A stretch of 64,000 bases of DNA from positions 27,245 to 91,244 of the forward strand of contig MCGO01000153.1 in the NCBI GenBank assembly GCA_002104985.1, given 5' to 3'. Shown piece by piece: positions 1-64,000 of this stretch. The stretch's first letter is position 1; each line of letters starts with the position of its first letter. The position numbers were made by a program, and so were the translations under genes. Source of the DNA: Rhizoclosmatium globosum. Its lineage: Eukaryota > Chytridiomycota > Chytridiomycetes > Chytridiales > Chytriomycetaceae. The notes under the pieces are model-generated. The model saw only the letters and a program-made list of their open reading frames with translations. It made no database searches and was not told where the DNA came from.

Positions 1-595
1 TGCTTTGCGGTTAGAACGATTTAGAGGTTAAAGTGAAACAGATACCTTGAGGTCCACAAGAACAGCCAAATCCTCACCACTTTTTCGACCAATACCCTCT
101 TTCTGCTCCGATTTTTCTATAGCGTCCATATACGCGATAGCATCATCACCAACGTCTGTTTGAACACCGGCAACAACCCCTTGTCGAATGACGCCCCAAA
201 TAACACTTCGCGGAATGAGAGTATATTTCGCGCATACTTTAACAACAGATTCTAAGATTTTGGATACCGTCTCGAGTTGCGCTGTAGCGGTGGAACTGTA
301 TTTATGAGAATCAGCAGACAAACGAAACCTTGACGACGCGAATCACCTGGTATCTAAATCTACTTCTACACTATTCAAAAATCGTCGATCGTCGAGTGGT
401 TTTGTGATGGCAGAGGTTCGTGGGGCTGGCGAGTGGTTGTTTGAATCGACTGTCAAACTGATGTCACTACTGATATCTTGCGCATGCTGGTGCAAGATTC
501 TAGCGAGTCGCTGGATTAAAGTATGAGTTTTCTGTGGGAATGAATCGGGTTCTAGCCAAAAACACCTCGACTTCTTCGTTGGTTTCTTTTGACAT
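1..595 (-). CDS. Partial uncharacterised protein, 5' part of gene
   Basis: I do not recognise this protein. Reading leftward, an exon at about 531-347 (helical, containing LIQRLARILHQHAQDIS) joins across a 51-bp GT-AG intron (346-296) to an exon at 295-46 whose product is helical then acidic (KILESVVKVCAKYTLIPRS, GDDAIAYMDAIEKSEQKEG). A GTATCT donor at position 45 shows that the gene continues off the left edge. The first ATG I can place is at 595 (MSKETNEEVE); joining it in frame to the 531 exon needs an unusually short 34-bp intron, so the 5' end is uncertain. No catalytic motif or membrane segment is visible. Confidence that this is coding is moderate; its function is unknown. Confidence 0.4.
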
Positions 596-1004
596 GGGTT
601 TTCTTAAGATATTCGAGTTTCGAGCAACTAAAAGTATTCGTGGTAAAACTGAGTGAATTGTATGTTGATCGGTTGGATTAACCTACTAATTTTGATGTGC
701 GTAGAGAATATATTTTTTGATTCGTTTAAGGCAGTCTCTTTGCAGTCCCGGAAAGTTCATTGAAAAAAAGTCAGCCATAAATCAAAAGGGAGGAATTCCA
801 TAATAAAAGCTGAAACGGACTGCGTCCAAGCACAAATCCTTTGCATTAAACCAAATCACAATCTCACTCAAGATCTTTCACGCAACTCTTTTCCAGCACC
901 CTCTACGCCAGATGCCAATCAACGCATATATGGATTAGATGCTTTTGTTACTGTAGTCAACACTACCAATCTGCTTTTCGGAGGTGACGGCAATTTGTTA
1001 TTGT

Positions 1005-1251
1005 TCAAGTCAAATTAGGTCTTCTGTATGTTCTGGAGCGGCTTCCACAAGACTATCGCGTGGATTTTAGTGCTTGTTCAAATTCAGCATTTGAACTAGA
1101 ATTGGTGTTGTTGCAAGACTACCAAATGATCCTCGTGTTGACCCAAGTGAAAATGATATTGCGGCCATTTGTCGCGCTGCAGGAAGTGGGCACCTTGAAG
1201 TGATTGTCGTTTTATTGCGAGATTCTAGTGTATATCAGGGCTGCAAGTGAT
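1005..1251 (+). pseudogene. Ankyrin-repeat gene relic
   Basis: Two broken ankyrin-like units can be read on the plus strand in different frames. One, near 1026-1110, gives VLERLPQDYRVDFSACSNSA. The other, near 1125-1251, gives NDPRVDPSENDIAAICRAA followed by GSGHLEVIVVLL and a stop. The phrase AA-x-GHLEVV-x-LL is the core of the ankyrin repeat helix pair. The frame changes between the units and no start codon or long open frame is present. I therefore read this as the degraded remnant of a larger ankyrin gene. The rest of the 596-1362 gap holds nothing I can identify. Confidence 0.55.
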
Positions 1252-1362
1252 AATGCAATGAATAGAAATAAAATGAAATTGTCGAACGACTGCGACAACA
1301 TCAGAAATTGCAACAATGAAACTCTGTTTAATGATGACTCTCGTATTTTTTAATTCTGACAA

Positions 1363-3675
1363 TCACATCTTCTGCTTCTTCACGACTGTCGACGCGTACT
1401 GATAATTCCCTGCATTCCCATTTCCAACACCTGCATTCAAACCCACACCGTTTCCGTTGCCTGAATTCATCCCTTGACCGGTATTACCAGCTCCAGTTCC
1501 ACTCCTCGCCATTCCAGGTGGACCACCGACAATAACACCTTGTCCATTCATACCTGTCGTAGAAGATCCCAGGTTTTGATTTTGATTTGCAATTGAATCA
1601 CTAAACGTGGTTATTAGAGAGATAAATTGAGAGAGAGTAAGAGGGTACCTTGATAAAGGCCGCTTGAATCCATGTTGTTGTTGTTGTTGTTGTTGTTGAT
1701 TCTGTTGTTGTTGAAGATTTTGAACAGCTAGACCTGCGTATGATGTACTTCCGTGAGGGTTTTGTTGCGGTTGAGGGAGTTGGATTCGGCCTCCATTATT
1801 TGTATTGTTGACAGAAGGTGGATTCATGGTTGGTTTCAAGACAGGTGGTTGTTGTTGTGCCATTGTATTCGTTGGAGGACGTGGTTGTAGTTGACCTTGG
1901 AAGGATTTGGGTTGTCCTTGGGTATTTCCTACGACGCTGGACGATCCGGAAACGAGAGGGACGTTGTTTCCTTGATGATTCTGTTGGCCAAGCGGTTTCG
2001 CTCCAAGAGGTGGCTGTTGCTTATGGGCGGTATTTCCCATTCCAAATACAGGTGGTGGTGGTTGCTGCGGTTGATCAACTTGCATAATTTGATTTCTGTT
2101 GGCTGACGTAGTTGGGGATGTGATGCTTCGCGCCTGTTGTTGCTGTTGAAGCGAGAAAGAGGAGGGTGGTTGTTGAGGGGTCCTGTTGGCTGTTCGATTT
2201 AATGTTGGTGACTGAATGGGTGCACTTGCAGGGCGATTCATGGGAGCCGGTCTGACCATTCCTGAGTTGAGAGGCATTGGAGCGTGAAGCTGGTTCTGAG
2301 TTGATAGAGGAAGTGGTTTCGCAAAGACTGCCGATGATGAACCGTTGTTATTGAAGTTAGATGACGCGTTGTTTGATGATTGAGCCGTTGGTTTCTGAAC
2401 AGATGAGTTGCTCATTGTTGGAGGCCCTCTCCTGTCAAAAATATGTAAGATTGAAATAGTAATATTGAAGATCGTACGTTAGATAGGCGGTATCTAGAGT
2501 TTCAACGTCGCCGAAAACCAAATCATCATCTATTCAATGGAATGAATGTTAGAATGCAGGCTGGGTAAGAAAGGAAAGAAGTTCATTATTACCGTCGTCA
2601 AATTTGGCCACAACTAGGAAATATTTCGGGAAAGTGTGTGAACAACGTTAATTCCAACAACGCATGATTCTGGGGAAATTCACTCACGGTCCATCGTGTT
2701 TCCATTCCCCACTGAACCACCAGCACTGCCACCGCCAGATACCTTAGAAACATTATTATTGGATGTAGACCCGTTGCTGTTGTTTGTAAGAGCCTGAGCT
2801 TTTGCAGCCGCAGCCGCAAACTCTTCTCCGCGATACAAATCCTTCATTTCAATGGGACCCGCCTACAAGACAAGAAGAATATCAGAAAAAATTTGAGTCA
2901 GAGCCTTTCCATCATACGGGCAGCTTCTGCATTTTGAAAATCCGTTGAGCCAATTCATTATTGTAGGTACAGTTCCCCATCACGTTTCCAAAGCTTCTGA
3001 GGGCACGTTTGATTGCATCCGTGACTGATTCCTTCTTTGCCTGAGTACCAGTGTGAGTATCTGAATTTCGGACAGAGCGTATGAGTTCATCAAGACCTTA
3101 TCGAAGGCAGCACCCTTTGATCGCGCATTCTCGATACTTCCGTATCCAACGTCCTATGTTTTACGCTAATGAGGCAAGTGAGAGCGAGGATAGGCGGCCG
3201 TACCTCGTGGCTGGTCCCATCCCGCAACGTCACGCGCACAACCGTTGAAATGCCGAGACTGACAGAGGTTCCATCGCGCGAAGTGTCGACCTGTATTAAA
3301 GTACATGCCATCGTTATTCGAATGCGCAGACAGGGGCAAAGGCGGGGCAGCAAACAAACAAAGTCGATTTCCGTTGAAACGATCGAGTGCGACCATCCGT
3401 CAAAGCCAAAGATTTCGTTTGCGAGAGAGATGACGCGAGAACCACTGATGTAGACGAGTTTGGCTGTGGATGTAGATTAGGTTGTCGATGGTTGGTGTTG
3501 CGGTAGTTGTCGTTGTGGTTAGTAGTCCAGGCATTCAATCCGAAGTTCCGAACCCACATCCACCAGGCCCCGCTCGCTGCGACAAGTACTCTGGTCCAAC
3601 GGCCTTGCGCAGCGTCGAAGAAATGTGCGCTCGCTCTTCTGCGCTGAAAGGCCGCTGTCCGAACAAATTGCTCAT
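1363..3675 (-). CDS. RAD52: RAD52 homologous-recombination mediator
   Basis: The RAD52 N-terminal single-strand annealing domain can be assembled across short introns. It starts MSNLFGQRPFSAEERAHISS at 3675, then KLVYISGSRVISLANEIFGF, then VDTSRDGTSVSLGISTVVRV, DVGYGSIENARSKGAAFDK and AIKRALRSFGNVMGN. RAD52 rings anneal RPA-coated single strands and mediate Rad51 loading in fungi. I count ten exons, with donors and acceptors matching GT-AG and keeping frame, including a 21-nt microexon near 2595-2615 (LVAKFDD). The C-terminal half is low complexity: Gln, Asn, Pro and Gly rich with a poly-Q run, longer than needed for annealing and presumably disordered. A 48-bp in-frame intron probably lies near 1609-1656. 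The gene starts only 54 bp after the stop of the upstream same-strand gene. Identification is secure; exact exon ends are not. Confidence 0.9.
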
Positions 3676-3729
3676 TCAAACAAAGGATTAAAACCTGTTC
3701 GGAAAATAATATGTATTTGTGCCAGACAA

Positions 3730-6700
3730 TTATTTGGAATACTCTCGAATAAGTGTATCCACAATCTTCAATCCTACTTCAAGAATTTGCTTGTCTGCCT
3801 TGCTCGCCAAGGCAGACTGAACCTCACACAGAAAACCACTATCCAACACTTCTGGCAGCTCACTCGGCTGCAACCACGCTCTGATTTCGACCCACCATTC
3901 AACCATTGCAACCAAAAGTCTCTTGATCACGCGAGTCTGAGACCAAACTGTAACATCAAACGATGGATTCGCTGCCCCCGTTTCAAGTTTACTTCTCGCA
4001 ACTCCAAGTAATTTATCCAACAACGGATCCTGTGGAATCGAATAACTTGGTGGCAGATTGTTCACAGCCACAACTCGATGGAACGCCATCGTACTTACAT
4101 GTCGTCCATGACACATCTCACATTCATCAAAATCATAACAGTTAAGGCAATGGAATCGTATCTGCCCCCCGTCAATCTGTCGGCTGCATGTGTCACAGAC
4201 ATAATTCACTTCAACAGTCCCAATGAACTTCTGGATTGTGTATTGTACAGATGCCAATGTTTCGGCTGGTTGCTCCATAGTTTGGTTGATGCCTTGTTGA
4301 GCCGTTCCAGTGCCGGTCACGTTCAGATTGGATGAACGGTTTAGAATTCCGGCCCAATTGTTTCTTGGATTTATTTGCTGGAGAGTTGATTTACGAACTT
4401 GCTGCTGCAATGGATGCTGTGGAAGCGATTGTTGGTTTTGTTGTTGCAATAGTTGCTGTTGCATTTGAAGCATTAGTGGATGTTGCCTTTGCTGCTGTTG
4501 TTGCATTTGTGCTTGCTGCTGTTGAAGTTGCTGCTGCATTTGTTGTTGTTGCGGGGGAAAACTGAACCCAAAGGCAGGAAGAGCCCCCGAAGATGGTACA
4601 GCACCTGAGCCGAATGAAAAAGAAGATACCGCAGGAGTCGTTCCAAAAGCTGCCGCTGATGGACTACCAAAGACAGTTGGTCTTGACGCGCCAAATCCAT
4701 TTACCGCTCCAACAATTGGTGCGCTTTGTGTACCAAACAATCCACCAGGTGCACCAGTCGAGAATGTGGAAGTACCAAATAGAGGAGAAGTACCTGAAAT
4801 AAATTACGATTAGAAACCTTAAGAAATCGATGGTCAAACCTATTCCCAGAATTTTCGGCGCGACCCAAATATGCGGTTGTGCCAGTCAGTGTCGGCATAT
4901 TGTACGCAAACGAAACGTTATCTTCGATGCGCGCCAAAAGATTTGGGACGGCTACTGATGAATTAAGTTTTGCAGCAGAGTCCTTCTGACCAGTGACAGC
5001 GAGCCATTGAAACGCAAGGTTGGCTCCCTCCAACATCTCAGGTTTCACGGATCGATGTACAGAACTTTGATTCACGCCATTGATTTTCACTTCGATACGC
5101 TGGGCCAATGTCTTGGCATCTAAACGGCTGGTAGCGTAAAGAATCAAAGAATCCCCACTCGAAACGCCGGTCAAAACAGATCCAGTGTAGTCCACGTTGC
5201 TCACATCCACAGCTCCAAAGTCAATTCGAGACTTCTCTTGGCCCTTGGCGAACAAAACTTGGACAGCGTCAGTGTTTTTAGAGAATGCACCAGCAGTCAC
5301 AGAAAGCTCAAAGCTTTCATGCCGAAGCGTGTCTACCCACGCTGTAAATCCAGTTGCGAATATACGGTCCATGCCTTCATGCCCAAATTGAGGGACGTGA
5401 AGTCCAAGCAGAGCTGGATTCGGGCCAAGCAATGCAGCGACTTTGGATGCGATTGTTTGATCAACCCATGACCCAAATCCAGTGACAACTCCGTTTCGCA
5501 CCTGTGCAGCTTGCACCAATGCATTTATAGCGGTTGTCACGTCTCCGCTTGTTCCATTGTGTCCGCCATCTGTGTCAAAATCGACAAAGCTCTTAATACT
5601 TGTTGTTTCTAAACCCAGAGTCAACTGCTGAGCCACTGAAATTATACCTTGGATCATTGACGTTGCTTTTTCAGCTGGTTTAACGAAATCAGTGAATCCG
5701 CCAGGCGTAATACTTTCAGACCAATGGACAAAGTGCACAATATCTTTAGCAACCTTATCATTGGAAAATAAAGCTGACGGCGACAGTTTCACATTCCCAG
5801 TGGATGGGTCTTGTGAGAGATTTGTGGCGTTGAAATCCGAGACACGGAAAGCAATCACGCGTTGCTCACGAGCTGAGCCATCAAACGCAATTGCAACGTC
5901 AGTCCATACATCATGTGGCTGCAAGATCCCCGATTCAAGAAGCACCGGGATGCTGAAAACTCGTTTTAGGAATCGACGTTTGGTCATTTCGTTGAATTGG
6001 GCTCGGACAGTGGTTGTTCCTGAAGAGCAACCAGTGCTTCCACTTGCATCAGAGAGGCCAATGTTGAGAATGAGCTGAGGTTTGGTTCTTGGAAACGCTT
6101 TTTTGGGAGCATCAATTATAATTCTTGTGAGTTGGGCAGGGTTGTATCCGGCACCAGGCAGTGACTGCATCAGTAATTCACTGTCTTTTGCAGAAGGTTG
6201 AAGAACTGTGACTTTCAATTCAGTTTCTTTTGGAACTAGTTCCTCTAATGAGAGTAGCTCAAAGCCAAAGTCAGCATCGTTTGGAACAAGGAGCCAGAAA
6301 ATCACGAATGTCGGAGAAATGGGCAGACAAGACCAAGCGTGATGAGCGGTGGAATGGGAGAGCTCTTGTTTGAGAGAATCGACAGCAATCATGGTGGACC
6401 TTCGGAGTAATTCTTGGCCATGCAAGTGACGGTAGGCATCTCCACAATCAGACGGAGGCAGCGCAATTGATGATGCAGGTGCCTTCATAGCGAATGAGAC
6501 GCCACAGTCCCCATTTTGGTCTTTGAGTGAAGCCCATGGTAGGAACAAGGAAACAGGAATAAGGCGTCCCTTTCCAATGTCACTTCCATCTAGTGCCAAA
6601 CCCATCGCGTCGTACACAAACGGAGCTCCACACGTAAAAGTCAGCAGAATTCGCCCTTTCATTCCAACAGGACCAAGAGTAACATCAAACGATTCATCTT

Positions 6701-7382
6701 GTACCGTCGCCATGCCCGCGGTTTGATTACTTTGTGTTTGGATCACAGCATCAACAACAGCTTTTGCTTGTGCGGTGTACGCAATGGAAGTGGTGATGTC
6801 AACCCACTCCTTTCCATCCCAGTCTTGGAACCTGGTTGAAACAAACTGAAGGTCTTTGTTTGAATCGGGAACGGCAATAAACTTGGCTACTTTTGCCTTA
6901 ACCACCATAGATTCAGTCTTGCCATCGGAGTGAGTTGCGTAGTATGGGTTTTCGAATTCAAATATGGCTGATACGGTTAAGGCTGAGATCGAGATATCCA
7001 AGTCGAAATGAATCTTGGAAGGATGGAAGTCTTGCATTGAAGGAGCTGTTGAGAAACCGGCAGATGCAGCCAGCACAACAGAAATCCCATTTAAGTTAGC
7101 TTGAGAAACCCCTGTTGCCTGTCATTCAGTAACTATGCATTCTGGAAGGGTAATGTTACCATTGGGAGGAGTAGGATCGTCTCCTGGCTGAATGCTGACA
7201 GTTGGTTGAGTGGCTGCAGATGCGACATGGACAGGGAACGGCCTGAGCTCATCCGTGATCGCATTCAATACGAGCGCAGGCATTTCGCTCAATGAAAGGT
7301 CTGGTGTTTTGTTGGCAACCCACATTGGCGTTTGGAATTGTTTTTTGGAGGGTGTTTGCGGACTTCCCCACAAGAAATCCAT
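3730..7382 (-). CDS. VWA-type protein with FG/poly-Q linker and ZZ zinc finger
   Basis: Starts MDFLWGSPQTPSKK at 7382; exon 1 ends at 7160 and a 114-bp intron (7159-7046) leads into a long exon. That exon carries a beta-rich region and then a von Willebrand A fold with a metal-ion-dependent adhesion motif (LILNIGLSDASGSTG, DxSxS) and a later FDTDGG. A second intron near 4850-4800 leads to a region rich in FG and FGT (PLFGTSTF, VFGSPSAAAFG), then poly-Q, then a ZZ-type zinc finger (CDTCSRQ...FHCLNCYDFDECEMC...H..H) and a helical tail. ZZ fingers bind protein tails or ubiquitin-like partners; FG repeats are typical of nuclear-pore proteins. The combination suggests a scaffold or ubiquitin-pathway protein, but no named ortholog is clear. 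The phase at the second intron does not resolve with the best donor, so a small exon may be missed there. Confidence 0.7.
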
Positions 7383-7563
7383 TCTTCAACTGAATGGTGA
7401 TGTATTTAATGAAAGTTAATAACTCTGAAGCATAGTTCTCGACTGATAGTACATGCTTGTCTTCTTGACCCCCTTTTAGAACTTAAAATTGCTAGACTTT
7501 TCGATTCTAATGTGTTCAAAGTTCTTTGGTCTATGCAATTAATAATTGTTTGGATGATTCGAT

Positions 7564-8277
7564 GTGAAATATCTGACAAACCACAACCATATGCGAACTT
7601 TGCAGCCGTTGTTTGAACCAACCACCCTTCAAATCGACTCTCCTCAAGCACGACTATTCCTCACCTTTCCTGTCACAGAAGCAGATGATGCGGACATGTT
7701 GCGCTGTATGACTGCTGTCGCTGCAACAAAGTATCTTCCAATGGTGAACCCAAACATGACTTTGGAAGAAATGGTAGCACGAAGAGAGTCTCAGGCAGCG
7801 TCTGGTGTTTATAAAGTGTTCAAGATCAACAACTTACGAACGGGTGCGTTTATCGGCTATTGTGGGTTCTATCGGATGGACATTGGGTGTGTACTTCAGA
7901 ATTGCTCAATATCTGTCCTGTCCCTAATCAAATTTATTAGAAACTTTGCTTATGACTGCGGACTGTCAATTCTCGAAGAGTTCCATCGGTCAGGCTACGC
8001 GACGGAAGCCCTTTTTTTAGTTTTAGATCACGGCTTTATGCAGCTCGGATTCAACAGAACCACATTCGTCACTAATTCGAAGAATGTTGGGATGCGTGGA
8101 TGGTTGGAAAATGTGTGCGGTGCGACGCTGGAAGGAACTTTTCGAGAGGCTTGGAGGGATGAAAAAGTGGATGGATGGGTGGATTGTGTCATGTATTCCA
8201 TTCTGAGAAGTGAGTGGGAAGGAGGAATGCGTGATAGGTTGTTGACGAAAGTGAACAAGTATTTAGTCGCGAATTAA
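7564..8277 (+). CDS. GNAT-family N-acetyltransferase (RimJ/RimL-like)
   Basis: The product matches the GNAT acetyl-CoA transferase fold. After an N-terminal strand it has FIGYCGFYRMDIG, then GLSILEEFHRSGYATEALFL, where the R-x-x-G-x-A segment is the acetyl-CoA pyrophosphate loop. It continues with HGFMQLGFNRTTFVTNSKNV, the usual pattern before the final strand. A 54-bp in-frame GT-AG intron (about 7887-7940) separates the first strand from the acetyl-CoA loop, so the mature protein is about 18 residues shorter than an uninterrupted reading. The first ATG is at 7564; a second in-frame ATG lies 27 bases later. It is divergent from the VWA/ZZ gene (181 bp apart). An AATAAA lies at 8290, just past the stop. 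The substrate (protein N-terminus, ribosomal protein or small molecule) cannot be told from sequence. Confidence 0.8.
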   Translation: MKYLTNHNHMRTLQPLFEPTTLQIDSPQARLFLTFPVTEADDADMLRCMTAVAATKYLPMVNPNMTLEEMVARRESQAASGVYKVFKINNLRTGAFIGYCGFYRMDIGCVLQNCSISVLSLIKFIRNFAYDCGLSILEEFHRSGYATEALFLVLDHGFMQLGFNRTTFVTNSKNVGMRGWLENVCGATLEGTFREAWRDEKVDGWVDCVMYSILRSEWEGGMRDRLLTKVNKYLVAN

Positions 8278-8337
8278 AGCAAGCTAGTGAATAAAACGCA
8301 AAAACGTGGCAAATAGCGTCTTCTATTTTGCTCACTG

Positions 8338-9283
8338 CTAGAAGCCAAAACATACTGAAACACAAATAACTGCGGCGGTAAACATCAACACCGACTTTCG
8401 AATAACTTTTCTCTGAATTATATGTTGTTGTTTTTTCATCACGCATTGTCGAATGAGGTTCCCTTTTGATTTGTGGCTGAACCACTTTGTCTTTCGATTA
8501 AATCCCCGAAATTGCCAAGATGATGCCTTAAACGAATCATAAAATATAATCGCTGCGTATATCAAAATTAGTAACCCCAGTGTTGAGGAGGAGTGAGGAG
8601 GTAATCAAACCTTAAACAGAGTATGCATTCCCAAAAACAGCGCAACGACTAGCATCGCAATAGTCATCGCTGCTAGATACTTTATCACAACAATCAAACC
8701 ATTGGATGTCGGAAACGCCTCCAAGCCTGTGAGTATGTTGTAACAAACAGCCAATGCACAAGCGTATCCACCCAGAGACGCCAGATTCATGAATATAGTC
8801 AAATAAATATCCTGTCATTTTGGCAGAAAGATGGTGAGCAAGTTGGGTCATTCACTTTCAAGTTCAACACAAACCCAAGGGCAAGCTTACCTCACATTTC
8901 TCCTCAACCAGAGCCCAAACAGTGTCCACTAACAAAGTATTAAGAAAATATAATGACGCAACCTTCACTTCCTCGGTCAAAGACATTGTGCTCAAGTGCC
9001 CCTTCGATGTGTGTTTCATTCCATCACCGACAACGACGAACAACCCAAAGGCGAGTGACAGCCTCATGAGCATAGTTGCGAATGTGTTCATACGTATCCA
9101 AGCTCGAGAGGGTGTTGTGGAGTACCAGCACCTTGAAAGAATGACTTCAAGGGTGTATACGACAGAGCTTGCCAAACTTAAAGTTTGAAGCAACGAAACC
9201 GAAGACGGAGCCAGATGTAATGCCACCATGGAAGCTGCCAGAGTGCAGAGGCTGAGGACGAAAGTTGGGAGTAGCGGAAGCAT
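8338..9283 (-). CDS. Multi-pass membrane protein, uncharacterised (tandem copy A)
   Basis: Three exons: 9283-8891, 8811-8611 and 8552-8338, separated by GT-AG introns of 79 and 58 bp. The protein opens with hydrophobic helices (PLLPTFVLSLCTLAASMVAL, TLSLASSVVYTLEVIL), has a middle pair (LRLSLAFGLFVVV-like, VASLYFLNTLLVDTVWALV) and another pair in exon 2 (GYACALAVCYNILTGL, AAMTIAMLVVALFLGM). It ends in a basic, lysine-rich stretch followed by a last helix. I count about six helices and no conserved catalytic motif, and I do not recognise the family. A second, decayed copy lies immediately downstream on the same strand (9548-10220), with nearly identical intron 1 sequence, so the pair arose by tandem duplication. 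Confidence 0.65.
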
Positions 9284-9547
9284 TTTGATTAACTTTTGTT
9301 GTGGCGGTGTGTGGGAAGAACCCTGCAGACTGGGACACTTTTTAAAGGAGGGAGTAATCAGAAGACTGGGAAATCAGAAAAGTCGTAAATTTCAAAATAA
9401 AAGTTATATTAATGAATTAACGTCATACATTGCTAAGTGATGTGTTTTTTTCGGGCATCCCACTCTCACTCTCAAATAGCTCCCCATAATTGTAAAGAGC
9501 ATTTCGAGCTAATTAAAAAGTATACCATCTATTTAGATCGAAATTTG

Positions 9548-10220
9548 TCAGTCAGCCGTAAGCAAGGTACGTATTCCCAAAAACAACGCAGCGCCAAGCA
9601 TCGCAATAGTCACCACTGCTAGATACTTTGTCGCAAAAATTAAACTATTGGATGTTGGAAAAGCCTCCAAGTCTGTGAGTATGTTGATACTAACAAGTGT
9701 ATCCCCCAGAGACGCCAGATTCATAAATATAGTCAAATAAATATCCTGTCATTTTGGCAGAAAGATGGTGAGCAAGTTGGGTCATTCACTTTCAAGTTCA
9801 ACACAAACCCAAACTTACCTCACATTTCTCCCCAACCAGAGCCCAAACAGTGTCCACTAGCAAGGTATTAAGAGAATACAATGCCACAGCCTTCGCATCC
9901 TCGGTTATAGGTATTGCGCTCAAGTGCCCCTTAGCCATGCGTTTCATTTCATCACCACATTAACTGACAACGACGAACATCCCAAAGGTGAGGGACAGCC
10001 TCATTACCATGGTTACGAATGTGTTCATACGTATCCAAGCTTGAGAGGGTGTTGTGGGGTACCAGCACCTTGGTAGAAGCACTTCAAGGGCGTACAACAT
10101 GGAGTTTGCAAGACTCAAAGCATGGATCAACGGAATAAAAGAAGGAGCTAGATATGAGACCGCCATAGAAGCTGCTAGATTGCAGAGACTAAGGGCTAGC
10201 GTAGGGATGAGAGGAAGCAT
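9548..10220 (-). pseudogene. Decayed tandem copy B of the multi-pass membrane protein
   Basis: Clear paralog of the gene at 8338-9283: the exon 1 product starts MLPLIPTLALSLCNLAASMA and the CWYPTTPSQAWIRMNTF segment is shared. A 9-bp insertion near 9955-9963 places an in-frame TAA right after the third helix. Exon 2 has lost about 15 bp (GGYACALAVCYN in copy A is reduced to GDTLVSIN), and the basic last exon is absent, with a stop following exon 2. Intron 1 is still almost the same as in copy A, so the duplication is fairly recent. I read it as a pseudogene; a short truncated product cannot be excluded. Confidence 0.7.
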
Positions 10221-10496
10221 TTTTTGGTGTAACTTTTTTAACCCAGCGGCGAGATGGGCATTACTCGTTTCTTCAATCCAAACTTAGCTTTGTTAAATCA
10301 ATAGACGGCGTTGAAAATCTTTACGTCTTGAGTTGTCTCGTGCTTGGTCTTTTCGTCAACAACACAGTACTGCAAACTTCCATTGGAAGCCATTGTAAAC
10401 CTCATTTCCTTTCGAAAAAAAGGGAGTGTTGAAACCCAGCCAATTATTATTTTTATTGGCAACGGAATCACCGTGAATTCGTAATAGTTTCCGCCA

Positions 10497-11443
10497 TTAG
10501 AGCAGTCGTTTCGCATGCCAATCAATATGAGCTTCAGCAAAAGAAGAAACAAAGTAGTATGAATGATCATACCCCTCCCTCAAGTTCACTTGAACCTGAT
10601 TCTCACCAAATCCAGCTGCCCGACTCGCCTTTTCAAAGTTTTCCGGCAACAACTGCTTTTGCAGATGGAACGTGTCGTCAAGACCAGAATCAATGAGGAT
10701 ATTAATTCGTCTGGTTTTGTCGACTTTTGAAATGAGTTCAGTAGCGTCATGTGCTTTTCCTTCTTCCACGCCCCCGGAGAGGTAGCCGGAAAAGGCTTTG
10801 ACGCCCCATGGACATTGAGTCGGGTTGCAGATTGGAGCGAAAGCGGAAGCGGCACGGAAGAGGGATGGGTGCTTGAGGTAGAGTGTCAGAGCACCGTGAC
10901 CGCCCATCGAGTGACCAGTAACGCTCAATTTAGATGTATCGATTGCATTGAAGAGCGGGGTGGCAGCAATAGCCTCGACCAAGTCCTTTGTGACAAAGTT
11001 CTCCATGTTGTAGAATTGGGCGAACGGTTCCTTTGTTGCGTTCAAGTAGAAACCGGCTCCGACGCCAAAGTCCCACGCATCACTTTCGCCGGTGATGCCA
11101 GCGCCGCGTGGAGACGTGTCAGGAAAGATGAGAGCAAGGCCGGTTCGGGCGGCGGCGTTGAAGAAGCCTCTAGATTAATAATAAGATTATTAAGGTCTTT
11201 GCTGCTAACTAGTTGTAACTAAGTGGGTAGGTACGACACTCACCCTTTCTGTGCTGCGTTGTCCTCTGTGCAAGTCAGTCCAGCAAGGAACACAACAGCT
11301 GGAACCTTGTGTCCACCTCCAAGTGCAGCCGGTGGAACATACACATTCGCAGTCGATGAAAGCCCTCCGAGAGACGGTGCCGATCCAATCTTGACTTTGT
11401 AGAGGAAGCCGCCGGCAACCTTGTTCTTGCTCACAACTTCCAT
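10497..11443 (-). CDS. S-formylglutathione hydrolase (esterase D family)
   Basis: Two exons, 11443-11244 and 11167-10497, with a 76-bp intron. The alpha/beta-hydrolase carries family landmarks: VVFLAGLTCTEDNAAQKG, the oxyanion segment FPDTSPRG, the nucleophile elbow GHSMGGHGAL with the catalytic serine, an acid-bearing segment DSGLDDTF and the catalytic histidine in GYDHSYYFV. The enzyme hydrolyses S-formylglutathione to formate and glutathione in the cytosolic formaldehyde detoxification route. Length (about 290 residues) and motif spacing are normal for the family. No partner formaldehyde dehydrogenase lies in the window. The ATG is the first in frame and the family start (short polar N-terminus, then a strand) fits. 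Confidence 0.92.
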
Positions 11444-11691
11444 TTCAAAGCAACTTTTTATGATGATTTATTCATCCGGTTTTATCACTTTCCTTCTCTT
11501 TCTTTTTTCTATTTCTTATTTTAAAGGAAAAGAGGACTCGTCGGAGATGCAAGGCTGTGCATGCCCTTTTTCTCGAACCCTTGCTCAACTTCAAACAATT
11601 CGCCAATTTGACACGCTGCCAACAAAACAACCGTTGACCTCTTGTTTCCGTCTCTGTTTCTGTCTCAATCTCCAAATCCGAATCAGTTCAA

Positions 11692-14600
11692 ATGCATCCC
11701 GAATTTGAAGAACTGGATTCACAGGATGCGATAGCCTCGTCTGTTGAGCACCTTGTTCCTTTGAAAGACGATCCATGCACCCCCGCATTCACGTAAAGAA
11801 TCCCTCTTCTCTTCTGCGTAAAGTTAAATGTACATACAATCAAATGATAGGTTCCGTGCAGTTCTTTTGGGATGTTTGTTTGGCCTGGGTCTAAGCGCTG
11901 CAAATGCAGTCTGGGCATTCAGGACGAATGCTTCAATCACAACTTCGGTTTGCTCTTTCACTTTCGTTCACTGGTCTCTATTCTGTACTAAACAGGCACA
12001 TTCACTAGGGAGCTACATTCGCTGTTGTCGCAAGTTACCCACTCGGTCTCTTATGGCACAGAATCTTTCCTAAACATGCATTCTGGAATCCTGGTCCGTT
12101 TAATGTCAAGGAGCACGTTGTTATTTGTGAGTAGTTTCATGGTTTGAAGTTCTGACAGCTGTCGATAACACACTCTATTTCTTCAGATGTCCTCACACAT
12201 GCCAGCAGTGTACCTTATGGGATGGAAAACGTCGTATCGCAGGCTATGCCAACTCTAATGGTATATCACACCCTCATTTGCAGGTTCTGCTCACGTCAAA
12301 GCTGACATCGACTTCAGAACAACAAAGACATCACATTCTTCCACGCCCTAGCCTTTGTTATCGTAACCCAATTCACTGGATTCGGATTCGCAGGGTTGTG
12401 TCGACGATTTTTGGTGAAACCACGTGCTATCATTTGGCCAACCACGTTTTCGACACTTGCGATTTTTGCATCGTTCCATGGCATCTTTGGCGCGGATTCC
12501 GCTATTGGATCGAGGGCTTCTGTTAGTGATCCTGAGAAACCGAAGGGATCAATGGTGGAGAGTGAGTCGAATAGTGATGATACGACGTTTGATGTTGTTG
12601 TGGAGGATGAGACGGGGGTGGGTGTTTCTGGGGGCAGTTCCTTGACAGCAGATGCTATTTTCTTGCAAGCCTCTATTCCTCGGAGTGAGGGGATTTGTCG
12701 CCCTGTAGACGTGGAACAGTTGCAAGCGCCTTTGAAGACGTACAAAACAACACGGCAACAAGCGTTTTGGTACTCGTTTCTTGGAATGTATGTTTACTCG
12801 TTCATACCTGAATTCTTCTTTCCTGTGCTTCAAACAATCTCGATATGCACGCGGTCGAGTTTTGAAGGGTTGAAGGCGGGGAGTATGGGTGCGTTTAATG
12901 CGATTGCGAGTACGACGAATGGGGTTGGGTTGTTTGGGATTACTTTGGATTGGTATTATATTCAGGCTGGGTTTTTGACGACGCCGTGGTGGGCGATTTT
13001 GTGTTATGGGGCTGGGAGTGTTTTGTTGCAATGGGCCGCTGTTATTCTACTCTACAAATCAGATAGTTGAGTTGCCTGTGCTTTCTCTTCTCAGGCCTGA
13101 TTTCTAACTCTGATCCAAATCAGCATGGGGGCTGAACACAATCATGTCTCAAGACTCAATCAACCCAATCCTGAACTCAGTCAAACTCTTTGTCGGAAAC
13201 GCAAGCTCAGTCACACATAAAATGGGTGCACCCGTTAATCCTGCATTCTTTTACAACGCGACGGATAACTATAACCTCAACGTCACAGCGTATCAAGACG
13301 TATCTCCTATCCACATTACATCCTTCTTTGCAGTTCAATACGCCTCATCATTTTTAACTATCGCTGCAGTGTTATCCCACGTGGGGTTATGGTACGGCAG
13401 CACAATCCGCCGTCAAGTCAAAAACGCACTTCAACAAGCTTCAGACTCAGTTGACTCTCTCGACGTGCACAACAAACTCATGACAGCGTACTGGGAGCCG
13501 TCGGATTGGATGTTCTTGGTGTTTGTGGTCGTGATGGCTGCGTTCACGTTTTGTGTCAGTTTGTTTACGCCGTTTGTTATGCCGTGGTGGGGCGTCTTTC
13601 TGAATTTGGCTGTTATTGGAATTCTGATTGTTCCGTGTGGGATTATTCAGGGGGTGAGTCGACATCACTATTTTTGTAGGATAACTGAGCTATTTCGATT
13701 TTAACAGATTTCTGGGATTGGAATCAGTATATCGGTGTTGGCAGAGTTCTTGATGGGGACGCTGATTCCTGGGCAGACTGTTGCGGTTATGGCATTTAAA
13801 TCACTTGCCTTGAATAATTTGAATCAAGGCATTTTATTGGTGTCTGGACTAAAGCTTGGACATTACTTACACGTGCCTCCTGTCGCTATCATCGGTGCTC
13901 AGTTTTTGGGAACGTTTATCAATGCGTTGGCGGCTACGAGTGTCACTTGGGTCATGATGTTTCACTCTGGAGAGTTGTTGAATGCGAGTCATGGAGAGTG
14001 GCAGTATATGGTTTACCAGACTTTCTATTCTGATGGTGCAATTTGGGGAGCTATTGGCCCCATGCGGTTCTTTGGTGTTGGGTCTTTGTATCAAGGTCTG
14101 CTTTGGTGCTTCTTAATTGGTTTCCTTTGTCCATTTGGACCATGGTTGATAAATCGATATGTGCATCCTTCAAAGCTCTGGAAATATGTCAATTGTGAGT
14201 TGCCTGTTCGTTTGTTGTTGGATTTTAGCTTACATTGTTCATAGTTCCTCTCATTTTCGCCTTCGGTGGGGTCGGAGGGTTCCAAAACGGCATCGTTTGT
14301 CCGTTGTTGGTTGGATTCATATTCCAAGTACTCGCGTTCAAGTATTACAGGCACTGGTATCACACCTACAACTTTGTGATGGCTTCTGGGTTTGATATTG
14401 GTGAGTTCACCAGCACTGAAGCTGTAAATGTGTTATATTAAACAATCGTGATAGGACTTGGAATCGCAGTATTATCTATCGCCATTTTGGGTGTTGCGAA
14501 TGTTGAGATTCCGTTCAACCCGCTGAACCCAAATTTGAAAAATGTACCAATTGACTATTATTGCTACTCAGGCGCCAACTTTTCAGAGTAAGTTTTGTTT

Positions 14601-14705
14601 TACTTTTTTGTGTATTTATCGCTTCTCTTACTTTTGCCTTGGCATTGAAGCTATGACTGCTCGTACTATTCGTTCAAGAACAAGTCTGATCCTCGGGCAT
14701 GTTAG
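11692..14705 (+). CDS. OPT family oligopeptide transporter, copy 1
   Basis: Ten exons encode about 830 residues of an OPT transporter, which moves small peptides or related metal chelates with protons across a membrane. Start MHPEFEELDSQDAIASSVEH at 11692; later landmarks are the family NPGPF motif (FWNPGPFNVKEHVV), VPYGMENVVSQAMPTLM, IPGQTVAVMAFKSLALNN, WGAIGPMRFFGVGSLYQG and NGIVCPLLVGFIFQ, ending in SDPRAC. Most of the length is hydrophobic, as expected for 14-16 helices, with one variable acidic loop (about 12500-12720) between helices. Exon junctions keep frame with the paralog at 16967-19972, which shares every intron position I could check. The second exon junction (near 12010-12025) is only recognisable by comparison. 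The terminal codons fall across an intron at about 14590-14650. Confidence 0.88.
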
Positions 14706-14765
14706 AATACCAATTTGACTCTGTCCTCTATAGCTTTGCATAATTTGTATCTCACTAATCATTGA

Positions 14766-14773
14766 TATATAAA
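14766..14773 (+). promoter_or_regulatory. TATA-like element upstream of RING-VWA gene
   Basis: TATATAAA lies 48 bp upstream of the ATG at 14821, in the 115-bp gap after the OPT copy 1 stop. Position and sequence fit a core promoter, but no transcript start is known. Confidence 0.4.
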
Positions 14774-14820
14774 GTTCGTTCGTTATTGCAAAGCATCAAT
14801 CAAAAAAAGTGCTTTGAAAA

Positions 14821-15168
14821 ATGATGGCATTACCCGCTGAGATATGCTGTGTGTGCCACGAATCGCTTGATCCGCGTGGGCGAGTACCGCTGATCAACCC
14901 TGGCTGCTGCGGCAATCAGATGCATCTTGGGTGTTTTGAACAGTGTCGGCGCCTTGCTGATCCAAGGTTTGTTTTGTTGTTTGTTGTTTGTTGTTGCCCA
15001 CCACCTCCACATCAACTTACTTCAATCAAAACCTGAACCTGAAACCAACGAAGGTGTCCACTCTGCCGCGAACTGTTTCCAGTTGTCCAAGTCCCAGTTC
15101 AAGTTGAAGAACAAGTCGAAGCAGAAAGAAGCATCGGACTTGGACGGCGGCTCACTCAAGTCCGAAGC

Positions 15169-15200
<32 letters not shown>

Positions 15201-16803
15201 CTCTCTTTTGGATCTATCAAGACAGATCGATGATGCGCTTTTGGGCGACAGAGACGACTCGGGACCCGCAGCCTCGGAAGTGACTGAACCGCTGATCACT
15301 TGGACACCGGCCTTCGACTCGGTCAAGAAAGGCTCAACGGACGTGACTGCCTTGCTGTCCCTCAAGGCCGCTGCCTCTCCTTCAAATCCAAGTGACGTGT
15401 CTGCGGTCGGCGTTGATCTGGTCGTTGTTGTCGATGTGTCTGCAAGTATGCGTGGGCGGCCCTTGAGCGCTGTGAAACAGACATTAAGATATGTTGCATC
15501 GTGTCTCACTCAGAACGACCGTATTTGTATCATTCAATTCAGCAGATTCGCTCAACAGTTGACAAAGTTTCGCGTTTGTACTCCGGGATCTGATGGTCTT
15601 GTGGCAGTCACACGTGCAATTGATGGAATGAAGACCCAGGGTGGAACAAATATTCTGTCCGGGTGTGAATATGCTTTGAGGGTGTTGGAAGGACGTGAGG
15701 AGAAGAATGATTCGTGCGCGGTGCTTCTTTTGACGGATGGGCAGGATAACTCTGTTCAGAACTATTCTGGTTTCTTGCGGGAAGCTGAAGAACTTAATGT
15801 GCCGTTTTATACTTATGGGTTTCGGGAAAGCCATGATAGTGCATTATTATCAAGAATATCCGGAAAGAGGGGAACTTTCACTTATATTCCCCATCCGAAC
15901 GTGTTTCAAGATGTAAGCTTTACTTGATTGTCAACTTGTTGTACTAATGATAACTTGACATAGGCGTTTGCAGGTACCCTAGGCGGAATCAAATCGACAA
16001 TCTATAAAGACCTTTCCCTTAAGATTAGCATCCCAGATTCATCCGAAGGTGTACAGCTCGCTTCTATCGGATGCTCTCATAACTATACATTTGAAGACGG
16101 CGTTGCCACCATTTCATTCGGAAATCTTTTTGCAGAAGAACAACGCGACGTTATTGTAAAGTTCACCATCAATCCAGAACTCGATATGCAAAGCTATACA
16201 TTCGCAGAAGTGTCATGTTCATACATTGATGCGCTCACGAGTCAGCCCATCTCAAAGGCATACCCTGCGTTCTCACTTCCCCTTGTCGAATCAACCATCA
16301 CCCAGTCATACAACCCTCTCGTCGTCCGTCAGCTTCTCCGACTTGTAGCACTCCGTCAAATGGAACAATGCCGTGTCACCGTCGTATCACCAGAAGATAT
16401 GAGTTTCTGGATGGATGACGCTATAAAAGCTATCGAGAAAACTTTGATAGACTGTTATAACCTGAGTCCGACGACGCAATTCAACTTGTATGATCCTGCC
16501 ATGAAGCTGGATGGCATACCTGAGGAGGAATGGGTCTTTGTGAAAGCGATTGTTACTGATTTGGGGCAATGTGGACCACAAGCTACTATGACAGCTATTG
16601 AAAATACGTACACTACTCAACGTTCTACGTATGCTGATCCAAATTTGAATGTTGTGGGTGGAGGTGATGATGAGTCGTATTTTGCTCTTGATTTGGATTT
16701 TGTAAGAGGAGCGTCGAGTGGACCGAGACGTCAAGGAACTACAACTGCTCTTGGAAGTTATTTCTGGATGGCAGAACCGTGCATCGAGCATCGCTCAGAC
16801 TAA
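14821..16803 (+). CDS. RING finger plus VWA domain protein (putative E3 ligase)
   Basis: Three exons. Exon 1 has the first half of a RING finger (CCVCHESLDP, then CCGNQMHLGCFEQC). After an intron of about 86 bp, exon 2 gives CPLCRELF, completing the C3HC4 pattern. A run of eleven asparagines (AAC repeat, 15169-15201) then leads to a von Willebrand A domain with VDLVVVVDVSASMRG (MIDAS DxSxS), GGTNILSG and VLLLTDGQDN. A 49-bp intron near 15914-15963 leads to a beta-rich C-terminal half and a conserved-looking tail. RING plus VWA proteins act as ubiquitin ligases in plants and fungi; that role is inferred here. The gene sits between the two OPT copies on the same strand. Two ATGs open the frame (14821 and 14824). 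Confidence 0.82.
15169..15201 (+). repeat. (AAC)11 microsatellite coding poly-Asn
   Basis: Eleven consecutive AAC codons inside the RING-VWA gene, between the RING finger and the VWA domain. The run is perfect, so its length is likely to vary between strains. Confidence 0.9.
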
Positions 16804-16966
16804 AAGCAGAAGCACTCAGTGATTTTACAAATAAACGAGACTTTTCTTCTAACTTTTCTTTTGCGTTAAAAAACGTTTTCCAATTTGGGCACACACCCAG
16901 CCACGAAAACAGCAGCCTTGCATCTTCGTTTCCTCCCTCTTCCCACATCCAAAGTAACTGGCAGTC

Positions 16967-19900
16967 ATGGATATCGAAACACTGGATGCTGAAGATGCCA
17001 TTGCATCCTCAGTTGAACACATTGTGCCAAAACGGGATAACCCCGATGTCCCTGCCTTCACGTAAGATCTTCTTTGAAGAATGTCGAGGCTTTGCGTGTT
17101 GCACTCACCCTCATCACCTCAACTAGGTTCCGAGCTGTTCTGTTAGGTGGGCTCTTTGGAATCGGGCTTTCCCTTGCAATGTCTGTCTGGGCCTTCCGAA
17201 CAAACGCTTCAATCACATCCTCTGTAAGTCCTCAACTTCGTAAATAGGATCCGTCTGGGTGTTTGTGCGTCTGAAAGATCTGATCAGTTGAACCCTTTGT
17301 TGGTGTGTTTTAGGGTGCAACGTTTGCTGTGGTCGCTTGTTATCCGTTGGGACTTATTTGGCATAGAGTGTTGCCGATACATCCGTTTTGGAATCCTGGA
17401 CCGTTTTCGGTGAAGGAGCATGTTGTGATCTGTGAGTGTGAATGATCGTTGATGTGGAACCGAAGTTTGGTTTTTTATTGTTTGGACAGATGTTCTCACG
17501 CATGCTAGTAGTGTGCCTTATGGAATGGAGAATGTGGTGTCGCAGGCTATGCCTACACTTATGGTTTGAGACAGTTTTGTTTTGTCAACATGGGCTGATT
17601 CTGACAAAACATGCACAGAACAACAAGGATATCACGTTCTTTCATGCGCTGGCGTTTGTTATCGTCACTCAGTTTACGGGATTCGGATTCGCTGGACTGT
17701 GTCGACGGTTCCTGGTCAAACCGGCAGCCATCATTTGGCCAACCACGTTCTCAACACTTGCCATTTTTGCGTCCTTCCACGGAACAGATGGAGGTGTTCC
17801 AAAAACCGAAACTGTGAAAATGGAGGATTTCGTCGTGGCTGATGCGGGGGAGACTAACCCAACAAGGATGGAGGTTGTGATTGAAGACGACCTGATGAGC
17901 TCTCATACCGCAAAGTCGTCCAGCCTTTTACTCAAAAACTCAAGCATAGAGTTAAACACTCGTGCTGCTCAGCACCTGGAAGATGGGACAGAGCAGAAAG
18001 AGGAAGTGGAAGTGCATAAACTGTACAAAACGACACGACAGCAAGCGTTCTGGTACTCCTTTCTTGGAATGTATCTGTACTCGTTTATTCCAGAGTTCTT
18101 TTTCCCATTATTGCAGACGCTTTCGATTTGTACGCGCGCGAGTTTCGAGGGACTCAAGTCAGGGAGTATGGGGACTTTTAATGCGATTTCTAGTGCGACG
18201 AATGGGGTTGGGTTGTTTTCGGTTACATTGGATTGGTATTATATCCAAGCTGGGTTTTTGACTACACCTTGGTGGGCGATTTTGTGTTATGGGGCTGGAA
18301 GAGTGTTCTTGCAGTGGGGTGCTGCAGTGTTGCTGTACATGTCAGACAGTTGAGTCCTCCGCCAGTTTCAGTTTTAGTAACTAGGAAGTTAAAACATATT
18401 TTTTTACGCAGCTTGGGGTCTCAACCAAGTCATGTCTCACGATTCAATCAACCCCGTTCTGAATTCCGTCAAACTCTTTGTCGGAAATGCGAGCTCTGTC
18501 ACACATACACTAGGCGCTCCAGTCGACCCTGCATTCTTTTATAACGCGACGGATAACTATAACCTCAATATCACTGCATACCAAGACGTATCTCCTATCC
18601 ACATTACATCCTTCTTCGCTGTTCAGTATGGATCCTCCTTCCTCACCATCGCGGCAGTTTTGTCACACGTGTTTCTATGGTACGGCAACACAATTCGTCG
18701 GCAAGCCAAAAACGCCATGAAACAAGTAGCTGACACATACGATTCATTGGACGTTCATAATAAGCTCATGACAGCGTATTGGGATCCATCTGACTGGATG
18801 TTCTTGGTGTTCCTTGTTGTAATGGGGGTACTCATATTCTGTGTGAATTTGTTCACGCCGTTTGTGATGCCGTGGTGGGGTGTTTTGCTCAACTTGACTG
18901 TAATCGGAATTCTTATTGTACCATGTGGAATCATTCAAGGGGTATGAGCTATTTCTTTGGCTGATACATGTCTTCTAAACTATGTTGTATAGATTTCTGG
19001 AATCGGGATCAATATTTCTGTCCTCGCCGAGTTCTTGATGGGAACTTTGATTCCAGGACAAACCGTTGCGGTTATGGCATTCAAGTCCCTCGCACTGAAT
19101 AACTTGAACCAAGGAATTCTGCTCGTGTCTGGACTTAAACTCGGACATTACCTTCACGTTCCACCTGCAGCGATTCTCGGCGCTCAGTTCTTGGGTACAT
19201 TTATTAATGCGGTTGCATCAACAAGTGTTACTTGGGCAATGATGTTTTCGTCCGGAAATCTGTTGCATCCTAACCATGGCGACTGGCAGTACATTGTTTA
19301 CCAGACCTTTTACTCTGATGGTGCAATTTGGGGTGCAATTGGCCCGATGCGGTTCTTTGGTGTTGGATCTTTGTATCAAGGTCTGCTTTGGTGTTTCTTG
19401 ATTGGGTTCTTGTGTCCATTTGGCCCATGGTTGATGAATCGATATGTGTACCCGTCCAAGTTTTGGAAATATGTCAACTGTGAGTTGGTTTTCTGATTAG
19501 TAATTTCGCTGATGAATCATAGTTCCAATTATTTTCGCGTTTGGAGGGGTTGGTGGATTCCAGAACGGTATTATTTCACCATTATTGGTTGGATTCGTAT
19601 TCCAGGTCCTTGTTTTCAAGTATTATCGTCAATGGTACCACGCGTTTAATTTCGTGATGGCGTCAGGATTTGATATGGGTTTGTCTCTATGTCTCTTTGT
19701 ATTAGTTTTCCGTTCTCACAATCTTCACAGGACTTGGAATCGCTGTGTTGTCTATTGCTCTACTTGGCGTCATCAATATCCAACTTCCATACAATGCTTT
19801 GAATCCAAACCTTCTTAATGTTCCCATTGACTATTATTGTTATGCTGGAGCCAACTTTTCAGAGTACGTAAAATCATTTACCTTGAAATGCGGCTGAATG

Positions 19901-19972
19901 CTCAACATTTTGATTAGTTTCGACTGCACATACTATTCATTCAAAAACAAATCCGATCCTCGAGCATGCTGA
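16967..19972 (+). CDS. OPT family oligopeptide transporter, copy 2
   Basis: Paralog of 11692-14705 with the same ten-exon plan. It starts MDIETLDAEDAIASSVEHIV at 16967 and carries FWNPGPFSVKEHVV, NNKDITFFHALAFVIVTQFT, ETLSICT-type helix text, IPGQTVAVMAFKSLALNN, WGAIGPMRFFGVGSLYQG and ends SDPRAC. Long stretches are nearly identical to copy 1, whereas the acidic loop after the sixth or seventh helix (about 17780-18020) has diverged fully in sequence and length. No stop or frameshift is seen, so both copies look functional. AATAAA follows the stop at about 20000. The two copies are 2.3 kb apart and flank the RING-VWA gene. Substrate specificity of each is unknown. Confidence 0.88.
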
Positions 19973-20064
19973 CTTTCGTTTGTAGAAATATAGAGTCTCA
20001 ATAAATAATAGGTTTTTATCAAAACACACAGGATTATACACCAAAAAACACACTTCCATCTAAA

Positions 20065-23000
20065 TTAAATTTGCACAAAGAACGCCTGCGAGCTGTTATC
20101 AACTTCATTGCTTGTTGCATCCTTGCCGTCTCCATTTTCGACATCCTCTGAATTAGTTACAGTCTTTGATCCATCCATAACAGGCATTTTCTTTCCAACA
20201 ACTGGCTTTGTGAGGTCAATTTCCTGACTAGCCCGTGCGGCCAGGACTTGGCGGCCAACTCGTGACATCTTTCGAGGACCAAGTGCTGCTGGCGCGCTCT
20301 TTTCAGTTTCAGGTTTTGTTGAAGTGGCGTGAGCAAACTTGAAGTCGGCTGGGGCATTGGTTGACGACACAACAGGAACAACGGCCTTGTATGCTTCCAA
20401 ATCACGCTCCATAACCATATTCTTTCGGCGAAGAGCATCGCGTTCACGAGTAAGAGTTGCGTGTTCCTATGTTGTGACAGATTTGAGAACGCAGAAAACC
20501 CCAGAACGAAACAAACCTCTTTCATTTTGATGAGCTCTTCCTTCATCTTGGCAATGTGTCGAATCTTTTGTTGGGCATTTTGGTGACCCATCAAATCCGC
20601 GTTGGCGGAAGCAAGTTGCTGGATTTGGCTGAAGGCAGCTTTATGATTCTTCTCCAAAAAGTCCACCTGTGCCTTTAAATGTGCTTCGACTTCGGCTTGA
20701 CGACGTTCAGCAACGATGATGGCATCCTGAAGTCTACAGTAAAATAGTCAGTTATATGCTATAGTACGAGAGATGAATGTTAGAGAGTGAGGAATATCGC
20801 AAAATTGAAATCGTGTTTCGCAGTCTTTATAAATAGCAGGACCAACTTGGATCGCAATCGTGTAAATGAACTCAAAGAAAAGTAGAAAAAAAATATGAGG
20901 ATTTAAAAGAGAAGGGCAGAGAGGGAAGGATTGGGGATCTCAAAAAAAGAACCACCTTTCGTTTTCCTTTTTGATTGTTTTGACTTCAGAGGCACTTCCT
21001 TCCAAAAGAGTTTCATACTCAAGTTTGTCTTCAGTAGCCTTGGCCACGACAGCCTCCACTTGACGTTGAGCAAGTGCAAGTTCTTTCTTGGTTTGCACCG
21101 CTTCTTCAGCATCAGTTTTCAGTTTCAGGTAAGTGGCTTCCATATTTTGCAATCGCTCTTTCAATTCGCGAATTTCTTCATCACGTCGACCAACTTCATT
21201 CGCGTGACGGAGTTTTACAGCAGCAACTTCGGTCTCCAAGTCTTTGACAGTCGCGTCACGCTCCTCCAACGCTTTTGATAGTCTTTCACTGCGGATCTGC
21301 AGTTCAACGACGATTGATCGATGCGATTCACGTTCATCTTCGTGGACTTTGATGCTGTCAAGAGTCCGGCTTTTCAAAGTGTCCAATTCCATACGCGCTC
21401 CTTCGAGTTCCGCGGTACGTTGAGACAATTCCTGACCAACGTGCAACAAACGGTCATCTTTTTCTTGAACCACCATCTTTTCTTGTTCCAAAGCAGCAAC
21501 AAGAAGAGCAACATTGTCCTTGGTATCATCATGGTACTTCCTGAACTCCGCAAGCTTGGTTTCTGAATCACGGCGTGTGCTGTTATGGGCAGCCTTCTCA
21601 GCTGCGAGGTTCTCTTCCAAGCTTTTAGATGTGGCAGCTGCGTCAGCCAACCTCGATTCGGCATCGTATAACTGAGACTTCAAGGTAGTAATAGTTTGGC
21701 TGGTGTCACGTCGTTCGTTCGCCAAAGTTTGAGAGAGCTCTGTTGTCAAGTTCATGGCAAATGCATGCGCTGCTTGTTCTTCTTCCAGAGCCTTTGTAAG
21801 TTCATCAATACGTTTCGATGAAGCTTCCATACCCAAGTGCTGGGTTTCAAGTTCCGATTGAAGGGAACTGATTTTCTCGATGGAAAGTGCATGATTTGAT
21901 GTTTCCGATGCTAAGGTCTTCTTGAGGAAATCTAACTCCTCTGAGAGAGTCGCCACAGCAGCAGTTTGAGCATCTAGAGACGCAGATAGGTCTTGTGATC
22001 GACGACGTTCGGTTACAACAACTTCACGTTCACGAGTTAAATCTGACTCAAACTGTTCCTTCAGTGATGTATGGGCTTCCGCGGCAGCGGCAAGTTCCTC
22101 CGTAACACGAATCATTTCTGTTTCGACAGCCTCTTTTTTGGCCATCAAATCCTGCATCTCACTGTGTAACACACGTCCTGATTCCATTTCTGCATTTAAC
22201 TGTGCCTCCAGTTCAATAAACTTTTGTGATAGAGTATGTTTGGCTTCTTTCTCAGCATTAAGTTCAAGTTGAAGAGCTTCAAGCTGGGACTTGGTCATAT
22301 CATGTGCTGAAGCCACCTTTTCTACGTCTTCGAACAGCTCGCTGATCTTTCTTTGGGCACGGTCGTAATCACCAGCTAAATTGTCAATCTCGGTTTGCAT
22401 TTGATTCATCGAAGCGTTGGCAGCTTGAATCTCTGCGTCCTTCGCCAACACTTCGGCACGGTGTGAAGCCATAAGTTCGACAACCTCTTCCGTCTTGAGC
22501 TCAAGTTGGCTATTCAACTCAGAAAACGACTTTTGCTCCTCAGCCAAACGAGCCTCTAAACTTGAAATCTTATCATTCAACTCAGCAGTCGTGGTAGACA
22601 ACATGGATGAGGTCTCAGAGAGTTTCACTTGAAGTTCCGAGTTGGCTTTCTGGGTATCCTCCAAAGTTGACTTCAATGACCCAACGTCAGATTGAAGACT
22701 GTGAATCGACTCCGCTTTTTCAGAATTCTGGCTAGAGAGCTGAGCGTTCAACTCGGTATATTCCTCCAATTCTTTTTGGAGCCCTTCAGCAGCAGACTTG
22801 GAATCGCCAACAGCAGCGTTTAAGGATTCTATGCGAGCCTCCAACGCAGCGTGCTTCTCCTTCAACAAAGAAATCAACGCATCTGAATCCCCAAGGCGAG
22901 CTTCGTGTTCCTTCACACTCGACTTGGCAGTCTCCAACTCATCCGACACAAAAGCCTTTTCGCACTCAAGGGTTTCAATCTGTTGCCGGAACTCCCCAAT

Positions 23001-25630
23001 AATCTGCTTGAACGCGGCTTCCATCTCAGCCATTTGGTTGCTGTGTGCAGTCGTGCGAGCTTGAAGCTTTTCCTTCAACTTTTCGATTTCATGCTGGGAT
23101 TCCTCGGCAGCTGCTTCATTGTCGTACGCCCGTTCGCGGTACTCGGTAACCATATCGTGCTGCTCAGTAAGTTCAAACTTCAACTGTCCAATCTCTTGAC
23201 GGTGTGAGTCTGCAAGTGCAGCAAGTTCCAGTTCCTTCGCCTTGATTTGCTCCTTGAGGTCAGATACGCTTACTTCCAATGCGGCAACGGCTTCGGCTTT
23301 TTGCTGAAGCTGGTCAACAGATGACGCTTGAATGGAAGCAATACGAAGCTCGGCCATATCACGCTCTCCAGCACGGTATTGCCGCTCTTCTTCGAGTTGA
23401 GCTTGCATCTCTTCCATTTGAGACTCATTCAATGCAAGGGCGTCAGCGTGGTTTGCATTAGCAGTATTGAGGGCTTCCACAGCGTCATCCAGAGCCGAGT
23501 GCAGTCTGATAATTTCTGCCTCCAAGTTCACAACCTTGGTTTGAGCCTCGTTAAGCTGGAATTGCATAGTTTCCATCTGCTTAGTAGAATACGACAATTC
23601 CTCTTCCAAGGTTGAAACACGAGCCTGCAGCTCTGATTTCAATGAATCTGCTTGCTGGAAATGCATTTGCCAAGTATCAGAAACTTCAGCGGTAGCAGCC
23701 AATTCAGCCTTGAGAGAGTCAATCTGAGAACGAAGGCCTTCTTCTTCTGCCGTCATGGCTTCCAACTGCGCACCACGCTCCATGATCTCGTGCATACCGG
23801 TTTCCAAGTGTTGACGCAACTGCACGATTTCCTGACTCATAGCGTCCACCTTTTGTTCGCTCTCACTTTCACGAGCAACTAACGCCGCCTTGAGACTTTC
23901 AATCACATCCTCAAATTCTTGCTGCTCAGTAGCACGTAGCTGTTCGAGTTCAGACAAATGTTGTGCTTTTTCAGCCACAGAAGCTTCAAGGCGGTTAAGC
24001 ATTTCAGTGACGTCACCATTTCGGCACCGCATATCGGAGAGAAGTGCTTCCAATGATTCCTTCTCTTTTTCCAACTCGCGTTTGAATTCAGTTGCGGAAG
24101 CGACTTGAGTCAACAGATTCTGTACTTGTGATTCCAGTTCTCCACGCTGAGCCAAGAACTGTGTCTTCTCAGCCAAAACTTCTTCCAACTCGGCAGTGCG
24201 AGCGTTCAACTCAGATTCTAGCGTTTCAATTTTCAGCTTATCTGCGTCCCACTCTGAACGAGCGGCATCCAATGCTCTAGTAACACTGTCCAATCGCATT
24301 TCGACATCTCGCTTCTGAGAAGAGATCTGTTCGACATGGTCTTGCAAAGCCTGGACCTGTGCCTCCCACTTCTCAAGTTCTTCATGAGATGACCGAGAAC
24401 CCATTTCCATTTCCTCAAGCTTTTGCGAAAGCTCGTGTCTCTGAGCGTCCGCAGCCTCAAGTAATAAGTCACGTTGCTCTTTTTCAGCAATTAACTGGTC
24501 GACTTGAGTTCTGAGAGCGTCAGACAGGTCCCGCAGCTCCTTTCGTTCAATTTGGAGCTTTTCGAGGGTAGTGCTTTTAGATTCGACGAGGGAGCGTGTC
24601 TTTGCCGTAGTTTTCTCGAGGTCGGTTATTTTGCGTTCGAGGATTGTTGTTTTGGTGGCCTTCTCGACAAGGTTGACGGATTGCTTCTCCGTCTTTTCCA
24701 ACTATCGGGGAAACGGTTTGTTAGTGTGGAATATGGAGTAATATTAGCATCAATCAAAACTAACGTTAGATTTCAGCAGATTGTGTCGTCGTGTCATTTC
24801 AGCAAGCTCCTTTTCTTTTGCAGCAGCAGTGGAGGCAAGAGAATTCTTCTCACGTGTAGCTTCCTTCAGAGAAACGTCAAGACGATTTAAACGCTCTTCC
24901 AACAAATGCATTTCACGTTGATGGGCGATGATTTGTCGTTCGTACTGTTCTTGCCACTTCTGAGCCTGGTATGATTGTATTGTAAGCCTTGGTAAAAGCA
25001 CAAAAGCTAGCAAACCTCTTTTTTGTATTTCATGGCTTCGTTGATTGCAGTTGCTGAAGGTGCAACAGGTGCACGAGACGATGCACGGCTGTTAGTTGGG
25101 GGAAGGGGGATCTGCGGACCGGCAGACGAAGTTTGCGACGTGGAGTCATCACTTTGCTCAGCGGCAGGAGCTGTGGTATCTACTAGAAGGGTGGTTGAGT
25201 AAGGAGCTATGTGGACCCAACAAAAGTACCTTTTGGCGGGCTCTTGAAACGCTTTTCGCTTTCAAGGAAGCCAAACTTCTTTGTTCTATCGTCTGAAACT
25301 AGAGAGACCTTCACTTCATAGTCGGTAGGGCCTGGAGTTTCACCAGGGACTGTGTAGGGAGAATGGGTTGACAGGTTAGCAAATGTTCGGGTACTGGGTA
25401 CTTTGAAAGTGGGCAAGTTGGTTGAGATGCACTCTTAAGCTCCAAAACTATCTCCAGCTTTGGTTCTCAAGGTTTCAGTCCCAGCAAGTCGAGCCTACGT
25501 CCAACCTGTCAATCTCAGCTGCTTTGCCCTCCACCGAACCAGGCTCATTCTCATACCACTTCTCACTCTGCCCTATCTCTGATGATGGCTTACCAAACAA
25601 TTCCGGTCGTTTGCTGTGGGAGAAGGACAT
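20065..25630 (-). CDS. HMMR/RHAMM-like giant coiled-coil protein
   Basis: Seven exons encode about 1,640 residues. Exon 1 (25630-25594) gives MSFSHSKRPELF and joins across a 193-bp intron to VPSTRTFANLS, then PGETPGPTDYEVK and FGFLESEKRFKSPPKG. This resembles the HMMR N-terminus (MSF, a PGPxxY motif, then F-x-x-SERF). The body is one 3.7-kb exon of uninterrupted heptad coiled coil rich in E, Q, L, A and K. Near the C-terminus ADLMGHQNAQQKIRHIAKMK matches the conserved HMMR tail that links to spindle-pole and centrosome partners, and a basic Ser/Thr-rich tail follows. HMMR proteins bind microtubules and organise centrosomes. Assignment rests on the two ends, because coiled coil alone is not diagnostic. 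The start was chosen because it splices in frame and gives the family-like first residues. Confidence 0.72.
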
Positions 25631-26112
25631 TCGAGGTTTGCGAGGTCCTTATTGGTCGTTGTTTCTGTTTCAGATGGATTAAGCTCTGGCAGCTGCCTCC
25701 AGTGCAAGCTACTTACAATTTAGATGCTTATAAATACAGTCGGTGGTGTGGTATATTGCGCGGGGCGAAGGCTACCGGTTGCTTGGAAGTTGGTGGGTCG
25801 AGCTCCAAGTTTGTTTCAAGTTTTTGGACTGACCAATAGAGGAATATCAGAACTTGAGATGGCCCAAATTTAACCATTTGTAGAGTACTTGAGGGCAAAA
25901 CGGAGAAATCTGTAGAGAATCAAGGGTGTTGAAGGATGAGAACCAAGATAAATCCCCACATGAATAAGTTCATCTCAGAGGCGAACTATAAAGGGTTAAT
26001 AAATAAATTAATACGGAGAAATAAATAATAAATCGGAAGAAGAAAGAAGCGAGTCCGATTTGGGGGCTGATGATTTCCAAAGCAATTCTGAAGCAACCAA
26101 ACGAAGCAATCA
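25631..26112. other. Divergent intergenic region
   Basis: 482 bp between the HMMR-like gene (minus) and the NPF/UIM gene A (plus), presumably a shared promoter. A TATA-like TATAAATAC occurs near 25729. No conserved reading frame, RNA gene or repeat was seen. Confidence 0.4.
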
Positions 26113-27647
26113 ATGTCGTCGCCCAATTCACGCAACCCGTTCCTCGCCGTCCCACCCACTTCAAGCCTTCCTATCCCACACAATTCCAATTCCAATGCCA
26201 ACAACGGCAACACTCTCCCGCAAAACGAGGCGGCCCAGCTGAATCCACACAATCCGTTCCGAAGCCCAAGTCCTTTTCCAATGGCAACTTCAACTTCGCC
26301 CTTCAATCCATTTGTTCAGTCGTCTTCTTCTTCGCCTTCAAATCCGTTTCTTGCTCCTTCGCCTTCTTTGAAACCGTCGGCGGCACTGCTCACAGAGTTC
26401 GACCCCTTCAAATCTTCAGGTTCGCAATCAAACACACTTAGGTCTCAAGATGCATTCACATCCATAAACTCTTCGTTATCCGCTGCGTTGCCTCCACCTT
26501 ATGCTTCAGTCATAAACCCATCGTCAAATGCGATAACCACTCAAGTGAATAATCTGGAAGAAGACGAACGCCTTGCCCTCCAGATTGCATTGGGCCAAGA
26601 ACCTACCTCACAAGGAAATATCTCACAAATTGAATCCGATGAAATACTTGCAAAACGGTTGGCCGAGGAAGAACGAAGGGGTAGTATTTCAAATTCGTCA
26701 AATAATCCCGGACGTAATACTGGTGGAATGGTTGCTTCGAGTGTATTGGCTGTCTCTAATGATGATCAAGATGATGATGCTACTCTTGCGCGAATTCTTC
26801 AAGAGGTACAGTGAATTTTGATAGATACGAATACCCAATTAAACACAATCAACATCAGGAAGAAGATAATGCATTCTTGGAACAATCTCGGAGAGAGGCT
26901 AGCAATCTCATCAGTATACCACCCAGACCAAGCCAGTACAACAGTAATCCTCCATACAACTTACACACGTCAATGTACACTCTACCAACCAACCAACCAA
27001 CAATGCACCCCAATTATCCGACCACATTCCCAGCACAAGCCGCCAGCTTCAGCGTCGGCACACCTTATCACACCCACGGCTTCCCCCTGGACACAACCCC
27101 CACCTCCCGCTTCCCCACAACCGAAACCCGTGACGTCGACATCTGCATCTGGGGCAGAGACTGCATAACCGTTATGGAATCAACCAACCGTCTCTTCTAC
27201 ATAAACCTCCTCTCCCGTGAAGCCCGATACCTCCAAAACTGGCGTGTCCAACGAACAGACGCTGACGGCCCGACCGTCTTTGTCATCACGAAGAAGCAGG
27301 GGAACGCGCTTGCGCCTATGGACACTGTTGCTTTGTTTGACGCGTCGGTTGGGAAGGTGATTGCGTGTAAGGGGAAAGGGGAGGTGTTGAATTTTAGTAC
27401 GGTGAGTGGAAGTGAGAAGCTTGTGTGGAAGGATGGGGAGTTGCGTGTGAATCATGGGTTTTTTGGGAAGAAGGGGGCGGGGGATGATTGTACGGATTTG
27501 TTTGCGTATGTTGTGAGGAAGGGGAGGGAGGATGGGAATTTGGTGCGGTATCGTGTTCGTGTTGGAGGGAGAGGGTTGAATAAGGTGGATTTGATTTGTT
27601 CCAGTTTTGTTGCTATGCTTTTGTTGGAGATGGGGACGAATGTGTAA
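26113..27647 (+). CDS. NPF- and UIM-motif protein with novel C-terminal domain, copy A
   Basis: Two exons joined by a 53-bp intron (26806-26858) placed after ARILQE. The N-terminal half is Ser/Pro/Asn rich with repeated NPF or DPF tripeptides (RNPFLAV, HNPFRSPS, FNPFVQS, SNPFLAPS), which in other proteins bind EH domains of the endocytic machinery. Three charged helices follow: LEEDERLALQIALGQEP, SDEILAKRLAEEE and DDATLARILQEEEDNAF; the first resembles a ubiquitin-interacting motif. The C-terminal 190 residues form a compact domain with DICIWGRDCITVME, LFYINL, SGSEKLVWKDGELRV and YRVRVGGRGLNKVDLICSSF. I do not recognise that domain. Architecture suggests an epsin-like endocytic or sorting adaptor, by inference only. 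Paralogs lie at 28861-30089 and 31447-33398. Confidence 0.75.
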
Positions 27648-27725
27648 AAAGAGACAAAGAATATACAAATTTTGTTTTCACTATTCTTGGATCTTGTCAG
27701 ACAAAGGGCTCTGAATCTCATTGTT

Positions 27726-28718
27726 ATGAATCCGGCCAACATAACAGCTTATGAAACATACAACCGTGATGTGGGGCCCATCTGTATTCTAGAAACATGG
27801 ATCACAGTCGCAGTTTCTGTTGTTCAAGTCATGATTCTGGTCTACCTTGTTTCTATCGACATCAAAGCCAGTTCATCCTGCAAGGCGATTTTCTCATCAG
27901 TCAATTTATTGCTTCTTTCTATCATTCTTTCAAACGTGCTCACGAACGTCTTTTACTCAACAATGGCACTGCAGAATGATACTCGAATGGTTATCACCTA
28001 CAATATTCTCGAAAATTTATTCTTTTTCGTTTGGATAATGCTGCTTCTGGTATATTGTTATAATCGTGGGGAACCTGTGGTTCAATTGATATTTCCAAGA
28101 ATCAAACCTTTTCTGCACGCTCTCCTAACTATATTTATGGCGCTGGAGGGGATATATTTCGTGTTTATCATCGCAACGGATTATATCGAAGAGAAAACCT
28201 ACAGCTTTCCAGATGTGTTATTCGCTTTAAATATTGCTGGAACCATGATTCCGTTTGTTTTTGATTTCACTATTCTGATCAGCTACGCAATATACCTTCG
28301 CACTGTGCAAGAAATTCATCTTGATGTTGAGAAGCTGCGTATCATATCGCGTTATGGCATTCTTTCTTTCATTGCCTTTCAAACAGTCTTGATTGCGATA
28401 GTCGTATTGAATCTTGGCTCCACAAACACTATAACTTGGAATACTCTCCCTTTGTTTTACTTCTGTCTCCATTGCCAGAATCTAAGTCCACTTCTGTATA
28501 TGTTTGTTCAACTTGCGATGAAATATTCCCTGCAACAAGAAAAACAGCAAAAGCTCAAGACGCAGACTGAGAAAATAGAAACAGCAAAACATAAAATATC
28601 GGATGCTGGGAAGGCGCATCATGGATCAACTGTACCATCTATTGTGAAAACAACTGTAGCATCCACCTCAGATGTTGAGCCGTTGCCCAGCTTGCGCCAC
28701 TCGAAGCGTATAACGTGA
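27726..28718 (+). CDS. Seven-helix membrane protein (GPCR-like), copy 1
   Basis: Single exon, 330 residues from the ATG at 27726 (MNPANITAYETYNRD). The short N-terminus carries an N-glycosylation sequon (NIT). Seven hydrophobic helices follow, for example ICILETWITVAVSVVQVMIL, SSVNLLLLSIILSNVLTNVF, NILENLFFFVWIMLLLVYCY, ALLTIFMALEGIYFVFIIAT, FALNIAGTMIPFVFDFTILI and GILSFIAFQTVLIAIVVL, then a last helix in LPLFYFCLHC and a 70-residue basic, Ser/Thr-rich cytoplasmic tail with a short coiled stretch (QQEKQQKLKTQTEK). Topology and tail suit a G-protein-coupled receptor, but I see no DRY or other class motif. A diverged minus-strand relative lies at 30113-31253. It begins 79 bp after NPF/UIM gene A. 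Confidence 0.72.
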   Translation: MNPANITAYETYNRDVGPICILETWITVAVSVVQVMILVYLVSIDIKASSSCKAIFSSVNLLLLSIILSNVLTNVFYSTMALQNDTRMVITYNILENLFFFVWIMLLLVYCYNRGEPVVQLIFPRIKPFLHALLTIFMALEGIYFVFIIATDYIEEKTYSFPDVLFALNIAGTMIPFVFDFTILISYAIYLRTVQEIHLDVEKLRIISRYGILSFIAFQTVLIAIVVLNLGSTNTITWNTLPLFYFCLHCQNLSPLLYMFVQLAMKYSLQQEKQQKLKTQTEKIETAKHKISDAGKAHHGSTVPSIVKTTVASTSDVEPLPSLRHSKRIT

Positions 28719-28860
28719 AATACATGACAATAACAAGAAAACTGGTAATTGGTTATTCAACAATCGTGGGACCAATTATGCTTGTTGCAAACCGTGGGTC
28801 ACAAGCCCCAAAACAAAATCAAAAAACCGCAGACCAATCAATTCTACAAAAAACCAGAAT

Positions 28861-30089
28861 GTCTAGTGCGCCTTTTGATAGTAATCCATTCCGTTCTTCC
28901 AACTTCACAGCGGGGCCTGCTGTCAATTCAATCACAAGCCACCCTTCTGAATTACCACCATCATACGACAGCCACTTCATGGCCATATCTGGCGACAGCA
29001 GCAATACTCTAGAGTCTGATGAACGTCTTGCGGCTGAATTAGCTGCGATCGAACGTGATCTAAGTATGTCAACTGAGGAAGAACAGTCCCAAATTGAGGG
29101 CGATGAGTTGCTGGCCAGACAACTCTCCCTTTTCAGCGAGCCTGAAGTGCTGTCCATCAAGGCTTCTGACAGAAAGGCTACGATCCGTAGGTTGCAAGAA
29201 GTATGTAAATTTTTGGAGTGTGAAACATGCTGACGAGATAACCCCAATCGAGTAGGAAGAAGATCAACGTCGAGCAAATGGTATAATATCATCTCTGCAG
29301 CAAACAGTCAACAAAGACAAGCCCCTTCCAACACCGCCGCCACAAACATTCACATACTACTCGGGAACACCAAACCAAACCGTTCCCGGCTCAAGATTCA
29401 CAACCGACCCAATCACATTGGACATCTGCGCATGGCCACACTGTATCGCCGTCTTTGATCCATCTACCCATGTATGCCTCTACTACACCAACATAACCTC
29501 AACAACCCCAGCAAAAAACCAGAAATACACGATCCAAAAGACATCCGTCGGTGGACCTGCCCTCTTCATTCTGTCCCGCGTCGGGCACGACCACCACCAA
29601 CGTAACAAACTCGCGCTCTTCGACACGTACATTGGAAAAGCTATCGTATGCACGCGTACACGCACTGGCTTGATCTTCTCAGCCATTAGTGGGAGCGAGA
29701 AACTGGGGTGGACTGATGGAGAGCTTCGTGTATTGAACGGGGTTTCTGGGTTCTTGAATGCTGTGGACCATCCTGGACATGTGGCGAGTTTGTTGTCGTA
29801 TGTGGGGAAGAAGGTGGATGAGAGTGCGGGTGGTATGAATCCGGCGGATTTGTTTGCGTATGTGGAGAGTACGAATCGTGAGGTGGGTGGGCTGACGCGG
29901 TATCGTCTTAAGGTTGGTGGACGTGGGTTGGGTAAAGGCGATTTGGTTTGTGCTAGTTTCGTGGCAATGTTGGTTATGGAGTATACTACATCACAGCATG
30001 GTCACCACTACAATGGCAACCATGCTGGTTATAGCCAATGCGATCCTTATAAGTCTACAGGGAGTTGGAACTGGGGTCAAACGAAGTAA
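28861..30089 (+). CDS. NPF- and UIM-motif protein with novel C-terminal domain, copy B
   Basis: Paralog of 26113-27647 with one intron (about 29201-29255) at the same place, after RRLQE and before EEDQRR. It starts MSSAPFDSNPFRSSNFTAGP, has a single NPF, helices LESDERLAAELAAIERDL and QIEGDELLARQLSLF, then the C-terminal domain: LDICAWPHCIAVFD, CLYYTNI, SGSEKLGWTDGELRVLNG, LFAYVESTNREVGGLTRYRL and VGGRGLGKGDLVCASFVAML. Its N-terminal half is much shorter than in copy A, and it has an extra His/Tyr/Asn-rich C-terminal extension. Same-strand, 142 bp after the first seven-helix gene, and tail-to-tail with the second. ATG at 28861 was chosen because upstream in-frame codons show no family similarity. 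Confidence 0.75.
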
Positions 30090-30112
30090 TTAAAAATGAA
30101 ATCGAGTTTATA

Positions 30113-31253
30113 TCATTTCTTGCTTCCCTTCTCTAAAAGGCTGCTCTGTTGACGAGTTATCGAAGAAGATTGATGTTCATTCTGGCTTTGACTGCTGGAA
30201 GAGCTGTGTACTTGTTTCGTTGTCATTTTTGCCTTTTCAATTGACTCTACTCGATGAGCAGTGCTATTCCGCTTGGCTTTGATCAGCGCTACCTTCATCC
30301 ATATTTGCAAGAAAACATCTAAATAATCTTAAATTTGTACGTTCTGAGTAAATATTGGGAATTCTTACAAGCTGTGTTGGGATTGATTGCAATGGCCTCG
30401 GATATCAGCAGAGCAACACACACCCCTGGATTAGTGTAATCAAAGACGACATATGACGGTATGAGGATTGACAATTGACCAAGTAACAGAATAAACTCAG
30501 ACCATGCACCAAATACGGCAATGATTTTGAATCGAGCAACATCCACAGAGCAAATGCTGTTACACTGAAGCTTGTTGAGGTACACAAGATAGCACAAAAC
30601 AATAGTCGTATCAAAAAGAAGGAGATCTGTTGATGGAATCCACAAAGAAAATTGTTATGACAATGGGTCCTGAGGTTTTGTCGTAAAAGGTATTATATAC
30701 CTGCCACAGCTACATTCGTGATTGCATTATGCCATACGGTTAAAGGGTCTTGCATCGGATGATCGAAGGGAAGAATGCTTTGTGCGGTAAACATAGCGGT
30801 CAAGCTTGCCTCAGAAAGAACAAACAAGCCGAACAGAATCGGGGCGAGAAACTGTATTCGTGGCGCAACGATTTCAATAATTGCAGTTCCTCGCACTTTC
30901 CATGAGTAATAAAGTATCGACACCCATTGTGTAAAGTTGCAAAATGAAGAGAGTATGTTGTAAAACGCGTAGACGACTTTGTCATTTGTGTAATCAATCA
31001 AGTAGCCGCAGAGGTTTTGAAGACCGTTTGCAAACGCAATAATTGCAATCAGAATGTTGGCAGGTGTTGCTGCGCGTTTCCACGCGGATGGTTTGAAGGT
31101 GTAAAGTTCTTCAATATAGTACAGCAAAAGAAGCTGGAGCAGCGAACTTGCTACACAAATATATGCACTGTAATTCCAAACACTTGTACTCAGGGCGTCG
31201 AAATTGTTGACGATCCAACTTCCGCTGTTGGTGCTGTTTGTTCTGTTTGACAT
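30113..31253 (-). CDS. Seven-helix membrane protein (GPCR-like), copy 2
   Basis: Three exons. The first, from ATG 31253 (MSNRTNSTNSGSWIVNNF, with several N-glycosylation sequons), supplies four to five helices (YICVASSLLQLLLLYYIEEL, NILIAIIAFANGLQNLCGYL, FLAPILFGLFVLSEASLTAM). An intron ends near 30632; the second exon has LLLFDTTIVLCYLVYLNKLQ and FILLLGQLSILIPSYVVF. A second intron (GTAAGA...TTTAG, about 30360-30310) brings in AYVFLQIWMKVALIKAKRNS, which completes helix seven, and a Ser/Gln/Lys-rich tail ending at 30113. The plan of glycosylated N-terminus, seven helices and polar tail matches 27726-28718, with an aligned VAPRIQFL versus IFPRIKPFL segment before helix four. Ligand and coupling are unknown. 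Confidence 0.68.
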
Positions 31254-31446
31254 ACGGAACAAAGAAATGAGTAATGGTAACAAAGGGATTTACTTATCTC
31301 AACGACTTCTATGGTATCTCCATTCAGTTTGAAGTAGTTAAGAAGATAAATTTGTTTGATAAGTGAAAGTGATTGACGGAACGAAACAGAGATTCTCATA
31401 GTATTCTTCACGTGTGTCCCGCCCAAAAACTCATTCTGAACAGTTC

Positions 31447-33398
31447 ATGTCAGACCTCCACAACCCGTTCGTCACGACCGACCAGCGGCAACAAACGCAA
31501 ACGCCACTTTCATCAGCCAACCCTTTCGCGTCTCAGGGACAGCAGCAGCAACAGTTATCTTCGAATCCCTTCAATCCATTCAATGTATCCACCGCCACAA
31601 CACCCACTCCGAATCCATTCGCAAACCAGGCATCGTACCCCGTTCAGCCACTCCAGCCGATTCTTCCCAACAACCAGATCCAGTCGCAATTCCAGCCTCG
31701 CAACACTGTCACGCCAACTCTGCACGACCCCTTCACTTCCCTTTCGTACCAACTCTCGCCGGCCCTGCCCCCGCCCCAGCCATCGGCCCCAGCACTTCCA
31801 CCGCGTCGCGCGCCACACCACCGAAGTCCATCGCAAGCATCAGACCTTCCTCCCGCGTACTCTTCCCCCACATCCTCTCCACCCCGCTCAATATCACCGG
31901 CCCCTCCTCCAGCCTTCAACCAACCACAAAACCTGACTTCATCCACTTCAACATCCCACAACGACCTCTCAACGTCCTCCTCAGACCTCCTCCGCCAACA
32001 ACAACAACAACAACAACAATCTCACATAAAACAACTCGAAGAAGACGAACTCCTCGCGCGACGCCTCGTACAAGAAGAATCTGCAGCACTTCGTCGAACC
32101 CCTCGCGACACGACGACAGCAGCTGCTGGACCAACAGACGTCCCACCACGTCGAACATCCCTTCCAACACACACACGTTCTCAATCTCAGGATCGACATC
32201 GCGGTGTCTCCTCCGACCCTGCGAACGACGCGGAATTGGCGCGGATTCTGCAAGAGGTAATTAAAGTGGATGTTTCTTTTGAAGTGCTTTAACTTTATTG
32301 GGGCGGGTGGGTTTTTTTAGGAAGAAGACGCGGCGTTTGCGGAAGAGATTGCGAGTCAAGAAGGGAGTGGATATGGTGGTGGTGGCAGTGGTGGTGGTGG
32401 AGGGATGGGAGGAAGAAGTGAGGCTCGGAGGGGTAGTAGTCAATCTGGGAATGGTGGGTATTATTATGGTGCGTCGTCGCAACAACAGCCACCACCACCA
32501 CCTGCAAGAGTTGTTACAAGGCGGAATACGGATACAGGTGGAAATGGTGGGTTCTTTAGTGTAACGGGAACACCCTCCCGAATGGCGTTTCGTCGGGCTT
32601 CAATGCGTGAGTCACCCGTCCCGTCATTTGGTGCACCGGTTCGGAGTCCTGGTGGCGTTGTGGGTAAACCGGGGCATTATTCGCCGTTCGAGGTTGAAGC
32701 GAATAGAGCGAGTCGGTTTTTAGGGGGTGAGTATCGGGACTTGGATGTGTGTTTTTGGGGCGGAGAGTGTGTCACTGTTTTGGAAGGGGCAGATGTTTTG
32801 TATTATGTGAATTTGGTGGGATGTGTTGTTGCTGGTGGGAGGGACGGTGTGTGGGTATGTTTCTTGTGTGAATATTGTTTTGTGATCTGACTTTTTACAC
32901 TAAATAGGAAGTGGTGCTGCAACGAAATAGTGCAGAAGGAGATAATGTGTATCAAATGCGTGAGACTTTCAAGGGAAAAGTATTCCAAGTATATGGTGTG
33001 TGGTTTATTCAAGAGTGGTCACTTTAATAATCGCTTCTCACACAGATCCTGTTTCTGGAAAGGCAGTGAATTGTGCAAGAGGAGGAAAGAATGGAGCGCA
33101 GTTGGCATTCACGACATTGACAGGTTTGGAGAAGTTGTTGTGGGTGGAAGGGGAGATGCGAGTAATGCCTGAAGCACCCAAAGGATTGTTTGGGAAATTG
33201 ACAAGACGAGAGAGTGCCACGAGAGTATTGGGTCAAGATGGCGGAGACTTGGATTTGTGTGGGTATATTGTGAGAGAGGAAGGCGATAGGGATTTTGAGC
33301 TGCGGCGATTCCGGATACGTGTTGGAGGACGGGGATTAGGACGACTTGATTTAGTTGTTGCGAGTTTTGTTGGCAATGTTCTTCTTGGATCCAGCTAA
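31447..33398 (+). CDS. NPF- and UIM-motif protein with novel C-terminal domain, copy C
   Basis: Four exons: 31447-32256, 32321-32815, 32908-32995 and 33046-33398. The first intron is at the same ILQE/EED site as in copies A and B; two more introns split the C-terminal domain. The N-terminal part has many NPF motifs (HNPFVTT, ANPFASQ, SNPFNPFN, PNPFANQ), a proline-rich stretch, poly-Q (about 32000-32019), then LEEDELLARRLVQEES and DAELARILQE. A Gly-rich linker leads into the conserved domain: LDVCFWGGECVTVLEG, YYVNL, then TGLEKLLWVEGEMRV and RFRIRVGGRGLGRLDLVVAS. The domain is the most diverged of the three. ATG 31447 gives the NPF-bearing start seen in the other copies. Confidence 0.72.
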
Positions 33399-33505
33399 GT
33401 AGTTTGTGGTGGGACATAATACAATTGTTCTGATTGGGTGGCTGTTTGCTGATTTGTTTCAAGTCTCCTTTTTCGTGGAGATTGATTTCACACACAAAGC
33501 AAACA

Positions 33506-35518
33506 ATGTCATCAGCCCCACGGCGGCCGTCGCTGTCTAATGCCCGCGCATCCGCATCGCCTGTTGGAGTTCGACCCGTGCGAAGGACGAATGCGAATAC
33601 AAGTACGATGAGTCAGCGGCCAGTGCTGTCATCGTCGTTTGGGTCCGGCTCAGGCTCGTCGTTGGCGGCCGGTCTTCCTCTGCATCCCACTACGAACCCT
33701 ATTAGTGCGATGAATGCGATGAGTGCGATGAGTGCAATGAACAGTGCCGAGAAGCGGGCGAAGGCAGGCGACGACCCACTTGTCTTTGCCTTTGACGACC
33801 TGTCCTTTCTGTCGCCCGCCGCCGCATCGCTCGCTGAGTTTCCACCGCTGCCGAACTCGAATTCAAACTCGAACTCGAATTCAATGCTGCCCCTGTTTGC
33901 TGCGAACCCTACCCTGTTCGTGCACCAGGGCCAGCAGCAGCAGGACGACCCCCTCGAACTCTATCTCAATCTGGACCAAGACAAACTCGAATCACTCGAC
34001 ATGTCAAATGTGAAAACTGCCTCGTTCGTGCCGACACAGCGAATCTCGTCAAACACTCTCGCTGTTCCATCGCCTTTCAATGCAATCTATTCAGCCTCGG
34101 CCCCAGCCACCTTCTCCTTCCCTGCATACCACGATGACTTGGATGACGAATTCAAAGCTGAGAGTGTGGCTTCGTCTGTCTTTAGCACTCTTTTGATGGA
34201 AACTGTCGAACGCAGCCAACAGGAACAAATGCTGCGGAGTGCGAGTCCGCCGCTTGATTTCAACGACTTGACAGGAAAAAGCAATGAAGCCAATTATAAT
34301 CCACGGATAGGAAGTGTGAAGTTGGAACCTGGAGTCAAGAGGGAGAATTATGGAGATGATGCTATGAGGATATCCAAGTCAGATCGGATAGTGAGACTTG
34401 ATTGGATGGATCGTGGCGATGACGATGATAATGATGATGATGATTCCAGTGAAGAAGAAGGCGCTGGACTGTCTTACCCGCCGTCGTATCCCGCGTACCA
34501 ATCAGATCAATCACAATCGTCCTCATACCCTTCCTTCACCCCTTCTTACCCTCCATCATCTCAAACGGCTCTTCAACAAGTACCGGAAGAGAAGGAGAGG
34601 AGGAGGCGGGAACAGATGGATCTTGTTGACAGGGAGAGAGGGGAGTGGATGCTTCAACACCAACAGATGCAGCTGAAGCAGCAGCAATTGGAACAACAGC
34701 AATTAGTAGCTATGGCTGCCGAGGAGTCTCGACAACTTCAACTGCAACAAGAACAGCAATTGAAACATCAAGAGCAACAGAAGCGGCAGCAGCAACAACA
34801 GCAACAACAGTTGTCGGGTCTTACTGCCAGATTGCGTCAACAACATTCTGCAATACCTGTTCAGGCTCAAGCTCCTGCTGCCCATCCAATAATTCCCACA
34901 GTTTCAATATCATCACCTGCGGCGAGTTCCACAACTACTGCTACAGAATACGAAGATCAAGAAGATGGTGACGAAGATGAAGACCCTGAGTACGTCAGTG
35001 ACCTCGACAACGACATTGAATCCGACGAAGACGAAGATGACAACGAGCATGGAACATCAGCCCGCCACTCTTCCCGCAACCGAACATCCCTATCCTCTTC
35101 TCACCCTACAACAGCAACATACTACCAAAACCACGCCCCAAAATTATCCCGCTCCTTCGCATCCCACACATCCTCTTCCACATCCCCACAACCCCGATCA
35201 TCAACCCTCTCCCTCCTCCACAAAACCCACACTCCGTCCACACAACAACACCACCCGCACAACATGGACCCCTCCCGATCCCGAGACTACCAATGCCCCG
35301 TCTGTCACAAATGGTTCCTCCGGAGACAGGACCTACGCAGACATGAAGTCACACATAGCAAAGTGAAGGCGTTTGAGTGTCCGCTTGGATGTGGAACTAC
35401 GTTTGGGCGGAGCGATGCTTTGTCGAGGTGAGATATATTTTTTTTTTAAAAAAAAGAATGCTGATTGGTTTTTTTGTGTTGTAGGCATTTGAAGGCGAGA
35501 CGATGTGTGCAAGACTGA
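33506..35518 (+). CDS. Poly-Q C2H2 zinc-finger transcription factor, paralog 1
   Basis: Two exons; the intron (about 35429-35484) splits the last zinc finger (SR|HLKARRC). The first 590 residues are low complexity: Ser, Asn, Gln, a poly-Q/Leu helix (QQMQLKQQQLEQQQ) and acidic runs (DDDDNDDDDSSEEE, DGDEDEDPEYVSD). The C-terminus carries two fingers: CPVCHKWFLRRQDLRRHEVTH (C2H2) and CPLGCGTTFGRSDALSRHLK with a final C, a C2HC variant with a four-residue cysteine spacing. The R-x-Q-D-L-x-R-H helix would contact DNA. Likely a sequence-specific nuclear regulator with disordered activation regions. Paralogs at 42804-44003 and 57889-59391 share this exact C-terminal pair. The ATG at 33506 follows a short leader; an upstream in-frame reading lacks an ATG. 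Confidence 0.82.
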
Positions 35519-36064
35519 TTATGTGTAGCAAGAAAAGGAGGTGTTGTTTGAGGATGCGCGTATAGGTTGTAGTTATTGTTGCTGTGGTTTGCTTTTGATG
35601 GAGGGAATATGTTTGATAGTGATTTTTGTTTGTCTAGAGGTGTTGTGTTTTGTGTTGGGGACTTGTTTATTGTTCTGTTAGTTTCTTTTATTTTTTTTTT
35701 GTAGCCCCTTGTTTGGGAGTGGTATATGTAGAAAATCAATTTCATTCTTACTTGGCAACTTGGATACTGAATGCTGGGAAAAAGTTTTGCATATGGCAGT
35801 CACCAACCTGAAAAAAGTTTAACGCTAATTGAATAAGAGTTTCACTTAGATGTTTGTTACGTATCGAATTCCGTGCGGAAAAGCCCATTATGTACAATGT
35901 ATATAAAATATGTCTCCAGATGCGATAACCTTTATTTGGAGTTCCTGTCCAACAGATAAATTTTCTCGTAACAATTGTAGAGTAACTCCTTCGTTTCAAC
36001 CGCCTTAAACCAATCTCAACCTCCCTGAACCTTACTTTATCCCCATCAGAGCCCTCAGTACCAA
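35519..36064. other. Intergenic, with relic shared with 40533-40690
   Basis: 546 bp between the first zinc-finger gene and the cysteine-rich array. Around 35740-35850 the minus strand resembles 40533-40690 (ALNFFQ versus VLTFFS with the same AT-rich context), so a block was duplicated together with the array. The rest is T-rich 3' flank with no gene seen. Confidence 0.35.
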
Positions 36065-36725
36065 TCAAATCATCAGAAGTGCTGCAAACCCTGCAATATA
36101 TGCAATCCCAATACTCAAAGCATTGCTTCTGGTTGTAGTAGCAGGAGCAACATAATGGTGGTCGAACCTGAAGCTCGAAAGAACAGCACCATTGTACTTG
36201 TCGGAAAACTCCGCCATACAGTCCGGAGTGACTTTTCCGCATTTACCCCAATGAATATAATCTTGTCCGTCACACTGAGGAAGTGTTGCCGGAATGCTTG
36301 TCATCTGATTATATTTGCGAACTGTACACTCAGTATCGTCATACAAAGTATACAAAAACCCCATGTCGCTGTCGTCCTTAAAAACAGCATTGAAACTGGC
36401 TCCTGTTACGTTTATGGAGATAACACTTATTTGCGACGCACTGCGACGGTTTGAGCGGTATATAGGCAGTAGGAGTCCTCAAAGACGCTGACTGTTAGGA
36501 TCTTGCCTGACATCAGATCCACGAGGTCGTCAGTGGTATGAGAGCAGAGGAGGGATTCACTATATGTTCCGAGGGACTTGCACGTGATGTTCGACCAGTC
36601 GCGGAGGAACAAGTGGAAGAGTTGGTAAACGAAGGAACATAATTAGTGATTCCGAAAGTGGCAGTACCGGCAGCGCAGGTGCTGCTATTGAAGATGGTGA
36701 GTTGTTGGTAAGGTGCGAAAGACAT
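36065..36725 (-). pseudogene. Cysteine-rich array copy 1, frameshifted
   Basis: Starts like its siblings (MSFAPYQQLTIFNSSTC, FGITNYVPSFTNSSTC), but continuing homology moves to a second frame near 36600 (ITCKSLGTYSESLLC, LVDLMSGKILTVSVF) and to a third near 36445 (SFNAVF, DDTECTVRKYNQM), ending with the family tail (KCGKVTPDCMAEFSDKYNG, SNALSIGIAYIAGFAALLM). At least two indels are needed to explain this. The family-typical hydrophobic tail is intact. I read it as a recent pseudogene at the downstream end of the array. Confidence 0.72.
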
Positions 36726-37148
36726 AATATTATTTTTTTTTGATTGAGGCGGCGTGCCAGTTGGTTCTTGCAAAATGGAACAAATTGGGGGCTTCTTGGC
36801 AATCCCAGAGTTGCCCCCAAAATGCCATCTGACTGGGTTGTTTGAGGTGAGCCATGTTGGTCAATTAGCCCTTTTACAAATTTCCTTGTCTAGTCGAAAG
36901 GAAACCATGGCTTTGCTCGAATCAACGTTCTAGACATTTTTTAATGGAATGGCAGTTATTGAATATGAATTGACTGTCTTTAAGCAGCTAGAGAGATTTG
37001 TTAGGTATACACGTTGCCTTGTCTGGTCTAATGGCGTTGGTATTCCTGTAAATCCAATCACTTAGGAGTTAACCCAAATCACCATCAATGAAGGGTAAAA
37101 TTAAGTCTTAAGGTATACTGATTATGTTCATATTTCCCAAAAGAAACA
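36726..37148. other. Array spacer
   Basis: 423 bp between array copies 1 and 2. The first 120 bp resemble the upstream flank of the other copies (GATTGAGG next to the start, AATTGGGGGC further out). Nothing else was identified. Confidence 0.35.
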
Positions 37149-37805
37149 TCAAAACAAAAGAAGAGCCGCAACAACAGATACAAATGTACCCCCAACACTC
37201 AAAGCATGGCTCTTTGTCACTGGAAGAACAGGAACAGCTTGATCATATTTAAAGCTACCCAAGGTAAAACCATTGTACTTGTTCGAAAAAGCGTGCAAAC
37301 ATTCCTCAGATACTTTATCACACTGACCAATAACGGATGCCGCTTGTCCAGTACACTGAGGAACAACCCTCGGAAATGTGGAATTCAGGTTGTTGGTTGA
37401 AAGTATGCACTCGTCGATATTGCACTTTGCAACTTCCACAGTTCCATTCTTCGAGACACTGAACACGGCGTTGAAGTAGGTCCCAACATCGGGGGTAATC
37501 AAGCAGATGCATTTGTTCAATACAGCAGCGATGGTTTGGACCGGTGATCCGCATGCAGCGTCAGAGTAGACGTTGATTGTGAGGACTGGGCCATGCATTT
37601 GATTCACGAGGTCTTGGGCGCCGTTAGAGCAAGTATGAGTGTCACTGAACGATCCGGCAACTGCACATTCATTGCTGGGGCTATTCAGTGGTAAACATGT
37701 GGACTTGGTTCCGAATAAGGCTTGCACGTTGGTAGTGATTCCGTAGACGGCAAAGCCGGCAGGACAGATAGCCGTAGTGTAGGCGGCGTATTGTTCGAAA
37801 GACAT
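37149..37805 (-). CDS. Cysteine-rich protein with hydrophobic C-terminal tail, array copy 2
   Basis: Single exon, 218 residues, no recognised family. Twelve cysteines are spread through the chain (TTAIC, STC, NEC, HTC, DAAC, NKC, IC, AKC, DEC, PQC, GQC, EEC), suggesting disulphide bonds. Other shared landmarks are FAVYGITTN, MHGPVLTINVYSDAACGSP, FNAVFSVSKNGTV and LGSFKYD. The C-terminus is SHALSVGGTFVSVVAALLLF: a small-residue segment then a hydrophobic end with no basic tail, as in GPI-anchor signals. Yet the N-terminus (MSFEQYAAYTTAICPAGF) is not a normal signal peptide. The upstream 125 bp are almost the same as those of copy 3, so the two are the closest pair. Role unknown; a cell-surface protein is my best guess. 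Confidence 0.68.
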   Translation of the reverse strand: MSFEQYAAYTTAICPAGFAVYGITTNVQALFGTKSTCLPLNSPSNECAVAGSFSDTHTCSNGAQDLVNQMHGPVLTINVYSDAACGSPVQTIAAVLNKCICLITPDVGTYFNAVFSVSKNGTVEVAKCNIDECILSTNNLNSTFPRVVPQCTGQAASVIGQCDKVSEECLHAFSNKYNGFTLGSFKYDQAVPVLPVTKSHALSVGGTFVSVVAALLLF

Positions 37806-37942
37806 TATTTTTGATTGAGATGGCCTGTTGGTGCTTAGAAATTCTTCAGGGATTAAATTGGGGGCTGCGTTTTTAATGGATCTTGGCACATGCCCTCGGA
37901 ATTGCCACCCAGAGTTCTATCGGACTGGGCTGCTGAATGGCA
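37806..37942 (-). promoter_or_regulatory. Conserved upstream flank of array copy 2
   Basis: This stretch is nearly identical to 38780-38915 upstream of copy 3 and recognisable upstream of copies 1, 4 and 6. Two blocks stand out: CTCAATCAAAAA directly before the ATG on the minus strand, and CCATTCAGCAGCCCAGTC about 120 bp upstream. Likely shared promoter and leader, so the copies should be co-expressed; this is inferred from conservation alone. Confidence 0.45.
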
Positions 37943-38122
37943 GATTAAATTGACTTCCATCAAACTGAAGAACGCATTAGCCATGCTTGCGAATTGGCTG
38001 GTCTGTTAGGACGGCGTCAGCGTAACAATTAGAGCTTCCACCGAGTCCGTCTTTGCCAACAAACAAAAAAAGGTAATTCGTAAGGTATACTTTATGTTTT
38101 GATATTTTCCAAAACAAACGAA

Positions 38123-38779
38123 TCAAAACATAAGGAGAGTCACAACAAAAGAAACCAATGAAACTCCTACACTCAAAGCATTGCTCTTGGTTACTCTATC
38201 CTCACGAACAGCTAGATCATATTTAATACTCCCCAACATAAAACCATTGTACCTGTTGGCAAAAGCGTGCAAACATTCCTCAGATACTTTATCACACTGA
38301 CCAAGAACAGACGGCATTTGTCCAGCACACTCAGAAACAGTCTTTGGAAATTTAGATGTCTGGTTGTTGCTTGAGGCGATGCAGTCGTCAATGGCGCACC
38401 TCTCAACTCCAACTACACCGTTCGCAGAGATACTGAAGTTGGCGTTGAAGTAGATACCAATATCTGAGGAGACTAAGCAAGTGCATTGGTTGGTCATAGT
38501 AACAATAGTTTGGACAGCGGATCCACAATTGGCGTCAGAGTAGAGGCTGATTGTGAGGGCCGGCAGCACATCCATAAAGTTCACGAGGTTTTGGGGACCG
38601 TTGGAGCAGGAGTATTGTTCTTGAAACGAGCGAGCAACCCCGCATTTGTACTTGGGCCCCAGCAGCTGTGAACATGTGGTGCCATATAAGGCTGATGTAT
38701 TGGTAGTTACTCCATATAGAGGAATGATTTGTTGACCGCAGAAGCCGTCGTAGAAGGCAGCGTATTCTTCGAAGGACAT
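38123..38779 (-). CDS. Cysteine-rich protein with hydrophobic C-terminal tail, array copy 3
   Basis: Sister of copy 2, also 218 residues. It starts MSFEEYAAFYDGFCGQQIIP and keeps the landmarks VLPALTISLYSDANCGSAVQ, FNANFSISANGVV, ECLHAFANRYNGFMLGS and the tail SNALSVGVSLVSFVVTLLMF. Cysteine positions match copy 2 apart from small shifts near the N-terminus. An in-frame reading extends 71 codons upstream to an ATG at 38992 with a hydrophobic beginning (LTVIWCLYWLHSRLLF), but that region is the conserved promoter flank in the other copies, so I prefer the ATG at 38779. Function unknown. Confidence 0.68.
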   Translation of the reverse strand: MSFEEYAAFYDGFCGQQIIPLYGVTTNTSALYGTTCSQLLGPKYKCGVARSFQEQYSCSNGPQNLVNFMDVLPALTISLYSDANCGSAVQTIVTMTNQCTCLVSSDIGIYFNANFSISANGVVGVERCAIDDCIASSNNQTSKFPKTVSECAGQMPSVLGQCDKVSEECLHAFANRYNGFMLGSIKYDLAVREDRVTKSNALSVGVSLVSFVVTLLMF

Positions 38780-38915
38780 TTTTTTTGATTGAGATGGCCT
38801 GTTGGTGCTTAGAAATTCTTCAGGGATTAAATTGGGGGCTGCGTTTTTAATGGATCTTGGCACATGCCCCGGAGTTGCCACCCAGAGTTCTATTGGACTG
38901 GGCTGCTGAATGGCA
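38780..38915 (-). promoter_or_regulatory. Conserved upstream flank of array copy 3
   Basis: Matches 37806-37942 over about 135 bp with only scattered changes, including the start-proximal CTCAATCAAAAA and the distal CAGCCCAGTC block. Confidence 0.45.
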
Positions 38916-39038
38916 TTCCGCAACTGTACTTGTACTTGTTTGAACAGAAGCCGAGAATGCAACCAGTATAGACACCAAATCACAGTCAACATAAAATTCG
39001 AAAGGTATAATAATATCTATGTTTCCAACAGAGAACAA

Positions 39039-39686
39039 TCAAAACATAAGAAGAGCCGCAACAAAAGAAAACAATGAAACACCAACACTCAAAGCACTGC
39101 TCTTGGCCACTTGAGAAACAACATGCTCATACTTAAAACTTCCCACGGTAGCATGCTCGTACCACGTCGACGCCCCGTTCACACATTCTGCAGATACTTT
39201 ATCACACAAACCAATGACAGAGGTCGCTTGTACTTCACACCCGGGAATACTCTTTGGAAAATTTGGAGTCTGATTCTTGCTTGGGACCTTGCAATCACCA
39301 TCGTCATACATCGTAACTCCAACACTTCCGTTGTTCGAGATTGTGAACTTCCCGTTGAAATTTGATTTAAGCCCTTCAGACCTAACCATAGAGATGCACT
39401 TGTCCAATACAGCGGCAACGGTTTGTAGTGGGGATCCGCAGGCGGCGTCAGAGTATACTGTCATTGTGACAACTGGGCCAATCATTTGATTCACGACGTC
39501 TTTGGAGCCATTGGAGCAAACTTCGGATTCACTAAAAGATCCTGCGTATGCGCAGTTGAGGAGTTCAGGAGGGCATGGAGGTGGAGTGAAAAGTGCGTCA
39601 ACAAGAATGTTGGTAGTGACGCCGTAGACGGCAAGGCCGGTTGGGCAGGTGTCCCAAGTGTAGGCAGCGTATTGCTTGAATGACAT
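39039..39686 (-). CDS. Cysteine-rich protein with hydrophobic C-terminal tail, array copy 4
   Basis: Single exon, 215 residues. It starts MSFKQYAAYTWDTCPTGLAV and shares YGVTTNI, VNQMIGPVVTMTVYSDAACG, NGKFTISNNGSVGV and the tail KSSALSVGVSLFSFVAALLM. It differs from copies 2 and 3 by carrying MYDDGDCKVPSKNQT, the same MYDD-x-x-CK block present in copy 7 and in pseudogene copy 1, so the array contains at least two subtypes. The upstream flank keeps the conserved GATTGAGG and GACTGGGCTG blocks. Role unknown. Confidence 0.68.
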   Translation of the reverse strand: MSFKQYAAYTWDTCPTGLAVYGVTTNILVDALFTPPPCPPELLNCAYAGSFSESEVCSNGSKDVVNQMIGPVVTMTVYSDAACGSPLQTVAAVLDKCISMVRSEGLKSNFNGKFTISNNGSVGVTMYDDGDCKVPSKNQTPNFPKSIPGCEVQATSVIGLCDKVSAECVNGASTWYEHATVGSFKYEHVVSQVAKSSALSVGVSLFSFVAALLMF

Positions 39687-39914
39687 TATTTTTGATTGAG
39701 GTGGTGTGCCAGTTGGAGCTTAGAAATTCTTCAGGATAAATTGGGGGCTGCTGCGTGTTTTAATGGACTTTGGCAGCATGCCCCCGCCACCTTCCATCGG
39801 ACTGGGCTGTTGAATGGCCTTCTGCGTTTTTATTACATAATATATTTTAAACTTTTGTGGGAGATACTTTCAATACAGATAAATAAGCACTGTTGTTCTA
39901 ATAAGATCTTAAAT

Positions 39915-40131
39915 GTATTTCTATCGAACCCAATCAAATGTTGCAATCCCTCCAAGGACAGAAATCCCACGCCCAAAACACTGCTCTTTGTCACCGGAAC
40001 AACAACAACGTGCTTATACTTGAAGCTTCCCAAAGTAGCACCGTACCGGCTCGAAAACGCCTCCAAACAGTCCACAGGAATTTTGCAGTGCCGGGAGTGC
40101 AAGTGCTGTAGGAGAAGGCTGTGATTTGCTA
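39915..40131 (-). pseudogene. Cysteine-rich array copy 5, internal deletion relic
   Basis: Only the two ends of a family member remain. An N-terminal piece (QITAFSYSTCTPGTA) is joined to a C-terminal piece (VDCLEAFSSRYGATLGSFKY, VPVTKSSVLGVG), so about 130 codons in the middle have been lost. Sequence and 3' flank are closest to copy 7 (shared GTTGTTCTAATAAGATCTT downstream), pointing to duplication of that copy followed by deletion. No intact start-to-stop frame remains. Confidence 0.65.
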
Positions 40132-40133
40132 GA

Positions 40134-40532
40134 ATGAAATTGTTTGATGGGGAAAGGGGTGTTGGACGGTGGTGCTTTCTGACGAGGAGGCGGTTGGATC
40201 TTGCTGCGGACTTGGTTGTGGAATTTGGAATTCATTCAAGCAAAATCAACTGGTGCGTATCTAACATGAAAAACTCTTTAGGGTTTGGAAGTTGAGTAAT
40301 GGTAGGATTTCTTTTAAGAACGTAATTCAAGGAAGGAGCAGATGGGGCAACGAAGAATTCACATACATACTGGGGCATTGGCTCTGTGGCTGAATTATAT
40401 TGATGGCGTGAAGCCTTTTGGTGCTAATAATTACTCTTAAGGCAAGAGAAGAGAGTGTGCGTACAGGAATTATGGTGCCCTAGTCTATTTGGTGTTCTTT
40501 TCTTGAGTTGTAAATGTAAAATCCATTTCATT
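40134..40532. other. Array spacer
   Basis: 399 bp between relic copies 5 and 6. I see no gene or repeat in it. Confidence 0.3.
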
Positions 40533-40760
40533 CTAGCTCACTTTGTCGACTGTGTTTGAGGTGTTCGATTTCGATATTGGAAGAGGCTTGGAAAAAGTTT
40601 TGACTAGCAGAAAACTGCCTGAAAAAAAGGTTAATACCACTTGAATAGAAGTTTCCTTTATGACTTGGTTCCGATTAAGGCTTTGCATGTTGCAGTGATT
40701 CTGAAGATGGCAAAGACGGCATGGCAAAGCATAGACAGCATATTGTTCGAAAGACGGTTT
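40533..40760 (-). pseudogene. Cysteine-rich array copy 6, degraded relic
   Basis: The upstream GATTGAG block and the first codons (SFEQYAVYAL) are recognisable, but the expected ATG is changed (CAT is replaced by CGG on the plus strand) and similarity ends after about 30 codons. The rest (VLTFFSGSFLLVKTFSKP) resembles the block at 35740-35850 rather than the cysteine-rich family. A relic without coding capacity. Confidence 0.5.
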
Positions 40761-41161
40761 TTTGATTGAGTCGGCAGTTCCAGCGGGTTCTTTGAATTTC
40801 TTAAAGTGGAGAGATGATGGTTTTTGTAATTGGTATGGCCCCAAAGTCTGGGCTTATAAATAGCCCTGCAATTTATACATCATCACAATAACAATAGGTG
40901 ATTTTACAGATTTTCAGTTCCAGTTCTGTTGGATTGCTGGGAATGACTTATGAGTTTGACATTTGAAAAAAAGGGAAGATGACAAGAAGGAGTACGACGA
41001 GCCTTTAAAAACAAGATATTCCAAACTGCGATTTAATTTTCAGCATGGCGCAATATATTATAAAATACTTCTTTTAATGATAAATTTCATATGGGAGTTA
41101 GCCCATGGTTGTTCTAATAAGATCTTGAATGTTATTTCTATCTCGAATAAGAGCCACCTTA

Positions 41162-41827
41162 TTAGGATCCAATCAAATCATGAGAAATGTTGCAATCCCT
41201 TCTTCCCCCGCCCAAAACACTGCTCTTTGTCACCGGAACAGCAACAACTTGCTCATACTTGAAGCTTCCCAAAGTAACACCGTTGTACCGGCTCGAAAAT
41301 GCCACCGTACAGTTCTCAGGAAATCTAACACACTGACCAATAGCAGGATTCCCCTGCCCCCCACACTGAGGAAGACTCACCGCAGAACTACTTGCCGTCT
41401 GGTCCTTACTTTCAATCTTACACGCGATATCATCATACATCGTCGCCCCAAGACCCTCCACCGTTCCGTTCCGTGAAGCTGTGAAAACAACATTGTACTT
41501 GATTCCCTTTGCTGGAACGCTCATTGAAATGCATTTATCCAACATTGCGGCAACGGTTTCAATGGGGTTGTTACACGTGGCGTCGGAGTAGATGTTGATT
41601 GTGAGGACTGGGCCAGACATGAGGTTCAGGAGGTCTTGCGCGCCGGTGGAGCAAAAGTACGATTCACTGAATATACCAACGGATTTGCACGTGAATCCGG
41701 AACCGACTGTGGAGGAGCATGTGGATTTGTTGTTTGTGAAGGTTGGGATTGAGGTGGTTACTCTGAAAATTGCAGTGCCGGGAGTGCAGGTTGTGCCGGA
41801 GAAGGCTGTGCTTTGCTCGAATGACAT
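41162..41827 (-). CDS. Cysteine-rich protein, array copy 7
   Basis: Single exon, 221 residues; starts MSFEQSTAFSGTTCTPGTAI. It shares SCSSTVGS-type N-terminal cysteines, YFCSTGAQDLLNLMSGPVLT, INIYSDATCNNPIETVAAML, DKCISMSVPAKGIKYNVVFT, a MYDDIACK block and ENCTVAFSSRYNGVTLGSFK. The end differs: after VTKSSVLGGG it turns polar (RRDCNISHDLIGS) instead of hydrophobic, so this copy may have lost the membrane-anchoring tail through a frame change near 41200. It is the most upstream member of the array. Function unknown. Confidence 0.62.
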   Translation of the reverse strand: MSFEQSTAFSGTTCTPGTAIFRVTTSIPTFTNNKSTCSSTVGSGFTCKSVGIFSESYFCSTGAQDLLNLMSGPVLTINIYSDATCNNPIETVAAMLDKCISMSVPAKGIKYNVVFTASRNGTVEGLGATMYDDIACKIESKDQTASSSAVSLPQCGGQGNPAIGQCVRFPENCTVAFSSRYNGVTLGSFKYEQVVAVPVTKSSVLGGGRRDCNISHDLIGS

Positions 41828-42803
41828 TATCTGATTGGGAAATGTGGGCCTGCGTTTGCTGGGCGTTAATATAGATTTTTCGGGAATTTGGAAAATTATA
41901 GGGGCTGAGCAGGTTGGATCTTGCCAAGTTGAACTTGGTGGTGAAACGGCAGGTTTTACAGGAGTCTTGACTGTATTTAAGCTCCCATTATCGCACGCTG
42001 AAAACTCTTAAATATTGAAAATCGAATGACTCCTTCAGCATTAATTAATAGATTGCAAGAAGGAAGATAAAAGAGAAAGATGAAGGGATACAAGCTGATA
42101 ACATTCTTCGTGAAGCTAATATTAATATGTGATTTGATAGGAACTGTTGGATGGGGTTTGAAGGAGGGAAACAAAGGGAAAATATACATATCTAACGAGT
42201 TGAAAGATAGGAGGAGTGGCGAATGTATGTTGTGAGAAATTAACTGACGCTTTTACTGATACAGTGATATCGTTTTGAAATTCGGCTGACACCATTTCTT
42301 GTTTCAAACATTCAGTTGAGAATTGTGTTTATCGCAAAGTTTACCTTCCTTGGGTGAGCAAAAGTGACATTGTTAGAACGCTTTTGCGGGATTCCAATAT
42401 AAAATGGGTTTAGCGTGTGGTACAATGGCAGTATGGTGCAAAACGATTACGGTTGTGCAAAGGTTTTCTGTTCGGCCGTGAAGAAAACTTAAGCTTTCTG
42501 AATCTTGATTGTGCGTTTATAGGCACTAACGCATGACTAAGATGTAAATTCTCTCTGAGAATCTTGGATTGGAATGTGTCTTGATCGTATATAATATTGA
42601 ATGTCTTCTTTCCCATCCTAAGTCCTGGTGACCAAAAAATTTCATTTCATTCTTTGTTTATTTGAAATTTGATTTCATTTTGATCAAGGAGGAGGAGGAG
42701 ATGTGGAAAGTGCCTCTGAGAAATTGGGTGGCTCACGTCTCTGTCTTGTTCTGTCTGCGCAACACAATTTTCACCCCCATTGAACGAAAGGCAAAAGACA
42801 TCC
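41828..42803. other. Long intergenic region
   Basis: 976 bp between array copy 7 and the second zinc-finger gene. It is AT rich. The first part is the presumed promoter of copy 7, and the last 150 bp the leader of the zinc-finger gene. I checked for a tRNA around 42410-42440 and rejected it. No other feature was seen. Confidence 0.35.
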
Positions 42804-44003
42804 ATGATCACGACTTGGCAGAACCAGAACGGAGGATCGGGGCAAGAGCAGACGACTCACCAGAGCAATGAAGGGCTGATGTATGGAACCTCGAAGGAGG
42901 GATACACGAATCCAATGCACCCTCCAAACAGCAGTGACAGTGTCGGTGTTGGTGTGTACGCAGCACCGCAGCAGTACTCGTCGGCCTTGTCCTCTTCGTC
43001 TCTGCTGCTCAACAGCCACAGCCACAGCCACAGCAACAGCCACGGAAGCAGCAGCGACAGGTCAATGTACACAGCGCCACTCAGTCTAAACAGCCAAACA
43101 CTGAACTCCAACGCCAACGCCAACTCAACCTCAACTTCAACTTCAAACCACTTTGTCGACTCGCTGTTCAGTGCCCAATCAAATGCACACTTTGGAAGCG
43201 GAAGAAGCTCGGACCAAGGCGTGGCAGGTCTCCCGCCAAACACCCAAAGCCACAGCTCAAACCCACAATCAATTGCCCAATCACATTCAATCCAGTCCTT
43301 GCCCGCCTTTGCCCTGCCAAATCAGCCATCGTCAAACTCGCCACATCTGCCCCAGTCGCAAATGTACAGTCAGCAACACCAACAGCAACAGCAACAGCAG
43401 CATCAGTATGGATACTCTCAACATCTTCCTCTGCACCAACAACAACTGCCCTTCCCTCAACTTCAAACCTTCCCTTCTCTCGATCAACAACTTCCTCCTC
43501 TGCCACAGCAGCAACATCAACAGCAGCAGCAGCAGCACATGGTACACCAGCAGCAACAGCAGCAATTCCAACAATACCAAATCCACCCCGACTCGTCTAT
43601 TCTCCCACTCCCCCACACACACCAATCACACCACTACGCTTCTCCACCACCTCCCCAATCTGGCCTTTCGTCATCAACATCAACATCCGCTTCCATCTCG
43701 ACAACTTCAACTTCAACAATACCCACAACTACAGCCACAAAACCATCCCGTCCTTCAACATCAACAACTCCTGATGACGCCCTCCACAAACACTCAGACT
43801 CAACCATCCAAAAAGACCCTCGACCTCGTCACTTTCTCTGCGCCACATGCCACAAATCTTTTCTACGGAAACAGGACTTGTCACGCCATGAAGTCACACA
43901 TACAACTATCAAAGCTTTTTCTTGTCCTCTTGGGTGTGGGACTACCTTTGGTAGGGCGGATGCAATGAGTCGGCATGTGAAAGCTCGGAGGTGTAGTAAT
44001 TAA
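42804..44003 (+). CDS. Poly-Q C2H2 zinc-finger transcription factor, paralog 2
   Basis: Single exon, about 399 residues. The N-terminal 330 are low complexity: Ser/Asn runs, long Gln and Gln/His tracts (43380-43410, 43505-43575) and Ser/Thr-rich stretches. The C-terminus holds CATCHKSFLRKQDLSRHEVTH (C2H2) and CPLGCGTTFGRADAMSRHVK followed by ARRC, the same C2H2 plus C2HC pair as at 33506-35518. Unlike that gene, no intron splits the second finger, so an intron was gained or lost. The ATG at 42804 (MITTWQNQNGG) is the first in frame. Presumed nuclear DNA-binding regulator; targets unknown. Confidence 0.82.
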   Translation: MITTWQNQNGGSGQEQTTHQSNEGLMYGTSKEGYTNPMHPPNSSDSVGVGVYAAPQQYSSALSSSSLLLNSHSHSHSNSHGSSSDRSMYTAPLSLNSQTLNSNANANSTSTSTSNHFVDSLFSAQSNAHFGSGRSSDQGVAGLPPNTQSHSSNPQSIAQSHSIQSLPAFALPNQPSSNSPHLPQSQMYSQQHQQQQQQQHQYGYSQHLPLHQQQLPFPQLQTFPSLDQQLPPLPQQQHQQQQQQHMVHQQQQQQFQQYQIHPDSSILPLPHTHQSHHYASPPPPQSGLSSSTSTSASISTTSTSTIPTTTATKPSRPSTSTTPDDALHKHSDSTIQKDPRPRHFLCATCHKSFLRKQDLSRHEVTHTTIKAFSCPLGCGTTFGRADAMSRHVKARRCSN

Positions 44004-44352
44004 TTGAGGGGGGTTTTTTTATTGGTTTTTTGTTTATTTGAGGAGGTGTATGTGTGCTTCTGAGAAAGGGTATTTGGTTTCTGTGTTATCGTTGTTTTTT
44101 GGCTTTTCGTTCTTTTTTTGTACCATGTGGTTTGCTTTGTTGACTTGTTTGATTTGTCCTGTACGTATATTGATGGAGGAGGAGGAGAAAGGAATTGGAT
44201 TTGGAATCGAATTATTTAGATGCTTATTACTATTTTGAATGTTAGTCAGTGTTAGAGTGGTCGTGCTGACAATGTTGGAGCACAGGCGGAAAAAAAGACA
44301 GCGAGCGTGGCAAGCCAAAGGGAACAACTGAGACACAGAACCAGTCAACAGG
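44004..44352. other. Intergenic region
   Basis: 349 bp of T-rich 3' flank of the zinc-finger gene and leader of the next gene; no feature seen. Confidence 0.3.
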
Positions 44353-45222
44353 ATGGACTTGCTCTCAATCACAGGAACAGGAAGCATACTAGTAGTAACA
44401 GTGCTTGCAGTCTTGTACCTGGTTGTGTATCCCGATCATCGGAGGCTCATTCAACGGAACTTTGGAGTTTCATCAAAAGACGCACGGGACTCGTGGCTAA
44501 CTGCGAATCAAACCTCTTCCTACAAAGACTCTTTTGTAACCAGATCTTGCAAAACTCTGATGGATTCGGGTCAGGGTAGTTGCATCCACCCAGATGTTGA
44601 TCAAATGCTGACAGCTTCCACGTCGATGCACAACCCGTCACTTCCACCAAACGATACCATTCCAACTACACATCCCTCAGAGACTACTACCAATCTCCTC
44701 AACTCAAAGACTGAAGCTTCCCTTGAACCATCAATGATACCCTCACCACAACCCCTCACCACACCAACCGCATCTCCCCGCTTAAACATATCTCTCCTCT
44801 CAAAAGCAACGGAACGCAGGCGTTCTTCCCCCTCCACATCCACATCCACCCCAAATCCGTCCACTTCAAGTTCCTCCATTCCATCACCACGATCGAATCC
44901 TCCATCAAATCAGAATCTATGCACACCTTCTGCACCACAAAATCAAGGCGATAGAGTACGGCAGGCTGTTGAGAAAGACGAGTTGTTGGAGTCTGTGGTT
45001 GATACGTTGAGGAGGCAGGTTTATTTGCAGGTTCGGGGTGTGAATGGTGGTGGTGGGCATGGGTATATGATGCGACAGCGTGTTCAAGCGCATCAGGCGA
45101 GGAGGCGGTGGGTTTCTGCGAATAATGGTGGAGGAGGAAGAGGTGCGGGAGGAGGTGTCGTAGTTCCACGGTCTTCGCCGTTGAGGATGGGGTTCAGTGC
45201 ACCTGCTGGTCAGGTTGAATGA
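44353..45222 (+). CDS. Signal-anchored low-complexity protein, uncharacterised
   Basis: Single exon, 289 residues. One hydrophobic helix near residues 8-28 (GSILVVTVLAVLYLVVYP) would act as a signal anchor, leaving a long polar part rich in Ser, Thr, Pro and Asn. Near residues 195-225 there is a charged helix (VRQAVEKDELLESVVDTLRR), followed by a Gly-rich, Arg-containing end (NNGGGGRGAGGGVVVPRSS). No domain is recognised. The first ATG after the upstream stop is at 44353. The helix plus low complexity suggests an ER- or plasma-membrane-tethered protein; the role is unknown. Confidence 0.55.
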   Translation: MDLLSITGTGSILVVTVLAVLYLVVYPDHRRLIQRNFGVSSKDARDSWLTANQTSSYKDSFVTRSCKTLMDSGQGSCIHPDVDQMLTASTSMHNPSLPPNDTIPTTHPSETTTNLLNSKTEASLEPSMIPSPQPLTTPTASPRLNISLLSKATERRRSSPSTSTSTPNPSTSSSSIPSPRSNPPSNQNLCTPSAPQNQGDRVRQAVEKDELLESVVDTLRRQVYLQVRGVNGGGGHGYMMRQRVQAHQARRRWVSANNGGGGRGAGGGVVVPRSSPLRMGFSAPAGQVE

Positions 45223-45337
45223 ACAGCTATAAATAAAGTTCTTTTATTTTTGGCTTAATTAAATGAAGAGAAGAGGAAAGAAGTGGAAAAAAAAAGTTTT
45301 TGTTGCTGGCTTGTGATTTTTTTTGCTGTGGCAGTGT

Positions 45338-45559
45338 TCACTTCAAACGAAACATTGAGCGGATATATTCGCTTCCTCCAAAGTCTTTTGCGTTCGATGC
45401 GAATACGAGCTTTGTGGCTTTGATGGGACAATCTGTGAATCCCATTTTTGTTGTGGAATTTCTTAGTTTTCGGGATGGTGGTGCCGACATTGGTGTTGTT
45501 TCGTTGTCAGGTGCGATAGACGGTTTGAACAGGTTAGTGTAGGAATAAGCAGAGGGCAT
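45338..45559 (-). CDS. Possible small protein, uncharacterised
   Basis: A 73-codon frame from an ATG at 45559 (MPSAYSYTNLFKPSIAPDN) to KDFGGSEYIRSMFRLK. Composition is protein-like and not repetitive, but the complementary strand is also open over the same stretch (FAFDANTSFVALMGQSVN), so coding is uncertain. No intron signals, domain or neighbour relation supports it. The remainder of 45223-45791 shows no feature. Confidence 0.25.
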   Translation of the reverse strand: MPSAYSYTNLFKPSIAPDNETTPMSAPPSRKLRNSTTKMGFTDCPIKATKLVFASNAKDFGGSEYIRSMFRLK

Positions 45560-46702
45560 CGGTGGCGCGGTTGAAACAGTTGCTCTTTTGAGAGGAGTTT
45601 TTTGTGTTTCAGAGTTTCAAGGCAATCAGCGTAAGGGTTCAATCTCTGCCATACGCACCAAGAATAGCAGTGTTTTCAGTAACATAAAAAAGGAATCGCC
45701 TCACTTTCTGGAAGGGGTCATAACCGCACGTGTTTTTTCTTGGTTGTAGTGGAGATCCGAAGACTAGAAAAAAAAGTTAATTAACACAAAGATGGGGAAG
45801 CGTGTTGCTGTCATTGGATCCGGCCCAGCAGGAGCCATCACTGCCATTGCGCTCAAGAGACAGGGATTCGAGGTATGGATTGCATTCGCCCCCGTGGCTT
45901 TTGAATTCGCCGGATTGGGTGGCTCCATGAGATAAGGGCATAGGGCAACTCGCTAACGTTGAATGCAACCATAGCCAACCCTCTATGAGAAGGTGAACCC
46001 TGTCGAGGAGGTTATCGCTGCCGTCAAGAGAGGCGAGCCTGTTGCTATTTCGTTTGGGCAGGATGGAGGTGGTTTCTCCATCTCAGGAAACGGTGTCAAG
46101 GTGCTTAAGCACTTGGGCATCTGGAACTACTTCTCTGAGTACCATGACGATCCCATCCTTGAGCTGAACTTGATGTTGTTTGATGGAACGGTATGAGGCA
46201 TTGCTAATATCCTCATCTCCACTAGATGATCTAATTTGACAAACAATCACATCCAACAGGATCGCATCACCCGAAAGACCCATAAGGAGGAGAAGGAGCA
46301 GTCCATCCATATTATGCGAGGAAAGCTCCAAACCGCCTTGATGAAGGCTGCGAACGATTTGGGAATCAAGGTCTATGGAGGCAAGAAGCTCACTTCCGTC
46401 ACCCAGACTCCTTCCGAAGTTACCATTGAATTTGCGGATGGAACTGTGACCTCTGTTGACTTTGTTATCGGTGCCGACGGTATCAACTCCAAGGTTCGCC
46501 GTCTTGTCTTCCCAGAAGCCCCATCTGCCGTTGTTCGTGGAACCGGATACGCTACTGTCTGTGACGTCCTGAACCCTGATGGAACCGATATCGGCTTCTT
46601 CAACCACCACGCAGGTATCTACAGCGACCCACTGCACAACCGTTTCATTTTCACGTCTCGTGTTGGAAAGACTGAGGGAGACGTCAAGATCTACCTGTTG
46701 GA

Positions 46703-46707
46703 CACGT
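46703..46707. repeat. Target-site duplication, left copy (CACGT)
   Basis: The five bases before the left LTR equal the five bases after the right LTR (53714-53718). Confidence 0.9.
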
Positions 46708-47096
46708 TGTTAACTGCTGCCGGGATGTGTAATTGCACGAGAATTCGTCCGTTCGGAAGAAAAGAGGAAAACCGACATGTGTTTCACATTGTCGGAATCA
46801 CGAAATTCTCCGATCCGGTTTGTCAACATCAAAGACCGAACACACAACTACCGGCACACCCAAGCCGTAATCGGACTTGGACAAGACACGAGCGTTAAGC
46901 CGAACACCCAAGCTCCAGCGTCAGTTCTTCCAAAAGCGTAAGTCACGCATCAATCATCTGATCGCGCACTAACCGCTTTCGGCGAATTGGCTTAATCGTG
47001 TCTCGCTACCGCTGACATACATCACAAGGTAATCAGTTTATTGACATTGTATCCACTCAAGGAATGGGACCTATGGTAAGCCCATAGACACCAACA
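46708..47096 (-). repeat. LTR (3' LTR of the copia element)
   Basis: 389 bp, TG...CA on the plus strand (TGTTAACTGC ... ACACCAACA). By eye it matches 53325-53713 at every base. It contains a 63-codon frame open from the host gene that ends in TAA. Confidence 0.95.
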
Positions 47097-47105
47097 CCCC
47101 CTTGT
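47097..47105 (-). other. Polypurine tract of the copia element
   Basis: On the minus strand ACAAGGGGG sits directly before the 3' LTR, in the position of the plus-strand primer. The same ACAAGGGGG string recurs about 50 bp further inside, near 47149-47157. Confidence 0.6.
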
Positions 47106-47351
47106 GACAACAAACTGTTGGCATTGTGATGTTACCAGTTGACTATACCCCCTTGTAAGTCAAGTATCATGTTTTCATATTACGTATTAAACCCCCAAAT
47201 ACAGGCGACCTACTCGCGACGTGCGACAAGGGAATTGAACCCAACTGTATTTGTTGCGATGTCAACTAAGGGTTTAAAACTATTTATTAGATAAGAACAC
47301 TAAATAGAAATAAATCAATCAACGTATATAACGAAGAAAGAAATAAAACCA

Positions 47352-50300
47352 TTAAAGCGCCCTAAACGACTGAGACAGAGTCGAAGGCTCCGCTACACCC
47401 GCTCTCACCGCCGCAAAACTACGCATACCAAGTAAACCGAGAAGATAATGGTGTTGAGGACTCGGTAAAGCTTTTGTCAAGATATCCGCTAACATCAACT
47501 CTGTTGGGCACCACAACAACTTCACGGTTGCATTATCAATGTTCTCACGAATGAAATGAGTCTTGATTTCCATGTGCTTAATACGAGCGTGATGAATTGG
47601 ATTAACTGCAATCGCAATCACTGATTGATTATCCTGGTGCATAGTGGTAGGTGTGTCAACCTTGAACCCTAATTCACTCAAGAATCCTCTGAACCAAATA
47701 GTTTCCTTGATTCCTTCGACCAACGCACCGATTTCAGCTTCGGTCGAAGATAAGGCAGTCGTAGCTTGTTTCTTGGAAAACCACACAATCGGGCAACCAA
47801 ACAACATGAAGATGTATCCACTGCGAGATTTACGATCGTCTTCCTGACCGTAACTAGCGTCTGTATATCCGACTTCCCTCATTCCTTCAGGTAACACCAT
47901 CCGACGTTCTTGATTAAGATCCTCCACAGCAGTGTCGAATACAATCATTTCAGGAGACGCGGATTTTCGGAAGAATAACCCAAGATCGTGAGTTTTTCGA
48001 AGATATAATAGGACACGTAGCGCAGCTTTCATATCATGAATACACGGAGGTGATTTCTGGTACTGAGCCAATGTGTTGACGGAATACAGAATGTCTAAAC
48101 GAGTTTGCATCGCCAAGTACAACAATTTCGCGATAAGTCTCACGTACACTGATGTTTCTTCAGGTCCGAGGTGTTGACTGTTCGTATCATGTTTCCAATC
48201 TGTCGCCATAGGAGTCTCCTTCCATTTTTCTTCAGGAATATCCCACACGTTGTGCTCTTCCAGTAAAGAACGAATGTAGTTTGGTTGTCCAATCCAGATC
48301 CCATCTTTCGTATGTTCAACCTGAATCTTCAATATCCATTGAGCAACGCCTAAGTCCTTAATTTCGAAACGAGCACGGATTGAGTCTTTGACTTTCTTTA
48401 TGACTTCCTTGTCACTGCATGCAACGAGGATATCATCAACGTACGTCACGACAAGAATCAGTTTTCGTGTTTCCGGATCGATTTTAAGGTAGGTGCAAGA
48501 GTCAGACTTCATTCGAGTGAATCCTTGTTCAATGAAGAACGCGTCGAGTACTTTCCACCATTCACGCCCAGCCTGATGTAATCCATACAGGGATTTGATC
48601 AGTTTTGCGTACAGTGGTGTTCCATCGGGAGCGAATTCCTCGAATCCTTGGGGCATTTTCATCCAATTCGTTTCAGAAAGTGTGCCGTACAGGAATGCAG
48701 TCTTAACGTCAAGTTGTTCAACAGTAAGTCCAAAAGCAGCGCTCATGGCCAGTAGGATACGGACCACTTTGGCTTTCACGACAGGTGAGTGTGTAGAGTT
48801 AAAATCAACTTCAGGTACTTGAAAGTTCCCCATAGCGACCAGTCTTGCTTTGAAACGGTCAATGAATCCATACGGGTTGATTTTGTAATCGAAGACCCAC
48901 TTAGACGCAATGGCCCGTCTCCCTTTCGGCAAGGGTTCCACTGTATACACTCCTCTATTCCGGATTGACTCTATCTCCACGAGCATCGCACGTAGGAAAT
49001 ACTTTCTGAATCGACCTTCAAGAGCTTGTCGAACATTTTTCGGGACTGGAGGGGCTGATGAGATATGGATCTCCTCAGTTGGGATATCAGACTCTGCAGC
49101 CTCGTCCCAATCAAACTGAAGAGGCGGGAGACGCGCCCGGTTAATTCGTTCGCGATCTTCCTCCAACTTGCTCAATTTCCCGTCGAATAGTTTGTCAATC
49201 TTTTCCAGAGCTTTGTCACGCTTCTTCTCCAAATGAGGATGGCGCACTCCCTTCACGGAATCGATCAAGTCACTGATTGCATAGAACTCATCAATTTCAG
49301 ATTCAATTTCTCCAACGACCTCGAGCATCCTCTTGTCTAGGTGAGATTGAACTTCTGAGTCAGAGACTGTACTTATGTTTTCGAACGCTAATAACCCTCG
49401 TTGACGGTGATCTGGACATTTATGGGTTTAGTTGAACTCAAATCCGTTGAGTTCAAGTTATTTACCATTAGCGAGAGGGGATCCTACTTCTGCTTGCTCC
49501 ACAGTGGAGTTCAGTGCAAGAATAGCGTCAATCGCTTCCAGTTTTTCACGGTTTTTGGTCACATTAGTTACCAGGTTGGCTCGGTGATAGATCAACTTCA
49601 GTATGTCCGAATCAACGACTTCCCCTTTCGCAAGCGCAGCTCGAGTACGTTTCCGCAGTCGATATCCGTCACTTGTGGGTGCTAAGTTGTCATCCTTCCA
49701 GTGCGATCCATCTAAGCCCGTTTTCTTGTTTGACGGCGCCGCTGCGAGGAGGGTTTCTTCTTCCTCAGCATCGGAGTCAGGATCTATGTATTGATATAGT
49801 GGTTGGATCAGATGGTAATTGGGCTGATTCGTTGTTACGGATCTTACCATCATCTACAGATTCCAAGTCACCATCAACTGTCTTACTGGTCACAGGTGTA
49901 GTCCGTTGATCATCACCATCATCGTCGGACTCATCTATTTGCAGTTGTCGTAAGTCATAATCTGTTATCAACAGCTGTTGGATAAGGGACATCCACTCAC
50001 CCAACAGTTCCGGCACTTTCTCAAGGACTTCACCCTCAAATTCAATTTGTCCGTCATCTTCAATCAACTCATCGTCTGCAAGAACGGTTTCGCCATCCTC
50101 GTCATCTGAATCGTCGTCGATTGGTTCTGATGCCTCCGCATTTTCTTCTGGTTCCCAATTCAAGTTTGTGAACGGGTTCAAATAGGCAGGCTTCAGAGTT
50201 TGACCAGGCAGAATTGACTCCAAGAGTCGGATTTGAAATTCCTTGTGAACTTTTCGAGTGCGGTACTTATAGACATACGCGATTCGCGCTTTATGATCGA

Positions 50301-51687
50301 TCCACCCAAGGAAGAACGCGGGCTCAGCCTTATGCCCTGGCTGGCAGCGCTTACTACGTTTCTCCTTGCGTACAAAGACGGCTACAAGACAACCAAAGAT
50401 TCTCACCAATTCTGGTTTCGGTTTTTCGCCTGTTTCCAGTTCATGGGGAGATTTGCCATCGTTTCCAAAAGGTATCATGGTTCCAATCAGACAAGAATAT
50501 CTCATCGCGTATGGAAACCACAGTTGTTTCTGTCCAGCTACTGAGAGAAACATTGAGCTCTTTCGCGATAAATCCCAAGGGGTCTCTCTGCAGCATTCAA
50601 TGCCTGTGTATCGGCTGGTGACAATTTCATTGAGATCTGGTTTGGCTCGTGAGTGCGACAGTATTCTTCAATCTCTTTGCACTTGAGCTCGCCTCCATCT
50701 CCTTGAATCACGACCAACTTCTCTTCCAATTCAACTTCTTTGGTTTTGCAAAACGAAATGAAAGCTGATTTGAACGTATCCATCCCTTGAGGAACAGACA
50801 CCAGGCCTTTCGAGTATATTTGTCGTAGATGAATGAACAGTTAGTCTCTCCATTTCGTCCTCGACTTTTCAGCTGGAACGAATCTTCCGAGATGGTGTGG
50901 AAACGCCGGGTTGGTACTGAGCCTACAGATCCTGTCTTCCGCCTTCTGAAATTCACCAATTGACACACTAAGCAGTCGGTTGGGTCCTTCTTGAAGTTGT
51001 ACGAAATGCCAGCCATCTTCAACGTTCTTTTCACCATCTCCATTCCAACGTGGCCCAAGCGATTGTGCCAGGTAAGGTACGGAACGTGCTTCGATTTTCC
51101 AGTGAATGTTTTTGTACCCAATGTGTTTGCCTTAATCTTGGGTGCGATTGCAGGAGGGGTTCCTTCCATCAAGTCCAAGTAATAGAGGTTTCCAATGCGT
51201 CGTCCAATTTTCAACGTACGGTCTGTCTTTCTCAGGTACAAGTAGACTGCCGAATCGCCGAAAATGACGTAATCATCTGTTCCCTTCACAAGCTGGCTGA
51301 TCGAAATCAGTGTTTCCGCAAGCGCTGGGACCCAGAACGCAGAGACTTCCCTCTTTACTCCACCCAAATTGAGAGTGATCCATCCTTTCCCTTTAATCGG
51401 TACAGGCGAATCATCCCCAAGGTAAACAAATTCGTTATCCAAAAATTCGAAAGTTTCACGATTAAAGCGCGCCAGCGAATCAGTCATCAGGTTTGTTGCC
51501 CCCGAGTCCATCATCCCTACCACACCCGTTTTATTATCTCCTTTCTTTGCCACTTTCATTCCTCTTGCAACACAAATACCATCTTCACTCATTCCCGCTA
51601 TTTGATCCATCCAATAATATTCAGATATCGGTTGAGTCGTCGAGGAACTAGAGTTAAATGGTGAACCAAAGAGCGGTTGCCCAAGGT
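47352..51687 (-). CDS. Copia pol: protease, integrase, reverse transcriptase, RNase H
   Basis: Reading leftward: an aspartic protease (MMDSGATNLM, DSG at about 51501-51509); the integrase zinc-binding region (WHNRLGH then CLVCQL); an integrase core; a long acidic linker; reverse transcriptase with the copia text QLDVKTAFLYGTL and the catalytic YVDD at 48432-48443; RNase H with GYTDASYG, SSTEAE and HQDNQS; the end at 47352. Two introns fall in the acidic linker (49784-49847, 49412-49465) and both restore frame. Integrase homology shifts frame twice, near 50785 and 50555, each consistent with one missing base in GGG or AA. Reverse transcriptase and RNase H are otherwise intact. As it stands this copy would not make a full integrase unless the shifts are sequence errors. 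Confidence 0.88.
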
Positions 51688-51735
51688 CTGTTTAGATTGT
51701 GTTTCAAAGAGGGAGGCGTTTCAGTTTCGAAACTT

Positions 51736-53281
51736 TCAAACATTAAAACTCACATTGGCTAGGTTCTTTGCAGCGTTTGCTACTTGCTTCTTATGAATTC
51801 CGAGACCCTTTCCAGTTGCATCACCAGTGTTCATTTGAGAGGACTGGCCTTGGGAAACTCCCATTCGCTTCTGCATGATCTCGAATAAAGCGTTTTTGTT
51901 ACCAGTCTGCATACTTTGTAGCAACTTTGGACAGGTTGTGAATCCGTGAGTGGAACCATCGTCGCAAGCTTGGCAAGGCTCAAATTTGGCCTTCTTTGGT
52001 GCTTTCGGATTGTTTCCCCCATTTCCTCTCTTATTCCCTGACACCGCGGCTGCTGTAGCGTCTTGGTTGGCTTTGGCGTCAGCTTTGGCTTGCTGTTGGG
52101 CTTGTTTCTTTGCAGCCTGAGCAGCTGCAGCGGTTTCCTTCCTTTCCTTTTCACTTGTCGAAGTGATTTCGGATTGTTGGGCACCCGCTGTCAGTTCCTC
52201 GTTGGTACAAAGGGTTTGGAGTTCGTCCAACAAGCTGTCACACGTACCAAAGTTGGCGGCAAAGTCGTTTGATTCCATCTTCTGGCGTATCGGAACGAAT
52301 CTATGTTGATTTAAACAGATTTAGAAACGTTTCAAAACAGGTAGTTCCGTGAGGCGTGGAACGCCTCGCTACACCATAATTTTAGAGTTTTAATTTCACC
52401 TTAATCCAAAAGAAGTCGATCCGTCAGGGAGGGAGAGCAAGGCTTGGCTCTGTAACAGCTCCTTGACGAGGATTCCAATGAAAGTGGATGCAAGTTTGTC
52501 TGCGTCTGGAACGTCACCGAGTCCTTTCTTGACTCTCGAGTCAAGGATGGAACAGTTTCGGATCACCTTCCGCCAATCACCTACAAACTTTCTCCAGGCT
52601 TTGGTCTGGTGTCTCTCCTTTGGGCTTATCGTTGTTTTGAAAACCCGAGCGAACCAGTGGTGAAACTGTAGTCCTTTGAATAAAGAACCATTAGTTTCGA
52701 ATTCCGATTTGAAAAGACCAACGTCACTTACCGCTTCCTTCCAAGTTTGCCATCAGTTTTCTGGCCACACGGAAAGCGGTGTATAAGTTTGGCTTTTCTT
52801 TGTACTCAACCGAACCCTTGATTTCATTCCATCTAGATTCAGGAATGAAAGTCTCAAAGGCACTTTGGGCTATGTCTTCTTCGGCTCTCCACTCTTTGTA
52901 CTCAGCCAACTCCTTGGAGTAGGTTTCGTACTCGTAGCGGATGCTCTTTTCGGAGAAATCATAACCCTCCAAATCCAATCTAAACTGATTTAGATCCGTC
53001 GAATACTTTGTGAATGCTTCTGCCTTGGCAGCATCATCCATATTCGTATAATCAGGAGCAGCAGGATAGACAGGTCTTGGATGCGGATTCTTTGCCGTCA
53101 CAGGGCTCGGGTGAGTCTTCACTACGTCATTGTCTAAATTGTATCCCAGGCCGCTAGCTCGCAGAAATTTTCCAACCTTGTCCAACTGTTCGCCTACGGT
53201 TGCGGGTTCTTCGCCACTCACTTTAGGAGGACGTTTAACACCAGTATCCGCTTTGCGTTCAGTTTTCTGTAAGTTGTTCAT
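51736..53281 (-). CDS. Copia gag, interrupted by two introns
   Basis: Starts MNNLQKTERKADTGVKRPPK at 53281, 44 bp inside the 5' LTR. Exon 1 runs to 52732, exon 2 is 52673-52400 (HHWFARVFKT, LVKELLQSQALL) and exon 3 runs from 52300. Junction phases (1 then 2) keep the frame through both introns. Exon 3 carries a Gln/Ala/Lys-rich stretch and a zinc-knuckle-like CQACDDGSTHGFTTC, with five instead of four residues before the histidine. If the segment at 51753-51688 is retained, gag ends in TGA at 51736. If it is removed at the perfect GTGAGT donor, the frame runs 28 codons and stops; an alternative donor four bases on would join gag to pol in frame. Confidence 0.82.
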
Positions 53282-53324
53282 TTCTGGGACGACGGTGATG
53301 AGGATGCTAAGACGAACGCTTTTG

Positions 53325-53713
53325 TGTTAACTGCTGCCGGGATGTGTAATTGCACGAGAATTCGTCCGTTCGGAAGAAAAGAGGAAAACCGACATGTGTT
53401 TCACATTGTCGGAATCACGAAATTCTCCGATCCGGTTTGTCAACATCAAAGACCGAACACACAACTACCGGCACACCCAAGCCGTAATCGGACTTGGACA
53501 AGACACGAGCGTTAAGCCGAACACCCAAGCTCCAGCGTCAGTTCTTCCAAAAGCGTAAGTCACGCATCAATCATCTGATCGCGCACTAACCGCTTTCGGC
53601 GAATTGGCTTAATCGTGTCTCGCTACCGCTGACATACATCACAAGGTAATCAGTTTATTGACATTGTATCCACTCAAGGAATGGGACCTATGGTAAGCCC
53701 ATAGACACCAACA
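53325..53713 (-). repeat. LTR (5' LTR of the copia element)
   Basis: 389 bp, same as the LTR at 46708-47096. On the minus strand it precedes gag, so it should hold the promoter. Its 63-codon open frame has no known role. Confidence 0.95.
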
Positions 53714-53718
53714 CACGT
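53714..53718. repeat. Target-site duplication, right copy (CACGT)
   Basis: Matches 46703-46707 exactly and is followed directly by the resumed monooxygenase exon. Confidence 0.9.
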
Positions 53719-54441
53719 CGCAGCCTTTGGAGGGTGGTGACGACTGGCGTCCATACACTGATCTCCCTAAGGAGACTGCGAAGCTTGCGGACCTTGTTGA
53801 ATCGTGGGGTGCTGTTCCAGGTGTTGTGATGGGTGTCAGACGTGCCAAGAGAATTAATCCAGTTAACTTGTACGACCTCGCTGATTTGCCTTCTTTCTAC
53901 AAGGGCCGTGTTGTGCTTGTTGGTGATGCTGCACACGGAACTGTTCCATTGTATGGACAAGGTTTGAACCAGGCTTTGGAGGATGGTGGTGTTTTGGGAG
54001 ACCTTTTGGGACATTTCCAGGACACTGAGTACACCAAGGCGTTTGAATTGTATGACAAGATCCGTATCCCACGTACTCGTTTGACTGCTGCTGTTGCGCG
54101 TAAGACCATGGAACGAATGATGGTGTCTAGTTACCCTAAGCAGGTTATTGCGAGATTCATGATGAGAACTGTCATCAACATTAAGGAATTCTTGGGCAAG
54201 GACGATGAGGTTTTGTTCCATGACTTCCGTGATGATGTTCGTGCTGCTGTTCCAGTCATTCAATTCAAGTAAGATTTTTTGTGCACATAGACCTTCGTAG
54301 ATTCTCTGTTTCTTCTGTTATTGATACGGGTATTATAAAATAAATGTAATTCGTTTGGCCTTCGTTTGTCTCTCATCGTGGCCACGTTGTGTTGAATCTC
54401 AGCCAAAGACAAAATGGCTTTATTAGAACGACTAATGAAAA

Positions 54442-55755
<1,314 letters not shown>

Positions 55756-55805
55756 TTGAAATGTACTTTTTTTGACTGGATTGTTTTATTCTTCTACTCT
55801 TACAC

Positions 55806-56147
55806 TTAATTATTAACGCGTCTATTCTTTTGTTGGCACACGCGATTGACACACTCTAAGCCTTCATCGCATTTGTAGAGCTGATGTCCAACCATACCAC
55901 ACCCGTGTCCCTCAGACGCGTAACGACACACACCAGTAGATTCATGTGGTGCTTTACGGCATGTGAGTCCAGGCTGACATGTCTGTCCTGGACTGTTGGT
56001 TCCGCATTCTGCGAATTCAGGGAGGATCTGGCCCCAGGATTTTATTTTAGGCGTATGATGAGGCTTCTTTGATACATGATGAAGAGCGCTTGCTTTGGTT
56101 GAGAATGTGGCTCCAAAAAGAATGAGTTGGATTAGCAGGCTCTTCAT
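55806..56147 (-). CDS. Small secreted cysteine-rich protein
   Basis: Single exon, 113 residues. The start at 56147 (MKSLLIQLILFGATFSTKAS) is a textbook signal peptide, which is why I prefer it to the longer in-frame reading from 56318. The mature part is basic and has about ten cysteines in short loops (FAECGTNSPGQTCQPGLTC, GVCRYASEGHGCGMVG, YKCDEGLECVNRVCQ), a spacing like EGF/colipase-type knots. No named family is clear. Probably secreted; a role in host or substrate interaction is only a guess. The ATG is 51 bp from the next gene stop pair, close to the old-yellow-enzyme start (55755) on the same strand. Confidence 0.7.
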   Translation of the reverse strand: MKSLLIQLILFGATFSTKASALHHVSKKPHHTPKIKSWGQILPEFAECGTNSPGQTCQPGLTCRKAPHESTGVCRYASEGHGCGMVGHQLYKCDEGLECVNRVCQQKNRRVNN

Positions 56148-56648
56148 TTTGACAGCTCTGTTTTGTTTTGGGCAACGTTTTTGTTTATCAATTTTGAGTG
56201 AAAATGCGATATCTCGAATAACATGAATAATCAAACGCGAAAGCGGACCAAGATTCTTCATTGCAAAGCTGTTGGCGGCCTGAACGGGTGAAGTAGACAT
56301 TACAGAAGTAATCATCATGGAAGAGGCAACGGCAGGAACTGTGAAGGTTGGAATGACAGGTATTCAAAACGTAGTTGTCACAGAAATTACGTTAAAGCAA
56401 GAATATCCAGCTGAAATATTTTAGAAATAAGAACACGTCCATCAAAAATACATATTGGTAAGTTTCCAAAGCTACGGATTAAGTTGATACACAAATTGTT
56501 GCTTATTACTGTATTATTAATATATTAATTGGAGCACAGTGTTTAGAAAGTACGGTTAAAACACGATATGGTGGTGTTTTGATCGTCACACGACCAACAT
56601 GTAACGGAGGGGTAATTCGTTCGATAATGACAATGGCAGGGATAATGC
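56148..56648. other. Divergent intergenic region
   Basis: 501 bp between the secreted peptide gene and the kinase gene. AT rich, no gene, RNA or repeat identified. Confidence 0.35.
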
Positions 56649-57716
56649 ATGTCAGAAATGAATCCACCTTTCGAAACTTGGATACAAACTGGCTCGGACC
56701 GTCAACTCGCCACGCTCTGGGACGGCTTTGGATCCATCACATCACGGCTTTACACGACCAAAGATGCCGCGTCTCTGATATCAGGTGCTTCGCCATCAAC
56801 GCAAATCCCGACAATCGTCAAACGCATCCAACCTCCAAGTCCATCCAAACGCAGACTCACAGCTCATCGCTCCACTCCAAATGAATCATTTGCACGTAAA
56901 ATGGTATCCTATAAGGTCGAAAGGTACGTCTACGAAACGCTGCTTTCGGCAGAGACGCGGCTGCTGTTCCGCACAGCACAGGTGTACAGCTTCACCAGCG
57001 ACTCAATCATCATGGAGGACCTATCTGCCTTGTTTCCTCTCCCGATGGACGAGTGCTGTGATCGGGCAAGCGTGAAGGGGATGTTGCGGTGGCTTGCATT
57101 GTTCCATGCATGGTTTTGGGGACGGACACGGGACATGCCGAAACGTAATGTATGGTCAGGAGCGAAGGGTGTGTGGGAGAGAGGTTGTTATTGGGAGTTA
57201 GAGACGAGAGGGGCAGAGTTTTCTGTGTTGTCGGATGATTGGAAACGGATTGGCAGGGAGGTGCACGCAATGTTGGAGCGCGTGCCTGCTCAGTTTTTGA
57301 CGCTCTGTCATGGTGATGCAAAGACGGAGAATTGTTTGGTGCGGAAGGAGGTCGAGGGGGACAGTGAGGGCAATGAGGTTGCAATGTTTGATTTCCAGTA
57401 CGTTGGGGTCGGAGTTGGGATGAAAGATGTCGTGTATCTGCTGTGTACGTCTGGGTTTGGGATGACTCGGGATATTGAGGAGGAAATGCTGCAGTGGTAC
57501 TTCGAGTGTTTGCAAGATGGATTGAAGAAGAGAACTGCGACGGTTGATGACGGAACAATTTCAATTTGGGAACTGTTTACACGAGAGGTCATGATGGATC
57601 ACTACGAGTTATGCATGATTGATTGGTTGAGGTTTATGCTGGGATGGGGGTTGTGGGGAGACTCGGGTTACGTGAAGGAGAGAGTCGCTGAGATACTAAA
57701 GAAGCGCGATATTTGA
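56649..57716 (+). CDS. APH/choline-kinase-fold phosphotransferase
   Basis: Single exon, 355 residues, ATG at 56649 (MSEMNPPFETWIQTGSDRQL). The kinase core motifs are FLTLCHGDAKTENCLV (the Brenner motif HGD...N, with the catalytic Asp) and VAMFDFQYVGVGVGMKDVVY (the metal-binding DF-Q segment), preceded by IIMEDLSALFPLP. The pattern LCHGD-x-x-x-x-N with DFQ is typical of the EcKinase/CHK group of aminoglycoside-phosphotransferase-fold enzymes, which phosphorylate small hydroxylated substrates with ATP. Length is normal for the group. The substrate cannot be read from sequence; antibiotic resistance is not implied in a eukaryote. No intron is needed. Confidence 0.82.
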   Translation: MSEMNPPFETWIQTGSDRQLATLWDGFGSITSRLYTTKDAASLISGASPSTQIPTIVKRIQPPSPSKRRLTAHRSTPNESFARKMVSYKVERYVYETLLSAETRLLFRTAQVYSFTSDSIIMEDLSALFPLPMDECCDRASVKGMLRWLALFHAWFWGRTRDMPKRNVWSGAKGVWERGCYWELETRGAEFSVLSDDWKRIGREVHAMLERVPAQFLTLCHGDAKTENCLVRKEVEGDSEGNEVAMFDFQYVGVGVGMKDVVYLLCTSGFGMTRDIEEEMLQWYFECLQDGLKKRTATVDDGTISIWELFTREVMMDHYELCMIDWLRFMLGWGLWGDSGYVKERVAEILKKRDI

Positions 57717-57888
57717 TACCAACAGGAGGATTAATAAACATTTGGCGTGGCTTGGCAAACAGTTTTCAGTTCTGTGCATCTCCACACCCTTCTTTTGCAA
57801 AATTCATTTCCGTCTTGGTTTCAAAGTTCACAATCACAGCCACCGCAACCAACCAACCAACCACCAACCAACCACCTTTGCTGAACCA

Positions 57889-59391
57889 ATGTTGAACCAC
57901 ATTCCATTTCTGGACCATCGAAAGCGCAGCCAGACCAGCCAGCAAAGCGACGTTGTCGTCTGTGCACCACTTGTCTCGTCATCCACATCGCCCACGACTT
58001 CAACGCTGACTTCGATGCCAATCGACACACCAACGGCGTCGCTGCACTCGGCGGCATCGGCGGCGTCGATTGCGATTGCCCAGACACCGTTGCCGCATCA
58101 GAATCTGTTTGGGCTGGACAGCCAACAACACCAGCAACACCAGTCAACCTACTCGTCGCAGTACTCATCTAGTGCGGGCTTCCACGGCGGCTTAGTGCGA
58201 AGGGACTCGCTGGATTCGGACGTGTCGCTGAACCACGGCTTTGACTCGCTGGCCTTCTGCTCCCCACTCGTATCGCATCGAAAGGCATCGCTGGCATCGA
58301 CCCTCTCAAACTCGCATTCTTATGCATTTTCACATTCGTACTCTAATTCGCACTTGGATACGCTTGCCGCGTCTCAGGGCTTTGTCAGTCCACTTCCCTT
58401 CCACTCAACACTCAACCCGTTCCAACAGCAGCAGCAGCTTTACATGCAGACACCTCAACAACAGCATCAACTAGATCAGTGGAACATTGATTATCTGTGC
58501 AGGCCGCAGATTAACCAACAGTTTATCCCACTTGGTTCTTCGGTTCCACAAGTCTCATTTCTGGACATGCACCAACCAATCGACCAGCAGTCTTTCTTTA
58601 TGCAGCCACAGCATTTATTGCCGTCGTCTCCTTCTATCGCCTTTGATTCTGTTATGTCAACAAATCATGACTCTGCCACCATCACTGTTTCAGAATCAAC
58701 CCAACAACAGCAACAACCCATTTCTCCCCCGACCTCTGCAGTTGCTTCACGCACGAACTTATTTTTCAATTTCTTTAAGTCAAAACAATCCCCTCTGCAG
58801 CCAAAGAAACCGTTGAGTGGAGTACAAGAAGGAGATGACCAAAAGACGCACACCACCCAAAAAGATTCCCTTGAACACGATGCCACTCCACCTTTGCCTC
58901 CATCTATTCCTTTACCTGATGTTGCACCAGTCGCCTCATCCCAATATCCCCAACTTACCTCATCGTCTACAAACCCCTTCTCACCTGTCACTTCCACCAC
59001 CTCATCAATTAAAGAAGAATATGAAAATGAAAACGATGACCAAGGAGAAGAAGAAGACCAAGACTGGAAACCCAATTCCACATCCCCAGACCCTACCAAT
59101 TCTGCAAACCCCACCCCAACGTCTTCCACATCAAACAACCGCCGCACTAAACTCAAGTCTGTATCTGCTCCAAACCTCCGCGCAAACGATCCAACCGATA
59201 CGCGCCCACGAGATTACGTTTGCGCAACTTGTCTGAACAGGTTCCTGCGTCGACAGGACTTGAATCGCCATGAAGTCACACATCAAAAAACAAAAGGGTT
59301 TTCGTGTCCTCTAGGATGTGGGACCATGTTTGGGCGAAGTGATGCTTTGACGAGGCATTTGAGGATGAAGAAGTGTAGTGGAGTGGTTTGA
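57889..59391 (+). CDS. Poly-Q C2H2 zinc-finger transcription factor, paralog 3
   Basis: Single exon, 500 residues from ATG 57889 (MLNHIPFLDHRKRSQTSQQS). The long N-terminal region is Ser/Thr/Gln/His rich with short Gln runs and an acidic patch (EEYENENDDQGEEEDQDW). The C-terminus carries CATCLNRFLRRQDLNRHEVTH and CPLGCGTMFGRSDALTRHLR followed by MKKC, the same C2H2 plus C2HC pair as in 33506-35518 and 42804-44003. Like paralog 2, it has no intron in the second finger. The linker between the fingers (QKTKGFS) varies while the recognition helix R-x-Q-D-L-x-R-H is fixed, so the three likely recognise related DNA sites. Confidence 0.82.
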   Translation: MLNHIPFLDHRKRSQTSQQSDVVVCAPLVSSSTSPTTSTLTSMPIDTPTASLHSAASAASIAIAQTPLPHQNLFGLDSQQHQQHQSTYSSQYSSSAGFHGGLVRRDSLDSDVSLNHGFDSLAFCSPLVSHRKASLASTLSNSHSYAFSHSYSNSHLDTLAASQGFVSPLPFHSTLNPFQQQQQLYMQTPQQQHQLDQWNIDYLCRPQINQQFIPLGSSVPQVSFLDMHQPIDQQSFFMQPQHLLPSSPSIAFDSVMSTNHDSATITVSESTQQQQQPISPPTSAVASRTNLFFNFFKSKQSPLQPKKPLSGVQEGDDQKTHTTQKDSLEHDATPPLPPSIPLPDVAPVASSQYPQLTSSSTNPFSPVTSTTSSIKEEYENENDDQGEEEDQDWKPNSTSPDPTNSANPTPTSSTSNNRRTKLKSVSAPNLRANDPTDTRPRDYVCATCLNRFLRRQDLNRHEVTHQKTKGFSCPLGCGTMFGRSDALTRHLRMKKCSGVV

Positions 59392-59787
59392 AGATTTGTT
59401 TGGAGTAGGATAGTTAGTGTTTTTTAAGTTGTGCATGAATCCTTTGTTTGCGAGATTTTAATCTTTCTTGTTCGTTTGTACAGAACTGTTATTTCCTCTT
59501 TTCGACTCTCTCTATATTGTTTATTTGTTTATGGGTTTCTAAACCGTCTTTGTTGTAAGTAAAATGAAATATCAGTATATTTGCGTACTTGTGTCTAAAA
59601 TTGAATTTATTGTGAATCTCAGCTGCAGAGCCGGAATCTCAACTGTGATGGCAGAACGGTGTCAAAAGACATTGATCAAGATGCTCTCTTAATTTTACGT
59701 GTTTAATGAATGTATTTGGTCTGCAGTTCGGATTGCAGGTTAGCCACACTTTTTTGAGCCACACATTTTTGTTTCAACAAAACACTG
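59392..59787. other. Intergenic region
   Basis: 396 bp, T-rich 3' flank of the zinc-finger gene then leader of the next gene. No feature seen. Confidence 0.3.
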
Positions 59788-61882
59788 ATGCGATCCTTCA
59801 TCTTCTTCCTGCTTCTGTTAAACGTTGGAATATACGCAGCCCCACCCAGCACTTGTGGTATAATCATAACTATACCATGATACTTTGCTAAACTCAATCA
59901 AAAAGGATCAGGAGTTTGTGGCCAAGGAGCGACATGCACTAATAACGTATGTCAATGCCTGGGAAGCCCTTCGACAATGATTTCACTGTGGGCTCAAGAT
60001 GCAGTATGTACTTGCACTGGTTCAAACAAGCAAATTTGTACTTCAAACCATTACTGTAATTCGTATGGAAGTTGTGTTTCAACTTCCACCTGCAATGCTC
60101 CTTCTTGTGTCACCCCAGTGTGTGAATCTGATGATTGCGCATATCATGTGGGAACAAGCAAGCTGCCTGTAGGTGATTGCTTCTGTACTGCACAAAATAG
60201 TATTTGTCTTTCATCGGGCATCACTCCTGACAAAGGAAAATGCTGTCAGCCAAAGACATGTCAACAGCAAGGTTTAACATCTGGAACTCTTAATGATGGC
60301 TGTGGAAATACAATCCGTTGTGATACAGCCAGTCTTCCAGCATGCGATGGTTTGTTGACCTTTGATAAATTCTGTAGATACTAATATATACTCACATAGC
60401 TTCCGGAAATTCTCTTGCCACTGACTTATGCAAATGCGGTCCCAGCAATTCTCCGTGTGGAAAAGGATTCTCCTGTTCGAAGGGAGTTTGTTTATGTCCT
60501 ACAAGTGCAAGTACAACTGCAATTCCATTTTGGGCACCAGATGCTGTTTGCTCTTGCCCAAACGGAGATTCGAAGCCATGCAGCACAGGTTATTTCTGCA
60601 ACGTTAATGGAAACTGCGCTTTTCAACCAGACTGCACCGCAAATACTTGCATCAGCCCACCATGTGGATCGAGTGATTGTCAATGGCTCATAAATCATGG
60701 TTTTTCTTTGGGTAACTGCGTTTGTTCTGATCCGAATGCAATGTGCATCTCAAACGCGGCTCAAACTGGTAAGGGTTCCATAGTTTAATATGAAAAAAAT
60801 TTGCTGATTTTCACATAAAAGGACAATGCGTTGTTTTAACGCCAACAGTCGGTTATACTCTCTTGTCACAAGACTTCAGCGTAACTGCGGCTGACTCCGC
60901 CAACGGTCTATTTTCATTTTCGGTGAAAGCTGTTTCATCTGATACCAACTTCATTGTCTCTAGTGTTACAGTGAATGGGTTCCCGAGTATCTCGGCTCAG
61001 TACAAAGCGTTGAACACGTTTGCATTTACAGGGATTTCTGCAACATGCTCTTCAAAAACTTACACCATCACCGCGACTCTGTGTCAAATCTTGACAGCAA
61101 GCACAGGATCTTCTATTGGGACTTGCAGACCCAATGGCGTGACAAAAACTTCAACTTTCTCGTTCGTGTCAACTCCTAATCAAATATCTACGGCTTGTTC
61201 AATGACTGCTGGCGGTTCGTCCATTTCCGATTTGACTGCAATTATTTCTGATGTCGGTTCAATTGGTTCGAATGTCTTATATGCCACGGATATATGGACC
61301 ATTGCCATCCAATCGGCAACTTTAGGTGCGGCAGGTTGCAAGATTGGAGTATCCACTGTTATAATATCTGATGGGAGTGGGGGTACAATAACCATGGCTG
61401 GATCATGCTTCACGTCCATAGTTTCTAAAAATGGTGCAACTACGATTCAGTTTCCAGCCAACCTTCTTCCAGCCAGTGTCACAAGTTATTCCACGCCAAC
61501 GTCAGCAACGATTCCGGGGTGGACTCCATCAAAGCAAATGTGTTCAAACGGGATCATATTGGCGAGTACTCAGCGAACAGCAACATATAGATTTACGTTG
61601 GACTTGACATTTCCATCAGATGGATCCAATCAACTGCCGCCATTGAAAAGAAAAGACGAGGAATCAATTAGCGACTCAATCTCAGTGAATGTAACAGTTT
61701 CACTTGAGAAGACAAAAACAAATGGAAGTTCAACTGGATTGAACAATTGGTATGTCATTGCAGCGTCGGTGTTTTCTGTGGGAAGCGCGCTTCTCGTTTT
61801 ATTCGGATTGTGGAATAGAAACAAGATGGAGAAAAGGGACGTTCGGGACAGTGACGTTGAATGGAAGATGTCCAAGGAATGA
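59788..61882 (+). CDS. Cysteine-rich type I membrane protein
   Basis: Four exons. Exon 1 encodes a signal peptide (MRSFIFFLLLLLNVGIYAAP) and joins across a 48-bp intron to GSGVCGQGATCTNNVCQCLG. The extracellular part has several EGF-like or knottin-like cysteine clusters (ICTSNHYCNSYGSC, CFCTAQNSIC, KGKCCQPKTCQQQ, LCKCGPSNSPCGKGFSCSKG, CNVNGNCAFQPDC, NCVCSDPNAMC), then a beta-rich domain in the last exon with Ser/Thr-rich text. One transmembrane helix near the C-terminus (WYVIAASVFSVGSALLVLFG) and a short charged tail (RDVRDSDVEWKMSKE) complete it. It looks like a cell-surface receptor or adhesion protein; family unrecognised. Introns near 60350 and 60770 keep frame. Its stop is 25 bp before the CHID1 start. 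Confidence 0.72.
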
Positions 61883-61906
61883 CTCCTTAAAATACATTTA
61901 TTTTGA

Positions 61907-63337
61907 ATGCGAATCTCCAACCTTCTTGTGTTGAGCACAGTGAGTGCACACACGCTCTCGTCGCTTCTCATTCAAGGAGCCACCCAAGTCGGAGTGTCGA
62001 TTCTTTCCCTGTCTTTTGCGCCAGTTCCCGTTGGCGCCACGTTCGACGGCGGCAGCGATGACGAATTCGACTTTGACTCGTTTGGCGCCGACTTTGACGA
62101 GCCCGAATTCGCCGCGTCGCCCGAATCGATTCTTTCTGGTTTTTCGGATTTGAAGAGCGGCGACGAGTTAGTCACAGGCCACGTGGGCCACTTGAGCGCC
62201 GCGGACGTGGTCAATCAACACACTTCTTTCGATGCGGAAATGGCCCATTCGCCTGAATTCGAACAGGTGATTTGGATTGTTAACTTGTCTGCTAGGTGGT
62301 GTATTAATATGGAACAGGTTGTGCTTGCATACATTACTCCATGGAACAACCGTGGCTATGATGTCGTCAAAGACTTCCGTGGAAAGTTCAGCCATCTGTC
62401 GCCTGTCTGGTACCAACTCAGACCAACCCATTCTTCCAAAGGACCCGCTTTTGCTCTCACTGGTGACCACGATGTTGATCAGGGTTGGATTAAGGAAGTT
62501 ACCGAACCTGTCACTCCCACCCACGGTCCATTTGCGGGATCTACGATCACTCCAAAGATTGTACCGCGATTCGTCATTGAAATTCAGGCGCGTGAAGAAT
62601 TGGAGGCTCTTGTCAAGGATCACTCACACGCAGACTCTGTTGCTACTCTAATTGTCAAAGAATGCAGGTACGCCCTCATTATTTTGTATTCTGATCCGTA
62701 TTTCTCTATCTTATTTCGAGTTTAGAAAGCAAAAGCATGCCGGCTTTGTTCTTGAGTTTATCTATTCAGGATACACCCCATACCTCATTGAAACCCTCTC
62801 TGCTGCCGCGAAGCAGAATAAGCTCCAGTTCTTTTTGGTGATTCCACCCAAACATGATGGCCAGGAGCACATTTTGTTTGATAAGCCCCAATTCGACTTG
62901 TACAAGTCCCTGGTCAATGGGTTCTCGCTCATGACGTATGACTACTCCCCAAACAATCATCCAGGCCCGAATGCTCCAATTGAATGGGTCATTGCTAATA
63001 TTCTACGTCTATGTCCTGAAGAGAATCCTGCTGATCGCGCGAAGCTTCTTGTTGGGTTGAATCTGTATGGAAATGATTATTCAGAGAATGGACACGAAAG
63101 CATTGTCGGTAAAAAGTATATTGAGCTGTTGGAGGCACATGAGCCTGCTTTGGTTTGGAACAAGGATGTTCTTGAAGCGACGTTTGAGTATGTGGACAAG
63201 AAAGGAGATGCACATCAGGTTTGGTACCCAACAAAGAAAGCATTCAAAAGCGATTGGAGGCCTTTAAAGCCCTTGGTACCGGGGTTAGTTTATGGGAAGT
63301 TGGACAGGGTCTTGATTACTTTTATGCCCTGTTTTAG
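61907..63337 (+). CDS. CHID1-type GH18 chitinase-domain protein, with one-base frameshift
   Basis: A secreted-pathway protein starting [20 protein letters not shown] at 61907, with a Asp/Ser/Phe-rich N-terminal part, then the CHID1 core: [61 protein letters not shown] and [13 protein letters not shown]. In this family the usual GH18 acid residue is often altered, so it may bind rather than cut glycans. Introns: about 62266-62317 (in frame) and about 62668-62726. Near 63231-63239 homology moves one frame: the expected end ([27 protein letters not shown]) is read only after adding one base, consistent with a missing A in an AAA run. In the new frame it stops at 63337. Either a very recent lesion or a consensus error. 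Confidence 0.82.
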
Positions 63338-63831
63338 CAGCTTGAAAATAAAAGCAGTATATTCAGAAAGTATTGATTAAACACGGTAAGCTTCAAATGA
63401 GAAAGCTAATGTCATCCTTCAACAGTCAATGATGAAAAACAAATCCCCAAAAGCAATTGGCAGAAACAGTACCAGTCCTAACCTGATCTTATCGTTTGGT
63501 TTAACTAGAATTACAAACAAACTACACTCCACTTGATTCAGAATAGATTCTCTCCATGTAAGGGAACACGATATTTTCCACAGGAGATATTGGTCGCATT
63601 GTCGTTTCGCTTCGATTCAAGAAGCTTGTCGAAAATTCCAAGGCAGAAAGCGCTAATTAATTCTAGCTTTTGCGAAGAGCTACTTCATGTCGAGTTGCCA
63701 CATCGACATCTTGTTCACAGCAAGCATCTGTAATATACTGGAAAACTTTCTTTTTTTTTTTTTTTGGTTGTATGTGATATCCAATTTCAAAAAGGTACCT
63801 TTCTATACTCTTGGGTTAGTTGGGTTAGACC
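63338..63831. other. 3' flank of CHID1 and intergenic
   Basis: An AATAAA at 63347-63352, ten bases after the stop, is a likely polyadenylation signal. The rest (about 480 bp) is AT rich with a T15 run near 63750 and no gene seen. Confidence 0.5.
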
Positions 63832-63957
63832 CATGCTACCATGCTACCATGCTACCATGCTACCCAATTCATGCTACCATGCTACCAATTCATGCTACCA
63901 TGCTACCATGCTACCAATTCATGCTACCATGCTACCATGCTACCAATTCATGCTACC
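63832..63957. repeat. ATGCTACC minisatellite
   Basis: Thirteen copies of the 8-bp unit ATGCTACC, grouped in runs of one to four and separated by AATTC or CAATTC. The higher-order unit of about 21 bp suggests expansion by slippage or unequal exchange. Confidence 0.95.
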
Positions 63958-64000
63958 AAAAGCCCCCCTTTGGGGTTTGAACCAGGAGCATTCACATCTG

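Follow-up and report, generated by a model that had tools for sequence, protein, structure and literature searches.

That LTR elements move through RNA was classically proved by the disappearance of an intron, in the 1985 Ty experiment recounted in PMC12786077. Introns should accordingly be lost from LTR elements as these are copied. Spliced RNA is described for two Copia elements, BARE1 of barley and Drosophila copia, and BARE keeps its translated and replicated RNA pools apart (PMC3735527). In BARE1 and copia, splicing serves to produce an RNA for Gag alone, and without splicing the frame runs as a single ORF. In the Arabidopsis Copia element EVADE/ATCOPIA93, alternative splicing produces a short GAG RNA and the nucleus is enriched in unspliced full-length RNA (PMC8892269); the full polyprotein is encoded by the unspliced RNA. 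The family described here, F1, resembles these elements in being of Copia type and, as we infer, spliced, but it yields no complete frame unless several introns are removed. In copy L010, unspliced RNA lacks a complete Gag-Pol and would encode only an N-terminal Gag fragment of ~185 residues. The plant Ty3-type element Ogre belongs to another superfamily, has another domain order and carries one such intron against five or six in F1. Penelope-like elements, like F1, are retroelements that transpose with their introns kept, and PMC3846280 regards the spread of intron-containing genes as a trait in which they differ from every other type of retrotransposon; unlike F1, they are not LTR elements. 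Intron-bearing fungal mobile elements are also represented by DNA transposons of Cryptococcus, whose introns are poorly spliced and are read as a signal by RNAi (SCANR) (PMC7175516), but which have no RNA stage, so that introns pose no copying problem.

We found no multi-intron Copia element in full-text literature searches, a scope to which Repbase and most subscription papers are external, so that a database entry is possible; in 'LTR Retrotransposons in Fungi' (PMC3248453), the word 'intron' is absent from the main text. Recent activity in a Copia clade with five or more retained introns would mean that template and message can be strictly separated outside retroviruses. Because one genome holds several families, together with young insertions, relatives free of introns and an intron peculiar to one family, intron gain, retention and RNA sorting are open to direct test there. 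Such elements would be missed by annotation that seeks one long frame.

The F1 element and its GT-AG segments

The window, a stretch of 64,000 nucleotides from the chytrid fungus Rhizoclosmatium globosum, contains on its minus strand a full-length Copia (Ty1-type) LTR retrotransposon of 7006 bp (46708..53713), designated family F1. Its 5′ LTR (53325..53713) and 3′ LTR (46708..47096), both of 389 bp, are identical, and the element is bordered by the target-site duplication CACGT (plus strand, 46703..46707 and 53714..53718). A polypurine tract, AAGGGGG, recognized by eye, adjoins the 3′ LTR (47097..47103, minus strand). The 98%-identical contig C24 carries the empty site with a single CACGT, and the window insertion is therefore young. 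An RVT_2 match (PF07727, E 4.1e-57) identifies a Copia-type reverse transcriptase (RT), and Pol_BBD, GAG-pre-integrase and SH3 domains upstream of it, the latter two slightly under the cut-off in L010, give the order Gag, protease, integrase, RT, RNase H. A DSGAT protease motif was found by eye, while the Pfam search gave no match to the integrase core PF00665 in F1 and none for the Gag exons.

All exons and introns lie on the minus strand. Gag is encoded by three open exons: exon 1 (52732..53281, N-terminal), which matches families C4 and C359, exon 2 (52400..52673), which aligns with C4, and exon 3 (51754..52300, C-terminal), which has a cysteine/histidine motif seen by eye. Exon 4 (49848..51687) encodes protease and integrase and is broken in the window copy, exon 5 (49466..49783) is an open integrase-RT linker, and exon 6 (47352..49411), with RVT_2, encodes RT and RNase H and is open in all four full-length F1 copies of the genome. 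The uninterrupted gag-pol frame that is usual, if not obligatory, in Ty1/Copia is thus absent from F1, whose four copies are all interrupted by GT-AG segments.

Five such segments had been proposed in the initial annotation, with coordinates, strand and lengths that proved correct: intron 1 (52674..52731, 58 bp, phase 1), intron 2 (52301..52399, 99 bp, phase 2, seen in F1 only), intron 3 (51688..51753, 66 bp, phase 0, at the Gag/protease boundary), intron 4 or iB (49784..49847, 64 bp, phase 1, in the integrase-RT linker) and intron 5 or iC (49412..49465, 54 bp, phase 1). Each begins with GT and ends with AG in 4/4 copies. In L010, the donor phases 1, 2, 0, 1 and 1 agree with the acceptor side for all five segments, in line with the claim that removal of the 58-, 99-, 64- and 54-bp segments restores the frame with phases 1, 2, 1 and 1. 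If retained, each intron stops the frame of L010 after 1 to 23 codons, intron 3 doing so after 5. A sixth intron (iA) is likely on sequence grounds at 49935..50000, a 66-bp segment that is in frame, stop-free and delimited by GTGAGT..AAATAG in 4/4 copies. This in-frame candidate and the failure of the 66-bp intron 3 to restore the frame in the window copy had both escaped the initial annotation.

All five donors fit GTRA[AG], a pattern found 23 times in 5589 exon bases, which by arithmetic from these counts gives a chance rate of ~0.16 per 40-base stretch. GC content is 0.37 in F1 introns vs 0.46 in exons. A branch-like CTRAY/CTAAA motif occurs in 18 of the 22 element introns; the scanned range of F1 intron 3 contained none. 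For comparison, 15 host introns of 43-58 bp were inferred in OPT transporter genes, three of 18 candidates, all >100 bp, having been left out as probable artefacts. The segments had been said to have the size of host introns: this holds for those of 54 and 58 bp, whereas those of 64, 66 and 99 bp exceed the range of this small sample. The AAG acceptor of F1 intron 1 is absent among the 15 host introns. The 99 bp of intron 2 have four matches in the genome, all within F1 copies, and an introner origin was rejected for want of any introner-like spread.

Retention of introns and selection on exons

At the DNA level, the five segments are kept at the same place and length in all four full-length F1 copies, each of which has TG..CA ends, an LTR pair free of differences and a 5-bp duplication; flanks and duplications differ from copy to copy. 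Two private bases of L011 are present in both its LTRs. In protease/integrase the window copy departs from its three counterparts by differences of one base in length, which may be assembly errors. Owing to these, removal of its 66-bp segment does not connect to the following open frame, whereas in L010 and L011 it does, exon 4 there being open over 648 aa. In L012, 10 bp are missing before the protease. This leaves L010 and L011 as the intact copies; since their exons are identical, they amount to nearly one sample.

Exons of L010 and L012 differ by 25 synonymous vs 5 replacement changes (P = 5e-10; synonymous share expected without selection, 28%). In their introns, 7 of 341 sites differ, and the odds of a difference are 3.9 times the exon value (P = 0.005, with an exon total entered as 5550). 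A second family, F2, keeps its own five introns in 6/6 aligned copies, taken from eight with long RT matches. Fourteen of the 15 F2 pairs show 29-47 synonymous vs 5-9 replacement changes in exons; the remaining pair differs by one synonymous change. Judged from these substitution counts, the exons of F1 and F2 are under purifying selection in their spliced frames. Faster intron evolution was dropped as a general sign, as it is true of L010 vs L012 but fails in F2, where per-site difference is higher in introns than in exons in 7/15 pairs and lower in 8/15. The low divergence of F2 introns would fit the presence of signals within them.

Intron positions in related families

Several F1 intron positions recur, with GT-AG segments, at similar places in C4, C388/C129, C359 and F2. 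Intron 1 has similar sites in C388/C129 and C359, C4 having a 48-bp stop-free segment there and F2 an intron offset by two bases. Similar sites are found for intron 3 in C4 and C359, for iB in C4, C388 and F2, and for iC in C4. At the iA place, frames break similarly in C4, C388, C129 and F2, and the environmental relatives P0121 and P0123 stop. Other positions differ: introns near the zinc motif are placed differently in C388 and F2, and C388 and C129 share a 57-bp (by eye) stop-free GT..CTTCAG segment within the otherwise conserved RT stretch LHQ/AGREW. C388 and C129 each have an integrase stop, and their outer flanks differ. No LTR pair was found in C4 or C359.

C4, C388 and F2 have no counterpart of intron 2: their proteins run on continuously there, with the flanking peptides 4, 4 and 2 residues apart. 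Among seven targets, these three supported its absence, P0124 and P0125 did so partly, and P0122 and F3 did not. Family F3 has an uninterrupted gag-pol (1958-aa frame) and was dropped as the reference for introns 1 and 2 in favour of C4, C388 and F2 because of its weak alignment (downstream p 0.58; p 0.10 and 0.47). The RT tree, built without C359, places F1, C4, C388/C129 and F2 in one clade (100/100) with partly unresolved internal branching, and leaves the intronless F3 and C41 outside, C41 on a long branch of unsure placement. The shared positions and the RT clade uphold the proposal of an unusually intron-rich copia lineage and extend it to several families. The N-terminal extension length of environmental RT proteins was set aside as a sign of intron 5 because exon 6 length itself varies among families. 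Exon 5 had no match among 120 proteins (BLAST, 1e-3), nor did F1 RT in one scan of IMG/VR contigs.

Template, message and rival readings

Very probably, then, F1 gag-pol carries five, and probably six, spliceosomal introns, is translated from spliced RNA and transposes from unspliced RNA. The host spliceosome would take the introns out of part of the transcripts, giving mRNA for Gag and Gag-Pol, and intron-retaining transcripts would serve as the transposition template. Introns in this clade would be older than the family split, some positions being old and shared and others family-specific. All introns are kept in twelve insertions of three families, and the template therefore looks unspliced. 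The initial annotation had arrived at both RNA roles: transposition from unspliced RNA is supported by the young intron-bearing insertions, and translation from spliced RNA indirectly, by purifying selection in the spliced frames. Conservation in other copies, which it had named as a check, held in F1 and F2, and full-length coding copies devoid of the segments were sought and not found among the four F1 and six F2 copies.

The two RNA pools are presumably separated and unspliced RNA selectively packaged. The most likely route would be weak or regulated splicing that spares part of the RNA, with a packaging signal present or exposed only in this unspliced fraction. With intron 3 retained, translation would end 5 codons into it and give Gag alone, and its removal would give Gag-Pol, optional splicing replacing a frameshift. 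We tentatively entertain a stronger version, in which the life cycle of the clade has come to include intron retention: introns would have survived prolonged copying because fully unspliced RNA alone is packaged, the signals for this probably lying within introns or spanning them, and intron 3 would set the Gag:Gag-Pol ratio. If so, introns would be a tag separating template from message, as in retroviruses, reached independently in Copia.

It is very improbable that the segments are never spliced and that the window element is a decaying, frame-broken copy with GT-AG pairs arising by chance. The broken protease/integrase of the window copy and the shortened L012 are in keeping with decay, but the constancy of place and length in 4/4 copies, exons kept coding by selection, GT-AG breaks at similar places in other families and three continuous relatives without intron 2 all argue against it. 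Slighter still is the chance that F1 and F2 copies are DNA-level duplicates of one old intron-bearing insertion, which would make retention uninformative about the template. The intronless F3 copies C52 and C301 have the same bases beside their LTRs, and duplicated or allelic contigs therefore exist in the assembly. Against this stand the four different flanks and duplications among F1 copies, differing flanks among the F2 copies L023, L024, L026, L027 and L028 and between C388 and C129, identical LTR pairs within each of these F1, F2, C388 and C129 insertions, and the private bases in both LTRs of L011, as expected after reverse transcription.

LTR elements prime from tRNA on sense RNA, and the polypurine tract and LTR order are normal in the window element; both points weigh against a passive escape of template RNA from splicing, for instance through antisense transcripts or a cell stage in which splicing is low, with no active selection of unspliced RNA. 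This reading is unlikely but has precedents, since an antisense template was proposed for intron retention in Penelope elements (PMC3846280) and BARE replicates from a separate uncapped RNA class that is not spliced (PMC3735527). Finally, nothing was found in favour of ribosomes skipping the segments by bypassing, which is barely credible: GT..AG ends, host-like donors, branch-like motifs in most element introns and lower GC point instead to spliceosomal introns.

The window element and its family

A full-length Copia element lies on the minus strand at window positions 46708-53713, as recognized from its LTRs, TG..CA ends, 5-bp duplication and domain order (protease-, integrase- and RVT_2 reverse-transcriptase-related, the order of Copia). 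Its two 389-bp LTRs show zero differences. The insertion splits a plus-strand FAD-binding monooxygenase-like gene (PF01494), the halves of which are found on both sides (46230-46707 and 53714-54272). In the 56.9-Mb, 420-contig genome that we searched, contig C24 contains a matching gene region (98% identity, site L049) that is uninterrupted, lacks the element and has one CACGT. Given this empty site, the insertion is young and absent from the homologous contig, a presence/absence polymorphism between haplotype-like contigs.

The initial annotation described five GT..AG intron-like segments in gag-pol, all of which were found at 52674-52731 (58 bp), 52301-52399 (99 bp), 51688-51753 (66 bp), 49784-49847 (64 bp) and 49412-49465 (54 bp), hereafter introns 1 to 5. 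A search for other copies, which it had also proposed, bore this out: the family (F1) has four full-length copies, each with its own target duplication and an identical LTR pair, and 4/4 retain all five segments with unchanged lengths. Three additional F1-type LTRs recovered by LTR search, C124:128856-129244 (100% identity), C415:118636-119024 (99%) and C201:135961-136348 (95%), are probably solo LTRs. The segments resemble host introns in donors and base composition, and in copy L010 leaving any one of them in place closes the reading frame 1 to 23 codons later. The window copy (L009) is not intact, as single-base length differences from the other F1 copies in the protease/integrase part, which may be real or assembly errors, prevent its 66-bp intron 3 from joining the next open frame; in L010 and L011 the protease/integrase region is one 648-aa frame. 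The fourth copy, L012 on C224, is missing 10 bp upstream of the protease, owing to which its pol frame starts at an ATG overlapping a stop codon, an arrangement that is possibly stop-restart or mere damage.

The L010 and L012 exons, read in their spliced frames, differ by 25 synonymous and 5 replacement changes (28% synonymous expected; P = 5e-10). F1 exons thus change in the manner of protein-coding DNA when read as splicing would join them. The corresponding count for L009 and L010 is 5 and 5, as a broken copy may show. Introns of L010 and L012 differ at 7/341 sites, above the exons (P = 0.005). Such faster intron change is not general, because introns exceed exons in per-site divergence in only 7/15 copy pairs of a second family, F2, and are not more divergent in the other 8/15.

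Intron positions among Copia families

RT and integrase searches of the genome revealed further Copia families. GT-AG segments break gag-pol in C388/C129 (one family; L020 and L021), C4 (L019), C359 and F2, the last represented by L023-L028 (C376, C418, C124, C363, C1, C380) with 299-bp LTRs, a length of ~6.98 kb and five introns of its own, one of them in the integrase SH3 region. F3 (C52, C301), with one 1958-aa frame, and C41, with one of 1659 aa, are on that account taken as intronless. Other families in several copies have RT frames of ~661 and ~623 aa (C13, C29, C146, C153, C212, C377, C400; C284, C385) and might also be intron-split; the RT pieces retrieved from them are those of C13 and C385 alone.

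Intron sites were paired between families by visual comparison of the translated flanks, with an alignment test for introns 1 and 2 only. Intron 1 interrupts the same residue in phase 1 in F1, C388, C129 and C359, and that of F2 is offset by two bases. C4 has at this place a 48-bp in-frame, stop-free GTAAAG..AAATAG segment, and its protein has extra residues relative to F1, about as many as this segment encodes. Intron 2 is missing from C4, C388 and F2, whose protein runs on at that place: the F1 peptides flanking it are 4, 4 and 2 residues apart there (shuffle p 0.003 to 0.020). These flanks are 12 apart in P0124 (9 F1 residues unaligned) and 29 apart in P0125 (22 unaligned); P0122 and F3, the remaining alignment targets, yielded no usable result. 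An intron at the Gag/protease boundary is shared by F1, C4 and C359, with differently placed introns nearby in C388 and F2.

Shortly past an F-E-G-E-like motif, the integrase-RT linker of C4, C388, C129 and F2 is interrupted by a phase-1 intron. All four F1 copies carry at this place (window 49935-50000) a 66-bp in-frame, stop-free GTGAGT..AAATAG segment. The environmental proteins P0121 and P0123 terminate there as well; P0002 and P0004, which are probably the RT halves of these two, come from contigs matching theirs in length (7978 and 7203), from which we infer that the halves share contigs. A second linker intron is common to F1, C4, C388 and F2, and a third to F1 and C4. The LHQ/AGREW stretch of RT, uninterrupted in F1, C4 and F2, contains in C388/C129 a 57-bp in-frame, stop-free GTGACA..CTTCAG segment. 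These three stop-free GT-AG segments (66, 48 and 57 bp), all multiples of three, escape frame reading alone.

RT phylogeny by maximum likelihood (66 rows, with C359 left out) places F1, C4, C388/C129 and F2 within one clade of 26 rows (support 100/100), most of them environmental proteins. Neither F3 nor C41 groups with this clade; the branch of C41 is long and its placement uncertain. On the simplest reading, introns would have been acquired before the clade split into its families, F1 would have gained intron 2 later, and some introns would have been gained or shifted in C388 and F2. Intron gain at the clade base and loss in F3 would both fit these data.

Template and message

All 12 insertions compared (four F1, six F2, C388 and C129) retain their family's introns, the F2 sample being the 6 aligned of 8 copies with long RT matches, each with all five introns. 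LTR pairs are identical in 11 of the 12; F2 copy L025 shows 107 LTR differences, in a comparison that misplaced its 3′ LTR because part of this element is duplicated. From 0/12, spliced templates account for less than ~22% of new insertions at 95%, a modest bound. Since young copies bear introns, unspliced RNA would be the template, as the initial annotation had proposed, and since unspliced RNA encodes no more than the N-terminal ~185 residues of Gag, spliced RNA must, judging from the reading frames, be the message.

We infer that the two RNAs are sorted. Sorting could rely on a distinct unspliced RNA class, as described for BARE (PMC3735527), on nuclear retention of unspliced RNA, as described for EVADE (PMC8892269), or on a packaging signal located in an intron. 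Intron 3 lies at the Gag/protease boundary and has an in-frame stop after five codons, so its optional removal could determine how much Gag is made relative to Gag-Pol; this would resemble Ogre, in which partial splicing makes the full polyprotein possible (PMC6317226). A 2013 paper considers BARE the only demonstrated Copia splicing apart from Drosophila copia (PMC3735527), and a 2025 review describes plant LTR elements as generally without introns, with Ogre and EVADE as exceptions (PMC12786077). Penelope elements are described as unlike every other kind of retrotransposon in that they spread intron-containing genes (PMC3846280). Full-text literature searches found no Copia element with several gag-pol introns.

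Two L010 introns have predicted folds, intron 2 (window 52301-52399) with a 7-bp stem GAGGCGT/ACGCCTC (-17.4 kcal/mol) and intron 5 (49412-49465) with a 10-bp stem (-10.7 kcal/mol). If formed, these stems could mask or expose splice sites.
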